64,000 nucleotides of DNA from Betaproteobacteria bacterium. GTDB lineage: Bacteria; Pseudomonadota; Gammaproteobacteria; Burkholderiales; Gallionellaceae. The notes under the pieces were generated by a model. The model saw nothing but the letters and a program-made list of their open reading frames with translations. It was not told the DNA's origin and searched no databases. The position numbers and the translations under genes were made by a program. Of this stretch, positions 1 through 64,000 are shown piece by piece. Where the stretch lies: positions 1-64,000 of the forward strand of contig JAIOPT010000011.1 in assembly GCA_021413765.1 (NCBI GenBank), given 5' to 3'. The stretch's first letter is position 1; each line of letters begins with the position of its first letter.

Positions 1-1001
<1,001 letters not shown>

Positions 1002-1041
1002 CTATTCGAATATTAACGAATATACAAAGCAAGCAGTGGTA

Positions 1042-1758
1042 TTAAGATTGCGCCCAAAATGCCGTGCATACCCATGGCCAGACTAGCGTATAAACCGGCT
1101 TCCGGGTGAACAGCAAAAGCCCTGGAGGTTCCAATACCATGGAGGTTCCAATACCATGTGCAGCCACACCCATTGCAAATCCTCGTTGCCACCAGGCGTT
1201 CATGCCGAGCAGGTTCAAAATAGAACTACCCAATATTGCGCCCAAGATACCAGTGACTACTGCAAATACAGCAGTCAGAGTAGGTGAGGCAGTCAAGCGC
1301 TCTGCAATACCCATCGCAATGGGTGTAGTAACTGATTTAGGATATAGAGCACCAATAATCGTTGTATCCGCTCCCATAAATGTTGCAATTCCGACTGCGC
1401 TTGCTATAGAAATGACTCCACCACATAACAAAGCAACCGTTAAGGGGATGAGTCGCGTTTTTAAAATAGAAAAGCCCTTATATATAGGTACAGCTAATGC
1501 AACAGTTGCAGTACCCAGCAAGAAATGCACGAACTGCGCTCCTTCAAAATATTTTTGATAAGGCATATCCATCAGATATAAAACCAGAGCAATTAAAACC
1601 ACTGCTATTGCAACTGGATTGGCAAAGGGATTGTTATTCGTTCTTTGATAAAGCAGGTTACCTAATTGATAAGCTGCCAGTGTAATTACCAAAGCAAATA
1701 AAGGGCTGCCTGAAAGGTAGACCCAGATGTCTGCAATTTGAGGTTGTTCATGGATCAT
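1042..1758 (-). pseudogene. lrgB: LrgB/CidB-family membrane protein, frameshifted near the C-terminus by a 17-bp tandem duplication (intact frame would end at 1013)
   Basis: LrgB-type sequence (FLLGTATVALAVPIYKG..., GALYPKSVTTPIAMGIAERLTASPTLTAVFAVVTGILGA, GVAAHGIGTS), then a frame change at a duplicated 17-mer. The start is set at MIHEQPQ, overlapping the end of lrgA. Confidence 0.85.
1124..1157. repeat. Perfect 17-bp tandem duplication (ggaggttccaataccat x2)
   Basis: Read directly: 1124-1140 and 1141-1157 are identical. Confidence 0.98.
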
Positions 1759-2098
1759 TAGAATTTGTTCTAGCAAATAATCTCAAAATAACTGCTGTAG
1801 TAGTGATTGTTAAAACAACACTTACAACTAAAGCCGTTATAACGGCTAAAGCATGGGCTTTTAATTGTGGTAAAAATAAAATTACGCCTACAGCCGCAGG
1901 TATAAATAGAAGTCCTAAATGCTGACTAAAGGCATCAGAAATGACAAGAAGTGAAGAATTAGCATGCCCTTTAAGGATTAAAAATACCAATAATAAAATA
2001 AGACCCAATACTGGGCCAGGCAAAATAGGTATAAGGAAGTGAGAAACCAGCTCTCCCAATCCCTGCCATAAAAGAATTTGGACTAATCCGGAAATCAT
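1748..2098 (-). CDS. lrgA: CidA/LrgA family protein
   Basis: 116 aa with four hydrophobic segments; ISGLVQILLWQGLGELVSHFLIPILPGPVLGLILLLVFLIL...LLFIPAAVGVILF is typical of CidA/LrgA. Adjacent to lrgB. Confidence 0.85.
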   Translation of the reverse strand: MISGLVQILLWQGLGELVSHFLIPILPGPVLGLILLLVFLILKGHANSSLLVISDAFSQHLGLLFIPAAVGVILFLPQLKAHALAVITALVVSVVLTITTTAVILRLFARTNSNDP

Positions 2099-2371
2099 GA
2101 TTTCAGTCTAATATTTTTGTGAAATTTCTACCACTATCTGATGACGTGGAATCAAGTTAGAAGTGCAACAGCCAGCGGTTGCTTTATGTAGCGTATTTCC
2201 ACCCCGAAATAAGTTTAGGCTGTAGGAAACATATTTCGAGTGAAAGTGCCTGCTAAGTATGTGCCGCATTTTTAGGAAGGGAAAAACTTAAGGGGTGTGT
2301 AAACGAAGCTGACTTGCCAAAAAATAAGGTAATCATTCTAGCATCACAAAAAAACATGAAGCTAGCCAGAA

Positions 2372-4435
2372 TCAACCGCCTGCACCACACATAACCAAGC
2401 CCTCTGACACCCAGCTCTTAAGTACCATCGCATTGACCTCAGTTAAGTCAGTGGTAAACCGATGGTTGGAGTCGTTATACATCCATCGATTATTATAAAG
2501 ACGATAGATAGGTATGGTGTCTAACGGGCAGGTATTATTTACTGGCAATTTCACGTAAAACGCGATTCCCTCATATGTCCAGCCGGGATCATTCTTTACT
2601 TGGCTACACTCGCCCGGGTCTGCGGTATAAAAATGTGAATTCGGTCCCTTTCCCGGTGTTCCATAAAACCTGCATACTGGCACTGCACCTTGAGAAGCCT
2701 GTCTCCATGCTAGAAAATATCCCTTGGTATCGCGCCAGCCAGCCCCAGCGCCACCTGACAGCACGGATAATGATTCAGGCCTTGATCCGGTACGAAAATA
2801 GTGATTTAGGTCAACATTGTAGTATTCATAAATGAGAGAAAAAGGCTTTAAAGTATCCACTACTTGTAATGTTGCATAAGCATCCAGCACGCCCCACCCG
2901 CAAAGGGGGTAGTATTTTGTGCATTGAGAGTCAGATGGAAACGCGCGACTGCCATAGATCATGCTAAGTATTAGCAGTTCTGGGGCAATTTGGGGATCCA
3001 ACGCCAAGGCAAGAGAGGCCACACCAGAAACATGGGGTGCTGCCATGCTGGTTCCTTGTTTGTAATCTACTGCCCCTGATTCAGGAACTGTTTTACCAGA
3101 ATTCACTGTTGATAGAATTCCTGCCCAGATGCCATAAGATGCTACATCTCCCCCCGGAGCAGATATGTCCACTTTATATTCAGAGCTATAATTGCTATAG
3201 CTCGCTCGATACCCATAAGGCCCGACCGCGCCCACTGTCGTTACGCCAGTGCACGATGCCGGCACATAATTGGCTGCTTCGCTATCACTATTGCCAGCGG
3301 CAACAATAATCAACGCCCCCTTGGCCTTGATTTGATTGATTGCTTCTGGATATACGGTACCGCTACATCCGCCCGGACTGGATCCCCCAAGGCTCATGTT
3401 GATTATCTGCGCCGGGTGAGGGTTGGTCGGCACGCCTGGAACCGCAATTCCCGCTGCCCACAACATGCCATCGATAATATCAGACCTATCTCCGCCACAC
3501 TTGCCAAGAACACGGACGGGAAGAATACGGGTCATCCAATTAATCCCGGCGATACCGGAGGAATTGTTTCCGGTTGCGGCAATAATCCCAGCAACGTGCG
3601 TACCGTGCCACGAACTATCTTCTGCAGATTCTCCTGTTCCACATTCACCCGTATTAGACCAATCTCCCGGATCGTATGCGTTGTTATCCCGACCGTCTCC
3701 ATCATTGGAGCTTAGGGGGTCTGAAATGAAGTCGTACCCGGGAAGAAGCCTTGGGGCAAACTCAGTGTTGGGCCTCACCCCGGTGTCGACCACAGCTACT
3801 ACCGTGTCCAATGATCCTACTGTGATGTCCCAAGCTGATACCAGTTGAGCAGACCCTGGAAATGTCGCACTACTTTGAAGATTCCATTGGTCAGCTGCAT
3901 ATGTATCATTAGGGGTCATGGAATGATTTACGCGAGTATCCGGTTCCACGCTCTCAACGTTAACGGATTGCCTGACGCGACTCACAATGATTTCTGCTTC
4001 TGCCCAGGCTAGGGGTTTTGAAAAACGGAAAACAAACCGGTCTAACGACATTGCACGGAGAAACTCCAGAGTGACTCCAGACAATCGACATATTTCTTCA
4101 ATTAACGCTTGAGGTGGCGGTAAATTATTACGTGAAAGAATTTTTGCTTCCATGGAACGGAAGCTCACAATAAGACCGGTAACCTGCACATTATTGAGAA
4201 CGCTATTGTCAATATTCTTGGCATCAATCGACAATGCTTTTTCAAGCTGAGGAGCAGGAGAGGCTGCCTTCATTCTTTCTGTCAGGGAATTTTCAAATCC
4301 AGACTGGTTCAGTATCTTATCGACCCCTCTAATTTCTACATCTACCAAATCAGCAGCTGATAAATTTCCGACAAATGCAACTGCAATTAGTAAACCCAAA
4401 ATACCTATGGTGGTTTGGAGGAAGTTAATCTTCAT
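2372..4435 (-). CDS. Secreted S8 (subtilisin-like) serine peptidase with C-terminal DUF5648-type repeats
   Basis: Signal peptide; catalytic motifs VVAVVDTGVR (Asp), HGTHVAGIIAA (His), GTSMAAPHVSGVASLAL (Ser); C-terminal YYNVDLNHYFRTG / SHFYTADPGEC / RFTTDLTEV repeats. Confidence 0.9.
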   Translation of the reverse strand: MKINFLQTTIGILGLLIAVAFVGNLSAADLVDVEIRGVDKILNQSGFENSLTERMKAASPAPQLEKALSIDAKNIDNSVLNNVQVTGLIVSFRSMEAKILSRNNLPPPQALIEEICRLSGVTLEFLRAMSLDRFVFRFSKPLAWAEAEIIVSRVRQSVNVESVEPDTRVNHSMTPNDTYAADQWNLQSSATFPGSAQLVSAWDITVGSLDTVVAVVDTGVRPNTEFAPRLLPGYDFISDPLSSNDGDGRDNNAYDPGDWSNTGECGTGESAEDSSWHGTHVAGIIAATGNNSSGIAGINWMTRILPVRVLGKCGGDRSDIIDGMLWAAGIAVPGVPTNPHPAQIINMSLGGSSPGGCSGTVYPEAINQIKAKGALIIVAAGNSDSEAANYVPASCTGVTTVGAVGPYGYRASYSNYSSEYKVDISAPGGDVASYGIWAGILSTVNSGKTVPESGAVDYKQGTSMAAPHVSGVASLALALDPQIAPELLILSMIYGSRAFPSDSQCTKYYPLCGWGVLDAYATLQVVDTLKPFSLIYEYYNVDLNHYFRTGSRPESLSVLSGGAGAGWRDTKGYFLAWRQASQGAVPVCRFYGTPGKGPNSHFYTADPGECSQVKNDPGWTYEGIAFYVKLPVNNTCPLDTIPIYRLYNNRWMYNDSNHRFTTDLTEVNAMVLKSWVSEGLVMCGAGG

Positions 4436-4436
4436 A

Positions 4437-4481
4437 TTTTGTCCTTCTCATATTTTTTGAGCCATCCAAACCAGGACAAAA
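4437..4481 (-). promoter_or_regulatory. Inverted repeat overlapping the Shine-Dalgarno of the subtilase gene (candidate RBS-sequestering hairpin)
   Basis: On the minus strand TTTTGTCCT-N27-AGGACAAAA-T-ATG; the downstream arm overlaps the GAAGGA SD. Confidence 0.5.
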
Positions 4482-4674
4482 GCTCCTGATTTAGCGGTCT
4501 TGCGGTCATGAAATAATAAAACAATCGAATGGTGCCCTTCCGTTGTTGTTATTCGAGTTAATGCCACGCTGGATCATGCGCGATGAATAAAAATAAGACA
4601 AGTATGCGTAACAGAAAAGAAGTAGATTAGCTGTCTCATGTGCTTACTAGTGGTGTGTTCCAGCAAAACCATTA

Positions 4675-4746
4675 CCGTTCGCGGTGAGCTGGTCGAACAG
4701 CTAGTCCCGAGCCAATACCGGCCTTCAACAAGTTCAGTCCGAACGG
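4675..4746. repeat. REP-like dispersed inverted repeat (ccgttcgcggtgagctggtcgaa ... ttcaacaagttcagtccgaacgg)
   Basis: Imperfect inverted repeat related to the element at 8677-8756. Confidence 0.6.
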
Positions 4747-5053
4747 ATTATTTGTAATTATTTTACGGAACGATCTACTAGTTGAGAGATGATGAAATTG
4801 ATATGAAATAGGGGTACGTAGAGCGACTATCGCTGCAATGCTCTAAATCTAGCTCGTCGATTCGGACGAATTTTGTACTGGAATATTGTGGTTCGGTTTG
4901 GATTTTGGCACTAGCCCGCATGCGCTGTCTGCAAACTTTTAGGAAGCTTTCAGAAAACACTCAAAACTTACGGCTGGCTTTTCTACTAGACCGCTTGATT
5001 TTGTTTTGTGTTTATTGGTGCGCCTGAAGTGATCATCTGGCACTAAGAAATCA

Positions 5054-6367
5054 TCATGTTATTACCTTGTCTGTCGACTCCTCTGTTGATGCTGGTAACG
5101 ATTCTCTGCTCTTCATTTCTGCCTTAATAACGAATTCCTCACCAAATATTTCCGCGTAGGTAGATAAAAATATTTTTTCCTTACGCCAATCACGAAAAAG
5201 TGGCCAATCGAAATACTGTCTTTTCGATACAGGCCCATTACTCCCAATACGTTTCATTAATTTCCCTGCTGTTATCCATTCTGACGATAAAACGGCGTTA
5301 GCTAGCTTGAAATTATCACCTTTCGCTGACCAGTCGATTGCGCGCATGATATTTTTACACTTCGTTTCATCACCATTACATTTATACGCTAGAGCCCGAT
5401 TGATAGTCATAACAAGCTGGTTCGCTTCACTCGCGAACTTCTTGAATTCAGTGCACGCAAAATCTAGTAAATTTATTGCAAGGCTGTACTTTCCATTGTC
5501 GATGAGATCATAAGTGTGGTCAATAAAGCTAGCGTCTGCATTTTTTCTGTCATCAGGAAATTGTTTTCGCCAGAGTACATGGCCAAGTTTGACATCTAAT
5601 TCGTGAATACATTCGTGAGATGCCACGAAGTATTTTTGAGAAACTAGTAGGACACTTCCTTCCTTAACACCTTCTTCAAGCTTCGAGTTGTGCGCTTTAC
5701 ATACCAACATGTACTGAGATGAAACGATACCGTCAGTGTGAACGAAGAGATTCCGCCGTTCTGTGATCTCAATGAACACGGGCCAAATATCAAGTCCCTT
5801 AGTTAAGAGTAAATTAAATGTTTGCTCCATCCATTTGAACTGTTCAGCATGGCTCGAGCGAAGAATCGATTCAATTTCCTTCTCGAGGATATACTCTCGC
5901 GCAGCCTCAATTGAGGGGAATTTGCTAAGACTCTCGAACGAGATCTTTTTTTCAGATCCATTTAAGATCTCAGGCTTTTGCAAAAAAATTATGCGCAATA
6001 CGCGGCCCAAAAAAGCGTCATACTGCGACACTAGTGATACAAGCAGGCTACGTGGTAGGAGCTTCCGCGACAATAAAAAGTGTTCATGTCTCTTGATCAA
6101 TCGTTTCCATTGACGATAATCCTCACTTTTGATTGTTACAGTCCGGTCTTCACCTTCCATTGTTACATCGCACTTTTCGTTTTCGAAGTTAGTCAAATTG
6201 TTACTTGCACTAGTGCTAACAGTTTGAAGAGCCATCACCATACCCATAAGTACCTCGGCAATGCTATCAACATGTTTGGCGAAAAGATCGATTTCAGCAC
6301 CAATCAATGGTAGGTTTTTTTCCTCTGGATTAGGTTCTGGCGCTGCAAGCATGTCGTCTTTTATCAT
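5054..6367 (-). CDS. Uncharacterised protein with a HEPN-like Rx4H motif (RNLFVH) and a possibly TPR-like C-terminus
   Basis: 437-aa intact ORF; PVFIEITERRNLFVHTDGIVSSQY resembles the HEPN Rx4-6H signature. The alpha-helical C-terminal part is only tentatively TPR-like. Confidence 0.65.
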   Translation of the reverse strand: MIKDDMLAAPEPNPEEKNLPLIGAEIDLFAKHVDSIAEVLMGMVMALQTVSTSASNNLTNFENEKCDVTMEGEDRTVTIKSEDYRQWKRLIKRHEHFLLSRKLLPRSLLVSLVSQYDAFLGRVLRIIFLQKPEILNGSEKKISFESLSKFPSIEAAREYILEKEIESILRSSHAEQFKWMEQTFNLLLTKGLDIWPVFIEITERRNLFVHTDGIVSSQYMLVCKAHNSKLEEGVKEGSVLLVSQKYFVASHECIHELDVKLGHVLWRKQFPDDRKNADASFIDHTYDLIDNGKYSLAINLLDFACTEFKKFASEANQLVMTINRALAYKCNGDETKCKNIMRAIDWSAKGDNFKLANAVLSSEWITAGKLMKRIGSNGPVSKRQYFDWPLFRDWRKEKIFLSTYAEIFGEEFVIKAEMKSRESLPASTEESTDKVIT

Positions 6368-6532
6368 GAGTACGTTTAACCGGGAATGGTGATTATGTCA
6401 GCCCCCGTTCAAGTAACAAAGGGGGCTACGGATACATAACCAAGAAATGTAAGAGCAAAGTAATTTCCATCTAATAAGTTCCAACGGCTAGCGGCCAGTA
6501 TTTCAGCAGATGATTTCGAACGCGACACATAA

Positions 6533-8570
<2,038 letters not shown>

Positions 8571-8676
8571 GCAATTAAACAAATTACTGTAAATGGAATG
8601 GGAAAGCAAGCCTGTGTTATTTCCAATAGGAAAAGGATCGTAAGTGGGGATATCGTTAAGGCTACGCTGAACACGT

Positions 8677-8756
8677 CCGTTCGCGTTGAGCTTGTCGAAA
8701 CGCACCTATTGAAAATCAATAGGTTGCAAATGGCTTCGACAGGCTCAGCCCGAACT
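8677..8756. repeat. REP-like dispersed inverted repeat (ccgttcgcgttgagcttgtcgaa ... ttcgacaggctcagcccgaact)
   Basis: Inverted repeat around a short central hairpin (cctattgaaaatcaatagg); related to 4675-4746. Confidence 0.75.
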
Positions 8757-8786
8757 AAGGGGCTTGTTCAGCATTGCCATAATAGT

Positions 8787-9719
8787 TCATGCAACAAGCT
8801 GGGCGATTAACGTCACGTCGGCAACACCGGTCACCGGCAGGCCGTGAGCAGACTGGTATTCTTTAATGAGTTGCTGTGAGGTTCGACCGAATATTCCGTC
8901 AGCTTTAATGTCCACGTTGCGATCCGACAGTCCAAGCTGGAGAAGGCGCACATCCAGCCCGCGTTGCAGAGGCGATTGTAGAGCCAATGAACGGGTTCCA
9001 GGCTGCGGGCCATCGTAACAGCCGCGGGGAGTGGCTGAAAGCGTTACGCTAGAAATTTCTTGGCCACGTACAACCAGTGGTAGCTCTACCCCCCAGTAAC
9101 CCTGATCAATCAGGCGTTGGAAGGTATCCATGCGATAGACAGTAGCGCGTAAGTCGGCGCGAGCATTTTCGGCCAGCCAAGCACGGCGGATGGCTATGTA
9201 AGCGGCAATCCATTTCTGCTCGCCTGCGCTGGAAATATCGCCGACTTGTTGTGTGGTGCGGTTGCTCATTAATTTCCATGAGCCGTGTACGAAGCTGTCA
9301 TATACCACCGCCACCCCAAGCGGACTAGTGATCTTTAAGCGCTCTGCAGTTTGAGCGGCAGGTTGCCAATAGGTCTCGTCGAAAAAGGCATCCTGCGTAT
9401 CGCGCATAACGTTGTCGTCAGCGCTGGCACGTAGCAAATTATGCAGTTTTAATTCCTTATCCAGCTTAAGGTCGCATGCCGCAAAACGCGGCAGGTATGA
9501 TGCTAATCGGGTGCCGAAGCGGGCACCTGAGTTTGCACAATAGCGCTGCATTAACTTATTTAGATTACCTGAGCCCAGTGTGGTCTGCGACCTGCCGAAG
9601 GTGAGATGTCCAGTGTCACCAGTAATCAGTGTCACTTGGCCGTAATCACCCAGCACTTCGCCAGTCTCGAAGATATTTACGAGGGCCTCGGCGGTTTTCT
9701 TTTGAGTTGCTGTCAACAT
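8787..9719 (-). CDS. GH46 chitosanase-like protein with C-terminal peptidoglycan-binding (PG_binding_1) domain
   Basis: ALVNIFETGEVLGDYGQVTLITGDTGHLTFGRSQTTLGSG resembles the GH46 N-terminal catalytic region; C-terminal GLDVRLLQLGLSDRNVDIKADGIFGRTSQQLIKEYQSAHGLPVTGVAD. Confidence 0.7.
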   Translation of the reverse strand: MLTATQKKTAEALVNIFETGEVLGDYGQVTLITGDTGHLTFGRSQTTLGSGNLNKLMQRYCANSGARFGTRLASYLPRFAACDLKLDKELKLHNLLRASADDNVMRDTQDAFFDETYWQPAAQTAERLKITSPLGVAVVYDSFVHGSWKLMSNRTTQQVGDISSAGEQKWIAAYIAIRRAWLAENARADLRATVYRMDTFQRLIDQGYWGVELPLVVRGQEISSVTLSATPRGCYDGPQPGTRSLALQSPLQRGLDVRLLQLGLSDRNVDIKADGIFGRTSQQLIKEYQSAHGLPVTGVADVTLIAQLVA

Positions 9720-9802
9720 GATTGAAACTCCATAAATTTTGAGTTGGTTTTCAATATCTTTCTACCTGAAATTCATGTGTTCTGACTAGCTGTGCTGAAC
9801 AC

Positions 9803-10651
9803 TTACACATCAAATGCCACATCCCCTTCATCTACTATGTCTCCCACATTGATATTCTTGAAGTCAAACAGTTTGCTGTCCATCAGGTGTGAGGGTTTAA
9901 CATTCTGCATGGCGGTGAAGATGGACTGGCTGCGGCCAGGGTATTGGCGCTCCCATGCAGTTAACATTTCCTTGATATTCTGGCGTTGCAGGTTTTCCTG
10001 CGCACCGCACAGATTGCAAGGGATGATGGGGAATTTCAGGGTGCGGGCAAAACTGGCAATATCTTTCTCGGCGCAATAAGCCAGTGGGCGAATCACCACG
10101 TGGTCGCCCTTATCCGTAACCAGCTTCGGTGGCATAGCCTTGAGTTTGCCGCCAAAGAATATGTTCAGGAACAGCGTCTCTATCATGTCGTCGCGGTGAT
10201 GGCCCAATGCGATCTTGTTCGCACCCAGTTCTCCGGCTACGCGATAAATGATGCCGCGACGTAAACGCGAGCAGAGTGAGCAGGTGGTTTTGCCTTCTGG
10301 AATTTTTTCTTTGACGATGGAGTAGGTGTCCTGGGTTTCAATGCGATACTCGACGCCTATGGATTTGAAATAGTCCGGTAGTACATGCTCCGGAAAACCG
10401 GGCTGTTTCTGATCCAGATTCATGGCGATAAGGCGAAAATTAATCGGCGCGCGTTTTTGCAGCGTACGCAAAATTTCCAGCAGAGTGTAAGAATCCTTGC
10501 CACCAGACATGCACACCATGATGGTGTCGCCTTCCTCGATCATGTTGAAGTCGCCGATAGCACGGCCAACATGCTGCTCCAGTCGTCCGCGCAGGCGGTT
10601 AAAGTTACTGGAGTGATGCTCAAAATGGATGGGGTGTGTAATGGCGTTCAT
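9803..10651 (-). CDS. ttcA: tRNA 2-thiocytidine biosynthesis protein TtcA
   Basis: PP-loop [43 protein letters not shown]. Confidence 0.95.
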
Positions 10652-10660
10652 ATTGTTTGT

Positions 10661-11401
10661 TCAAAGGTTAATACTGCGTCCGCCGTCCACCGCAATAATT
10701 TGTCCGGTGATGTAGGGTGCATCGCATAATAAAAATTTTACGGTGCGGGCAATGTCGTCGGGCTCACCTTCACGCTTGAGCAAGGTGTGTGCGATGATTT
10801 TCCTCCGCCGCGTCTCATCGTCCCATTCCGCACTTTCAGGCCACACAATGACGCCGGGGGCAATAGCGTTGACGCGCACCTGTGGGGCCATTTCCTGCGC
10901 CAGCGCGCGCGTGAGCGCCGACAGTCCGCCCTTTGCTATGCTATATAACAGATGGCCGTGCATTGGCCGTTCGGCATGAATGTCGACAATGTTGACGATG
11001 GCGCCGTGGTTGTGGCGCAACTCCTTCGCTGCTGCTTGTGCGAGCAGCAGCGGGGCTTTCAGGTTGGTGCCGATGAGGTCGTTCCAGTTTTGATCGTTAA
11101 CATCGCTCAGTGATGTTGCAAAAAAACTGGAGGCATTGTTAACCAGCGCATCCAGTCGCCCAAAGTGACTGATGGTTTCCTCTACCAGCCGGAATAGAGC
11201 TTGCGGGTCCAGTAAGTCGGCCTGTATTTGCAGCACAGAGCCGGGACGCTCGTCGTGCAACTCTGACTGCAAAGCCAATGCATCCTGCTCAGAAGAACGG
11301 TAGTGCAGCGCGATGTTCGCCCCCGCTGCGTGCAGCTTGCGGCAGATTGCTGCACCCACGCGTTTTGCGCCACCCGTCACTAATACCACTTTACCTTGCA
11401 T
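10661..11401 (-). CDS. SDR family oxidoreductase, pteridine reductase-like
   Basis: GKVVLVTGGAKRVGAAICRKLHAAGANIALHYRSS; YSIAKGGLSALTRALAQEMAPQVRVNAIAPG. Confidence 0.85.
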   Translation of the reverse strand: MQGKVVLVTGGAKRVGAAICRKLHAAGANIALHYRSSEQDALALQSELHDERPGSVLQIQADLLDPQALFRLVEETISHFGRLDALVNNASSFFATSLSDVNDQNWNDLIGTNLKAPLLLAQAAAKELRHNHGAIVNIVDIHAERPMHGHLLYSIAKGGLSALTRALAQEMAPQVRVNAIAPGVIVWPESAEWDDETRRRKIIAHTLLKREGEPDDIARTVKFLLCDAPYITGQIIAVDGGRSINL

Positions 11402-11456
11402 GGTGCTCTCCACTAAACTTACGGTATGTAATTTAACACATCCCCATCGCTCAATC

Positions 11457-12608
11457 ATGCCCTCACTGCCCTTGCCATCCCCCGAAGCTCAGGCGCACAG
11501 CGATCAACTGCGTGATCTGATTCATCACGACATCAAGCGGCAAGGGGGATGGATCCCATTTTCGCGTTTCATGGAGTTGGCGTTATATGCACCGGGAATG
11601 GGCTATTACAGTGCCGGGGCGCGCAAGTTCGGCGCAGCTGGGGATTTTGTTACCGCGCCGGAAATTTCTTCTCTATTTGGCCGAACATTGGCGCGACAAT
11701 TAGTTGAAATAATGGCGCAAAGCACCCCGCATATTATTGAACTTGGCGCGGGTAGCGGCAAGCTGGCTGTTGATATATTGAGCGAGCTGGAACGCCAGAA
11801 TAGTCTGCCCGAACGTTATGACATCCTGGAAGTCAGCGCTGACTTGCGTGAGCGGCAACAAGCATTGCTGCAAGCGCGCTTGCCCCATTTAATTGACCGC
11901 GTGCATTGGCTGGATGCGCCCCCAGACAGCATTTCTGGCGTGCTTGTCGCCAACGAAGTGCTCGATGCGCTGCCAGTGCATCTGGTGCATTGGACTGATG
12001 CGAATATTGTTGAACGCGGCGTGGCGAGCGAGGGGAAAAACTTTGTGTGGCAGGAACGTCTGCCGGATAGCGCAATGTTGCTGGAAATTGCCCAACAGAT
12101 CAAAGTGCCTGATGGCACCCTTAGTGATATGTCGCTTGCCGTACGTGGATTGGTCAGCAGCCTGAGCGAGCGCTTGCATCAAGGCATGCTGCTTTTCATT
12201 GACTATGGTTTTGGCGCGCGTGAGTATTACCATCCGCAGCGCACACAAGGCACGCTCATGTGTCACTACCGTCATCATGCACATGATGACCCGTTCTTCT
12301 TGCCCGGCTTGCAGGACATTACCGCGCATGTAGATTTCACCGCCGTAGCGGAAGCAGCCATTGATGCAGGATTGCATTTGTATGGTTATACAACGCAAGC
12401 CTATTTCCTGATTAATGGCGGAATTACTGGTTTACTAGCAGAAACCGATTCTGAAAATATTCGCGACTACCTTCCACTTTCTGCGCAACTGCAAAAGCTG
12501 ACTAGCCCTGCCGAGATGGGTGAGTTGTTTAAAGTAATTGCTCTGGGCAAGGGAGTGAATATGCCTCTATGTGGATTTGTGTCAGGTGATAAATCACGTT
12601 TATTATAA
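11457..12608 (+). CDS. Class I SAM-dependent methyltransferase, MidA/NDUFAF7 family
   Basis: GWIPFSRFMELALYAPGMGYYSAGARKFGAAGDFVTAPEISSLFGRTLARQL; IIELGAGSGKLA; LLFIDYGFGAREYYHPQRTQGTLMCHYRHHAHDDPF. Confidence 0.9.
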   Translation: MPSLPLPSPEAQAHSDQLRDLIHHDIKRQGGWIPFSRFMELALYAPGMGYYSAGARKFGAAGDFVTAPEISSLFGRTLARQLVEIMAQSTPHIIELGAGSGKLAVDILSELERQNSLPERYDILEVSADLRERQQALLQARLPHLIDRVHWLDAPPDSISGVLVANEVLDALPVHLVHWTDANIVERGVASEGKNFVWQERLPDSAMLLEIAQQIKVPDGTLSDMSLAVRGLVSSLSERLHQGMLLFIDYGFGAREYYHPQRTQGTLMCHYRHHAHDDPFFLPGLQDITAHVDFTAVAEAAIDAGLHLYGYTTQAYFLINGGITGLLAETDSENIRDYLPLSAQLQKLTSPAEMGELFKVIALGKGVNMPLCGFVSGDKSRLL

Positions 12609-12758
12609 AAATATTTATATTGGATGGACACGCCAGCGGGATGTCGGGTTATCAGCCAACGGGTGAAGGATTCGTCTTTAATTTTCGGAGCCCGTATGTT
12701 TTATCAAACACCCTGATTTTGGATCTATACTGCATCTAAATAATTCTTGTAAGACACA

Positions 12759-13238
12759 ATGATGAAGCCACATAACCTGTTAATCTTTCTGTGTGCTGGT
12801 TATATCAGCTGGGCACAGGCGGAAATATATAAATCAGTCGATGCTGATGGGCATGTGACTTATTCCAGCGCACCTACAAAAGGCTCCAAAAAAATTGATC
12901 TGGGACCACTGACTATCGTGCCGTCTCCTGCGCGCGTACACAATGACGCTGCACCTTCTGATTCTCTTAAGGTAGATGCGGCTACACAGAAAAACCGCGA
13001 TAACTTGCGTCGCAAAATACTTGAAGAAGAATTATCAACAGAAAAAAAGCTGGTCGAAGAAGCTCGCCAGAACCTGATGAATGGGAAAGAACATCCGGAA
13101 TCCCTAAAGGACAAAGATGGTAAAGGCTACCGAAATGCGGCCAAAGATGAAGAAAATATAAAAGTCTTGCAGTGGCAGGTAACATTACATGAGAAGAATG
13201 TCGAAGCGCTTAAGACTGAACTGCTCAAACTCAAGTAA
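12759..13238 (+). CDS. DUF4124 domain-containing protein
   Basis: Signal peptide then EIYKSVDADGHVTYSSAPTKGSKKIDLGPL (DUF4124), coiled-coil C-terminus. Confidence 0.8.
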   Translation: MMKPHNLLIFLCAGYISWAQAEIYKSVDADGHVTYSSAPTKGSKKIDLGPLTIVPSPARVHNDAAPSDSLKVDAATQKNRDNLRRKILEEELSTEKKLVEEARQNLMNGKEHPESLKDKDGKGYRNAAKDEENIKVLQWQVTLHEKNVEALKTELLKLK

Positions 13239-13342
13239 TTATCGTATATTGTGGGGATAAATTTGCTGAAGATTTCATATTCTGGCTCTGATTTCAAGAC
13301 CAAGAGTGGTTTTTTGGGTGCTGGTTCAGCATAACGAATATC

Positions 13343-15976
13343 TTATTTCTTGGTCGCGGATTTTTTCGGAGCGGCTGCCTTTTTCGGAGCGGCTGCCTTT
13401 TTCGGAGCGGCTGCCTTTTTCGGAGCGGCTGCCTTTTTCGGAGCGGCTGCCTTTTTCGGAGCAGCTGCCTTTTTCGGAGTAACTGCCTTTTTCGGAGCGG
13501 CAGGTTTTTTCTTGGTTGTGGCTTTCTTCAGAGATGGCCCTTTTGCCACACGTTCTGCCAGTAGCGCCAAACCTTCTTGCAATGTAATTTCTTCCGGGGA
13601 TATGTCTTTAGGCAGAGTGGCGTTAACCTTCCCATGTCTTACGTATGGCCCATAGCGACCATTGCAGACCTCCACCGGCTTTTGGTCTTCCGGATGCGCA
13701 CCCAGTTCCCGTAACACAGTATTGGAAGTTCTTGCCTCTGCTAATAATGCTACTGCGCGTTCTAATTGCATGGTGAAAACACTGTCGCCCTTGGGAATGG
13801 ATTTAAATTTTCCATCATGCCCGACATAAGGGCCGAAGCGTCCAATGTTGACGATAATTTTCTTTCCACTTTCCGGGTGGAGTCCCAATTCTTTGGGCAG
13901 TTGCAGCAATTGCGTGGCAGCAGCGAGGTCTGCATTGTCTGGAGGTAATTCCTTTGGCCAGGAAATGCGCTTCGGTTTTGTTTTGGAACCTGCCTCTACT
14001 TCACCGAGTTGTATGTAATAGCCATAAGGACCGCGCAACAATAATACCGGCAGGCCACTGACTGGATCACTCCCCAGCTCCTTGCGCGCTTCCCCGGTAT
14101 CAGCTTCAGCTGTGAGGTTGCGCGTGTAGTCGCACTCCGGGTAGGCTGTGCAGCCAATGAAGTTGCCACGTTTTCCCAAGCGGGTAGCTAAAGGCTTGCC
14201 ACACTTTGGGCAGGCTTCGTCGATTAGTTCTTGTGTTACATCTTTACGCTCGATGTTCTTTTTATCTTGTATAAGCGCAGCGAAGGGATGCCAGAAATCG
14301 TTCAATACCGGTATCCAATCGCGCTTGCCATCGGAAATCTCATCCAACTCATCTTCCATTTGCGCAGTAAATCCGTAATCGACATAGCGCGTAAAATGTT
14401 CGGTGAGGAAACGTATAACAACACGCCCGACGTCGGTTGGCTTGAATCGTTTTTTGTCCAATATTGCATATTCACGAGCTTGTAGCGTGGAAATGATGCT
14501 GGCATAAGTTGAGGGGCGCCCGATGCCATGCTCTTCTAAAGTTTTAACTAAGCTAGCTTCGGAAAATCGCGGTGGCGGCTGGGTAAAATGCTGCTCACCA
14601 TACAGCTTGTCAAGAGGAATGGTCTCTCCCTCTTCCAAGGGTGGCAATTTTTTGTTTTCTTCTTCTTCGCTATCATCCGTGCTTTCTTGATAGACAGCGA
14701 TAAAGCCAGGAAATATGAGGGTTTGGCCGCTGGCACGAAACAGGGTGTCATCCCCACCGAGGCGAATATCAAGGCTGACCGTATCGAAACGCGCGGGAGC
14801 CATCTGACATGCGAGAGTTCGCTTCCAGATCATTTCATAGAGCCGCGCTTGATCAATGGTGAGAAATTCCCGCATGCTCTCCGGGGTGCGAGCAATCGAG
14901 GTTGGCCGTATTGCTTCGTGAGCCTCCTGCGCATTCTTTGCTTTGCTTTTGTAGATAGGTGCAGTTTTAGGCAAATAGTCCGGGGCAAATTGTGCAGCGA
15001 TGTAATTACGTATTTCCTGCAGAGCTTCCTGTGCCAGCGTGACGGAATCGGTACGCATATAACTGATCAGTCCTACAGTTTGACCGCCGATGTCGATGCC
15101 TTCATAAAGCTGTTGGGCGATACGCATCGTGCGGTCAGTGGACATGCCTAGTTTGCGCGCTGCCTCCTGCTGCAGCGTGGAGGTCGTAAATGGAGCTGCG
15201 GCATGACGTTGCTTGGCTTTCTTTTCCACACGCACCACGCGCGGCGGCAATTTGGCCGCACTGATGTTGTCAAAAATTTTTTTGTATTCCATCTCGCTGC
15301 CTATACCCAGTTGCTCAAGTTTTTTCCCTTGATATTGGAATAGTTTGGCGGTAAATGGTTGGCTATTCTTCTGGCTATCGAGATGCACTGTCCAATATTC
15401 CTGCGAGCGAAATGCCTCGATTTCTAATTCTCGTTCCACGATCAGGCGCAGCGCTGGACTCTGCACACGTCCGGCAGAAAGCCCTGGGCGTATTTTGCGC
15501 CATAGCAACGGCGAAAGGTTGAACCCCACCAAGTAATCCAGCGCACGTCGCGCCTGCTGCGCATTGACCAAGGGAATGGAAATTTCACGCGGATGCGCTA
15601 CTGCTTCGCGCACCGCAGACTGGGTGATTTCGTAGAATACTACGCGTTGCATGGATTTATTTTTTAAATTGCGCTTGCTTTTGAGCAGCTCAGCGACATG
15701 CCAGGCAATGGCTTCCCCTTCACGATCCGGGTCAGGTGCCAGATAGATGTGGTCTGCCTGAGCGGCGGCTTTGGCGATGGCGTCTACATGTTTGCTGTTT
15801 CGCGCAATGATTTCATACTGCATGGCAAAATCATGTTCAGTATCGATAGCCCCCGATTTGGGTATCAGGTCGCGTACATGTCCATAGGTCGCCAGTATCT
15901 CAAAATCTTTCCCCAGATATTTTTTCAGGGTGACGGCTTTGGCCGGGGATTCAACGATTAGTAGATTACTCGCCAT
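13343..15976 (-). CDS. topA: DNA topoisomerase I with (AAAPKK)n basic tail
   Basis: NLLIVESPAKAVTLKKYLG; GISYMRTDS-type active site (LISYMRTDSVTLA); zinc-finger CPKCGKPLATRLGKRGNFIGCTAYPECDYTRN. Confidence 0.97.
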   Translation of the reverse strand: MASNLLIVESPAKAVTLKKYLGKDFEILATYGHVRDLIPKSGAIDTEHDFAMQYEIIARNSKHVDAIAKAAAQADHIYLAPDPDREGEAIAWHVAELLKSKRNLKNKSMQRVVFYEITQSAVREAVAHPREISIPLVNAQQARRALDYLVGFNLSPLLWRKIRPGLSAGRVQSPALRLIVERELEIEAFRSQEYWTVHLDSQKNSQPFTAKLFQYQGKKLEQLGIGSEMEYKKIFDNISAAKLPPRVVRVEKKAKQRHAAAPFTTSTLQQEAARKLGMSTDRTMRIAQQLYEGIDIGGQTVGLISYMRTDSVTLAQEALQEIRNYIAAQFAPDYLPKTAPIYKSKAKNAQEAHEAIRPTSIARTPESMREFLTIDQARLYEMIWKRTLACQMAPARFDTVSLDIRLGGDDTLFRASGQTLIFPGFIAVYQESTDDSEEEENKKLPPLEEGETIPLDKLYGEQHFTQPPPRFSEASLVKTLEEHGIGRPSTYASIISTLQAREYAILDKKRFKPTDVGRVVIRFLTEHFTRYVDYGFTAQMEDELDEISDGKRDWIPVLNDFWHPFAALIQDKKNIERKDVTQELIDEACPKCGKPLATRLGKRGNFIGCTAYPECDYTRNLTAEADTGEARKELGSDPVSGLPVLLLRGPYGYYIQLGEVEAGSKTKPKRISWPKELPPDNADLAAATQLLQLPKELGLHPESGKKIIVNIGRFGPYVGHDGKFKSIPKGDSVFTMQLERAVALLAEARTSNTVLRELGAHPEDQKPVEVCNGRYGPYVRHGKVNATLPKDISPEEITLQEGLALLAERVAKGPSLKKATTKKKPAAPKKAVTPKKAAAPKKAAAPKKAAAPKKAAAPKKAAAPKKAAAPKKSATKK
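13365..13490. repeat. 18-bp tandem repeat (ttcggagcggctgccttt), 7 units, encoding the TopA AAAPKK tail
   Basis: First five units identical, units 6-7 variant; read directly. Confidence 0.95.
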
Positions 15977-16003
15977 GATGGTATTTTTGTCTAATTTTAA
16001 TGT

Positions 16004-16459
16004 TTAATGTAAGTGACTGGAATCGGCTGGAGTAAGCAGATCTTCGACTATTAAAGGATCCAAGTCTTGACGTTGATTCCACAACACTATGAGAACGATC
16101 AGTTTGATTTTGTCCAGTGGCAAATTATCACGGTTCAATGCGACCGCGCGGTCGAGGATCATTTCCCGCTCAACGGGTGTGATTATCTTATTTTGTTCCC
16201 AAAACGTTAGAAAACATCGTGCTTCAAAGCTAATGCGGTTTATTTCTAAGTCGGCATAAAAGCGTCCATTACTATCATTAATGGTGGGGGGATAGTTTGC
16301 TTTGTTTAACTGTTCCAGGCCGGACAGCCAAGTCAGTGCCAGATGGATGTCCTCATCTTCGAATCCGGCAGCAGATAATTTGCGGGATAGCCTGTCTGAA
16401 TTGGGATAGCGACCAGCATGAAAATAACTTTCAAATAAAAACATTAAGATGTCAAACAT
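16004..16459 (-). CDS. smg: Smg family protein (DUF494)
   Basis: MFDILMFLFESYFHAG...; RCFLTFWEQNKIITPVEREMILDRA; located next to topA/dprA. Confidence 0.9.
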   Translation of the reverse strand: MFDILMFLFESYFHAGRYPNSDRLSRKLSAAGFEDEDIHLALTWLSGLEQLNKANYPPTINDSNGRFYADLEINRISFEARCFLTFWEQNKIITPVEREMILDRAVALNRDNLPLDKIKLIVLIVLWNQRQDLDPLIVEDLLTPADSSHLH

Positions 16460-16606
16460 AATGCCCCGATAAAAATTGATTGTAGGTAATTATTAAATTA
16501 GGAGTAATTAAACCAAGAGTAAGGGATTATGAGTAGTTATAGTTCTTTTTTTTTCTTCTTTTTTCTATGGGAAATGCTGTTTCACCAGATCTGAACAATT
16601 GCAATT

Positions 16607-17674
16607 TTAATTTATGCGTTGGTAAAGTCCACCTGGTAAAGTTGCGATGTTACCATCCAGCTCAAGTTGCAACAGGATGGCGGATAGCGCCCCAATCGTC
16701 AAGCCACTGCGCTGGCTCAAGCTGTCCATATCTACCGGATCGAAACCTAAATGCATTAATAAAGGATGTTCTTCGAGTATGGAAGGTTGCAGGGTCGGAC
16801 TGGTGGAGAAATGCCCCAGCTCCTCTAGAATGTCTTGCGCGCACTCTACCAGTTTAGCGCCCTGTTTGATCAAATGATGACATCCTTTCGTCTGTGGGGC
16901 GTGGATGGAACCGGGAATGGCGAAAACGTCTCGCCCTTGTTCCAAGGCCATACGGGCGGTAATTAATGAACCGCTTTGCAGAGAGGCTTCGACCACCAGA
17001 CACCCTAAGCTAAGGCCGCTGATGAGGCGATTGCGGCGCGGAAAATTTGCCGCGAGTGGCGGAGTTCCTAATGAAAACTCGGAAATCAATGCGCCTTCCT
17101 GCGCCAATCGGTGCGCCAGTTGACGGTTGGCGGCAGGGTAAACTTTATCTAGCCCAGTGCCAACTATGCCTATGCTGGAGCCGTACTCGCGCAACCCTCC
17201 GTGATGTGCTGCGGCGTCTATGCCATGCGCCATGCCACTGATAATACACAGTCCGGCAGCACTCGCTGCCTGCGCAAAAGCCTCCGCATTGCTTAACCCT
17301 TGTGGGGTGGCATTACGGCTGCCTACAACGGCGAGTGCCGGGTGGTTAAGCAATTCGAGTCGTCCTTTTACATACAGCAGTAATGGTGGGTCGGAAATAT
17401 TAAGCAGAGACTGCGGATAGTCAGGGTCTGCCAGTGTGACAATATGGTTGTGCGGATCAGCCAGCCAACTGGTAATAGGTGTTAGTGTTGCTTCGTCCCA
17501 ACCTTGTGTGATGGTTGCCGCAATGACTGGCTGGACTACTTGCTGGAGAGTATGCGCCGGCGTGGCGAAAATTTGAGTGGGAGTACCGAAAGCATGTAAC
17601 AGACGACGCAAACCTTCATTGCCTAAGCCAGGAATCTGGTTCAGGGCAAGCCATGACGCAAGTTCAGCGTCCAT
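16607..17674 (-). CDS. dprA: DNA-processing protein DprA
   Basis: ALAVVGSRNATPQG, ISGMAHGIDAAAHHGGL, FPRRNRLISGLSLGCLVVEA. Confidence 0.95.
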   Translation of the reverse strand: MDAELASWLALNQIPGLGNEGLRRLLHAFGTPTQIFATPAHTLQQVVQPVIAATITQGWDEATLTPITSWLADPHNHIVTLADPDYPQSLLNISDPPLLLYVKGRLELLNHPALAVVGSRNATPQGLSNAEAFAQAASAAGLCIISGMAHGIDAAAHHGGLREYGSSIGIVGTGLDKVYPAANRQLAHRLAQEGALISEFSLGTPPLAANFPRRNRLISGLSLGCLVVEASLQSGSLITARMALEQGRDVFAIPGSIHAPQTKGCHHLIKQGAKLVECAQDILEELGHFSTSPTLQPSILEEHPLLMHLGFDPVDMDSLSQRSGLTIGALSAILLQLELDGNIATLPGGLYQRIN

Positions 17675-17685
17675 AGGTCGGGGAG

Positions 17686-18717
17686 TCAGGGCGTGAGCGC
17701 GCTATCCAACAATTCCACTGGTAGTTGGGTTCGCATCACCAGAGCGTAGGCTACTTTGTCAAAAGTACGGAATACAAATAACAGACCATAGCGCGTATCT
17801 GGCAGAGTAAGTGATTCCCCTTTTTCCTTTGTTACATCTCCCTTGCGATATAGTGCCAGTACATGGCCATTTTCAAGGCCATCACGAAGTCCCTTGTTGA
17901 GGGTTACGATGGAATGTTGGCCTGCTTGAGAAACGCCAGCATAAATAGAAATTACGCGTGCTGCAATTTGACTGTCTGGGACGCGGGGAACATAGCTTCC
18001 GGCAAGCTCATTGGAAGCTTTGATAAGTCGATCTCCCTTGCTAATTTCCTTAAGTGCCTTGACGATCTTAAGCGTGCTGATATCGGCGAATTTTTCGACC
18101 TCTGCATCACCCAAGTAAACCGCCTCGTACCCCAATATTTCCTTGCTATCTGGGTCAAGCAATGTTTTGCCCTGCTGGTAAATTTGCCACTTTTCCCCCT
18201 GGTCTTTGGATAGCCCTTTAACATATGCAATATCACCGCTACCCAGAAGGACGCGTTGCTCATGGGTGCCAACTATAGTTGGTGCGTTAGATAGCCCATG
18301 TTTTTCAATTATGAGCGGCCTGCTGAGGAAAGGTTCGATGGCACTAGCTGAAATACTGGGGATTGCATTATGTTCACTGCCTTGCACATGTACCCCGGGG
18401 GAAAGTTTCACCCTGTCAGATTTGACTGCCTCTTCGGTCTTTTTAATTTTACCTATATGCAGTGTACCGCTTGCACGATCCAAATAGACTACGTCACCGG
18501 GATAAATCCAGTGCGGATTTTTAATGGTGTCTTTGTTTAAGCCCCAAATTTTGGGCCATAGCCATGGATCTTTGAAAAACTTAGTGGAGATGTCCCACAG
18601 CGTATCCCCTTTCACTACAATGTGACTATCTGGTGCATTGTCATGAATTTTAACCGTATCAGCGAAGGCGAAGGTGGGCAATAAGCAGCAAATCAGCGAT
18701 ATAATAATCTTTTGCAT
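17686..18717 (-). CDS. LysM peptidoglycan-binding domain-containing protein
   Basis: Signal peptide; HIVVKGDTLWDISTKFFKDPWLWPKIWGLNKDTIKNPHWIYPGDVVYL. Confidence 0.9.
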   Translation of the reverse strand: MQKIIISLICCLLPTFAFADTVKIHDNAPDSHIVVKGDTLWDISTKFFKDPWLWPKIWGLNKDTIKNPHWIYPGDVVYLDRASGTLHIGKIKKTEEAVKSDRVKLSPGVHVQGSEHNAIPSISASAIEPFLSRPLIIEKHGLSNAPTIVGTHEQRVLLGSGDIAYVKGLSKDQGEKWQIYQQGKTLLDPDSKEILGYEAVYLGDAEVEKFADISTLKIVKALKEISKGDRLIKASNELAGSYVPRVPDSQIAARVISIYAGVSQAGQHSIVTLNKGLRDGLENGHVLALYRKGDVTKEKGESLTLPDTRYGLLFVFRTFDKVAYALVMRTQLPVELLDSALTP

Positions 18718-18841
18718 GGAAACTCCATTTTGCGTGGGAACCCAGTTTTTTAGAAGCCAGGCTGAGAGCGACAAGTATTGCACGACGTTCGTACAATATG
18801 TTCTAAATTCTGCCCCTAGTTATTTAAATTAGCAAGCATAT

Positions 18842-19345
18842 ATGGCAATTTTACAAATATTACAATATCCAGATATACGGCTACATACCGTCGCCGTGCC
18901 AGTGCCTGTAGTAACGGCTGCCACCCGCAACCTTATCTCTGATATGGCCGAAACAATGTATTCTGCGCCGGGAGTAGGTCTGGCTGCGACTCAGATAAAT
19001 GTACATCAACAGATTATTGTGATGGATATTTCTGAGACCCAGGATCAGTTGTTGGTATTCGTTAATCCGGAAATAATTGCCAATAGTGGAGAGAGCATGT
19101 ACGAAGAGGGCTGTTTGTCGGTTCCCGGGGTATATGAAAAAATTCGCCGCGCAGAACATGTCACCGTGCGCGCACTAAATAAGCATGGTGAATCTTTCAC
19201 GCTTGAAGCGGACGGGTTGCTGGCGATCTGTATTCAACATGAGATGGATCATCTTAAGGGAAAGGTGTTTGTTGAATATCTTTCGCAGCTCAAACAATCT
19301 CGTCTCCGAGCCAAGCTTAAAAAGCACCGCCGTGAAACGATGTAG
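18842..19345 (+). CDS. def: Peptide deformylase
   Basis: [27 protein letters not shown] motifs. Confidence 0.97.
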
Positions 19346-19428
19346 ACAACTTGAAAATGTGTTCTTCAAATTACTGCGTTGAGTCATTAATCTTGAATGA
19401 AAGCCATGATTAATTTAAAGGGATCCCG

Positions 19429-20379
19429 ATAATCAACTCTTCTCTAAAGATCATTTTTGCCGGCACGCCAGACTTCGCCGCCACCGCACTAAAGGTGTTG
19501 CTGGCGCAACAATTTTCTGTGGTCGCGGTGTTAACACAGCCCGACAGGCCCGCTGGCCGAGGTATGCGACTCACAGCCAGCCCTGTCAAGCAACTTGCCT
19601 TGGCGAGTAACCTGCCCCTGCTTCAGCCTGCTTCATTAAAATCTGTCGATGTGCAACAAGAGCTTGCTAATTATGCGGCGGATGTAATGGTGGTTGCGGC
19701 TTATGGGCTAATACTGCCATCAGCGCTACTGCAGTTGCCACGTTATGGCTGTCTGAATATTCACGCTTCATTATTACCGCGTTGGCGCGGTGCGGCACCT
19801 ATTCAGCGCGCTATTCTGGCGGGTGACGACAAAACCGGTATCACCATTATGCAAATGGACGCAGGACTTGATACTGGCGATATTTTACTTAAAAAGGACT
19901 GCCCGATCACTGCGCATGACAGCACGCAAACATTGCATGCCAAATTGGCGAAGCTGGGCGCTGAAGCTATCGTCGAGGCACTGTGCTTGCTTGAGCAAGG
20001 GAAATTAAAGTCTGTGCCGCAGAATGCGGTCGAAGCAACTTATGCTGCCAAACTTAGCAAACCAGAAGCGTTAATTGACTGGTCAGAAAGTGCCACACAA
20101 ATAATGCGTGCGGTGCATGCTTACAACCCTTTCCCTATAGCATCTACAATTCTTAACGGGGTGCCAGTCAAAATCTGGCAGGCCAACGTGCGAGACGGGG
20201 CTGAAGGTGTAGCGGGAACTGTACTGGCTATAGAAAAGAACGGCATTATTGTGGCATGCGGTCAAGGAGCGTTATGCCTTGAAGTATTGCAACGCCAGAA
20301 TGCCAAAGCATTACCTGCGGTGCAGTTTATGCAGGGGTTTGCAGTGCACCCAGGCGACCGTTGCACTTCATTCCTTTGA
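19429..20379 (+). CDS. fmt: Methionyl-tRNA formyltransferase (start uncertain: the conserved N-terminus lacks an upstream ATG/GTG/TTG)
   Basis: SLKIIFAGTPDFAATALKVLL...; LNIHASLLPRWRGAAPIQRAIL; ITIMQMDAGLDTGDIL. In-frame stop at 19411. Confidence 0.9.
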   Translation: MINSSLKIIFAGTPDFAATALKVLLAQQFSVVAVLTQPDRPAGRGMRLTASPVKQLALASNLPLLQPASLKSVDVQQELANYAADVMVVAAYGLILPSALLQLPRYGCLNIHASLLPRWRGAAPIQRAILAGDDKTGITIMQMDAGLDTGDILLKKDCPITAHDSTQTLHAKLAKLGAEAIVEALCLLEQGKLKSVPQNAVEATYAAKLSKPEALIDWSESATQIMRAVHAYNPFPIASTILNGVPVKIWQANVRDGAEGVAGTVLAIEKNGIIVACGQGALCLEVLQRQNAKALPAVQFMQGFAVHPGDRCTSFL

Positions 20380-20380
20380 C

Positions 20381-21667
20381 ATGCATATAGCACAACGGGG
20401 TGCCAGCCAAGTTGTCTGCCAAGTGTTGGCCGGACGCAACCTGAGCCAGGCATTGAGTTTGGCTTTACAGTCTACGCCTGGGCAAATTAGGCCCGAATTA
20501 ACACCACAACAACGTGGTGCGCTACAGGATTTGAGTTATGGTACGCTGCGCTTTTACGGTCAGTTAGTACGAGTGCTAGATCAATTGCTGCACAAACCTG
20601 TGCAGGATACGCAACTACGTTGTCTGTTATTAGTGGCTTTGTATCAACTGCTGTATACAAAATCTGCGCCCCATGCCGTGGTAGATCATGCCGTGCGCGC
20701 TGTGCGAAAGTGCAATGCAGCAGCTGGAGGACTGGCGAATGCGGTACTGCGCAATTTTTTGCGCAACCGCGAGGCGTTACTAGCAGTCGCGGCCTCTAGT
20801 GAGGAAGGCCGCTATGCCTATCCGCAATGGTGGATAGCTGCAGTCCAGGCGCAATATGGAAAGCATTCAGAGGCTATCTTGCTAGCGGGTAACCAGCACC
20901 CGCCCATGACATTGCGTGTAAATTGTCGATGCATCAGTACAGCAAATTATCTGGCACTGCTTGCGCAGCATGATATTCCGGCCAGTATGGTCGAGCCAGA
21001 TGCAGTGCTGCTGGAACACCCTATTCCGGTAAATAAGTTACCAGGATTTTTCGACGGCCTGGTTTCAGTGCAGGATGCGGGTGCGCAATACGCAGCGCGC
21101 TTGTTGGACGTACAAGACGGTATGCGGGTGCTTGATGCGTGCGCTGCACCGGGCGGAAAAAGTACTCACCTACTTGAGCTAGCGCAACTTGATTTGCTCG
21201 CTTTGGACAAAAATGTGCAACGTTTGGAACTAGTACGTGAAAACCTGCAACGCTTGCAATTGCATGCGCAGTTGCAAAGCGGTGATGCGGCACAGCCCGA
21301 TAGCTGGTGGGATGGCAAGCCATACCATCGAATCTTGGCCGATGTACCCTGCTCCGCCTCCGGCGTGGTTCGGCGCCATCCCGACATAAAGTGGCTGCGT
21401 CGTCCGGGTGATATCAATGGGTTCGCGCAACAGCAGTTGCACATTCTTTGCGCGTTGTGGCGGTTGCTGGTAAGAGATGGAAAGTTACTATATGTAACTT
21501 GTTCCATTTTTGCGCGAGAAAACCAGCAGGTTATCGATGAGTTTTTAAAACAGCATAATGATGGCAAACAATTGCCGCTGTCCATACCCAATTTAAATGA
21601 AGGTCAAATATTTCCCGATGACCAGCGCGATGGATTTTTTTATGCATTACTGCAAAAGCATGCATAA
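20381..21667 (+). CDS. rsmB: 16S rRNA (cytosine(967)-C(5))-methyltransferase RsmB
   Basis: VLDACAAPGGKSTHLLELA; DVPCSASGVVRRHPDIKWLRR; LLYVTCSIFARENQQVI. Confidence 0.95.
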   Translation: MHIAQRGASQVVCQVLAGRNLSQALSLALQSTPGQIRPELTPQQRGALQDLSYGTLRFYGQLVRVLDQLLHKPVQDTQLRCLLLVALYQLLYTKSAPHAVVDHAVRAVRKCNAAAGGLANAVLRNFLRNREALLAVAASSEEGRYAYPQWWIAAVQAQYGKHSEAILLAGNQHPPMTLRVNCRCISTANYLALLAQHDIPASMVEPDAVLLEHPIPVNKLPGFFDGLVSVQDAGAQYAARLLDVQDGMRVLDACAAPGGKSTHLLELAQLDLLALDKNVQRLELVRENLQRLQLHAQLQSGDAAQPDSWWDGKPYHRILADVPCSASGVVRRHPDIKWLRRPGDINGFAQQQLHILCALWRLLVRDGKLLYVTCSIFARENQQVIDEFLKQHNDGKQLPLSIPNLNEGQIFPDDQRDGFFYALLQKHA

Positions 21668-22271
21668 CCTGGCGCGATTGCTGGCTCTGCTGCTGGCATT
21701 ATGGCTAGGTATTTCGGTTGCCTGTGCCGAGGGTATCAGCGTGCGTAAAACGGAGGCGCGGTTTTCTGACGGCAGTTATCAGTTTTCGGCTGATTTCGAC
21801 ATTAGTTTAAATTTTGTGGTAGATCAAGCATTGACGCGCGGGGTGCCTCTGTATTTTATTAGCGAGTTCAGTCTGATTCGTCCGCGTTGGTACTGGATGG
21901 ATGAGGTTATCGTAAAAAATGAACAAACTACCAAATTATCTTATAACAAACTGACGCGCCAGTACCGCATCACACGAGGATCGCTGTTTCAAAACTTTTC
22001 TAGCCTGGGCGATGCACTGCGTATTATCAGCCATCAGTCTGCTGCACCAATTGATGCTGCGCTGTTACAGAAAAATGATGGTTATATTTCATCGCTGTTA
22101 CCCCAAAAGGGGGACTATATTGCTGCCACGCGAATGCGTCTGGATGTAACGCAATTACCGAAACCTTTGCAAGTCAATGCCTTGGCTACCCAAGATTGGA
22201 ACTTTGATTCCAATTGGTACCGCTGGGTAGTGCGCCCCATCATATCTGCCGCAGACCGCGAAAGTGAATAG
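21660..22271 (+). CDS. DUF4390 domain-containing protein
   Basis: Signal peptide; located between rsmB and ntrY; LVDQALTRGVPLYFISEFSLIRPRWYW-like core. Confidence 0.85.
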   Translation: MHNLARLLALLLALWLGISVACAEGISVRKTEARFSDGSYQFSADFDISLNFVVDQALTRGVPLYFISEFSLIRPRWYWMDEVIVKNEQTTKLSYNKLTRQYRITRGSLFQNFSSLGDALRIISHQSAAPIDAALLQKNDGYISSLLPQKGDYIAATRMRLDVTQLPKPLQVNALATQDWNFDSNWYRWVVRPIISAADRESE

Positions 22272-22274
22272 GCA

Positions 22275-24398
22275 GTGAAGTATTTAATTTTCATCAGCGC
22301 ACTGCTTGGCACTTTCCTGCTTTATCTGCTGTCAAGCGCCAGTGCCAATACTGAGCTGTTTTCTCGCAACTATTATGTACTGCTGGCTTTGGCCGGGGTT
22401 CTGGCATCGTACCTAACCGTGCTGGTTGGCTATCAATTATGGCAGTTACGCGGCAAGCTTAAGGCACAAGTATTTGGTGCGAAACTTACCCTGCGTCTGA
22501 CGCTATTTTTTATTTTGATTGCGATTCTGCCTGGTTTGCTGGTATACGCTGTTTCGGTACAGTTTCTTGATAAGAGCATCGAGTCGTGGTTTGACCTTCG
22601 GGTAGAAAAAGCGCTGGAGAGCGGTTTGAACCTGGGCCGAAATGCGCTGGAAACTGGTCTTAATGAATTCAGCAAAAAAGGCCAGTCAACTGCCCTTTTA
22701 CTTGCAAAGCAATCTCCAGGTCAATACAAGAAAACGTTGGACCAGCTAATAAGCAAAGGCTCAGTTCAGGATGTTGCATTGTTTGATAATAGCGGAAAGC
22801 TGCTTGCGTTTGCCAGTAGCAGCCGCAAGCTGCTTCCTGATATGCCGAGTGCAGAAATGTTGCGTGAGGCAAGCCAGCAGGGGTTAAATAGCATTATTGA
22901 TACACTGCCTGATAACAGCCTGATATTGCGAGTGCTGGTGCTGGTTAAGCCACTGCAACTGTCAGCCGAGGCGCGCATCCTGCAGCTAACGCAACCAGTG
23001 CCCAAACAGCTTGCCGCTGACGCAGAAATGGTACGGACGGTTTATCGCGATTACCAAGAGTTGTCACTGTCTCGTTTGGGATTGAAACGCTTGTACGGCA
23101 TCACACTAACACTGTCACTATTGATTGTCTTGTTGAGCGCGGTGTCAGCCGCTTTTTTTATTAGTGATCGCCTAAGCGCACCGCTTGCAGCGCTGGCCGA
23201 AGGAACGCGGGCGGTAGCGCAAGGCGATTTTTCGCGTCAGCATCCAATTAAAAGTAGTGATGAGCTGGGTGCGTTGACTGGGCTCTTCAATCAGATGACA
23301 TTACAACTGGCCGATGCGAAGACCACGAGCGAGCAGCAACAACGTCAAGCGGAAGATGCTAAAGCCTACCTGGAAAGCATGCTGGCACACTTATCGTCTG
23401 GCGTTTTAGTAGTGAATGAGCAATTCAGGCTGCGTTCTGTTAATAGTAGTGCGGCTCAGATACTTGGGGTATCGCTCCTGGATATGCAGAATGTGCCCTT
23501 AGCGGACATCGCCGTGCGGCATCCCCTGTTGCGTCCCTTTTCCGAAGCGGTCATGCAGGCCTTTAATGAAGTGACAAGCGGCGAATGGCAACGTCAGATT
23601 GAGCGGCTCAGCAAGAATGGTGATCAGATATTATTAATGCGTGGCACCCGGTTATCCACAGCGACAGACAATAGCTACGTAGTGGTGTTCGACGATATTA
23701 CCTATTTGCTGCAAGCGGAACGTCAGGCCGCATGGGGAGAAGTGGCACGTCGTTTGGCGCACGAAATCAAGAATCCGTTGACACCTATTCAGCTGTCTGC
23801 GGAGCGCCTTCAACACAAATTGAGTGCCAAGCTGGACAGTGGCGACGCACAGCTATTACAGCGAGCCACGCAGACTATCGTGAGTCAAGTGGCGGCAATG
23901 AAAAACATGGTAACTGAATTCGCCGATTATGCCCGGGCGCCCGCACCTAAGTTGATGGTGCTGGATATGCACCTGCTACTGCGTGAAGTGCTCGGATTGT
24001 ATGAAGCTAACAGCAGTCCGATTACCTTGCGCTTGAATGCGGCCCAAGCTTGGGTGAAAGGTGATGCGACACGCTTGCGTCAAGTGATTCATAATTTGTT
24101 GCAGAATTCGTATGATGCGTTACAAAACGTGACCCAACGGGAAATCATCCTGAGCACGACAGAGGAAGACGGCGCATTGAAGTTGTGTGTGCAAGACAAT
24201 GGCTGCGGTTTTCCGGAGCATTTGCTGGCGCGAGCCTTTGAACCATACAGGACGACTAAGCCCAAGGGTACTGGACTAGGTTTGGCAATTGTGAAAAAAA
24301 TTGTAGAAGAACACGGTGGCAGTATTGTTATTGAAAATGTAGCAGCTGGTGGAACGAGAGTAAGTGTTACCTTGCCCTTATTAATAGAGGTCGTGTGA
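22275..24398 (+). CDS. ntrY: NtrY-like sensor histidine kinase (HAMP-PAS-HisKA-HATPase)
   Basis: RLAHEIKNPLTPIQLSAERLQHKL; HATPase GTGLGLAIVKKIVEEHGG; HAMP after TM segments. Confidence 0.9.
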   Translation: MKYLIFISALLGTFLLYLLSSASANTELFSRNYYVLLALAGVLASYLTVLVGYQLWQLRGKLKAQVFGAKLTLRLTLFFILIAILPGLLVYAVSVQFLDKSIESWFDLRVEKALESGLNLGRNALETGLNEFSKKGQSTALLLAKQSPGQYKKTLDQLISKGSVQDVALFDNSGKLLAFASSSRKLLPDMPSAEMLREASQQGLNSIIDTLPDNSLILRVLVLVKPLQLSAEARILQLTQPVPKQLAADAEMVRTVYRDYQELSLSRLGLKRLYGITLTLSLLIVLLSAVSAAFFISDRLSAPLAALAEGTRAVAQGDFSRQHPIKSSDELGALTGLFNQMTLQLADAKTTSEQQQRQAEDAKAYLESMLAHLSSGVLVVNEQFRLRSVNSSAAQILGVSLLDMQNVPLADIAVRHPLLRPFSEAVMQAFNEVTSGEWQRQIERLSKNGDQILLMRGTRLSTATDNSYVVVFDDITYLLQAERQAAWGEVARRLAHEIKNPLTPIQLSAERLQHKLSAKLDSGDAQLLQRATQTIVSQVAAMKNMVTEFADYARAPAPKLMVLDMHLLLREVLGLYEANSSPITLRLNAAQAWVKGDATRLRQVIHNLLQNSYDALQNVTQREIILSTTEEDGALKLCVQDNGCGFPEHLLARAFEPYRTTKPKGTGLGLAIVKKIVEEHGGSIVIENVAAGGTRVSVTLPLLIEVV

Positions 24399-25054
24399 AA
24401 ATGGCAACCAAAGAAATTTTAGTGGTAGATGATGAAATCGGGATACGTGAGTTGCTCTCGGAAATTTTGTTTGACGAAGGTTATCATGTTCATCTGGCTG
24501 AAAATGCTATTCAGGCTCGTGATTTTCGCAGCCGGCAGGTGCCCGATTTGGTATTGCTCGACATTTGGATGCCGAATACCGATGGCGTCAGTCTGCTTAA
24601 AGAGTGGGCGGGGCAGAGCTTGTTGACTATGCCAGTGATCATGATGTCAGGACATGGCACCATAGAAACAGCACTTGAGGCTACGCGCATCGGTGCAGTG
24701 GATTTTCTTGAAAAACCAATTGCGTTACAGAAATTGCTTGATGCTGTTGCCAAGGCAATCAAGCTGGGTGCAGTACCAAATATTCGGCAGGAAGTTATAC
24801 CAGCAGATTTAACTGAAGGGGGAAGCGTGGCGACTATTTGTGAGACTGCAGCGCAATTCCCGTTGCCGCTCGACTTGCCATTACGCGAAGCGCGTGATCA
24901 TTTTGACAGCTTTTACTTTAATTATCACATGCATAAAGAGAACGGTAATATGACACGTGTGGCGAAGAATGTTGGGTTGGAGCGCACCCATTTGTATCGC
25001 AAATTAAAACAGCTCGATGTGAAGTTCACAAAGAAGGGCTTGGACGAAAATTAA
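24395..25054 (+). CDS. NtrX-like response regulator: receiver plus Fis-type HTH, no AAA+ domain
   Basis: Receiver ILVVDDEIGIRELLSEIL...DLVLLDIWMPNTDG...; C-terminal REARDHFDSFYFNYHMHKENGNMTRVAKNVGLERTHLYRKLKQLDV; no GAFTGA/Walker motifs in 219 aa. Confidence 0.88.
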   Translation: MKMATKEILVVDDEIGIRELLSEILFDEGYHVHLAENAIQARDFRSRQVPDLVLLDIWMPNTDGVSLLKEWAGQSLLTMPVIMMSGHGTIETALEATRIGAVDFLEKPIALQKLLDAVAKAIKLGAVPNIRQEVIPADLTEGGSVATICETAAQFPLPLDLPLREARDHFDSFYFNYHMHKENGNMTRVAKNVGLERTHLYRKLKQLDVKFTKKGLDEN

Positions 25055-25179
25055 CAATTCCAAACGGAAATACAAGGTTGATATAGAGTGAGAAATATAA
25101 AAAATATCGCTTGAGATACGCAAGTTGTCGAGCGTCCTGTCTGTCATTGCTTATGCTATTTAATCAATTGACTAACCGC

Positions 25180-25212
25180 CTCATTTTCTATTGGCATCCA
25201 TTAGAAAATGAG
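25180..25212. repeat. Long near-perfect inverted repeat (CTCATTTTCTA-N11-TAGAAAATGAG) between convergent genes
   Basis: 11-bp perfect stem plus an inner TGG/CCA stem; no clear T-tract. Confidence 0.8.
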
Positions 25213-25299
25213 TGCAGAATTGGCCCGCCTGCGTTTTGAAACATAGTTGATTTTGTGCCAATGGACAGTCTGGGTTTATTCTAATATCTGGTTCTTGAA

Positions 25300-25857
25300 T
25301 TAATTGTTGCGTTGTTCGGACACCGCGCAAATGCGTTGTATAACGGCGGGACCAGGCTCTTGAAACTCACCTTGTTGATAGGCAATTATTGTCAGGTGCG
25401 GGGAAAAAACCTCCAATAACTCATTAGAGCGCAGCAAAAAATCCAGATTTTTTGGTCGCCCAAAACGCTCATTGCCATCCATGAAGGTCTCGTAAATCAG
25501 CACCCCACCAGCATGCAGCGATTCGATCAGTCGCGGCAATAGTGGCCGATGCAGATAACGGCTGACAACTATGCCATGAAAGTGATGGCCAGAATATGGC
25601 CAAATATCATTCTCCAAGTCGGCGACTAGGGTTGATATATTAGGTAGCTGTTGCAGTCCGGCAAGAGCTACCGCATCACGATCCACGGCATTGACTCGCC
25701 AATTGTTGGCCGCAAGCCAGCGCGCATGGCGTCCGCCGCCACAAGCTAAATCAAGCACCTGACCGCCGCTATGAATCAATTGAGCATAGCGGCAAATCCA
25801 TGGCGATGGAATACCCTCGTGCTGTAATGGAACGGTATTTCCGCTATGGTTTGTCAT
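25300..25857 (-). CDS. Class I SAM-dependent methyltransferase
   Basis: VLDLACGGGRHARWLAANNWRVNAVDRD motif I. Confidence 0.85.
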   Translation of the reverse strand: MTNHSGNTVPLQHEGIPSPWICRYAQLIHSGGQVLDLACGGGRHARWLAANNWRVNAVDRDAVALAGLQQLPNISTLVADLENDIWPYSGHHFHGIVVSRYLHRPLLPRLIESLHAGGVLIYETFMDGNERFGRPKNLDFLLRSNELLEVFSPHLTIIAYQQGEFQEPGPAVIQRICAVSEQRNN

Positions 25858-26117
25858 CTAAAAAATGGCGCTAGCTCCACGAAGCTTGGCAAATGCACGG
25901 TCAAGAAAATGTACAGCTAATGTTAATTTTGCTTCGGTAAATGCATAGTTACAGTAAATAGGGTCATCATTTTGCGGGTGACAGCTAGCTTAGCAAGGAC
26001 ACACTATAATTCTTAAAGATATCATAATATAGACGATGCCAAGTGTTTCTATAATTGTTAATTCCTGCAATAATCCGGGGCGAGAAACAATATTTGTTAA
26101 ATTGAGGCAGCGTAACT

Positions 26118-26777
26118 ATGACGCAAGATGAATTAAAGCTGGCGGTGGCACAAGCCGCAATAGCATATGTCCCGGCGAATTGCATCGTGGGAGTGGGTAC
26201 AGGCTCGACCGCAAATTTCTTTATAGACGAGCTGGGAAAGATCAAGAAAAAAATATGCGGTGCGGTGGCCAGCTCCGAGGCTTCAGCCCAGCGCTTAAAA
26301 GAGCATGGCATCCAGGTGGTTGCGCTGAATGATGTAGGTAGCTTATCTGTTTATGTGGATGGAGCAGACGAGATTACGCGTCATTTGCATATGATTAAGG
26401 GTGGTGGCGGGGCATTGACGCGCGAAAAAATAGTAGCCGCCGCGAGCAAAAAATTTATTTGTTTATGCGATTCCAGCAAGCTAGTAGATGTTCTTGGGCG
26501 CTTCCCATTGCCGCTGGAGGTGATCCCCATGGCTAGCAGCTATGTGGCTCGCCAGATGGTGCTGTTGGGTGGTCAGCCCAAATTACGTGAGGGTTTCGTA
26601 ACTGACAACGGCAACCTTATTCTAGATGTATCTGGCCTGAAAATACTTAATCCGGTGGAGCTGGAAACTACGTTGAATAATATTACTGGTGTGGTCACCA
26701 ATGGCCTGTTTGCGCGCCGGGGGGCGGACGTGCTGTTGCTGGGAACTGCAAGCGGGGTGCAGACCTTTACTGTTTAA
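26118..26777 (+). CDS. rpiA: Ribose-5-phosphate isomerase A
   Basis: [45 protein letters not shown]. Confidence 0.96.
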
Positions 26778-26844
26778 TATGTAACAAAATTGTCACAGTA
26801 CGTGAGTAATCTTACCCAACTTTTATCCCTAAAAGGATTTGATT

Positions 26845-27552
26845 ATGGTCTCCACTGAACATACCTCTAAGCAATTTGATGCTGAGCTGGAAGCAGTGCG
26901 CGCAAGAGTATTACAAATGGGTGGGCTGGTTGAGAGTCAAATTCGGCTCTCTGTTGAGGCGCTGGTTAGTGGCGATGTGCCGCTGATGAACCGTATTATT
27001 AATGACGATCATCGCGTTAACGCGATGGAGGTAGAAATAGACGAGTGCTGTAACCAGATTATTGCTCGCCGCCAGCCTGCCGCAGGAGACTTGCGTATGG
27101 TGATGACGGTAATCAAGACTATTACTGATCTCGAACGTATCGGCGACGAGGCGGAAAAAATAGCGCGCATGGGTAAACTGCTGTCGCAGAGGAAAAGCCT
27201 CATTCTGCCACGTTATACGGAGATCAAACATGCCGCTGAAATGGCTCTGGACATGCTACGCAAATCGTTGGATGCTTTTGCTCGTCTTGATCTTGCCTAT
27301 GCAGCTCAAGTGGTTCGTCAGGATGAGTTGGTTGATGAGGAATTCCGCTCCATCATGCGCTACCTTATCACCTTTATGATGGAAGACCCGCGCACCATTT
27401 CCACTGCGCTGGAAATTCTGTTCGTCGCCAAGGCCATTGAGCGCATTGGTGATCATGCCAAGAACATGTCCGAATATGTGATTTATATGGTCAAGGGCAA
27501 GGACGTGCGCCATGTCACCGTGGAAGAAATTGAGCGCGAAGTTTTGGAGTAA
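26845..27552 (+). CDS. phoU: Phosphate signalling complex protein PhoU
   Basis: RIINDDHRVNAMEVEIDECCNQIIARRQPAAGDLRMVMTVIKTITDLERIGDEAEKIAR; AKAIERIGDHAKNMSEYVIYMVKGKDVRH. Confidence 0.96.
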   Translation: MVSTEHTSKQFDAELEAVRARVLQMGGLVESQIRLSVEALVSGDVPLMNRIINDDHRVNAMEVEIDECCNQIIARRQPAAGDLRMVMTVIKTITDLERIGDEAEKIARMGKLLSQRKSLILPRYTEIKHAAEMALDMLRKSLDAFARLDLAYAAQVVRQDELVDEEFRSIMRYLITFMMEDPRTISTALEILFVAKAIERIGDHAKNMSEYVIYMVKGKDVRHVTVEEIEREVLE

Positions 27553-27634
27553 TTTACCAGGGTGCGCTTACGCACGATCATCATTGGTGCATAAGCAGCC
27601 GCCAGTACTGTTTCAGTTATGAGTTAAAATTAAA

Positions 27635-27795
27635 TTACAGGGGAAATCGTCCCTCGTTCGCGAATCCATACTCACAGCGATTGACTTCGATTTTATAGCT
27701 TTCACTGGTAAAGACGGTCAAGCGGTTTTCATCTACCACAATCTTAATGAGCTGAAATCTCTGCGTACCCAGGCAGGTCAAGTCATCTGCAAGTG
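27635..27795 (-). pseudogene. Orphan coding-like C-terminal fragment (no start; family not identified)
   Basis: Minus-strand frame reads ...DDLTCLGTQRFQLIKIVVDENRLTVFTSESYKIEVNRCEYGFANEGRFPL*, protein-like composition, not in the ORF track. Confidence 0.35.
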
Positions 27796-28926
27796 ATCCA
27801 GCCCCGCCATTATGTCAAGATCCTTGGAATTTTGACTTTCCAACTTTAAACGCAGTCGTAGATCGTTGACCGAGTCGGCATTTTTTAGCGCTTCTTCATA
27901 GCTGATCAGGTTGGCTTCATGCAGATCAAACAGCGCTTGATCGAAGGTCTGCATCCCAAGCTCGCGCGATTTTGACATCACTCCCTTTATGGCAAGCACC
28001 TCGCCCTTGAAAATCAAGTCAGAGATGAGCGGTGAGTTAAGCATGATTTCCATGGCCGCTGAGCGGCCTATCCCATCCGTCCGCGGGATTAGGCGCTGAG
28101 AAATAAGTGCCTTGATATTAAGAGACAAATCCATCAGCAATTGTTCGCGGCGCTCTTCCGGGAAGAAGTTGATGATGCGATCCAGCGCCTGATTCGCACT
28201 GTTGGCATGTAGGGTAGCCATACACAGATGGCCGGTCTCGGCGAACGTCACAGCATATTCCATGGTTTCGCGGTCACGGATCTCACCAATGAAAATGACA
28301 TCCGGCGCTTGGCGCAACGTGTTTTTCAATGCGACTTGCCAAGAATCTGTATCTACTCCAACCTCTCGATGAGTGATGAGGCAGTTGATGTGCTCATGCA
28401 CAAATTCAACTGGATCTTCGATGGTGATGATGTGGCCATAAGTATTCTGGTTACGGTAGCCAATCATGGCTGCTAATGTTGTGGATTTGCCGCTGCCAGT
28501 GGCACCAACCAAAAGGACCAGTCCACGTTTGGTCATGGCCACATCCTTTAGTACCTCTGGCATCCCCATTTGGGTAAGATCGGGGATCTTGGTAGTGATG
28601 GTGCGCAACACCATGCCTATACGCTGTTGCTGCATAAACACATTAACGCGGAAGCGGCCAATGCCGGCCGGACTAATAGCAAAATTACATTCGTGTGAGG
28701 CTTCGAATTCGGCGGCCTGGCGGTCGTTCATGATGCTGTTCGCTAAGTCCATAGTGTGCTGCGGAGTAAGTATCTGTTGTGAAACCGGTGTCATCTTGCC
28801 GTCCACCTTGAATGCGGGTGGGAATCCGGCAGTGATAAACAGGTCAGATGCTTTCTGGGTAATCATCCCTCGCAACAGATTATGTATTAGCTCGGTAGCC
28901 TGATCTCGTTCCATGATGAACTCCAA
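27778..28926 (-). CDS. pilU: PilT/PilU family type IVa pilus ATPase (PilU)
   Basis: LLVGATGSGKSTTLAAMIGYRN; EDPVEFVHEHINCLITHREVGVDT; second paralogue next to pilT. Confidence 0.93.
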   Translation of the reverse strand: MEFIMERDQATELIHNLLRGMITQKASDLFITAGFPPAFKVDGKMTPVSQQILTPQHTMDLANSIMNDRQAAEFEASHECNFAISPAGIGRFRVNVFMQQQRIGMVLRTITTKIPDLTQMGMPEVLKDVAMTKRGLVLLVGATGSGKSTTLAAMIGYRNQNTYGHIITIEDPVEFVHEHINCLITHREVGVDTDSWQVALKNTLRQAPDVIFIGEIRDRETMEYAVTFAETGHLCMATLHANSANQALDRIINFFPEERREQLLMDLSLNIKALISQRLIPRTDGIGRSAAMEIMLNSPLISDLIFKGEVLAIKGVMSKSRELGMQTFDQALFDLHEANLISYEEALKNADSVNDLRLRLKLESQNSKDLDIMAGLDHLQMT

Positions 28927-28938
28927 ATAAACTGCTGA

Positions 28939-29982
28939 TTAACCGACAAACGCGTCCTTGTTAGCTGCCTTGGTGCGCGCTTCTGCAGACGATACAACGT
29001 TGCGTTTGACCAGATCTTGTAGGCATTGGTCTAGAGTCTGCATGCCAAGAGCATTGCCGGTTTGGATGGAGGAATACATCTGTGGCACCTTGGCTTCGCG
29101 AATTAAATTGCGGATGGCAGGGGTGCAAATCATAATTTCATGGGCAGCCACACGCCCGGTACCGTCTTTGGTTTTAAGCAAGGTTTGTGAAATGACTGCA
29201 CGCAGTGATTCTGACAGCATGGCGCGCACCATTTCCTTTTCGTCAGCGGGGAAAACGTCAATGATACGGTCGATGGTCTTAGCCGCAGAACTGGTATGTA
29301 ATGTTCCGAACACCAAATGACCGGTTTCAGCCGCAGACATGGCAAGGCGTATGGTTTCCAAGTCGCGCATTTCACCTACCAAGATAATGTCTGGGTCTTC
29401 CCGCAGTGCGCTACGTAAAGCGTTTTGGAATGAAAGAGTATGTGCGCCGACCTCACGTTGGTTGACCAAACACTTTTTACTTTCGTGCACAAATTCAATT
29501 GGATCCTCCACGGTCAGGATGTGCCCCATTTCATGTTCGTTGCGATGATTAACCATCGCTGCCAACGTGGTGGACTTGCCCGAGCCGGTCGGGCCAGTCA
29601 CTAACACCAAGCCGCGCGGATAATCGGCAATAGATTCAAAAATTTTGGGAGCATTGAGGTCTGCCAGGGACAGTATTTTGGATGGAATGGTACGCATCAC
29701 CGCACCCGCACCGCGCTGGTGGATAAAGGCATTTACGCGGAAACGTGCGAGCCCCGGGATCTCAAAAGAGAAATCGATTTCTTTGTTTTCTTCATAAATT
29801 TTGCGCTGCTCGTCGTTCATGATGTCATATACCATGGCGTGCACCTCTGTGTGTAGCATTGCCGGCAGGTTGATCTTGCGTATGTCGCCATGCACACGAA
29901 TCATCGGCGGCAAGCCAGCAGAAAGGTGCAAATCGGAAGCCTTGTTTTTGACACCAAAAGCAAGCAGTTCGGTAATGTCCAT
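28939..29982 (-). CDS. pilT: Type IV pilus twitching motility ATPase PilT
   Basis: MDITELLAFGVKNKASDLHLSAGLPPMIRVHGDIRKI; VTGPTGSGKSTTLAAMV; AIRNLIREAKVPQMYSSIQTG. Confidence 0.96.
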   Translation of the reverse strand: MDITELLAFGVKNKASDLHLSAGLPPMIRVHGDIRKINLPAMLHTEVHAMVYDIMNDEQRKIYEENKEIDFSFEIPGLARFRVNAFIHQRGAGAVMRTIPSKILSLADLNAPKIFESIADYPRGLVLVTGPTGSGKSTTLAAMVNHRNEHEMGHILTVEDPIEFVHESKKCLVNQREVGAHTLSFQNALRSALREDPDIILVGEMRDLETIRLAMSAAETGHLVFGTLHTSSAAKTIDRIIDVFPADEKEMVRAMLSESLRAVISQTLLKTKDGTGRVAAHEIMICTPAIRNLIREAKVPQMYSSIQTGNALGMQTLDQCLQDLVKRNVVSSAEARTKAANKDAFVG

Positions 29983-30162
29983 ATATAATCCTAGTAAATT
30001 CGCAGAATTGAACTATCGCATGAAAACATGAAAACAAGTTAGGTGCACGACAAATGGTGCCTCTACCAACACACCTTCACATTGATGCCTGCCAGACAAG
30101 ATACCTTGCAATCACCCATGTACACGAATTAATGAAACATTTGGTTTGACGACTAATTAATT

Positions 30163-30861
30163 ATGACCGCGATCACTTCCAACTTGCAAGCTGTCAATCA
30201 TGCTATTGCACAGGCTGCGTGCATGGCTCATCGGTGCAAGGAAAGTATTAAGCTACTGGCGGTGAGCAAGGGTTTTTCTGCTGTTGCTGTATGCGAAGCA
30301 TACCAGGCAGGGCAACGCGATTTCGGTGAAAGTTATGTTCAGGAAGCCTTGGATAAAATTGAGTTGCTCCGTGACTTGCCGATACAGTGGCATTTCATCG
30401 GGCCGGTGCAGAGCAATAAAACGCGGGGCATTGCAACGCATTTCGCATGGGTACACAGCATTGACAGGCTAAAAATCGCTGAGCGCCTGTCAGCACAGCG
30501 GCCAGCCAGGTTGCCGCCACTAAATGTATGTATACAGGTTAATGTAAGCGGAGAAGCCAGTAAGAGCGGCGTAGCGCCTAGCGGATTGCTGGAGCTGGCA
30601 AAGGCTGTGGCAAGTTTGCCACAACTTAAGTTGCGCGGGCTGATGGCTATTCCAGCGCCTGCTGAAGGATTGGAGGCCCAACGCGTACCCTTCGCCAAAA
30701 TGCGCGAGCTTATGCACCAGATCAATATGCAAGGATTGGCACTGGATACATTATCGATGGGAATGTCGCATGATTTCAGTGCGGCAATACTGGAAGGGGC
30801 GACTATCGTGCGAGTTGGAACGGCAATCTTTGGTGAAAGAAATTACGGAGGAAATCAATGA
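30163..30861 (+). CDS. YggS family PLP-binding protein
   Basis: LLAVSKGFSAVAVCEAYQAGQRDFGESYVQEALDKIE; WHFIGPVQSNKTR; LSMGMSHDFSAAILEGATIVRVGTAIFG. Confidence 0.93.
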   Translation: MTAITSNLQAVNHAIAQAACMAHRCKESIKLLAVSKGFSAVAVCEAYQAGQRDFGESYVQEALDKIELLRDLPIQWHFIGPVQSNKTRGIATHFAWVHSIDRLKIAERLSAQRPARLPPLNVCIQVNVSGEASKSGVAPSGLLELAKAVASLPQLKLRGLMAIPAPAEGLEAQRVPFAKMRELMHQINMQGLALDTLSMGMSHDFSAAILEGATIVRVGTAIFGERNYGGNQ

Positions 30862-31673
30862 AAGTTTGTTTTATCGGAGGAGGTAACATGGCGGCCGCAC
30901 TCATGGGCGGCTTGCTAAAACAGAATTTTGTTGCCGCGCAGATATGCGTAGTAGAAGTCAATGTCAGCCAGCATGCCAAGTTACACGATGAATTTGGGGT
31001 GCATGTGGTAGCCGAATTGGAGGTGGGGGTGGCGGGCAGTGATGTGATTGTATTGGCGGTCAAGCCGCAGCAGTTGCACGGGGTCGCAACCTGTCTGGCG
31101 CCATTGTTGGCTGGGCAATTACTTATCTCGATAGCGGCCGGTATTCGCGCCGCTGATCTGGCGCATTGGCTGGGTTCGCAAAACATTGTGCGCGTCATGC
31201 CCAATACGCCCGCCTTAATTCAGAGCGGAATTTCTGGCTTGTATGCGCTGCCTGCAGTGAGCAAGGTGCAGCGCGACACAGCACAAACCATACTCGCTGC
31301 AGTGGGCAGCACGATATGGCTACAAGACGAAGTAATGATGGACGCGGTTACTGCGGTATCTGGCAGTGGTCCAGCCTATGTGTTTTATTTTATCGAGGCG
31401 CTACAACAGGCGGCCAGCGAACTTGGCTTCGATGCAGAAACGGCTCGCCATTTGGCAATCAACACTTTCAGCGGTGCAGTTAAACTTGCCGATGCCAGTA
31501 GCGATGATGTGAGCGTGTTGCGCGCACGCGTTACTTCCAAAAATGGTACTACCGAGAGCGCTGTGCTCAGCATGGAAGCCAATGCGGTCAAGCAACATAT
31601 TGTGACGGCGGTGCAGGCTGCAGCAACGCGCGCCAGGGAAATGGGAGACGAACTGGGAGGTGCGCCATGCTGA
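30858..31673 (+). CDS. proC: Pyrroline-5-carboxylate reductase
   Basis: VCFIGGGNMAAALMGGLL; VRVMPNTPALIQSGISGLY; AVSGSGPAYVFYFIEAL. Confidence 0.96.
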   Translation: MKVCFIGGGNMAAALMGGLLKQNFVAAQICVVEVNVSQHAKLHDEFGVHVVAELEVGVAGSDVIVLAVKPQQLHGVATCLAPLLAGQLLISIAAGIRAADLAHWLGSQNIVRVMPNTPALIQSGISGLYALPAVSKVQRDTAQTILAAVGSTIWLQDEVMMDAVTAVSGSGPAYVFYFIEALQQAASELGFDAETARHLAINTFSGAVKLADASSDDVSVLRARVTSKNGTTESAVLSMEANAVKQHIVTAVQAAATRAREMGDELGGAPC

Positions 31674-32230
31674 GAGAAGCACTACAATTTCTGTTTGACA
31701 CTTTGTTGCAGCCGTTCGCTGTCATATTGCTACTGCGCTTCCACTTACAATGGCTACGCGCGCCAATGCGCAATCCATTGGGTGCATTCATTATGACGCT
31801 TACCAATTTTCTGGTACTGCGAGCGCGCCGGTTTATTCCTTCTGCCAGGGGCTTCGATATCGCCACCTTGCTTCTGGCTTTCGTGGTAGAGGTGATTTAT
31901 CTCGCCGCTACGCTCTGGTTACAAGGTTTGCCTATTGATTTTTCCGTGCTCGGACTGCTTATGTGGACAGTGGTCAAGTTACTCAAGCTCAGCCTATACT
32001 TACTTATGGCGGCGCTGTTTATTCAGGCACTATTATCGTGGTTTAATCCGCATTCACCGATGGCAAGTTTGATGGCCGCGGTGACGCAGCCCTTCCTTCT
32101 GCCCCTGCAACGGCGTATCCCGCCCTTCGGTAATATAGATTTCACCTTGCTACTGCTACTTATCGTGTGCCAACTTATCCTCATCGTACCGCTGCATTGG
32201 TTGGAAAGTTTAGTCTTAAGTCCGTTTTGA
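31667..32230 (+). CDS. YggT family membrane protein
   Basis: Two YGGT-type repeats; LSWFNPHSPMASLMAAVTQPFLLPLQRRIPPFGNIDFT. Confidence 0.9.
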   Translation: MLREALQFLFDTLLQPFAVILLLRFHLQWLRAPMRNPLGAFIMTLTNFLVLRARRFIPSARGFDIATLLLAFVVEVIYLAATLWLQGLPIDFSVLGLLMWTVVKLLKLSLYLLMAALFIQALLSWFNPHSPMASLMAAVTQPFLLPLQRRIPPFGNIDFTLLLLLIVCQLILIVPLHWLESLVLSPF

Positions 32231-32532
32231 ACGTGTGGTATCGCCGCGAAGGAGATGTCATTACGCTGGTGTTGCATGTTCAGCCGGGTGCCAAACGCAC
32301 AGAGGTGATCGGCTTGCATGGTGATGCACTGAAGATTCGCTTAGCCGCTCCACCCATTGAGGGACGTGCCAATGAAGCGCTGCTGCGCTTTATTGCTGGT
32401 AGCTTTAATGTTCCACTACGCAACGTCGAGTTAAAGCAAGGGGTATTGTCACGCCATAAAGTAGTGCTGGTAAGTAGCAGCACATTGGCACCTGAGAGCT
32501 TACTTAATTCTAAAAGTTTGTTCAAAATATAA
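32227..32532 (+). CDS. DUF167 (YggU) family protein
   Basis: GDVITLVLHVQPGAKRTEVIGLHGDALKIRLAAPPIEGRANEALLRFIA; TTG start overlapping the yggT stop. Confidence 0.9.
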   Translation: MNVWYRREGDVITLVLHVQPGAKRTEVIGLHGDALKIRLAAPPIEGRANEALLRFIAGSFNVPLRNVELKQGVLSRHKVVLVSSSTLAPESLLNSKSLFKI

Positions 32533-32680
32533 TAAAAAAATTGGTTAAACTGAAAATGGTTTAGAGGCATAAAATATTTTAACCGCTCATACTGATATTT
32601 TAACCATTGGTCAGTATCTGGCCGATGGATTTTGAGGGATGGCTGATTTCTGGTAAAGTCGCAGATAATTCGAAAAATAG

Positions 32681-32701
32681 TTCTCATAACATTTATGAGA
32701 A
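32681..32701. promoter_or_regulatory. Perfect 9-bp inverted repeat TTCTCATAA-CAT-TTATGAGAA upstream of the M23 peptidase
   Basis: Read directly; ends 21 bp before the ATG at 32723. Confidence 0.6.
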
Positions 32702-32722
32702 TGCGGTAGCCAGGAGACGTAA

Positions 32723-34036
32723 ATGTTAAGCCCAAACAACCTGACACAAGAAAAAAAATTAAAGCTACGTTGGCTCGTTGCTTTATCCAGCCTACCCTTG
32801 CTTGGCGTGGTCACTGCATTTGGAATTGTACCGCAGCCTGACAATACCTATACACCCCTTACAATGGTCGCAGAAGAAATCGTCCTGCCCCATGACACTC
32901 TAACTCTTACTAGTGCTACCAATTCCAAGGCCACCACATTCTGGCGCAATGAACGCGTACAACGTGGGGATACAGTAACTGAGCTCCTGCGCCGTATGCA
33001 AGTAGAAGACTCCTCTGCAAGCGAATATCTGCGTCGCGATCAAGCCGCAGCATCCTTCCGCCAACTTGCCGTAGGTAAATTTGTGCAAGCTGAAACCAAT
33101 GCGGATGGTAGTCTTATAGCGTTGCGTTACCTTGATAATAAAGGCAGCCAGATTGTTATTGAGAAAGGGGTCAGCGGCCTCAAAACCAGCATACAGCCCC
33201 CCCTGCTTGAACAACGTCTGCTCATGCGTTCTGGCGAGATTAGCAGCACTTTGTTTGCTGCGACCGATGCAATTGGTCTGCCGGAATCGACCGCCAACCA
33301 ATTGGCTGAAATTTTTGGTAGCGATATTGACTTCCATCGTGACCTACGCAAAGGAGATAAATTCAGCGTGGTTTACGAAATGGATTACAACAACGGCGAG
33401 CCGGTTCGTGCTGGACGTATTCGGGCTGCCGAATTCATCAATCAAGGCGTGAGCTACCGCGTGGTGTACTTCAAGGCTGACAGCAGCCATGGTGATTATT
33501 ACACACCAGATGGTAAGAGCATACGGAAGGCATTTTTGCGCTCACCACTTGAATTTTCACGCGTTAGTTCTGGTTTCAGTCTGTCGCGCTTTCACCCGGT
33601 GCTGAACACTTGGCGTGCGCATAAAGGCGTGGATTACGCCGCAGCGCTAGGTACTAAGGTTAAGGTAACTGCCGATGGGACTGTATCCTTTGTCGGCAAA
33701 CAAGGCGGTTATGGTAATGTTGTGATGGTGGAGCATCAGAGCCGACACACCACCGTGTATGGACATTTATCTCGTTTTGCAAGTGGCTTGCGCCGCGGCC
33801 AGCGTGTGGGGCAGGGGGATATTATTGGTTTTGTCGGTATGACTGGCTTGGCCACGGGGCCGCACTTGCATTATGAATTCATGGTTAATGCTCAACATCG
33901 CGACCCCTTGCGTGTTGCGTTGCCGAATGCCGCCCCACTAGACAATATGCAGAAGCTTGCCTTCCAAGAAGCTACCCGCAGCCTGACCGCACGCTTAGGC
34001 TTGTTGCGCGACACTAATTTGGCTAAACTTGACTGA
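32723..34036 (+). CDS. M23 family peptidoglycan DD-metallopeptidase (MepM-like)
   Basis: HKGVDYAAALGTKVKVTADGTVSFVGKQGGYGNVVMVEHQSRHTTVYGHLSRF; GLATGPHLHYEF. Confidence 0.93.
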   Translation: MLSPNNLTQEKKLKLRWLVALSSLPLLGVVTAFGIVPQPDNTYTPLTMVAEEIVLPHDTLTLTSATNSKATTFWRNERVQRGDTVTELLRRMQVEDSSASEYLRRDQAAASFRQLAVGKFVQAETNADGSLIALRYLDNKGSQIVIEKGVSGLKTSIQPPLLEQRLLMRSGEISSTLFAATDAIGLPESTANQLAEIFGSDIDFHRDLRKGDKFSVVYEMDYNNGEPVRAGRIRAAEFINQGVSYRVVYFKADSSHGDYYTPDGKSIRKAFLRSPLEFSRVSSGFSLSRFHPVLNTWRAHKGVDYAAALGTKVKVTADGTVSFVGKQGGYGNVVMVEHQSRHTTVYGHLSRFASGLRRGQRVGQGDIIGFVGMTGLATGPHLHYEFMVNAQHRDPLRVALPNAAPLDNMQKLAFQEATRSLTARLGLLRDTNLAKLD

Positions 34037-35165
34037 ACAAAGTCGCGTTAAGCAGATTCAAATAGCTCAGAATCGTTCTGAGTTATATATAGGCATCATG
34101 TCTGGCACCAGCCTAGACGGTATTGATGTTGTCTTAGTTGATTTCTCCACCAGCTCCCCCAGGTTGCTCGCCACCCACTTCCAAGCTTACGGAAGGAAGC
34201 TCAAAGACGCGCTACTAGTCCTACACCACCCTGCAAATGATGAGCTACATCAGATGCAGTTAATCAGTAATGAGTTGGCGAGCTTGTATGCGGCAGCAAC
34301 GGCAATCTTACTGCGAACAGCAAATATCACGCTTGATCATGTACGAGCTATTGGCTGCCACGGACAGACTATACGCCATTGCCCGAGCCAAGGTTATACT
34401 CTGCAACTGGGCAATGCGGCCTTGCTGGCCGAATTGAGCGGCATTACTGTAGTTAGTGATTTCCGCAGCCGTGACATTGCCGCAGGAGGACAGGGCGCCC
34501 CGCTCGTTCCCGCTTTCCACGACAGGTTATTGCGTCACCCAAGCATTCATCGTGTGATTGTGAATATCGGTGGCATCAGTAACCTTACTGACCTTCCACC
34601 TAAGCGTCATACTACAGGCTTCGATTGTGGCCCAGGCAACATGTTGATGGATGCATGGATTGCTCTACAGTGTGGGGAGCTTTATGATCAGGATGGTGCG
34701 TGGGCTGCCAGCGGACAGATCATTCCAGCGCTGCTACAGACGCTGCTGGACGAACCTTTTTTGCATGCCGTGCCGCCAAAAAGCAGTGGGCGTGATTTGT
34801 TTAACTTGGCTTGGCTGAACAGCAAACTACGAGGTGACGAAGCGCCTGTCGATGTACAGGCTACTCTGCTCGCATTCAGCAGTCGCGTTATTTCAGACGC
34901 AATCCATCTTTTTTGTGGCGGCGCGCAAGAGGTTTATTTGTGTGGTGGTGGTGCACATAATCAAGCTTTAGTGCGAAACATGCGCATCTCCTTGCCGGAT
35001 TGCCTCATTCAAGCGACTGACACACTAGGCATGGGTGTTGATTGGCTGGAAGCTATCGCTTTTGCCTGGCTGGCACAGCAGCGTTTACAAGGTGATGCCG
35101 TCAATTTGACCGCCGTTACTGGTGCACGCCATCCCTGCATACTAGGCGCGATTTATTCGGTTTAA
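34029..35165 (+). CDS. anmK: Anhydro-N-acetylmuramic acid kinase
   Basis: YIGIMSGTSLDGIDVVLVDF; GCHGQTIRH; FDCGPGNMLMDAWI; LCGGGAHNQALV. Confidence 0.96.
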   Translation: MTEQSRVKQIQIAQNRSELYIGIMSGTSLDGIDVVLVDFSTSSPRLLATHFQAYGRKLKDALLVLHHPANDELHQMQLISNELASLYAAATAILLRTANITLDHVRAIGCHGQTIRHCPSQGYTLQLGNAALLAELSGITVVSDFRSRDIAAGGQGAPLVPAFHDRLLRHPSIHRVIVNIGGISNLTDLPPKRHTTGFDCGPGNMLMDAWIALQCGELYDQDGAWAASGQIIPALLQTLLDEPFLHAVPPKSSGRDLFNLAWLNSKLRGDEAPVDVQATLLAFSSRVISDAIHLFCGGAQEVYLCGGGAHNQALVRNMRISLPDCLIQATDTLGMGVDWLEAIAFAWLAQQRLQGDAVNLTAVTGARHPCILGAIYSV

Positions 35166-35338
35166 TTTCTTTTCATTTGTGATGGCAGTCGTAGCTTCTT
35201 TGCTGGGAATCTCATGCCAGCTGCGTGTTTGCTCTTATCTATTGGAAGTGTAAGGCAGTTTTAACAGGCAATTGCGACATAACCCACTTAATTCGACTCC
35301 AGTTTGTTCGCTTTAGGCTCATACCACATTAGACAATG

Positions 35339-36484
35339 CTATTTAGCGATGTGCTTGCTTTCGATAGGTACAATATAGCCATCTGTGTACCACAGATAAA
35401 GCAATTCAAGTGCTTCCCCCGATAGGCCCGCAGTGAAGTCGAGCTGGCGCGCATCGGCGAGAGAACGTAATTCTCGATAAGCGTATTTGCCGACGATGTG
35501 TGCCGTACCGTTAATGAATACCACACCGTTATGACATAACATCTGCGTTTTCAGAGCCATCGCCACGCCGCGGGTTTGTACCGCTTGTTTGAAGCGAGCA
35601 CGACTAAGTGGCTTCACAGGCGGATCAAAAAATATATGCGGCTTAGGGTCGCTGAGATAGCTACCGATGAAATTGGCAATGTCGCGCTTAGTCCATTGTA
35701 CCCGCCGGATGATCTGCTCCACTTGACGAAGCATATCTGTGCCAATTTCTGAGGGATGGCGTTGAACTTTTAGATCTGGATCGGCATACATGCCGTCCAA
35801 GCAAACCCGATCCTGCAAGTACACCAGAAACTGTTCCGCCAATTCCTGATAGGTCGGGGTGCGGAAACCAATGGAATACGTCATGCAATCACTCTCGGCG
35901 ATGCCATTATGAGCATAATGCGGCGGCAGATAGAGCATGTCGCCTGGTGCTAGCACCCATTCCTCTTCCACTTGGAAGTGTTGCAGAATCCTCAATGGGG
36001 CGCCTTCTACCAAAGTATGATCCTGCTGCGCAGAAATTTGCCAGCGACGATGCCCCGAGCCTTGTAAAAGAAACACATCATAAGAATCGAAATGCGGGCC
36101 AACGCCTCCCCCTTTGGGGGCATAACTCACCATCAGGTCATCCAAACGCGCATGCGGTATGAAGCTGAAATTTTGCAATAGCGCGGCAGCTGTTGGCAGG
36201 TGCTGATTAACTCCTTGCACCAGCACAGTCCACTTACTCTTTCCCAAGCTATCGAACTTTGTCGCTTTAAATGGACCATCTTGCACTTGCCACTGACCGT
36301 GCCGTTGGGTTACGAGGCGTGACTGCACATCTTCAGTACAAGCCAAGGCGAATAACTGCAACTGATCAAGCAACCCATTGAATTGCGAGAATGCCTGGCG
36401 AATGAGTAAGGGTTTTTTTTGCCAGTAATCGCGCAAAAACTCCTTTGTCGTTAACCCGCCAAGCATGGAGGAATCGGTTTTCAT
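35339..36484 (-). CDS. JmjC/cupin-domain protein, ribosomal L16 hydroxylase (RoxA/YcfD)-like
   Basis: MVSYAPKGGGVGPHFDSYDVFLLQGSGHRRWQI; LPPHYAHNGIAESDCMTYSIGFRTPTYQEL. Confidence 0.9.
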   Translation of the reverse strand: MKTDSSMLGGLTTKEFLRDYWQKKPLLIRQAFSQFNGLLDQLQLFALACTEDVQSRLVTQRHGQWQVQDGPFKATKFDSLGKSKWTVLVQGVNQHLPTAAALLQNFSFIPHARLDDLMVSYAPKGGGVGPHFDSYDVFLLQGSGHRRWQISAQQDHTLVEGAPLRILQHFQVEEEWVLAPGDMLYLPPHYAHNGIAESDCMTYSIGFRTPTYQELAEQFLVYLQDRVCLDGMYADPDLKVQRHPSEIGTDMLRQVEQIIRRVQWTKRDIANFIGSYLSDPKPHIFFDPPVKPLSRARFKQAVQTRGVAMALKTQMLCHNGVVFINGTAHIVGKYAYRELRSLADARQLDFTAGLSGEALELLYLWYTDGYIVPIESKHIAK

Positions 36485-36737
36485 AAAATATATTATACCG
36501 ATACCAATGCACACAAAAATACTTTCGTTCAAATGAAGCCAGATTTAATTTGCATTAAAAGTGCAACCTTTAGTGCGGGAATCATTTTGTAGGATAATTA
36601 ATAAATGTATCATATGGCGATTTGGTAATTTCGCAATAAATATGGACTATCTGAACTATTATTTTCAGATGCAGAATCTAAAGTCTGCATAAAATAGAGT
36701 ATGCTTTATGAAAAAATGGACGAAGATAAAGAGGAAG

Positions 36738-36872
36738 ATGAACATAAAAAATTTCAAACAGCCCCCCACTTTTGTGATCGACAAGCAAAGCAAGTTACGC
36801 CATGCCTTGCATAGTGTTCACGCACACGACCATGCCGATGAAATTCTAAATTTGATAAAGGAGTTGAAATGA
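36738..36872 (+). CDS. Small His-rich ORF (44 aa) overlapping the slyD start (ATGA)
   Basis: MNIKNFKQPPTFVIDKQSKLRHALHSVHAHDHADEILNLIKELK*; not in the ORF track (below the length cut-off); stop overlaps the slyD ATG. Confidence 0.45.
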   Translation: MNIKNFKQPPTFVIDKQSKLRHALHSVHAHDHADEILNLIKELK

Positions 36873-37354
36873 AAATTGCAAAAGACACTGTTGTATCGTT
36901 GCGCTATGAGTTATTTGATGCAAACGGCAGCCTGTTGGAAAAAACAGAAGACCCCATCAGCTATCTGCACGGTGGCTATGACGGCATATTTCCGACTGTG
37001 GAAGAAGCGCTACATGGCAAGGATGTAGGTGCTGAACTTAAAATTACGATGGAGCCAGACGATGCTTTTGGAGAGTATGAGCATGACCTAGTACGCGTTG
37101 AGCCGCGTAATTTGTTCCCGGATGAAATTACCATCGGCATGCAGTTCGAGGGGGGCGTGGAAGAGGGCGACGATGACGATTATTCGCTCTACACTGTTGT
37201 GGATGTAACTGATACCGAAGTGACCGTAGATGGTAATCACCCGCTAGCTGGCAAAACACTAAACTTTGTGGGTATCGTTACCAATGTGCGTGCTGCTACT
37301 GCCGAAGAGCTGGAGCATGGCCATACGCATGGCGAGGGCGGGCATCATCACTGA
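36869..37354 (+). CDS. slyD: FKBP-type peptidyl-prolyl isomerase SlyD-like, His-rich tail
   Basis: VVSLRYELFDANGSLLEKTEDPISYLHGGYDGIFPTVEEALHGKDVG; C-terminal HGHTHGEGGHHH. Confidence 0.93.
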   Translation: MKIAKDTVVSLRYELFDANGSLLEKTEDPISYLHGGYDGIFPTVEEALHGKDVGAELKITMEPDDAFGEYEHDLVRVEPRNLFPDEITIGMQFEGGVEEGDDDDYSLYTVVDVTDTEVTVDGNHPLAGKTLNFVGIVTNVRAATAEELEHGHTHGEGGHHH

Positions 37355-37484
37355 TACCACTTATTTATTTAATTACGATTGGTTGGTCAAATAGAACTGA
37401 ACATAGTACAGAAGCACAAAGGAAATTAACCAGAATGTAGCGCGATTAGGATAAAATGCTGCTGTCTAACAGCATCGATAATTC

Positions 37485-38579
37485 ATGTCCTCTACCAACC
37501 TTGTCGTAACACCTGAAAGCTTGCTCCGTCAAGAAGTACTCGATCTGCAAGTTTACCCTGTGTCCGATAGCACTGGCATGGTCAAATTGGATGCGATGGA
37601 GAATCCTTATCCATTGCCACAGTCATTGCGTGAGGAGATCGCCAGTCTGGTTGCGGATGCCCCCATTAACCGATACCCTGACGCCGATGCTCAGCGGCTA
37701 AAGGCCAGCATCCGCGCCGTGACCGGCTTGCCTCAGAGCTTGGATATGTTATTTGGAAACGGGTCGGATGAGATCATTCAATTGTTAGCGATGGCGGTCG
37801 CTAAACCGGGTGCTACATTATTGAGCGTCGAGCCGTCATTCGTGATGTATAAAATGATTGCGGCATTCACTGGGATGCAGTATGTCGGCGTGCCGCTGAC
37901 AGAAGAGTTTGCGCTGGACTTGCCTGCCATGCTGGCTGCCATGCAACATCATCAGCCTGCGCTAATATTTTTGTCTTATCCAAATAATCCCACTGGAAAT
38001 CTGTTTGATGCGGAAGCTATTGCTCAAATTATTGAGGCTGCCCCCGGCTTGGTGGTGGTGGATGAAGCCTATTATGCTTTTGCCAATGCTAGTTTGATTC
38101 CTATGTGGACGCGTTACCCAAATCTGCTGGTGATGCGCACATTCTCCAAGCTTGGCATGGCTGGTTTACGTCTGGGCTTTTTGGTGGGTAGCAAGGTGTG
38201 GCTAACACAGTTAGAAAAGCTCCGTTTGCCGTATAATATTAATATGCTGACGCAACGGGTGGCGGAAAAATTGTTGCAGTATCATGATGTGCTGCTGCGG
38301 CAGGCCGAGCAGATCAAACAGGATCGTGCTTGGTTATATGAGCGACTGGTTGGGGTGCCGGATGTGCGACCTTATATGAGTGACGCCAATTTCATCTTGT
38401 TCCGTGTGATGCATGCTGATAAGATTTTTCAGGGACTGAAAAAGCGGGGCGTGCTAATTAAAAACTTGAATAAATCCCACCAGCTATTGGTTGATTGTCT
38501 GCGCGTTACGGTGGGCACTCCGCAGGAGAATGAGCAGTTCATCAGGGCATTGCAGGAAAGTATTCATCAATTTGTTTAG
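37485..38579 (+). CDS. hisC: Histidinol-phosphate aminotransferase
   Basis: [54 protein letters not shown]. Confidence 0.95.
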
Positions 38580-38599
38580 GCTATCCGTTAGGGAAAATT

Positions 38600-39187
38600 A
38601 TGCGTAGTGCGCAGGTTGCTCGTAACACCCTGGAAACTCAGATCACCATCAAGCTGGATTTAGATGGTAGCGGCAAGGTCAAATTCGATACCGGATTGCC
38701 TTTTCTCGAGCATATGCTTGATCAAGTTGCACGTCATGGCATGATTGATTTGGACATCGTTGCCAAGGGTGATCTTCACATTGATGCGCATCACACAGTC
38801 GAGGATATCGGCATCACTCTTGGTCAAGCATTTAACCAAGCGGTAGAAGACAAAAAGGGATTGCGTCGTTACGGCCATGCTTATGTGCCACTAGATGAAG
38901 CGTTGTCGCGCGTAGTGCTGGATATTTCCGGTCGCCCCGGTTTGGTATTTAATGTGAATTTTGTGCGTTCCAACATAGGTGAATTTGATGTGGACTTGGT
39001 CCATGAATTTTTCCAAGGCTTCGTCAATCATGCGCTGGTAACATTGCATATCGACAATCTGGTTGGTAAAAATGCTCACCACCAGGCGGAAACTGTGTTC
39101 AAGGCATTCGGTCGTGCTTTGCGCATGGCGCTGGAAGTCGACCCTCGTATGGCAGGCATGATGCCCTCCACGAAGGGTACACTGTAG
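38600..39187 (+). CDS. hisB: Imidazoleglycerol-phosphate dehydratase
   Basis: [54 protein letters not shown]. Confidence 0.96.
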
Positions 39188-39295
39188 AGACTCTTAAGAC
39201 GCTTCAATAAACAAAGCAATAAATAAGATAATGTGCTCAATAAAATTGAGTGTTGCATGCCATGGATCTAGGTTTTTAAAAAGTCACTTGCAGCT

Positions 39296-39931
39296 ATGGT
39301 AGATATCGCGATAATTGATTACGGCATGGGCAATCTACGCTCGGTGCACCAAGCATTGCGTACTGTTGCACCAGCTGCGTCTATCGTGGTGACCGACGAT
39401 CCGCAAGAAGTCGTACAGGCGGGGCGTGTGGTTTTCCCTGGTCAAGGTGCAATGCCAGACTGTATTCGCGAACTGGAGGCGCGTGGGTTGCGTGCGGCAG
39501 TACTGCATGCAGCACGGACCAAGCCTTTTCTCGGCATCTGTATCGGCCTGCAAATGCTGTTTGAACACAGCGAAGAAGGTGATATTTCGGGATTAGCCAT
39601 CCTGCCTGGCAAGGTAGTGCGCTTCGCCAGCAATTTGTGCGATGTACAGAATAATAAGCTGAAGGTGCCGCATATGGGGTGGAATCAAGTGCAGCATGGC
39701 AACCATCCGTTATGGGAAGGCATAGATCAAAACGCGCGCTTTTATTTTGTGCACAGTTACTATGTATGTCCACAGGATGCGCAGTTTGTGCAGGCTACTA
39801 GTTGCTACCCACAACCGTTTGTATGTGCCGTGGCGCGCGATAATTTATTTGCCGTGCAGTTTCATCCAGAGAAGAGCCAAGGTGCCGGACTGATGTTGCT
39901 GAAAAATTTTGTGAATTGGGTACCGGTTTAA
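39296..39931 (+). CDS. hisH: Imidazole glycerol phosphate synthase subunit HisH
   Basis: [46 protein letters not shown]. Confidence 0.96.
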
Positions 39932-39965
39932 TTTATTTTATTTTTTCATCTTGTATAGTGCTGCC

Positions 39966-40715
39966 ATGCTGATTATTCCCGCGATTGATTTAAAAGATGG
40001 ACATTGCGTACGCCTGCGCCAAGGGGTGATGGAAGGCGCCACGGTGTTTTCCGAAGACCCTGCAGCGATGGCGCTACATTGGTTAACACAGGGCGCGCGC
40101 CGCCTACATCTTGTTGATCTGAATGGCGCTTTTGCTGGCAAGCCGAAGAATGAGGCGGCTGTCCGCAGTATCGTGGAAGCGGTTGGGCTGGATGTGCCAA
40201 TTCAGTTAGGTGGTGGTATTCGCGATCTGGAAACCATAGAACGCTACCTCGATATTGGAGTAGCTTATGTCATTATAGGCACTGCAGCGGTGAAGACTCC
40301 GGGCTTTCTGCATGAAGCTTGCGATGCTTTTCCAGGTCACATCATGGTAGGACTCGATGCCAATGCTGGCAAGGTGGCAGTGGACGGCTGGTCAAAAGTG
40401 ACTGGACATGATGTTCTTGACCTGGCTAAGCGTTTTGAAGGTTATGGCATTGAAGCCATCATTTATACTGACATCGGGCGTGATGGCATGTTATCCGGTG
40501 TAAATATTCCTGCCACTGTGGAACTGGCGCGTGAACTTACTGTACCAGTGATTGCCAGCGGCGGTATAACCAATCTCGACGATGTGTATGCGCTGTGCGC
40601 GGTACAGGACAATGGTATTGCTGGCGCGATAACTGGTCGGGCCATCTATGAAGAGACTTTGAACTTTGCCGAGGCACAAAAATTGGCGGATAAATTAACA
40701 ACAAATAGAATTTGA
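39966..40715 (+). CDS. hisA: Phosphoribosylformimino-5-aminoimidazole carboxamide ribotide isomerase
   Basis: [50 protein letters not shown]. Confidence 0.96.
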
Positions 40716-40763
40716 AGAGCTAAGCGTCGAGGTTTCTATTCTCTCTTCACTCACTTAAATAAT

Positions 40764-41522
40764 ATGCTGGCTAAACGTATCATTCCTTGTTTAGACGTAA
40801 CCGCTGGCCGCGTGGTCAAGGGCGTCAACTTTGTTGAGTTGCGCGATGCAGGCGACCCAGTAGAAATCGCACGCCGATATGACGAGCAGGGCGCAGACGA
40901 GTTAACTTTTCTAGACATCACCGCCAGTTCCGATGACCGTGGAATTCTGTTTCGCATCATTGAGCAGGTGGCCGAGCAGGTTTTTATTCCCCTCACTGTG
41001 GGTGGCGGTGTCCGCCAAGTGGAAGATGTCCGCAACCTGCTTAACGCGGGTGCTGACAAGGTAAGCATCAACACATCTGCCGTGCTCAACCCGCAACTGG
41101 TGGCAGACGCGGCAGGGCGATATGGCTCGCAATGTATCGTGGTGGCAATAGATGCCAAACAGGTTCAGCCTGGTCGTTGGGAAGTGTTCACCCATGGCGG
41201 ACGCCAGGCGACCGGCCTGGATGTGGTGGAATGGGCTAAGAAGTTGCAGGCACTGGGCGCGGGAGAAATCCTGCTTACGAGTATGGATCGCGACGGCAGC
41301 AAAATTGGTTACGATTTACAGCTTACTCGCGCGGTAACTGATGCGCTGGAAATTCCCCTCATCGCCAGCGGCGGAGCAGGAACGTTACAGCACTTGGTGG
41401 ACGGTGTGAAGCTGGGTGGCGCGGATGCGGTGTTGGCGGCCAGTATTTTTCACTATGGCGAATTCACGATACAACAAGCCAAGCAATATATGGCGCAACA
41501 AGGTATTGAGGTGCGGTTATGA
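40764..41522 (+). CDS. hisF: Imidazole glycerol phosphate synthase subunit HisF
   Basis: [54 protein letters not shown]. Confidence 0.97.
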
Positions 41523-41914
41523 GCGATACCTGGTTGAATAAAATAAGCTGGGCGGCAGATGGTTTGGTGCCAGTCATCGCACAGGATGCAAGTACAGGAT
41601 GCGTGTTGATGATGGCGTGGATGAACCGCGAGGCGTTTAAGCGCACCGTCCAGTCGGGCGAGGCGACATATTGGTCGCGCTCGCGTAAAAAGCTGTGGCA
41701 TAAGGGTGAAGAATCCGGCCATATTCAGCGGGTGCAGGAAATCCGCCTTGATTGCGATGGCGATGTAATTTTATTGAAAGTGGAGCAGGCTGGCGGAATT
41801 GCCTGTCATACCGGGCGAGCCAGTTGTTTTTTTAGTCGCCTGGAAAAAGATAGGTGGGTGGAAGTCGACCCGGTGCTTAAAGAGCCCGACGAAATTTACC
41901 AGAAAAAATCATAA
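41519..41914 (+). CDS. hisI: Phosphoribosyl-AMP cyclohydrolase
   Basis: [56 protein letters not shown]. Confidence 0.96.
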
Positions 41915-41917
41915 GCA

Positions 41918-42247
41918 ATGACTAACGATATTCTGCAAAAACTGATGGAAACAATAGTGGCGCGCAAAGGCGCAGCAGTTGAAAGCTCATATGTAGCTAA
42001 GCTGTTTAGTAAAGGTGAAGATGCTATCTTGAAAAAAGTCGGCGAAGAAGCCACCGAAGTGCTGCTGGCCGCTAAAAGCGGCGATAAACAACATTTGGTA
42101 TATGAAACCGCTGATCTGTGGTTTCATTGTATGGTAATGCTGGCGCAGCATGGCTTATGCGTAAATGATGTGTTGAATGAGTTAGCGCAACGAGTAGGGG
42201 TTTCTGGACTTGATGAGAAGGCTAGTCGTAAGGGTAACGCCTCCTAG
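41918..42247 (+). CDS. hisE: Phosphoribosyl-ATP diphosphatase
   Basis: [33 protein letters not shown]...[17 protein letters not shown]. Confidence 0.95.
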
Positions 42248-42351
42248 ATTTTATTTATTCATTGCCAGGTGTGAGTTTGCCGGTATGGCACATGTCTACT
42301 GGTTCACGTCATCAGATTATCAGGAGTTGGAGTGAGGTCTAGGAGGAAAGA

Positions 42352-42696
42352 GTGGATGACTGTATTTTTTGCAAGATAGTTCGCGGTGAAATCCCTTCCC
42401 GAAAGGTGTATGATGACGGTGAATTGCTTGCCTTCCACGACATCAACCCAATCGCGCAGGTGCATATCATGTTGATCCCCAAGCTGCACTTGGCATCACT
42501 GATGGAAGCAAATGATAGTCATATGGCGCTACTTGGAAAAATGTTGTTGTTGACGCCTAAATTGGCAAAAGAGCAGGGGTTGAACAACGGCTTTCGCACC
42601 GTCATAAACACTGGCAGCGGTGGAGGGCAAGAAGTGTTTCACCTGCATATTCATATCATCGGCGGAAATATTCCACCCATGGTGCGGCGGGATTAA
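42352..42696 (+). CDS. HIT family protein (histidine triad nucleotide-binding)
   Basis: [38 protein letters not shown] triad. Confidence 0.95.
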
Positions 42697-42725
42697 CGCC
42701 ACTTAAACTTTTAGGAGAAATAAAA

Positions 42726-42959
42726 ATGGGTTCATTCAGCATTTGGCACTGGTTGATTGTATTATTAGTTGTTATTCTTATATTTGGTACCAAGAAACTG
42801 CGCAATATGGGCAGCGATCTGGGAGGCGCGATGAAGGGCTTTAAAGAAGGTATGCGCTCAGAGCCAGAAGTGTCTAAAGATGACACCCAAAAGCAAGTGG
42901 AGCAGGGTGGTCAGACCATCGAAGGTGAAGTTAAAAACAAGAGTCACACCAACGCATAA
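42726..42959 (+). CDS. tatA: Sec-independent protein translocase TatA
   Basis: [43 protein letters not shown]. Confidence 0.96.
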
Positions 42960-42974
42960 ACCGACTTAACAGCC

Positions 42975-43748
42975 ATGTTTGATGTTAATTTTTCCGAGAT
43001 GATGGTGATTGCGGTGGTCGCCTTCATCGTCATCGGCCCGGAACGTCTGCCCAAGGTGGCGCGTACTCTCGGTCATTTGCTGGGCCGTGGGCAACGTTAC
43101 ATTAGCAGCGTCAAGGCTGACATCGCGCGGGACATAGGGATTGAGGAGTTGCGTCAGTTGCAGGAAAAGGTGCAAAAGGAATATAAGACTGCCGAAGAAG
43201 CAGTGAATCAGGTCACACAAACCCTTAACCTGCATGCGCAAGAGGTCACTCAGTCTCTCAATCAGCAAGTGGAGCAGGCTAGGGAGGGCATCAATCAACA
43301 ATCGCAATTGAATTCTGATGTGCAACCCACCGTGCAGCAGAGCACTTCAGAGCAGAAAAATTTCCCCAAGGCTAGCGAAAGAGATATGGGCGCGCCACCA
43401 TTGAGTAAACAAGGTGGCGACAATATCGAAGGTTCAGTGCATGCGAGTGGTGTAAGCTCGGCAGATGAGCTTGAATTTAAAACGCTTTCATCAGCATATC
43501 AAGAGGCGACACGTAATTTATATGCTCAGCAAGAGGCGGCTCGTAAATTGCATGTTGAGGAGGAGAAATTGCGTCAGTTGAGGCAAAAAGCAGATCAGCA
43601 AGTCAGTATTAACGATCAGACAGTGGCGCAGGATCAGTTAGTGCAGCAATCTCTTAGTGCCGTAACTCAATCTAAACAAGCCAGCGTGCAGCAGGTACAG
43701 CCCGAGTTGCAGATTACTCCCGAGCAAAAAAGATTCCCCATTGATTAA
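42975..43748 (+). CDS. tatB: Sec-independent protein translocase TatB (long Gln-rich tail)
   Basis: MFDVNFSEMMVIAVVAFIVIGPERLPKVARTLG. Confidence 0.95.
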   Translation: MFDVNFSEMMVIAVVAFIVIGPERLPKVARTLGHLLGRGQRYISSVKADIARDIGIEELRQLQEKVQKEYKTAEEAVNQVTQTLNLHAQEVTQSLNQQVEQAREGINQQSQLNSDVQPTVQQSTSEQKNFPKASERDMGAPPLSKQGGDNIEGSVHASGVSSADELEFKTLSSAYQEATRNLYAQQEAARKLHVEEEKLRQLRQKADQQVSINDQTVAQDQLVQQSLSAVTQSKQASVQQVQPELQITPEQKRFPID

Positions 43749-44488
43749 TGAGTACTAGCGAAAGCTTCATTTCCCACCTGCTCGAATTACGCACCCGCCT
43801 TCTATATGCTTTTGGAGGGCTGTTGTTGGTATTTATTTGCCTTGTTCCATGGGCAAGTGATCTGTATGCGTTACTTGCAGAACCGATGCTCGCCAAGTTG
43901 CCAAAAGGCGGGCAGATGATCGCTATTGATGTTATTACTCCATTTTTTGTGCCACTTAAAGTGGCGATGATGGCTGCATTCCTGATCGCATTGCCTTATA
44001 TATTGTACCAAGCTTGGCTTTTCGTCGCGCCCGGAATGCACGCACATGAAAAGCGTCTGATGTTGCCACTCGTGCTGGCCAGCGTAGTGTTGTTTTTTTT
44101 CGGCATGGCCTTTGCGTATTTCCTGGTGTTTCCAGTGGTATTTGGTTTCTTCAGTGGTGCAGCACCACAGGGCGTTGCTGTGATGACCGACATTGACAAA
44201 TATCTGAGCTTCGTAATGGGGATGTTCCTTGCTTTTGGTACTACTTTCGAAGTGCCGGTGGCAGTGGTGGTGTTGGTTAAAATGGATATGGTAAGTGTCG
44301 ACAAGCTTAAGGAAATCCGACCTTACGTTATTGTCGGAGCGTTTATTCTCGGAGCTCTCCTTACTCCACCAGACGTGGTATCGCAATTTATGCTTGCCAT
44401 ACCATTGTGGCTATTGTATGAGGTGGGTATCGTGGTGTCGGGGTGGATGGTAAAAGACACGAATGAGGCCGAAGCGAAAAACGGATAA
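43748..44488 (+). CDS. tatC: Sec-independent protein translocase TatC
   Basis: SFISHLLELRTRLLYAFGGLLL; LFVAPGMHAHEKRLMLPLVL; ALLTPPDVVSQFMLAIPLWLLYEVGI. Confidence 0.97.
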   Translation: MSTSESFISHLLELRTRLLYAFGGLLLVFICLVPWASDLYALLAEPMLAKLPKGGQMIAIDVITPFFVPLKVAMMAAFLIALPYILYQAWLFVAPGMHAHEKRLMLPLVLASVVLFFFGMAFAYFLVFPVVFGFFSGAAPQGVAVMTDIDKYLSFVMGMFLAFGTTFEVPVAVVVLVKMDMVSVDKLKEIRPYVIVGAFILGALLTPPDVVSQFMLAIPLWLLYEVGIVVSGWMVKDTNEAEAKNG

Positions 44489-44546
44489 CCATCTCTCTTA
44501 TTTCAGTTGTAGGAAATAAGTTATGTGCATTCGGATAGTTTATACA

Positions 44547-44569
44547 CTGGAGTTTTACTCCAGCTTTTT
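44547..44569 (+). terminator. Intrinsic terminator downstream of tatC (CTGGAG-TTTTA-CTCCAG-C-TTTTT)
   Basis: 6-bp perfect stem followed by T5; overlaps the 3' end of the convergent protease gene. Confidence 0.65.
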
Positions 44570-45712
44570 CGGTCTAGGTCGCTTACCAACTTGGACTTGC
44601 ACCACTACCTCACGCTGATTGCGCAAAAGCTTGAATACGACAACCTTGCCGGGCGATAAACTGGAAATGGTTTCCAGCATAGAGCTGGTATCTGTTAGCA
44701 ATTGTTTATTATCAACCATGGTGAGAATATCGCCAGCATGTACCCCGGCCTTGTCCGCTGGACTGCCACGCACAACTTCCGAAATTAACACGCCCTGTAT
44801 GTTGCCGAGCTTAAATGATTCCGCTAGTTCTGGCGTGAGCTCCTGAACTGCTACGCCGACCCAGCCGCGTGTCACCGACCCGCTTTGGATAATCTGTTCC
44901 ATAATCTTTTTTGCTGTGCTGACAGGAATAGCGAAACCGATGCCGAGTGATCCACCATTGGGCGAGTAAATCGCGCTGTTAATGCCGATCAGGTTGCCGT
45001 TTACATCAACCAGTGCGCCACCTGAGTTGCCAGGGTTAATAGCCGCGTCGGTCTGGATGAAGTTTTCGAAAGTGTTTAGTCCAAGGTGATTGCGTTTCAC
45101 TGCACTGACAATGCCCATTGTCACCGTTTGCCCCACGCCGAACGGGTTGCCAATGGCCAACACGATATCACCTACTTGCGCTTGGTCTGGGCGGCTAAAG
45201 GTGATGGCCGGGATGGTGCCAGGCAAGTCGATTTTGATGACGGCAAGATCAGATTCTGGATCGGAACCAATAATTCGTCCTTTGGCCTTGCGCCCATCGG
45301 CCAGAGCCACTTCGATCTGGTCGGCAGCTTCAACCACATGATGGTTGGTAAGGATATAACCATCGTGGCTGATAATGACGCCAGAACCTAAGTTAGAACC
45401 ACGCTGTGGAGAACTATCGAACTCTTCGCCAAAAAAGAAACGGAAGCGCGGGTCATCCATGAATGGATTCATGGGTTTCTTTATTTCGGTGCTGGTAAAA
45501 ATATTAACCACGGTGGGCATGACTTTGCGTGCTGCGGCGCTGAAGCCCGTTGTAGGAATTTGGCTGGTGCTGGTGTTTACGCTTTCATGCAGTGTGACGA
45601 TGCCGCTACGCGTAGCTGAGGACAGTAGTCCGGGCTTCAGAGTGTTAATAATAAATAATACCGCTAGCCCGATAGTGGTGGCTTGAGCGAATAAGAGCCA
45701 AAATTTACGCAT
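44555..45712 (-). CDS. Trypsin-like periplasmic serine protease, DegS/DegQ family (one PDZ)
   Basis: GSGVIISHDGYILTNHHVV; ESDLAVIKIDL; QTDAAINPGNSGGALVDVNG; single PDZ; N-terminal TM anchor. Confidence 0.93.
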   Translation of the reverse strand: MRKFWLLFAQATTIGLAVLFIINTLKPGLLSSATRSGIVTLHESVNTSTSQIPTTGFSAAARKVMPTVVNIFTSTEIKKPMNPFMDDPRFRFFFGEEFDSSPQRGSNLGSGVIISHDGYILTNHHVVEAADQIEVALADGRKAKGRIIGSDPESDLAVIKIDLPGTIPAITFSRPDQAQVGDIVLAIGNPFGVGQTVTMGIVSAVKRNHLGLNTFENFIQTDAAINPGNSGGALVDVNGNLIGINSAIYSPNGGSLGIGFAIPVSTAKKIMEQIIQSGSVTRGWVGVAVQELTPELAESFKLGNIQGVLISEVVRGSPADKAGVHAGDILTMVDNKQLLTDTSSMLETISSLSPGKVVVFKLLRNQREVVVQVQVGKRPRPKKLE

Positions 45713-46061
45713 GATATGTCTGGTTTACGTTGTTCAGAGGTCTATTTATCTAACCCGAATGCTTTATAAATTCGTGTGGTGGACTGCTAAGATTTATGAG
45801 TCTAGAAAGATATGTCGCATCCTGCGAGCAGTAATTATATGAATGATCGGTGTGCTTATTCAGGTATCCGATGGAACTAAATTTTGCATAGCAAACAAAA
45901 AAGTGATATGAATTTAACCTCATAGAAAGTATAAAATATATTTTATATAAAGGTTGAAATAGTTGTATCACTGCTCTCAATTTAAAAAATCAGAGGGAGA
46001 TTAAGTTTTAGTGTGGCTGATTTAAAGTATTATCGAAATAATTAATTTTAAAGATAACGAC

Positions 46062-46808
46062 ATGTTGTTGAACGATTTGCGCGATTATATCGCAAGCCTG
46101 CTGGAACCCGACCGTTTTCGTGACTTCTGTCCAAATGGCGTGCAAGTGGAAGGTAGAGCAGAAGTTCGCCGCATCGCCAGTGGTGTAACGGCCTCGCAGC
46201 GTTTATTGAAAGCAGCCACTGCATGGAATGCAGACGCCATTCTGGTTCACCATGGTTATTTCTGGCGCAATGAAGATGCTGCTGTGACTGGAATCAAGAA
46301 ACAGCGTATTGCACATTTGCTTCAGCACGATATTAGCCTGCTGGCTTATCACTTGCCACTGGATGCGCATGCCGAATTTGGCAACAACGCGCAACTTGGT
46401 AGGCGTTTGGGTTTTATGGAGCATGGGCGTTTTGGCGAGCAAGACGTAGCTTGTTATGGGGAGTTGGTACAAGCACAAACATTGGCACAATTGACCCAGA
46501 AGATTGCGCACAGCTTACAGCGTACGCCGCTAGTGATAGGTGAAGGCGACCCCATTATCCGCCGGATCGCTTGGTGTACCGGTGCGGCGCAGGGTTATTT
46601 CGAAGCGGCGATAGCGTTGGGTGTGGATGCCTTTCTCACCGGCGAAATTTCCGAGCAGAATGTGCATGTGGCGCAAGAAACGGGTGTGGTATTCATTGCG
46701 GCTGGTCACCACGCCACAGAGCGCTATGGTGTACAGGCTCTGGGTACGCACCTCGCCGAGAATTGCGGTATAGAGCATCAATTTTTCGATCTGGAAAATC
46801 CAGTTTAA
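46062..46808 (+). CDS. Nif3-like dinuclear metal centre hexameric protein (YbgI family)
   Basis: CPNGVQVEGRAEVRRIASGVTASQRLL; AILVHHGYFWRNE; FIAAGHHATERYGVQALG. Confidence 0.94.
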   Translation: MLLNDLRDYIASLLEPDRFRDFCPNGVQVEGRAEVRRIASGVTASQRLLKAATAWNADAILVHHGYFWRNEDAAVTGIKKQRIAHLLQHDISLLAYHLPLDAHAEFGNNAQLGRRLGFMEHGRFGEQDVACYGELVQAQTLAQLTQKIAHSLQRTPLVIGEGDPIIRRIAWCTGAAQGYFEAAIALGVDAFLTGEISEQNVHVAQETGVVFIAAGHHATERYGVQALGTHLAENCGIEHQFFDLENPV

Positions 46809-46817
46809 AAAATTACT

Positions 46818-47453
46818 TTAACGCTCGACGAGGTTTACGCGCAACTTGTCGAGTGATACCACTGAAATTGCAGCGCTTCGCGAAAACTCACGCAGCGCTG
46901 CATTGGCAGTGTGCAAGGCATCGCGATGTGTCACCAACAGATTTTGTATTAGACCGGTAGCTTCATTTAGCAACTCATCCGCAGTGGTGGAAAAACGCAG
47001 AAGGAAATCCATGCTGCGCGGGTAATAAGAGGTCCATTGCCAAGCCAGAAAACTCTCATTGCTTTTAAAGCCTGCCTCCTGAAAATTATCATGCAGTGCG
47101 TTAATGGCACTTAACTGTTTTTGTTCGAGCGTAGGCGCAGCACTCCACATCAGCCCATAGTAAATACGCAGAGTGTCGCCCAAATATTGCTGTTCCAGCA
47201 TGGGGCGCAGGTAGATTTTTTGTTCTGCTTCAGGTAGCAGATACAGTCCAACCAAGTTTTCAGTTGCGTTGCGATCTTCGGTGGTTGATACGCGCCAGTC
47301 TGGCGTACTCGCTACGATATGTTCGCTTAATGCTAGCCAGAAGTCGTTGTTCAATTTCTGGCGTGTACCATCCACCTGATTTGCCACACTAAGTGCCAAG
47401 GGCAGGTTTTCCTTTTGTGCGAAAAAATGCAGTACAGCTTGTTCCTCGTTCAT
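46818..47453 (-). CDS. Hypothetical protein
   Basis: Intact 211-aa ORF between conserved genes; no family recognised. Confidence 0.7.
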   Translation of the reverse strand: MNEEQAVLHFFAQKENLPLALSVANQVDGTRQKLNNDFWLALSEHIVASTPDWRVSTTEDRNATENLVGLYLLPEAEQKIYLRPMLEQQYLGDTLRIYYGLMWSAAPTLEQKQLSAINALHDNFQEAGFKSNESFLAWQWTSYYPRSMDFLLRFSTTADELLNEATGLIQNLLVTHRDALHTANAALREFSRSAAISVVSLDKLRVNLVER

Positions 47454-47690
47454 CTACCTATCCTTAAAATTAGAAAGGAAATTATATGGATTAGTCTTTA
47501 TCCTAAATAGCTATAATTAGTCTTGTCATATATTTTGTAAAGTTCAAGTTACTGATCAAAAAATACATGGTTTATAAATTGAATGTCCGCTCTATACAGT
47601 TTTCTAAATCAAGTACACAGTTAAGATGAATACTTTAGCAGACAATCTGCACAGCAGATGCTTGCAAATTTAAATTTTGGAGGTGCATGT

Positions 47691-49811
47691 ATGTCCGATG
47701 CCGAAATGCTTTTACAGGAGGTTTCCGCCTACCTGAAGCCCAAGGATGTCGAACATATCCGGGAGGCACTTAAATTTAGTGGTGAAGCACATGAGGGTCA
47801 ACTACGTAAGTCCGGTGAGCCCTATATTTCGCATCCCATCGCCGTCGCTCGAATTCTCACCCCACTGCATCTCGATGCGCAAGCCATCATGGCGGCCGTA
47901 CTGCATGACGTGGTGGAAGACACCCATATTAGCAATGAAGAAGTAGCCAAGATATTCGGCAAGTCGGTGGCCGAACTGGTTGATGGTTTGAGTAAGCTTG
48001 ACAAGATTGAATTTCAAACCAAAGAGGACGCACAGGCAGAAAATTTCCGCAAAATGCTGCTGGCGATGGCACGTGACGTGCGCGTCATCCTGATTAAATT
48101 GGCCGACCGGCTGCACAACATGCGCACGCTAAAATCAATGTCTCGCGAAAAATGCGAGCGCATCGCGCGCGAGACCATGGAAATTTATGCACCCATTGCC
48201 AACCGCTTGGGCCTCAATGCCATCTATCAGGAATTGGAAGATTTAGGTTTCAAGTATCTCTACCCAAAACGCTATGAAGTTCTGTCCAAGGCTCTCAAAG
48301 TCGCACGCGGTAATCGTCGTGAGGTTGTAGGAAAAATCCAGGAAGCCATTAGCCAGCGTCTGGAAGAGCATCACGTCACTGCCCAAGTACAAGGGCGCGA
48401 AAAACATCTATATGGCATCTACCAGAAAATGCAGGCGAAATCGCTGGCCTTCGCCCAAGTACAGGACATTTATGGTTTCCGTGTGATGGTGGATGATGTG
48501 CCCTCCTGTTACTTGGCGCTGGGATTGCTACATGGTCTATACAAACCGATTCCGGGTAAATTTAAAGATTATATCGCCATCCCCAAGGCGAACGGTTATC
48601 AGTCGCTGCATACCACCCTGTTTGGGCCATATGGCACCCCCATCGAAGTGCAGATTCGCACTCAGGAAATGCACAAAATCGCAGAGGCAGGTGTCGCCTC
48701 GCACTGGTTATACAAGGCCGCGCAGACATCATTCAATGATCTGCACAAGAAGACCCACCAGTGGCTGCAAAGCTTATTGGAAAGCTTAAGCCAAAGCGGC
48801 GATTCGGTGGAGTTCCTTGAACACCTGAAGGTGGATCTATTCCCGGATGAAGTTTACGTGTTCACTCCTAAAGGCAAAATTCTCGCGCTGCCACGTGGCG
48901 CAACGGCGGTGGATTTTGCTTATAGCGTGCATACCGATATCGGCAATCGCTGTGTAGCTGTCAAAGTGAATTTTGAGCTAGCACCATTACGTGTTGAGAT
49001 GAAAAATGGTGACCGCGTGGAAATAATCACTGCGACGCATGCTCACCCCAATCCCGCATGGCTCGGCTATGTGGTCACCAGCAAGGCACGCAGCCAGATT
49101 CGTCATGCACTCAAAACGATGCACTTTGACGAATCCTCCGCGCTGGGGGAGCGCCTGCTGAACCAAGCTCTATCTTCGCTTGGAATTAAGAAACAGGACA
49201 TTGACAGCAGCCGGTGGGATAAGTTGCTTAAGGATGCCGGAGCAAAATCGCGCGAAGAAATCTTCGCTGACATTGCTCTGGGACGTCGCCTCAACATGGT
49301 TATTGCACGTCAGCTTGCACGTATCGGAGAGGCTGGTACACCAGAGCATCCCGCACTCAACGGCGTAATCACTATCCTTGGCACGGAAGGTATGGCGGTA
49401 CAGTTCGCTAAATGCTGTCGCCCCATTCCAGGAGACCCTATCATCGGTATTATCAAGAAAGGTCAAGGATTGGTAGTTCATACACATGATTGTCCAGTGC
49501 TATGCAAGGGACGTGGCGGCATGGACAAATGGCTGGACGTGGTGTGGGACAAGCACATCAACAAACCTTTTGAGGTGAGCATTAAATTAGTCGTAGCTAA
49601 TCAGCGCGGCGTCCTCGCCAAGGCAGCAGCAGCGATTGCTGACGCCGAATCCAACATCGAAAACGTCCACTTCACCAACGAAGGTAACTACACTACACTG
49701 TACTTTACTTTGCAGGTGAGTAACCGCAAACACTTGGCCGACGTGATGCGCGGTCTGCGCGGAATACCCGAGGTAATACGCATTACCAGGATCAAGAGCG
49801 TACCTACCTAA
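47691..49811 (+). CDS. spoT: Bifunctional (p)ppGpp synthetase/hydrolase (SpoT/RelA family)
   Basis: HD motif VLHDVVEDT; KLADRLHNMRT; GFRVMVDD...YKPIPGKFKDYIAIPKANGYQSLHTT; TGS and ACT domains. Confidence 0.95.
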   Translation: MSDAEMLLQEVSAYLKPKDVEHIREALKFSGEAHEGQLRKSGEPYISHPIAVARILTPLHLDAQAIMAAVLHDVVEDTHISNEEVAKIFGKSVAELVDGLSKLDKIEFQTKEDAQAENFRKMLLAMARDVRVILIKLADRLHNMRTLKSMSREKCERIARETMEIYAPIANRLGLNAIYQELEDLGFKYLYPKRYEVLSKALKVARGNRREVVGKIQEAISQRLEEHHVTAQVQGREKHLYGIYQKMQAKSLAFAQVQDIYGFRVMVDDVPSCYLALGLLHGLYKPIPGKFKDYIAIPKANGYQSLHTTLFGPYGTPIEVQIRTQEMHKIAEAGVASHWLYKAAQTSFNDLHKKTHQWLQSLLESLSQSGDSVEFLEHLKVDLFPDEVYVFTPKGKILALPRGATAVDFAYSVHTDIGNRCVAVKVNFELAPLRVEMKNGDRVEIITATHAHPNPAWLGYVVTSKARSQIRHALKTMHFDESSALGERLLNQALSSLGIKKQDIDSSRWDKLLKDAGAKSREEIFADIALGRRLNMVIARQLARIGEAGTPEHPALNGVITILGTEGMAVQFAKCCRPIPGDPIIGIIKKGQGLVVHTHDCPVLCKGRGGMDKWLDVVWDKHINKPFEVSIKLVVANQRGVLAKAAAAIADAESNIENVHFTNEGNYTTLYFTLQVSNRKHLADVMRGLRGIPEVIRITRIKSVPT

Positions 49812-49935
49812 GGGCACTTCTAATTTTTTTGCCAGTACGCCATCTGCTGCGATTAAATTACTTGGCAGCTACATACTTGGGTGAACCTGGGATTGTTCCT
49901 GCTGTATGTGCTCTACACTTGGATTCTCTTTCATC

Positions 49936-52605
49936 ATGGATAATAGCAAGCACCTCTGGTATATGCTGCCGCCGGAAATCGCTGCAGCAACGCTGGAAGT
50001 TGATCCAGGGCGCGGGTTGGAAGAAGGCGAGGCAGTTGCTCGCCTTGCCCGCTTCGGTAAAAACAGGCTGATCGAGGCCACGCCTCGTCCTGTCTGGCTG
50101 AAATTCCTCGACCAATTCAGAAATTTGCTGGTTATTGTGCTGTTGTTCGCTGCCACTCTTGCTTGGGTAGTCGGTGATCTCAAAGATGCAGTGGTGATTC
50201 TCGTTGTGGTGCTGTTCAACGCCAGCCTGGGGTTTTATCAGGAGCTGCGGGCGGAACAAACGCTGACGGCGCTGAAGGGTATGCTGGCAGCGCGCGCCCG
50301 GGTGCGCCGCAACGCGCGCATGGAGGAAATCGACGCGGCGCTGCTCGTTCCCGGCGATATCGTGCTACTAGAAGCGGGCGACCGCATTCCTGCCGATGGC
50401 CGCCTGTTGGCCGCGCACAGTCTCGAAATCGAGGAAGCGGCACTGACCGGCGAATCCCATGCCGTAGGTAAGTCGGTGGCGGCGCTGGACCAAGCCGAAC
50501 TACCTTTGGGCGACCGCGTCAACTTGCTCTATATGAATACGGTGGTAACGCGCGGTCGCGCCGAAATGCTGGTGACCACCACCGGCATGGCCACTGAAAT
50601 GGGCAAGCTCGCTGGCATGATCGCCAGCGTCGGGGAATCGGAAACCCCGCTGCAAAAACAGCTCGACACGCTGGGGAAAAAGCTGGCGGCGATTGCAGGT
50701 GTAGTGGTAACGGTCATCTTTGCGCTTGATTTTGCACGCGGGCTACCTTGGTCGGAGGCCGCGATGACTGCGGTAGCGTTGGCCGTCGCTGCCATTCCCG
50801 AGGGGCTGCCGGCAGTGGTGACGGTGACGCTGGCCATCGGCATGTGGCGCATGGCGCAGAACCGGGCCATCCTCAAGAAACTTTCCGCCGTGGAAACGTT
50901 GGGCTCCACTACGGTAATCTGCTCGGACAAGACCGGCACCCTCACCCTGAACCAGATGACCGCGCGCGCCGGCTGGTTCGCCGGGCGGCGTTTTTCAGTC
51001 AACGGCGAAGGCTATGCGCCTGACGGCAGGATTACCTTTGAGAGTGATAGCGATCTTCATGCCTTCTTGCTGCCGATGACACTCTGCACCGATTCGCGCG
51101 TGCGCGCTGAGCAATTAATCGGCGATCCCACCGAGGGCGCGTTGTGGGTGCTGGCGCAGAAAGGCGGTCTCGATCCGGAGGCGGAGCAGGAAGAACGGCC
51201 GCGCATCGACGAGATTCCTTTCGATTCCGCCCACAAATTTATGGCCACTTTCCACCATGCAGGCGAAAAGGTGGAGATGTTCATCAAGGGTGCGCCCGAT
51301 GTGCTGCTGGCGCGTTCAACCCATAGTCTGGCGGAGGATGGAGAGCAGCTTCTGGACGCGGCGGCTCGCGCCGCCATCGAGGCCGAGAACGAGCATCTCG
51401 CTGCACAGGCGCTACGTGTGCTGGCGGTAGCGCGCAAGATTATCCCGACCGCCGACTTCGACCCGGCGGGCGACCTGTGGGCATGGGCAGGGGGCTGGAC
51501 TTTCCTGGGATTGGCCGGACTCATGGATCCGCCACGGCCCGAGGCGAAAGCCGCCATTGCTCACTGCACCCTGGCCGGCATCCAAGTCAAGATGATCACA
51601 GGCGACCACAAAGTGACCGCCGCCGCCATCGGTCGCGAATTGGGGCTTACGGGCGAGGTGATCGAAGGCTGGGAACTCGACGCCATGAGCGAGACGGAAT
51701 TATCCCGCCGCATTGACGGCATTTCCGTGTTTGCCCGCGTTGCCCCCGAGCATAAGGTGAAAATTGTCAGGGCGCTCAAAAACGACGGCCACGTCGTCGC
51801 GATGACCGGCGACGGCGTGAACGACGCGCCCGCCCTGAAAGCCGCCGACATCGGCGTGGCGATGGGCATCACCGGCACGGCGGTTACCAAAGAGGCGGCC
51901 GTCATGGTGCTGACCGACGACAACTTCGCGACCATCGTAAAAACCGTGGAAGAAGGCCGAGTGATCTACGATAACATTATCAAATTCGTGCGCTTCCAGC
52001 TCTCCACCAACATCGGTGCCATCTTCACCGTGCTCGCCGCCACCCTGCTGGGATTGCCCGCGCCTTTTACCGCGATTCAGCTGCTGTGGATCAACATTAT
52101 CATGGACGGCCCTCCCGCGATGACGCTGGGGGTGGAACCGGCGCGCGCCGGCATCATGAGCGAGCGTCCGCGCCGCCAGGCAGCGCAGATACTCACCGGC
52201 CCGCGTCTCGCCAGGCTGGCGCTGTACGGGTCGATCATGATGGTTGGAACGCTTTACCTGTTCCGGCACGGCCTGGAAATGCATGGGCAAACTTATGCCA
52301 TGACCCTGGCCTTTACCACTTTCGTGTTGTTCCAGTTCTTCAACGTGTTCAATGCGCGCGCCGAAACCGGCAGCGCCTTCAATACGCACTTCTTCCGCAA
52401 TGGCAAGCTGTGGTTGGCGCTCGTGGGCGTTCTGATGCTGCAAATCCTGGTGGTAAATTGGCCGCCGGCACAAGGCGTGTTCGGCACGACGGCCCTGGAG
52501 CTAGACGATTGGTTCAAAGCCGTTGCCGTGGCTTCCAGCGTGCTGCTGCTGGACGAATTGAAAAAATATATGGTTTCGTTGGCACGAAAATTTTGCGCTT
52601 GGTAG
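49936..52605 (+). CDS. P2-type cation-transporting ATPase (Ca2+-ATPase-like)
   Basis: TGESHAVGKS, AIPEGLPAVVTVTLAIG, ICSDKTGTLTLNQM, MTGDGVNDAPALKAADIGVAMG. Confidence 0.93.
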   Translation: MDNSKHLWYMLPPEIAAATLEVDPGRGLEEGEAVARLARFGKNRLIEATPRPVWLKFLDQFRNLLVIVLLFAATLAWVVGDLKDAVVILVVVLFNASLGFYQELRAEQTLTALKGMLAARARVRRNARMEEIDAALLVPGDIVLLEAGDRIPADGRLLAAHSLEIEEAALTGESHAVGKSVAALDQAELPLGDRVNLLYMNTVVTRGRAEMLVTTTGMATEMGKLAGMIASVGESETPLQKQLDTLGKKLAAIAGVVVTVIFALDFARGLPWSEAAMTAVALAVAAIPEGLPAVVTVTLAIGMWRMAQNRAILKKLSAVETLGSTTVICSDKTGTLTLNQMTARAGWFAGRRFSVNGEGYAPDGRITFESDSDLHAFLLPMTLCTDSRVRAEQLIGDPTEGALWVLAQKGGLDPEAEQEERPRIDEIPFDSAHKFMATFHHAGEKVEMFIKGAPDVLLARSTHSLAEDGEQLLDAAARAAIEAENEHLAAQALRVLAVARKIIPTADFDPAGDLWAWAGGWTFLGLAGLMDPPRPEAKAAIAHCTLAGIQVKMITGDHKVTAAAIGRELGLTGEVIEGWELDAMSETELSRRIDGISVFARVAPEHKVKIVRALKNDGHVVAMTGDGVNDAPALKAADIGVAMGITGTAVTKEAAVMVLTDDNFATIVKTVEEGRVIYDNIIKFVRFQLSTNIGAIFTVLAATLLGLPAPFTAIQLLWINIIMDGPPAMTLGVEPARAGIMSERPRRQAAQILTGPRLARLALYGSIMMVGTLYLFRHGLEMHGQTYAMTLAFTTFVLFQFFNVFNARAETGSAFNTHFFRNGKLWLALVGVLMLQILVVNWPPAQGVFGTTALELDDWFKAVAVASSVLLLDELKKYMVSLARKFCAW

Positions 52606-52703
52606 TCGCTTCCATATAGGCATCTGTCGAAAGTCGAAGTTGAGTTTTTTTGATGATGGCTCGTTGCTCAAAATCAATAATAAAATAATGTGAAGGAGAA
52701 TGC

Positions 52704-52796
52704 ATGCTCAACGTTCTGCTGCCAGTAGACGGCTCCGAAAACTCAAATCGCGCAGATATAGTCAACTCATGGATCAATTTCGGACATGCACAGTAA
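52704..52796 (+). pseudogene. Truncated UspA-like N-terminus (MLNVLLPVDGSENSNRA...) overlapping the second ATPase start
   Basis: SD aaggag at proper spacing; MLNVLLPVDGSENSN resembles UspA N-termini, then non-homologous sequence to a stop at 52796. Confidence 0.65.
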
Positions 52797-55425
52797 CGAT
52801 AATAATTGGCACACGCTGACCACCGATGAAGTCGCGCAACGTTTGGAGACCAACCCGCAATCCGGTTTGAGTTCGGCCGATGCGGCCAAACGGCTGGCTC
52901 AATACGGCGCCAATGAATTAAAGGAAAAGCGCGCTCGTTCTCACTGGCGCATGCTGCTCGACCAGTTCGCCGATTTCATGATTATCGTGCTGATCGGCGC
53001 GGCGGTCGTTTCCGGCATCGTGGGTGATGTCGAAGACACCTTTGCCATCATCGTCATCGTGATTCTTAATGCGGTGATCGGATTCGTTCAGGAATACCGT
53101 GCAGAGCAGGCGATGGCCGCGCTCAAGCGCATGGCCGAGGCAGGTGCGCATGTGTTGCGCGATGGCCAGGCGGAAATCGTCAACTCATCGGGGCTGGTGC
53201 CGGGCGATGTGGTACTGCTGGAGGCAGGCAACGTGGTGCCCGCTGATTTACGCATCATCGAAACGGCGCGGCTCAAGATCGATGAGTCCGCACTCTCCGG
53301 CGAATCGGTCGCGGTGGAAAAGCAAACCCAGGCGCTGACCATCGCTGCCGCGCCGCTGGGCGACAAAATTTGTCTGGCTTACAAAGGCACCATCGTTACT
53401 TACGGGCGCGCGCGCGGCCTGGTAGTGGCGACAGGCATGAACAGTGAATTAGGCAAGATCGCCGCCCTGCTCAGCGATGACAGCGAAACAAAAACGCCGT
53501 TGCAAAAGCGGTTGGCGCGCTTCGGCAAACTGCTGGCGCTGGCTGCGTTGGTAATCTGCGCGTTGGTGTTTATTGTCGGCGTGCTGCGCGGTGAGCCGGT
53601 GTTGCTGATGTTCATGACCGCAGTCAGTCTGGCGGTGGCGGCCATTCCCGAAGCCCTGCCCGCAGTGGTGACGGTCTCACTGGCTTTGGGCGCGCGCAAG
53701 ATGGTCAAACAGCACGCCCTGATCCGCCGCCTGCCCGCCGTAGAAACGCTGGGCTCGGTCACGTTTATCTGCTCCGATAAAACCGGCACGCTCACCCAGA
53801 ACAAAATGCGCGTGACAGCGATTTACGCCGACGGCGCGTTACGCGACACATGGCAGAACGAAAACAAGGCAGAACCGTGGTCGACACTGTTCCATGCTTT
53901 GGCGTTAAGCAACGATGCGCATCTGGATCGCCACAACAAGGCGCATGGCGAACCGACCGAGGCGGCCCTGCTGCACGCCGCGCAAGCAGCAGGCTGGAAC
54001 AAGACGACACTGGAGAGTGGGGCACCGCGCCTCAAAGAGCTACCGTTCGATTCCGAACGCAAGCGCATGACCACCTTTCATGGCACGTCTGAAAATGTCA
54101 TCGCCTACACCAAGGGTTCGCCGGAAGCGGTGCTGCCTTGCTGCGAGCGGGTGCTGATGGCTGACGGCGAACAAACCATCGACCGGGCAGCCTTGTTACA
54201 GCAAACCGAATCCATGGCTGCCGACGGCTTGCGCGTATTGGCGATAGCCTATCGACATTGGCCGGCGTTACCGGCAAGCGAGCGACCTGACGAACTGGAG
54301 AGCGAACTAATATTTCTCGGTTTCGTCGGCTTGATCGATCCGCCGCGCAGCGAAGCCAGAGGGGCTGTTTCCTTGTGCAAGTCGGCCGGCATCACGCCCG
54401 TGATGATCACCGGCGACCATCCCGCTACCGCGCGCGCGATTGCCCGCGAGCTCGGCATTCTTGTTAACGACGATTGCAGAGTGATGACGGGTGTCGAGTT
54501 GGAGCGGCTGGATCAAGCAGCTTTCGAAGCGGAAGTTGAACAAGTGCGAGTTTATGCGCGTGTCGATCCCGCCCAGAAAATAAAAATCGTCCAAGCGCTG
54601 CAAGACAAAGGCGAGGTTGTCGCGATGACCGGCGATGGGGTCAACGACGCGCCCGCGCTCAAAGCTGCGGACATCGGCATCGCTATGGGCAAGGGTGGCA
54701 CCGACGTGGCGCGCGAGGCGGCACACATGGTGCTGCTCGACGATAACTTCGCCACCATCGTGCATGCGGTGCGCGAGGGACGACGCATTTTCGACAACAT
54801 CCGCAAATTTATCAAATACACCATGACCAGCAATGCTGGAGAGATATGGACGATCTTCCTCGCACCATTTCTCGGCCTGCCGATTCCGTTGCTGCCGATC
54901 CACATCCTGTGGATCAATCTGGTTACCGACGGACTGCCCGGCTTGGCCCTGACAGCGGAACGCGCCGAACGCGGCATCATGCGCCGTCCGCCGCGCTCGC
55001 TCCAGGAAAGCATATTCGCACACGGCATGTGGCAACACATGATCTGGGTCGGCTTACTGATGGGCGGGATATGCCTACTGACACAGGCCTGGGCATTACA
55101 TAGCGGATCAGCGCACTGGCAGACCATGGTGTTCACTGTCCTAACCCTCTCCCAAATGGGACACGTACTCGCCATTCGTACCGAAAAAGAATCATTGTTC
55201 AGCGTCGGCATTTTTTCCAATCCGTTGCTGGTTTTTGCTGTACTGCTGACGTTCGCGCTACAAATGGCAACGATCTATGTGCCTGCGCTCAACCCGATTT
55301 TCAAAACACAAGCCCTGAGCATGGGCGAACTTGTGCTTTGCCTCGCTTTATCCAGCGTGGTGTTCTTTGCCGTAGAAATCGAGAAATGGCTAGTGCGGCG
55401 GGGATTGATCTATCGCACGAGCTAA
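52786..55425 (+). CDS. P2-type cation-transporting ATPase (second paralogue)
   Basis: SGESVAVEKQ, AIPEALPAVVTVSLALG, ICSDKTGTLTQNKM, MTGDGVNDAPALKAADIGIAMG, WINLVTDGLPGLAL. Confidence 0.93.
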   Translation: MHSNDNNWHTLTTDEVAQRLETNPQSGLSSADAAKRLAQYGANELKEKRARSHWRMLLDQFADFMIIVLIGAAVVSGIVGDVEDTFAIIVIVILNAVIGFVQEYRAEQAMAALKRMAEAGAHVLRDGQAEIVNSSGLVPGDVVLLEAGNVVPADLRIIETARLKIDESALSGESVAVEKQTQALTIAAAPLGDKICLAYKGTIVTYGRARGLVVATGMNSELGKIAALLSDDSETKTPLQKRLARFGKLLALAALVICALVFIVGVLRGEPVLLMFMTAVSLAVAAIPEALPAVVTVSLALGARKMVKQHALIRRLPAVETLGSVTFICSDKTGTLTQNKMRVTAIYADGALRDTWQNENKAEPWSTLFHALALSNDAHLDRHNKAHGEPTEAALLHAAQAAGWNKTTLESGAPRLKELPFDSERKRMTTFHGTSENVIAYTKGSPEAVLPCCERVLMADGEQTIDRAALLQQTESMAADGLRVLAIAYRHWPALPASERPDELESELIFLGFVGLIDPPRSEARGAVSLCKSAGITPVMITGDHPATARAIARELGILVNDDCRVMTGVELERLDQAAFEAEVEQVRVYARVDPAQKIKIVQALQDKGEVVAMTGDGVNDAPALKAADIGIAMGKGGTDVAREAAHMVLLDDNFATIVHAVREGRRIFDNIRKFIKYTMTSNAGEIWTIFLAPFLGLPIPLLPIHILWINLVTDGLPGLALTAERAERGIMRRPPRSLQESIFAHGMWQHMIWVGLLMGGICLLTQAWALHSGSAHWQTMVFTVLTLSQMGHVLAIRTEKESLFSVGIFSNPLLVFAVLLTFALQMATIYVPALNPIFKTQALSMGELVLCLALSSVVFFAVEIEKWLVRRGLIYRTS

Positions 55426-55625
55426 GTGTTATTACACGTGAGCTGCAATCAGCCCAAGGCGTGTTAGCAAAACGGCCAGCTATTTCCCACATATTCTGCC
55501 GTCATACCGATATCTTGTTTGCATGCAGGCGAGCCAACTGCGCTTCAGCTTGAAATAGATGCCGCTACGCTCTAGTCATTTACATAATTTTATTGTGGAA
55601 ACGTGCATTGCGTGACGCGGCTATA

Positions 55626-57434
55626 ATGCCGCCTATCCATTTTTCTCACACCATAATGCGCCCTCGTCCTGCTTCCTCTACCCCTGCGCCTCATGGCGAT
55701 TGGAATATCATTCGCACCCTTCTGCCTTACCTGATGGAATTCAAGGGTCGTGTTGTGCTGGCGTTGTTGCTGCTGGTGCTGGCCAAACTGGCTAATGTGA
55801 CGGTACCACTGTTGCTCAAGGAAATCGTGGATACTCTGGGTAAGCCACAGGCAATGTTGTTGGTGCCAGTGTCACTCGTGGTTGGCTATGGCTTGTTACG
55901 GCTCTTCAGCACACTGTTTGGCGAGTTGCGCGACGCAGTATTTGCCAAAGTAACCCAACGTGCCATACGGCGCGTAGCACTCAAACTATTCGTTCATCTG
56001 CATAGCTTAAGTCTGCGCTTCCATCTGGAGCGACAGACTGGTGGCGTATCACGTGATATTGAGCGTGGTACCAAAGGTATCAGCTTCTTACTCAATTTTA
56101 TGCTGTTCAGCATTCTGCCGACGCTGCTGGAAATTGGCCTGGTTGCAGGAATTTTGCTTTACAAATACAACGCGTGGTTTGCGGTTATTACTTTCATCAC
56201 GCTGATTGTGTATATCGTCTTTACCTTATTCATTACCGAGTGGCGCATGATATTTCGCCGTACCATGAATGACATGGATTCAAAGGCAAACACGCGCGCC
56301 ATAGACAGCCTGCTTAACTATGAAACGGTAAAATATTTTGGTAACGAGGACTATGAAGCGCGACGCTACGATGAACACATGAGCAAGTGGGAAACATCGG
56401 CGGTGCAGAATCAAACTTCGCTGGCAGCGTTGAATTCCGGGCAGAGCGCTATTATTGCCATCGGCATGACCGCGTTGATGCTGCTGGCATCGAACGGCGT
56501 GGTAAAAGGTGAGTTGACCATAGGCGACTTGGTTCTAATCAATGTCTTCATGTTGCAGCTTTATATGCCACTGCATTTTCTTGGCTTTGTCTATCGCGAG
56601 ATCAAGCACTCTCTGGTGGATATGGAAAAAATGTTCCGCCTTCTTGATGAAAACCGCGAGATACAAGATGCGCCAGATGCGGTTGCGCTGAAGGTTGATC
56701 AAGCAGCAGTACATTTTGAGCAAGTGTGTTTTTCTTACGAACCAAAGCGGCAGATTTTATTCGATATCAGTTTTGATATTCCCTCGGGACATACGGTCGC
56801 TGTGGTGGGTTCAAGCGGAGCGGGCAAATCCACCTTGTCACGGTTACTGTTCCGTTTTTATGATGTAAATTCAGGACGCATCCTGATAGACAATCAGGAT
56901 ATTCGCAAAGTGACACAGGCCAGTTTGCGCGCTGCGATTGGTATCGTGCCGCAAGACACCGTGCTGTTTAACGATAGCATTTACTACAACATAGCTTATG
57001 GCCGTCCCGAAGCCTCGCGTGAAGAAATATTGCATGCAGCGCAATCGGCCCATATTCACGATTTTATAACATCGTTACCGGATGGCTACGACACCATGGT
57101 GGGCGAGCGTGGATTGAAGTTGTCCGGTGGAGAGAAACAGCGTGTGGCAATTGCGCGCGCTATCCTCAAAAACCCTGCCATCCTGATTTTTGACGAGGCA
57201 ACTTCGGCGCTGGATTCAAAATCCGAGAAGGTGATTCAGCATGAATTGCGCAACGTTGCACATAATCGAACCACACTGGTTATCGCTCATCGCCTGTCCA
57301 CCATTGTGGACGCACACCAGATATTGGTAATGGATGGTGGGCGCATTATTGAGCGTGGTACGCACCGCGAGTTGCTGGCGAAACAGGGGATGTATGCGCA
57401 AATGTGGGCTCTGCAGCAGCAAGAAGAAGAGTGA
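55626..57434 (+). CDS. ATM1/HMT-type ABC transporter (fused permease and ATPase)
   Basis: VAVVGSSGAGKSTLSRLLFRFYDVNSGRILIDNQDIRKVTQASLRAAIGIVPQDTVLFNDSIYYNIAYG; LSGGEKQRVAIARAILKNPAILIFDEATSALD. Confidence 0.93.
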   Translation: MPPIHFSHTIMRPRPASSTPAPHGDWNIIRTLLPYLMEFKGRVVLALLLLVLAKLANVTVPLLLKEIVDTLGKPQAMLLVPVSLVVGYGLLRLFSTLFGELRDAVFAKVTQRAIRRVALKLFVHLHSLSLRFHLERQTGGVSRDIERGTKGISFLLNFMLFSILPTLLEIGLVAGILLYKYNAWFAVITFITLIVYIVFTLFITEWRMIFRRTMNDMDSKANTRAIDSLLNYETVKYFGNEDYEARRYDEHMSKWETSAVQNQTSLAALNSGQSAIIAIGMTALMLLASNGVVKGELTIGDLVLINVFMLQLYMPLHFLGFVYREIKHSLVDMEKMFRLLDENREIQDAPDAVALKVDQAAVHFEQVCFSYEPKRQILFDISFDIPSGHTVAVVGSSGAGKSTLSRLLFRFYDVNSGRILIDNQDIRKVTQASLRAAIGIVPQDTVLFNDSIYYNIAYGRPEASREEILHAAQSAHIHDFITSLPDGYDTMVGERGLKLSGGEKQRVAIARAILKNPAILIFDEATSALDSKSEKVIQHELRNVAHNRTTLVIAHRLSTIVDAHQILVMDGGRIIERGTHRELLAKQGMYAQMWALQQQEEE

Positions 57435-57509
57435 CCCAAAGCTTATTGCTCTTTGATTCATTTTTTGCCCAGTATTCTTCAATATCAATGGTAGCCCCCT
57501 GAGTGGTGC

Positions 57510-58607
57510 TCAATACCCCGTCCTGCGTTTGGTAAGAGGCCTATTTTCCTTGCTAATTCCCTGATGCGCTTGCCTCACGTGACCTAGACCAGTGTCATTG
57601 GAGTAAAAATACCCCTTGTTCCGCCAGTGGAGGATGCTCGGCCACTTCTTCGGCTCAACTCTGAGCGACTCCATATGAATGAGTGCACGGGAGTGTTCTG
57701 GAGCATTTTTTTTGTCCACAACGGCGAACTTTGTAACGCCGTTAGAAGACTCTGTCTCTATAGCGTAGTGAATTCTATGACGAGCTGGAGGTTTAAGCCC
57801 TTCATTCCTTGTATGTAGCCCCAAGACGCGGTCACTATCTGCATGTTCACTAAAGTATATGTTGGCTACACAGTTCAAATACTGCAGGTCGTTGATGGCG
57901 TCAACATCAGCTGGATAGCGGACGTCGACCCAATTGCCAACGTTGGGGATGCTGTAGATGTGCCCGTCGTAGCAAATGCAGCAGACCCGCGGAGACAGCG
58001 GAAGAATGCAGAGGACTCCCGCTGCACGAGGGCCGTAACCAGGCCCAATTGTCGCCATGCTGTTGATTAACCATCGATTAGTGAGAACGGATGGATCATC
58101 TGACGTAATGAACGGGATGTCAGTCTTGTTGTATGCGAGTACTATTTTTAGATCGTCGAGGGCATCGAGGTTCTCTGCATAAGATCGCAACGCGATCTGC
58201 ACTGCTTCTTTAATCCCAAGTTTGAAGGATTCTGTCGGATGCTCAATCAACTCGTCTGCCTCTTCAGACATTGCGACTGTTCTTTGAGATGCAGCTTCGG
58301 TTCTTATGTGTTGGAGAAACCAGAAGCGCGGAATAACAACTCTGCTCTTGGGCGTTAGCGGCTTCCTATAGGACAGAAGATCGGGCAGAGCAGACGCGTA
58401 ACTTTTCTCTACAAACTGGATCGCGTTCTCAAGTCGATCATCGGTACCGTAGAAGTAGTCTCGTGAGCACTGGCTTTTTATCGGGGCATCCAGGATTACC
58501 TTCGCGCGGTCGATGTTGAACAAGTTAATTATCTTGCGATCTTCATCGGTCGTGAACGGGCGCAGATAGCATCGCGGAACAAAGTGTTGATTCTTGTTGG
58601 ACGCCAT
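57510..58607 (-). CDS. DUF4238 domain-containing protein
   Basis: MASNKNQHFVPRCYLRPFTTDEDRKIINLFNIDRAKVILDAPIKSQCSRDYFYGTDDRLENAIQ; ITSDDPSVLTN. Confidence 0.85.
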   Translation of the reverse strand: MASNKNQHFVPRCYLRPFTTDEDRKIINLFNIDRAKVILDAPIKSQCSRDYFYGTDDRLENAIQFVEKSYASALPDLLSYRKPLTPKSRVVIPRFWFLQHIRTEAASQRTVAMSEEADELIEHPTESFKLGIKEAVQIALRSYAENLDALDDLKIVLAYNKTDIPFITSDDPSVLTNRWLINSMATIGPGYGPRAAGVLCILPLSPRVCCICYDGHIYSIPNVGNWVDVRYPADVDAINDLQYLNCVANIYFSEHADSDRVLGLHTRNEGLKPPARHRIHYAIETESSNGVTKFAVVDKKNAPEHSRALIHMESLRVEPKKWPSILHWRNKGYFYSNDTGLGHVRQAHQGISKENRPLTKRRTGY

Positions 58608-58800
58608 CGATGATAGTCCTTGAGATCTAACGTAATATAGAAAACATTTTCATAAGCCAGCAATGTCGCCTATATCGGCAAGCATTGTCAAGCATCACTA
58701 TTTCAATAGGGTCACCCATTGATTCGTGGAAGATGGCACAGATTGTGAGGGGCATCATCGCGCTATCCGTTGCGCCATCCAAGGCAATGGACGCTTGCCG

Positions 58801-59754
58801 ATCCATCAAGGCTTGACGAAGCGAAATGCAAATTTGTCTGTCGGTATTTCCATATCGAAATAAGTTTGATTGCGAGGATCGGACGGATTGCGAAGAAAGT
58901 TGCTTTCTTGTTCAAGTCGAAAACCTGCTTTTTGAAGCTCATCCAAAACGATAGCCTGGTCAATGCGATGGAGCGTCTTTGCCGTTGTGATATCAGTGCC
59001 CGTTTTGGTGGAGTGGTCGATTACGATGAGATGTCCGCCAGACTTCAACGCTTTGAATAATCGCAGGTTCAACCTGGCACGACGGGCAACCGACATGTAG
59101 GTGCTATTGTGATAATTCATGATGTTGGTGATCAAATCCAGTTTGGACGCATCATCGGGTATGGGGTCTTCGAAAGGGCGTATCACCGGCACAATGTTCG
59201 GCTGGGGGTGGTCGGCCAATCGTTTGACGAGTGCTGGCCGTTGACTGTCTCCTTGCGCCCATACCGTTCCGGTGCTTCCAACAACCAGCGCAAGCAGTTG
59301 TGTCGTGTATCCATTGCCAGTTGCGAGATCCAGTACCCGCATACCTGGCCATACTTGGGCGAACTGCAGGAACTCAACCGGTTTGCGTGTAGCATCAGCA
59401 CGCTTATCTTCAATGGTACGTATTGGGCTGCTAGCAGCCTGTTGGTAAATGTCGGATAGTGTTCGCGAGTTGCTTAATTCAGGCGCGGCGTATCCGTTTA
59501 TCCCCCATGCCAATTCTCCGCATACAAAGCCAAAGATAGCGATCAGCATCAGTACCCATCGGCCAGCCAAGCAGTATTGTGCAATCAATAATAACTTTTC
59601 AAAAATATCAAGGCGTAGGATATTTTTTGGCAGGGCAGTCATCCCATTTATCTGGAGCTTGCCTACAGGCACAAGGGAACGCTAAGGTCCAAAATGTGTG
59701 TAGGCAAGCGTCCACGGCAATGGATGCCGCTATCCATCAAGGCTTGACGAAGCG
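58801..59754. repeat. Direct repeats (23 bp, atccatcaaggcttgacgaagcg) at 58801-58823 and 59732-59754
   Basis: Identical 23-mers spanning the 3' end of each methyltransferase paralogue. Confidence 0.9.
58806..59672 (-). CDS. COG4798-like SAM-dependent methyltransferase with N-terminal signal/TM segment (paralogue 2)
   Basis: VLDLATGNGYTTQLLALVVGSTGTVWAQ; ALKSGGHLIVIDHSTKTGT; ~60% similar by eye to the neighbouring gene. Confidence 0.85.
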   Translation of the reverse strand: MPVGKLQINGMTALPKNILRLDIFEKLLLIAQYCLAGRWVLMLIAIFGFVCGELAWGINGYAAPELSNSRTLSDIYQQAASSPIRTIEDKRADATRKPVEFLQFAQVWPGMRVLDLATGNGYTTQLLALVVGSTGTVWAQGDSQRPALVKRLADHPQPNIVPVIRPFEDPIPDDASKLDLITNIMNYHNSTYMSVARRARLNLRLFKALKSGGHLIVIDHSTKTGTDITTAKTLHRIDQAIVLDELQKAGFRLEQESNFLRNPSDPRNQTYFDMEIPTDKFAFRFVKP

Positions 59755-60519
59755 CAAGGCGAATTTGTCTGACGGAATTTTCATATTGAAGAAAGCTTGA
59801 TCACGAGGGTCGGACGAATTGTGTAGAAATTTACTTTCTTCTTCAAGCTGGAAACCTGCTTTCAGAAATTCTTCACCAACGACCTTTTCGTCAATACGGT
59901 GAAGTGACTTTGCTGCTGAAACGCCACTACCCGGTTTTGCTGAGTGATCGATTACAACGAGATGTCCGCCAGATTTCAATGCATCAAACAATCGTTGATT
60001 TAGTTTGGTACGGTCAACGGGTTTATTGGCGATATCATGGTAGTTCAGGATGATCGTAATCAAGTCTAACTTGGGTATGTCACTGGGTATAGGGTCTTCG
60101 AAAGAGCTTGTTACCGGAATGATGTTCGACTGGGGATGATCAGCCAATCGTTTGATGAGTGCTGGCCGTAGTTGCTCCCCTTGTGCCCATATGGTTCCCT
60201 TGCTTCCAACAGCCAGCGCGAGTAGCTGCGAGGTATTTCCCCCGCCTGCTGAAATATCCATTACCAGCATATCCGGCCGCACTCGGGCGAATTGCAAGAA
60301 CTCTAATGGTTTGCGCGTTGCATCAGCACGTCTGTCTTCAACGGTCCGTATTGGGCTGTTAACCGCCTGTTGGTAACTCTCGTTTACAGTTGGCGCGCTA
60401 TCCAATTGAGGCGAAGCATACCCGTTAACTCCCCATGCCAAACCAAAGCTGGCGATCAATGTCGGAAGCCATCGTCCAGTTACGCAGTATTTTTTTGTCA
60501 ACATGAAGATTCCTTTCAA
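59737..60519 (-). CDS. COG4798-like SAM-dependent methyltransferase with signal peptide (paralogue 1)
   Basis: VMDISAGGGNTSQLLALAVGSKGTIWAQ; ALKSGGHLVVIDHSAKPGSGVSAAKSLHRID. Confidence 0.85.
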   Translation of the reverse strand: MKGIFMLTKKYCVTGRWLPTLIASFGLAWGVNGYASPQLDSAPTVNESYQQAVNSPIRTVEDRRADATRKPLEFLQFARVRPDMLVMDISAGGGNTSQLLALAVGSKGTIWAQGEQLRPALIKRLADHPQSNIIPVTSSFEDPIPSDIPKLDLITIILNYHDIANKPVDRTKLNQRLFDALKSGGHLVVIDHSAKPGSGVSAAKSLHRIDEKVVGEEFLKAGFQLEEESKFLHNSSDPRDQAFFNMKIPSDKFALRFVKP

Positions 60520-60700
60520 AAGTATTGTTAAGTTGTGACGATACCGTACTTATGTTCCATCTAATCTTGCATTTAATCTGCAAACCCAAACTTGATAAAT
60601 GTGTAGTTTATTATACGGCGACACTGGCTAACCGTTTCAAGTTAAAATGTGCTGCTATAAGTCAGTTTCGAATTATTACCTATATTCCTATTTCGTTTGC

Positions 60701-61213
60701 ATGCGTTTAATAATAATCCTATTAGTTAATTTGTTGCTTGTCACGCTCCATACCGCTTGGGCGGATGACGTCGTCAAGAGCGATGCGCCTATCCTTTCCA
60801 CAGCCGAAGATGGCCCGCGTGCTGAATTGCTGCTCTACGCTATGAGTTTGATTGGTACGAGTTATAAATTAGGCGGGCAGTCTTTCGATACCGGCATGGA
60901 TTGCAGCGGCTTCGTACGCCACGTCTACAGCATAGCTACTGGAATTCTGCTCCCTCATAATGCACTAGCCATTAGTCGGGCTAGTATGAAAATTCACCGG
61001 GCTGAACTCCAGCTTGGCGATCTTGTTTTCTTTAATACCATGAAGCGCACATTTTCCCATGTTGGCATTTATCTGGGCGACAATCGTTTTGTCCACGCAT
61101 CCAGCAGCAAATCCGAGAGTGTGATGGTCTCCGACATGGGCGAGCGATATTGGGCAAAACGCTTTAATGGCGCACGGCGCATCCTTCAGTCGGCAGCCGG
61201 GGATGATAGCTGA
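60701..61213 (+). CDS. C40 (NlpC/P60) family peptidase
   Basis: GTSYKLGGQSFDTGMDCSGFVRHVYS; LGDLVFFNTMKRTFSHVGIYLGDNRFVHASS. Confidence 0.93.
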   Translation: MRLIIILLVNLLLVTLHTAWADDVVKSDAPILSTAEDGPRAELLLYAMSLIGTSYKLGGQSFDTGMDCSGFVRHVYSIATGILLPHNALAISRASMKIHRAELQLGDLVFFNTMKRTFSHVGIYLGDNRFVHASSSKSESVMVSDMGERYWAKRFNGARRILQSAAGDDS

Positions 61214-61257
61214 GGTTTTTCAAGAACAACAAGTTGCGGGGGTGTTTTTATCGCGTT

Positions 61258-61272
61258 TGATAATTATTATCA
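61258..61272. promoter_or_regulatory. Putative Fur box (TGATAATTATTATCA palindrome)
   Basis: Perfect 15-bp palindrome of GATAAT-N-ATTATC form 75 bp upstream of the iron-binding protein gene. Confidence 0.8.
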
Positions 61273-61346
61273 TTTGTGGTTAACTAGCATTTACTCGGTT
61301 TTCTTTTCGTTTAATTCGTCTAACTGACACTTCGGAGTTTATAAAA

Positions 61347-62375
61347 ATGGACAAACGCCTGTCGTTTTTGCATCGCCTTTCCGGCATTCTTGCCGCCACT
61401 TCCATGCTAACGGTGGCAATGACTGCTTACGCCGCCAATGAAATTGTGGTTTATTCGGAGCGTAACGAACAGCTCATCAAGCCGCTATTCGACGCCTATA
61501 CCAAGGAAACCGGCACCACCATCAAGTTTCTCACTGACAAGGCAGGGCCATTGCTACAAAAGCTAAAAGCGGAGGGAGCCAATACTCCCGCCGACATGCT
61601 GATTACGGTAGACGCTGGAAATCTGTGGCAAGCAACCAATCTGGGGCTGTTGCAGCCAGTGCAATCCAAGACGCTGTCAGATAATGTTCCCGCCCATTTG
61701 CGTGACCCGGCTAACCAGTGGTTCGGTTTGTCGGCGCGTGCCCGCACTATCATTTACAACAAGGACAAAGTGAAACCAGTTGCTCTTTCTACCTACGAAG
61801 ATTTGGGTAATCCAAAGTGGAAAGGGCGCTTATGCTTGCGCACCTCGAAGTCGGTGTATAACCAATCGTTAGTGGCGATGATGATCCAGGAATATGGTGA
61901 GCCTAAAACTGAGCAGATCGTAAAATCTTGGGTGGCTAACCTCGCCACTCCTCCTGTATCCGACGATACTCGAGCGATGGATGCAGTGGCCGCCGGGCAG
62001 TGCGATATAACGGTGGTCAATACTTATTATTTCGGCGGCCTGATGAAGAAAAAACCTAACCTCCCGCTTGCGATTTTCTGGCCAAATCAGGATACGAAAG
62101 GCAGCGGCGTGCATGTGAATATTTCCGGCGCAGGCATCACCCGCTATGCCAAACATCAAGCGGAGGCGGTTAAGTTCCTTGAGTGGCTGTCCTCAGAAAA
62201 AGCTCAGAATATGTTTGCTGATGTAAACATGGAATATCCGGTCAATCCCAAGGTGAAGTCTGATGCCACGGTTGCGGCCTGGGGCGAATTCAAGCAAAAC
62301 CCCCTTAATGTGGTTAAAGCAGGCGAATTGCAAGCCGCTGCAGTTAAATTAATGGATCGTGCCAATTATAAATAA
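61347..62375 (+). CDS. Fe(3+) ABC transporter substrate-binding protein (FbpA/FutA-like)
   Basis: EIVVYSERNEQLIKPLFDAYTKETG; GLSARARTIIYNKDKV; TVVNTYYFGGLM. Confidence 0.93.
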   Translation: MDKRLSFLHRLSGILAATSMLTVAMTAYAANEIVVYSERNEQLIKPLFDAYTKETGTTIKFLTDKAGPLLQKLKAEGANTPADMLITVDAGNLWQATNLGLLQPVQSKTLSDNVPAHLRDPANQWFGLSARARTIIYNKDKVKPVALSTYEDLGNPKWKGRLCLRTSKSVYNQSLVAMMIQEYGEPKTEQIVKSWVANLATPPVSDDTRAMDAVAAGQCDITVVNTYYFGGLMKKKPNLPLAIFWPNQDTKGSGVHVNISGAGITRYAKHQAEAVKFLEWLSSEKAQNMFADVNMEYPVNPKVKSDATVAAWGEFKQNPLNVVKAGELQAAAVKLMDRANYK

Positions 62376-62383
62376 ATAGCTAA

Positions 62384-64000
62384 ATGCAGCGATTGCCTAT
62401 GTCCATTGCAAAAGCGCCCACAGTGGGCGCTTTTATTTTTAAAGTTCGCTTGCCCAGCGGTTGGGTCTTGGCGGCTCTGCTGATTGCTATGCTCACCTTG
62501 GTTCCAGTCGCTGTAGTGCTTAGTTCATTGCTAACGCCGGAACGGGAAATCTGGACGCATCTGGTGGAATACCAGCTGCCGCAATTGCTAACCAATACCT
62601 TTTGGCTAGTATTGGGGGTGGGATTGGGAGTGGCGATAATTGGGGTTTCCCTGGCGTGGCTCACGGCTGTATGTGAGTTTCCAGGACGTAGGCAGTTTTC
62701 TTGGGCACTATTATTGCCACTCGCGATTCCCGCCTATGTGACGGCATTTGTCGCTATCGGTTTGCTTGATTTTACCGGGCCGGTACAAACTCTAGCGCGA
62801 GAATGGTGGGGGCCGATTGAGTTTCCGCCGATTCGATCGAGCGGTGGCGTCATCGCGGTGATGACATTGGCGCTCTACCCCTATGTTTATCTGATTGCTA
62901 GAAATGCCTTTCTCACCCAAGGCAAGCACGCACTGGAGGTGGCGCAGTCCCTTGGACTGTCGCCTGAAGTCGGGTTTTTTCGGGTGGCCCTGCCGATGGC
63001 GCGGCCTTGGATCGTGGGCGGTGTGATGTTGGCCCTGATGGAAACCTTGGCGGACTTTGGCACCGTGGCGGTATTCAACTACGATACGTTCACCACTGCT
63101 ATCTATAAGGCATGGTTCTCGTTGTTTTCACTTCAAGCTGCTTCGCAACTAGCTTCACTGCTGATTGTGTTCGTGTTGGTGGTGTTGCTGGCAGAGCAGC
63201 AGACTCGCACGCGCATGCACTATACCCAGACTGGCAAACACAGCGTCCAGGCTAGAATCCTGCTCAAGGGTGCTCGGGCTTGGCTGGCTGCCGGTTTTTG
63301 CCTGGCAGTGCTGGCACTCGGATTTATCATACCGGTCACACAGTTATTGCTTTGGGCGTCAGAAGTAGTGGAGCAAGATTTAGATGCACGTTACCTGGAT
63401 TTTTTCTGGCATTCGTTGGCGTTAGCCGCTTTTGCTGCGCTATTAGCAGGAGCCGTTGCCTTATTATTGAGCTATAGCGCGCGCCAGCGTCCTGGTTTTC
63501 TGTTACGCATAACTGCACGTATCGCCACTATTGGTTACGCGCTACCGGGGGCAGTGCTGGCGGTGGGAGTATTCATTCCGGTGGCGTGGATGGATAATCA
63601 TTTAGTAGCTGCGGGCTGGGTACAGTCGCCGCTGTTGCAAGGTTCTTTGATGGTAATGCTCCTAGCATATCTAGTTCGCTTCCTGGCGGTGGCCCACAGT
63701 CCGATAGAAAGTCAAATGCAACGCATTACTCGTAGCGTGGATGAGGCTGCGCGCAGCTTGGGTGTGTCTGGTGTCAAATTAATCTCCCGGGTGCATTTGC
63801 CTATGTTGCGTGGCGGCCTTTTAACGGCGGCAGCGCTGGTATTTGTGGACGTGATGAAGGAAATGCCGATTACACTGATGACTCGACCGTTTGGATGGGA
63901 TACTTTGGCTGTGAGGGTTTTCGAGATGACCTCGGGAGGCGAGTGGAACAGAGCTGCATTACCCGCCGTGGCGCTGGTACTGGCTGGGCTGGCACCAGTG
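62384..64000 (+). CDS. Iron ABC transporter permease (FbpB-like), truncated by window end; start uncertain
   Basis: Open frame from ATG 62384/62399 to the window end: KVRLPSGWVLAALLIAMLTLVPVAVVLSSLL...PLAIPAYVTAFVAIGLLDFTGPVQ...; two EAA-type loops (EVAQSLGLSPEVGFFRVALPMARPWI; DEAARSLGVSGVKLISRVHLPMLRGG). Absent from the ORF track because it runs off the end. Confidence 0.92.
   Translation, partial: MQRLPMSIAKAPTVGAFIFKVRLPSGWVLAALLIAMLTLVPVAVVLSSLLTPEREIWTHLVEYQLPQLLTNTFWLVLGVGLGVAIIGVSLAWLTAVCEFPGRRQFSWALLLPLAIPAYVTAFVAIGLLDFTGPVQTLAREWWGPIEFPPIRSSGGVIAVMTLALYPYVYLIARNAFLTQGKHALEVAQSLGLSPEVGFFRVALPMARPWIVGGVMLALMETLADFGTVAVFNYDTFTTAIYKAWFSLFSLQAASQLASLLIVFVLVVLLAEQQTRTRMHYTQTGKHSVQARILLKGARAWLAAGFCLAVLALGFIIPVTQLLLWASEVVEQDLDARYLDFFWHSLALAAFAALLAGAVALLLSYSARQRPGFLLRITARIATIGYALPGAVLAVGVFIPVAWMDNHLVAAGWVQSPLLQGSLMVMLLAYLVRFLAVAHSPIESQMQRITRSVDEAARSLGVSGVKLISRVHLPMLRGGLLTAAALVFVDVMKEMPITLMTRPFGWDTLAVRVFEMTSGGEWNRAALPAVALVLAGLAPV
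62410..62440 (+). terminator. Intrinsic-terminator-like hairpin AAAAGCGCCC-ACAGT-GGGCGCTTTT-ATTTTT
   Basis: 10-bp perfect GC-rich stem, 5-nt loop, T-rich tail; lies inside the 5' end of the permease open frame. Confidence 0.85.

Follow-up and report, generated by a model that had tools for sequence, protein, structure and literature searches.

We found that lrgB in a Candidatus Nitrotoga draft genome carries a perfect 17-bp tandem duplication that throws the end of the gene out of frame. We give a probability of roughly 0.77 to the reading that this is a recent natural loss-of-function mutation, produced by slippage or microhomology in a dispensable LrgAB locus that insertion sequences have eroded, and that it represents ordinary pseudogenization. 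Nitrotoga are nitrite-oxidizing bacteria. The draft genome comprises 2.5 Mb in 172 contigs and is about 86% complete; the window, by which we mean the whole 64,000-nucleotide stretch of DNA that was analyzed, corresponds to its contig C162.

A 17-bp tandem duplication shifts the reading frame of lrgB

The window encodes LrgA (PF03788) and LrgB (PF04172) domains side by side on the minus strand, which identifies an LrgAB (CidAB) transporter/holin-like operon. As in other members of this family, including the pyruvate transporter PftAB of Bacillus subtilis and LrgAB of Staphylococcus aureus, the two genes form an operon in which lrgA precedes and overlaps lrgB. The lrgA gene (positions 1748 to 2098, minus strand) is an intact open reading frame (ORF) of 116 amino acids with a score of 64.3 bits to the LrgA family, and lrgB scores 212 bits to the LrgB family, both scores exceeding the cut-off. 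In contrast to these known LrgAB systems, lrgB in the window is frameshifted near its end. A search of solved structures returned no LrgB relative.

Within lrgB, the segment ggaggttccaataccat occurs twice without a gap, with a first copy at 1124 to 1140 and a second at 1141 to 1157. The initial annotation had described these back-to-back copies, and direct reading, Tandem Repeats Finder, and shuffled sequences bore it out in every detail. Tandem Repeats Finder reported a period of 17 with 2.1 copies and a 100% match across the perfect repeat at 1123 to 1158, and dinucleotide shuffles of the sequence never yielded this pattern (0.00 expected). We did not find the duplication junction in viral contigs. 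In the single-copy form of the gene, the same 2 bp (CA) flank the 17-bp segment at each end. Slippage and microhomology-mediated duplication usually leave short shared bases of this kind, and we infer that the segment was copied head to tail through replication slippage or microhomology-mediated copying.

Since 17 is not divisible by 3, the duplication causes a +2 frameshift, and beyond HGIGTS the lrgB ORF no longer follows the LrgB frame. As read in the initial annotation, the minus-strand ORF at 1042 to 1776 ends ...HGIGTSMVLEPPGLLLFTRKPVYTLVWPWVCTAFWAQS, and the original frame runs on to an end at 1013, where we found a TAA stop codon (1013 to 1015). The Pfam LrgB profile matches the ORF over profile positions 1 to 184 of 214 only, and the remainder of the profile (positions 175 to 212) matches a different frame at 1028 to 1141. 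We refined the 5' end of the gene, as the start homologous to that of the relatives is the ATG at 1758 and not the TTG at 1776. As it stands, lrgB therefore occupies 1042 to 1758 on the minus strand, with 238 codons counted from the ATG common to the relatives and the last 32 residues off the original frame, according to the ORF, Pfam, and alignment. Its original 3' end, recognized by Pfam, alignment, and codon comparison, lies at 1013 to 1123 on the same strand, where it is now out of frame and closes with the original TAA. We found no complete LrgB domain with its conserved C-terminal segment in the window gene; the domain is split between frames, and its invariant R, A, and G are gone.

The duplication is derived and recent

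The closest lrgB genes are those of Candidatus Nitrotoga sp. 1052 and Nitrotoga sp. CP45, in which the shared lrgAB block is 94% and 93% identical to the window at the DNA level. The DNA alignment shows a single copy of the 17-mer in each relative at the site where the window has two. We found no two-copy allele in the relatives and no further copy of the locus among the 19 genomes of the genus. As the single copy is common to both of the relatives that share lrgAB, the duplication is derived in the window lineage. The lrgB gene of sp. 1052 is intact and encodes 242 amino acids; the window gene thus pairs a derived disruption with an intact orthologue in a close relative, as is the case for a pseudogene made by a recent frameshift. 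It resembles known pseudogenes that arose from short tandem duplications in its exact head-to-tail copy, the microhomology at the ends, the frameshift, and the single copy in relatives, and we found no notable difference from them.

We then compared substitutions on either side of the duplication. Relative to sp. 1052 and CP45, pN/pS was 0.19 to 0.28 for lrgA and for lrgB up to the duplication. Read in the original frame past the duplication, the window and CP45 are separated by 8 silent changes and no replacements. Random changes would be silent at 24%, and 8 silent changes of 8 would occur by chance with a probability of about 1e-5. The 3 changes past the duplication that are specific to the window lineage are also all silent (chance, about 0.014). 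Between the window and sp. 1052, this stretch has 3 silent and 2 replacement changes, and both replacements are specific to sp. 1052. The silent-only changes relative to CP45 indicate that the original frame was under selection until recently. Taken together with the silent lineage-specific changes, they indicate that this frame was preserved through most of the time since the lineage became separate. Judged from these sequence comparisons, the duplication is recent. The single copy in both close relatives and the silent-only changes in the old frame relative to CP45 give good support to the earlier proposal of a very fresh inactivating mutation. We dropped the identity of the two copies as a dating argument; it is too weak, since only 0.73 copy-to-copy differences are expected over the whole lineage branch even if the duplication is as old as the split (probability of zero differences, about 0.48).

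An assembly error is unlikely

Single-copy relatives and an original frame that looks selected are also what would be seen if the genome were truly single copy, with an intact lrgB, and the duplication were an assembly or consensus error. The genome is a draft (172 contigs, about 86% complete), and a distance of about 1.1 kb separates the locus from a contig end that falls within a repeat, both of which lend this explanation some weight. However, the 34-bp array is far shorter than a typical read. In addition, the ten other window genes that we checked match Pfam families in one open frame, and the assembly is thus not frameshift-rich. We also surveyed exact tandem duplications with a period of at least 12 that is not a multiple of 3, covering about 548 kb of this genome and 346 to 377 kb per relative. 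We found 4 duplications of such frame-breaking length in this genome versus 0 and 1 in the relatives, which are too few to claim an elevated rate. None of the other three breaks a gene (one falls within a pyrD-like gene that is intact, and two are apparently intergenic); the one in lrgB is the sole gene-breaking exact tandem duplication in the roughly 548 kb. We consider an error of this kind unlikely and a natural duplication the better account.

Mobile elements have eroded the lrgAB locus

DNA comparison showed that homology to the lrgAB locus of sp. 1052 and CP45 extends from 1003 to 2144 (minus strand) and that the flanks on both sides are unrelated. On one side, positions 1 to 1001 (plus strand) belong to an insertion sequence that is degraded and repeated, carries rve integrase domains, and was identified by ORFs, Pfam, and repeat search; it ends about 12 bp beyond the stop codon of lrgB. 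Other genomic copies of this insertion sequence also stop matching at 1001 to 1004. The contig begins within the element, at a position matching the ends of contigs C8 and C24; mobile elements therefore break this assembly. On the other side, a repeat search identified positions 2145 to 2208 as the end of a repeated element with many occurrences in the genus, which takes the place of the native flank upstream of lrgA.

In sp. 1052, a TetR-family gene lies directly before lrgA, and a bestrophin-like gene, a carbonic anhydrase gene, and a SulP-type transporter gene lie further out. Unlike the LrgAB locus of its Nitrotoga relatives, the window is without the TetR gene. The sole trace of tetR in the window genome is its last 36 codons (residues 191 to 226), a fragment of about 122 bp on contig C1 (locus L136, 10711 to 10902), and this remnant adjoins another copy of the repeat end common to window positions 2140 to 2208. 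Near the remnant on contig C1 are a RuBisCO large-subunit-like ORF and a LysR-like ORF, both named from their translations. We did not find the SulP gene in this incomplete genome with a query that matched four relatives, nor the bestrophin gene with a query that had no positive control. The previous description of the lrgA partner as intact holds for the ORF itself, but the native upstream flank and the neighboring regulator gene have been lost. When the region upstream of lrgA was scanned for promoters, the window and the relative both scored no better than chance. The sp. 1052 cluster (locus L040, 2487 to 8412), in which lrgAB lies beside genes for the SulP-type transporter, a universal-stress-like protein, and carbonic anhydrase and the bestrophin-like gene, could be an inorganic-carbon uptake cluster.

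LrgAB appears dispensable in Nitrotoga

We detected lrgB in 4 of the 19 Nitrotoga genomes, one of these genes being divergent, and detected none in the other 15. In CP45 (locus L041, about 18645 to 19370), lrgB carries an independent nonsense mutation, Q31* (CAA to TAA), and the remainder of the gene is open. Two independent breaks in lrgB and its absence from most of the genus therefore point to a dispensable operon and suggest that the need for LrgAB is relaxed in these nitrite oxidizers. Erosion of the same locus by mobile elements here, alongside the independent break in the sister genome, indicates such a relaxed need. A transporter operon found in a minority of the genus is disappearing through two or more independent mutational routes (a tandem duplication in this genome and a nonsense mutation in CP45) as well as by mobile-element erosion. 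The importance of this gene loss caught in progress is modest and would be greater only if reads revealed a living mixture of alleles.

The initial annotation had offered a reversible on/off switch as an alternative, in which slippage would restore and re-break lrgB at high frequency (phase variation). Perfect tandem direct repeats can collapse, and the original frame downstream of the duplication is still clean. Reversible duplications act as phase variation in S. aureus agrC and sigH (PMC6686034, PMC7911514), and tandem-repeat copy number varies in Mycobacterium tuberculosis promoters (PMC12817950). Like contingency loci that vary in phase by repeat-mediated frameshift, lrgB has a direct repeat, and its frame would be restored if the repeat collapsed. 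In contrast to those loci, it has two copies only, shows no polymorphism among the genomes compared, and lies in a decaying locus. Loss of one copy leaves a normal single-copy gene with nothing to regenerate the duplication at a high rate, and the recurrence of a multicopy form among relatives that would mark a phase-variable locus was not seen. The loss of the flanks and of the neighboring regulator gene, together with the nonsense mutation in the sister genome, is more in keeping with decay than with a switch that is maintained. We found no positive support for such a switch and regard it as improbable. It is very improbable that lrgB serves this lineage as a two-copy/one-copy switch through which a minority of the population would retain functional carboxylate transport.

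The frameshift is predicted to inactivate LrgB

Under the favored reading of pseudogenization, the frameshift would inactivate LrgB and thereby deprive the cell of a working LrgAB carboxylate transporter. Frameshifted LrgB has its conserved C-terminal 36 residues exchanged for 32 unrelated ones, and the ORF stays open, so that the protein is 238 residues long versus 242 in the intact form. The lost tail includes R207, A208, and G216, which are invariant in 16 homologues, and six more columns conserved at 88 to 94%. The new tail is less hydrophobic, with a best 19-residue mean of 0.87 versus 1.84 in the native tail. On these grounds, the duplication probably destroys LrgB function. Microaerobic growth of S. 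aureus on pyruvate depends on lrgA as well as on lrgB (PMC8805020), and the B. subtilis proteins PftA and PftB make up one transporter complex (PMC5626966). Because both partners are needed in these species, the intact lrgA would, by analogy, not rescue the operon. That frameshifted LrgB is instead a functional variant with a new C terminus, as its open ORF of near-equal length and moderately hydrophobic new tail might suggest, is extremely doubtful, since the invariant residues right after HGIGT(S/A) are lost, no stretch of the new tail is as hydrophobic as the native one, and the silent-only changes fall in the old frame.

Other features of the window

In the topoisomerase I gene, an 18-bp in-frame tandem array of about 7.8 copies at the 3' end (13362 to 13501) codes for a repetitive C-terminal tail.

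A second frameshift, in the methionyl-tRNA formyltransferase gene fmt (19420 to 20379, plus strand), was suspected as a sign of poor assembly and was ruled out, as the frame is intact and the start codon alone is unusual. We found no ATG, GTG, or TTG at the expected start. The frame opens with ATA-ATC after an AAGG Shine-Dalgarno-like site, and this arrangement is conserved in 13 Nitrotoga genomes (with ATA-ATT in G005). At the position of the LKIIFAGT motif, TTG or GTG is present in some Nitrotoga and in several other members of the family. It is possible that fmt, a translation-initiation gene, has a conserved noncanonical start codon, for which infC, with its AUU start, provides a comparison.
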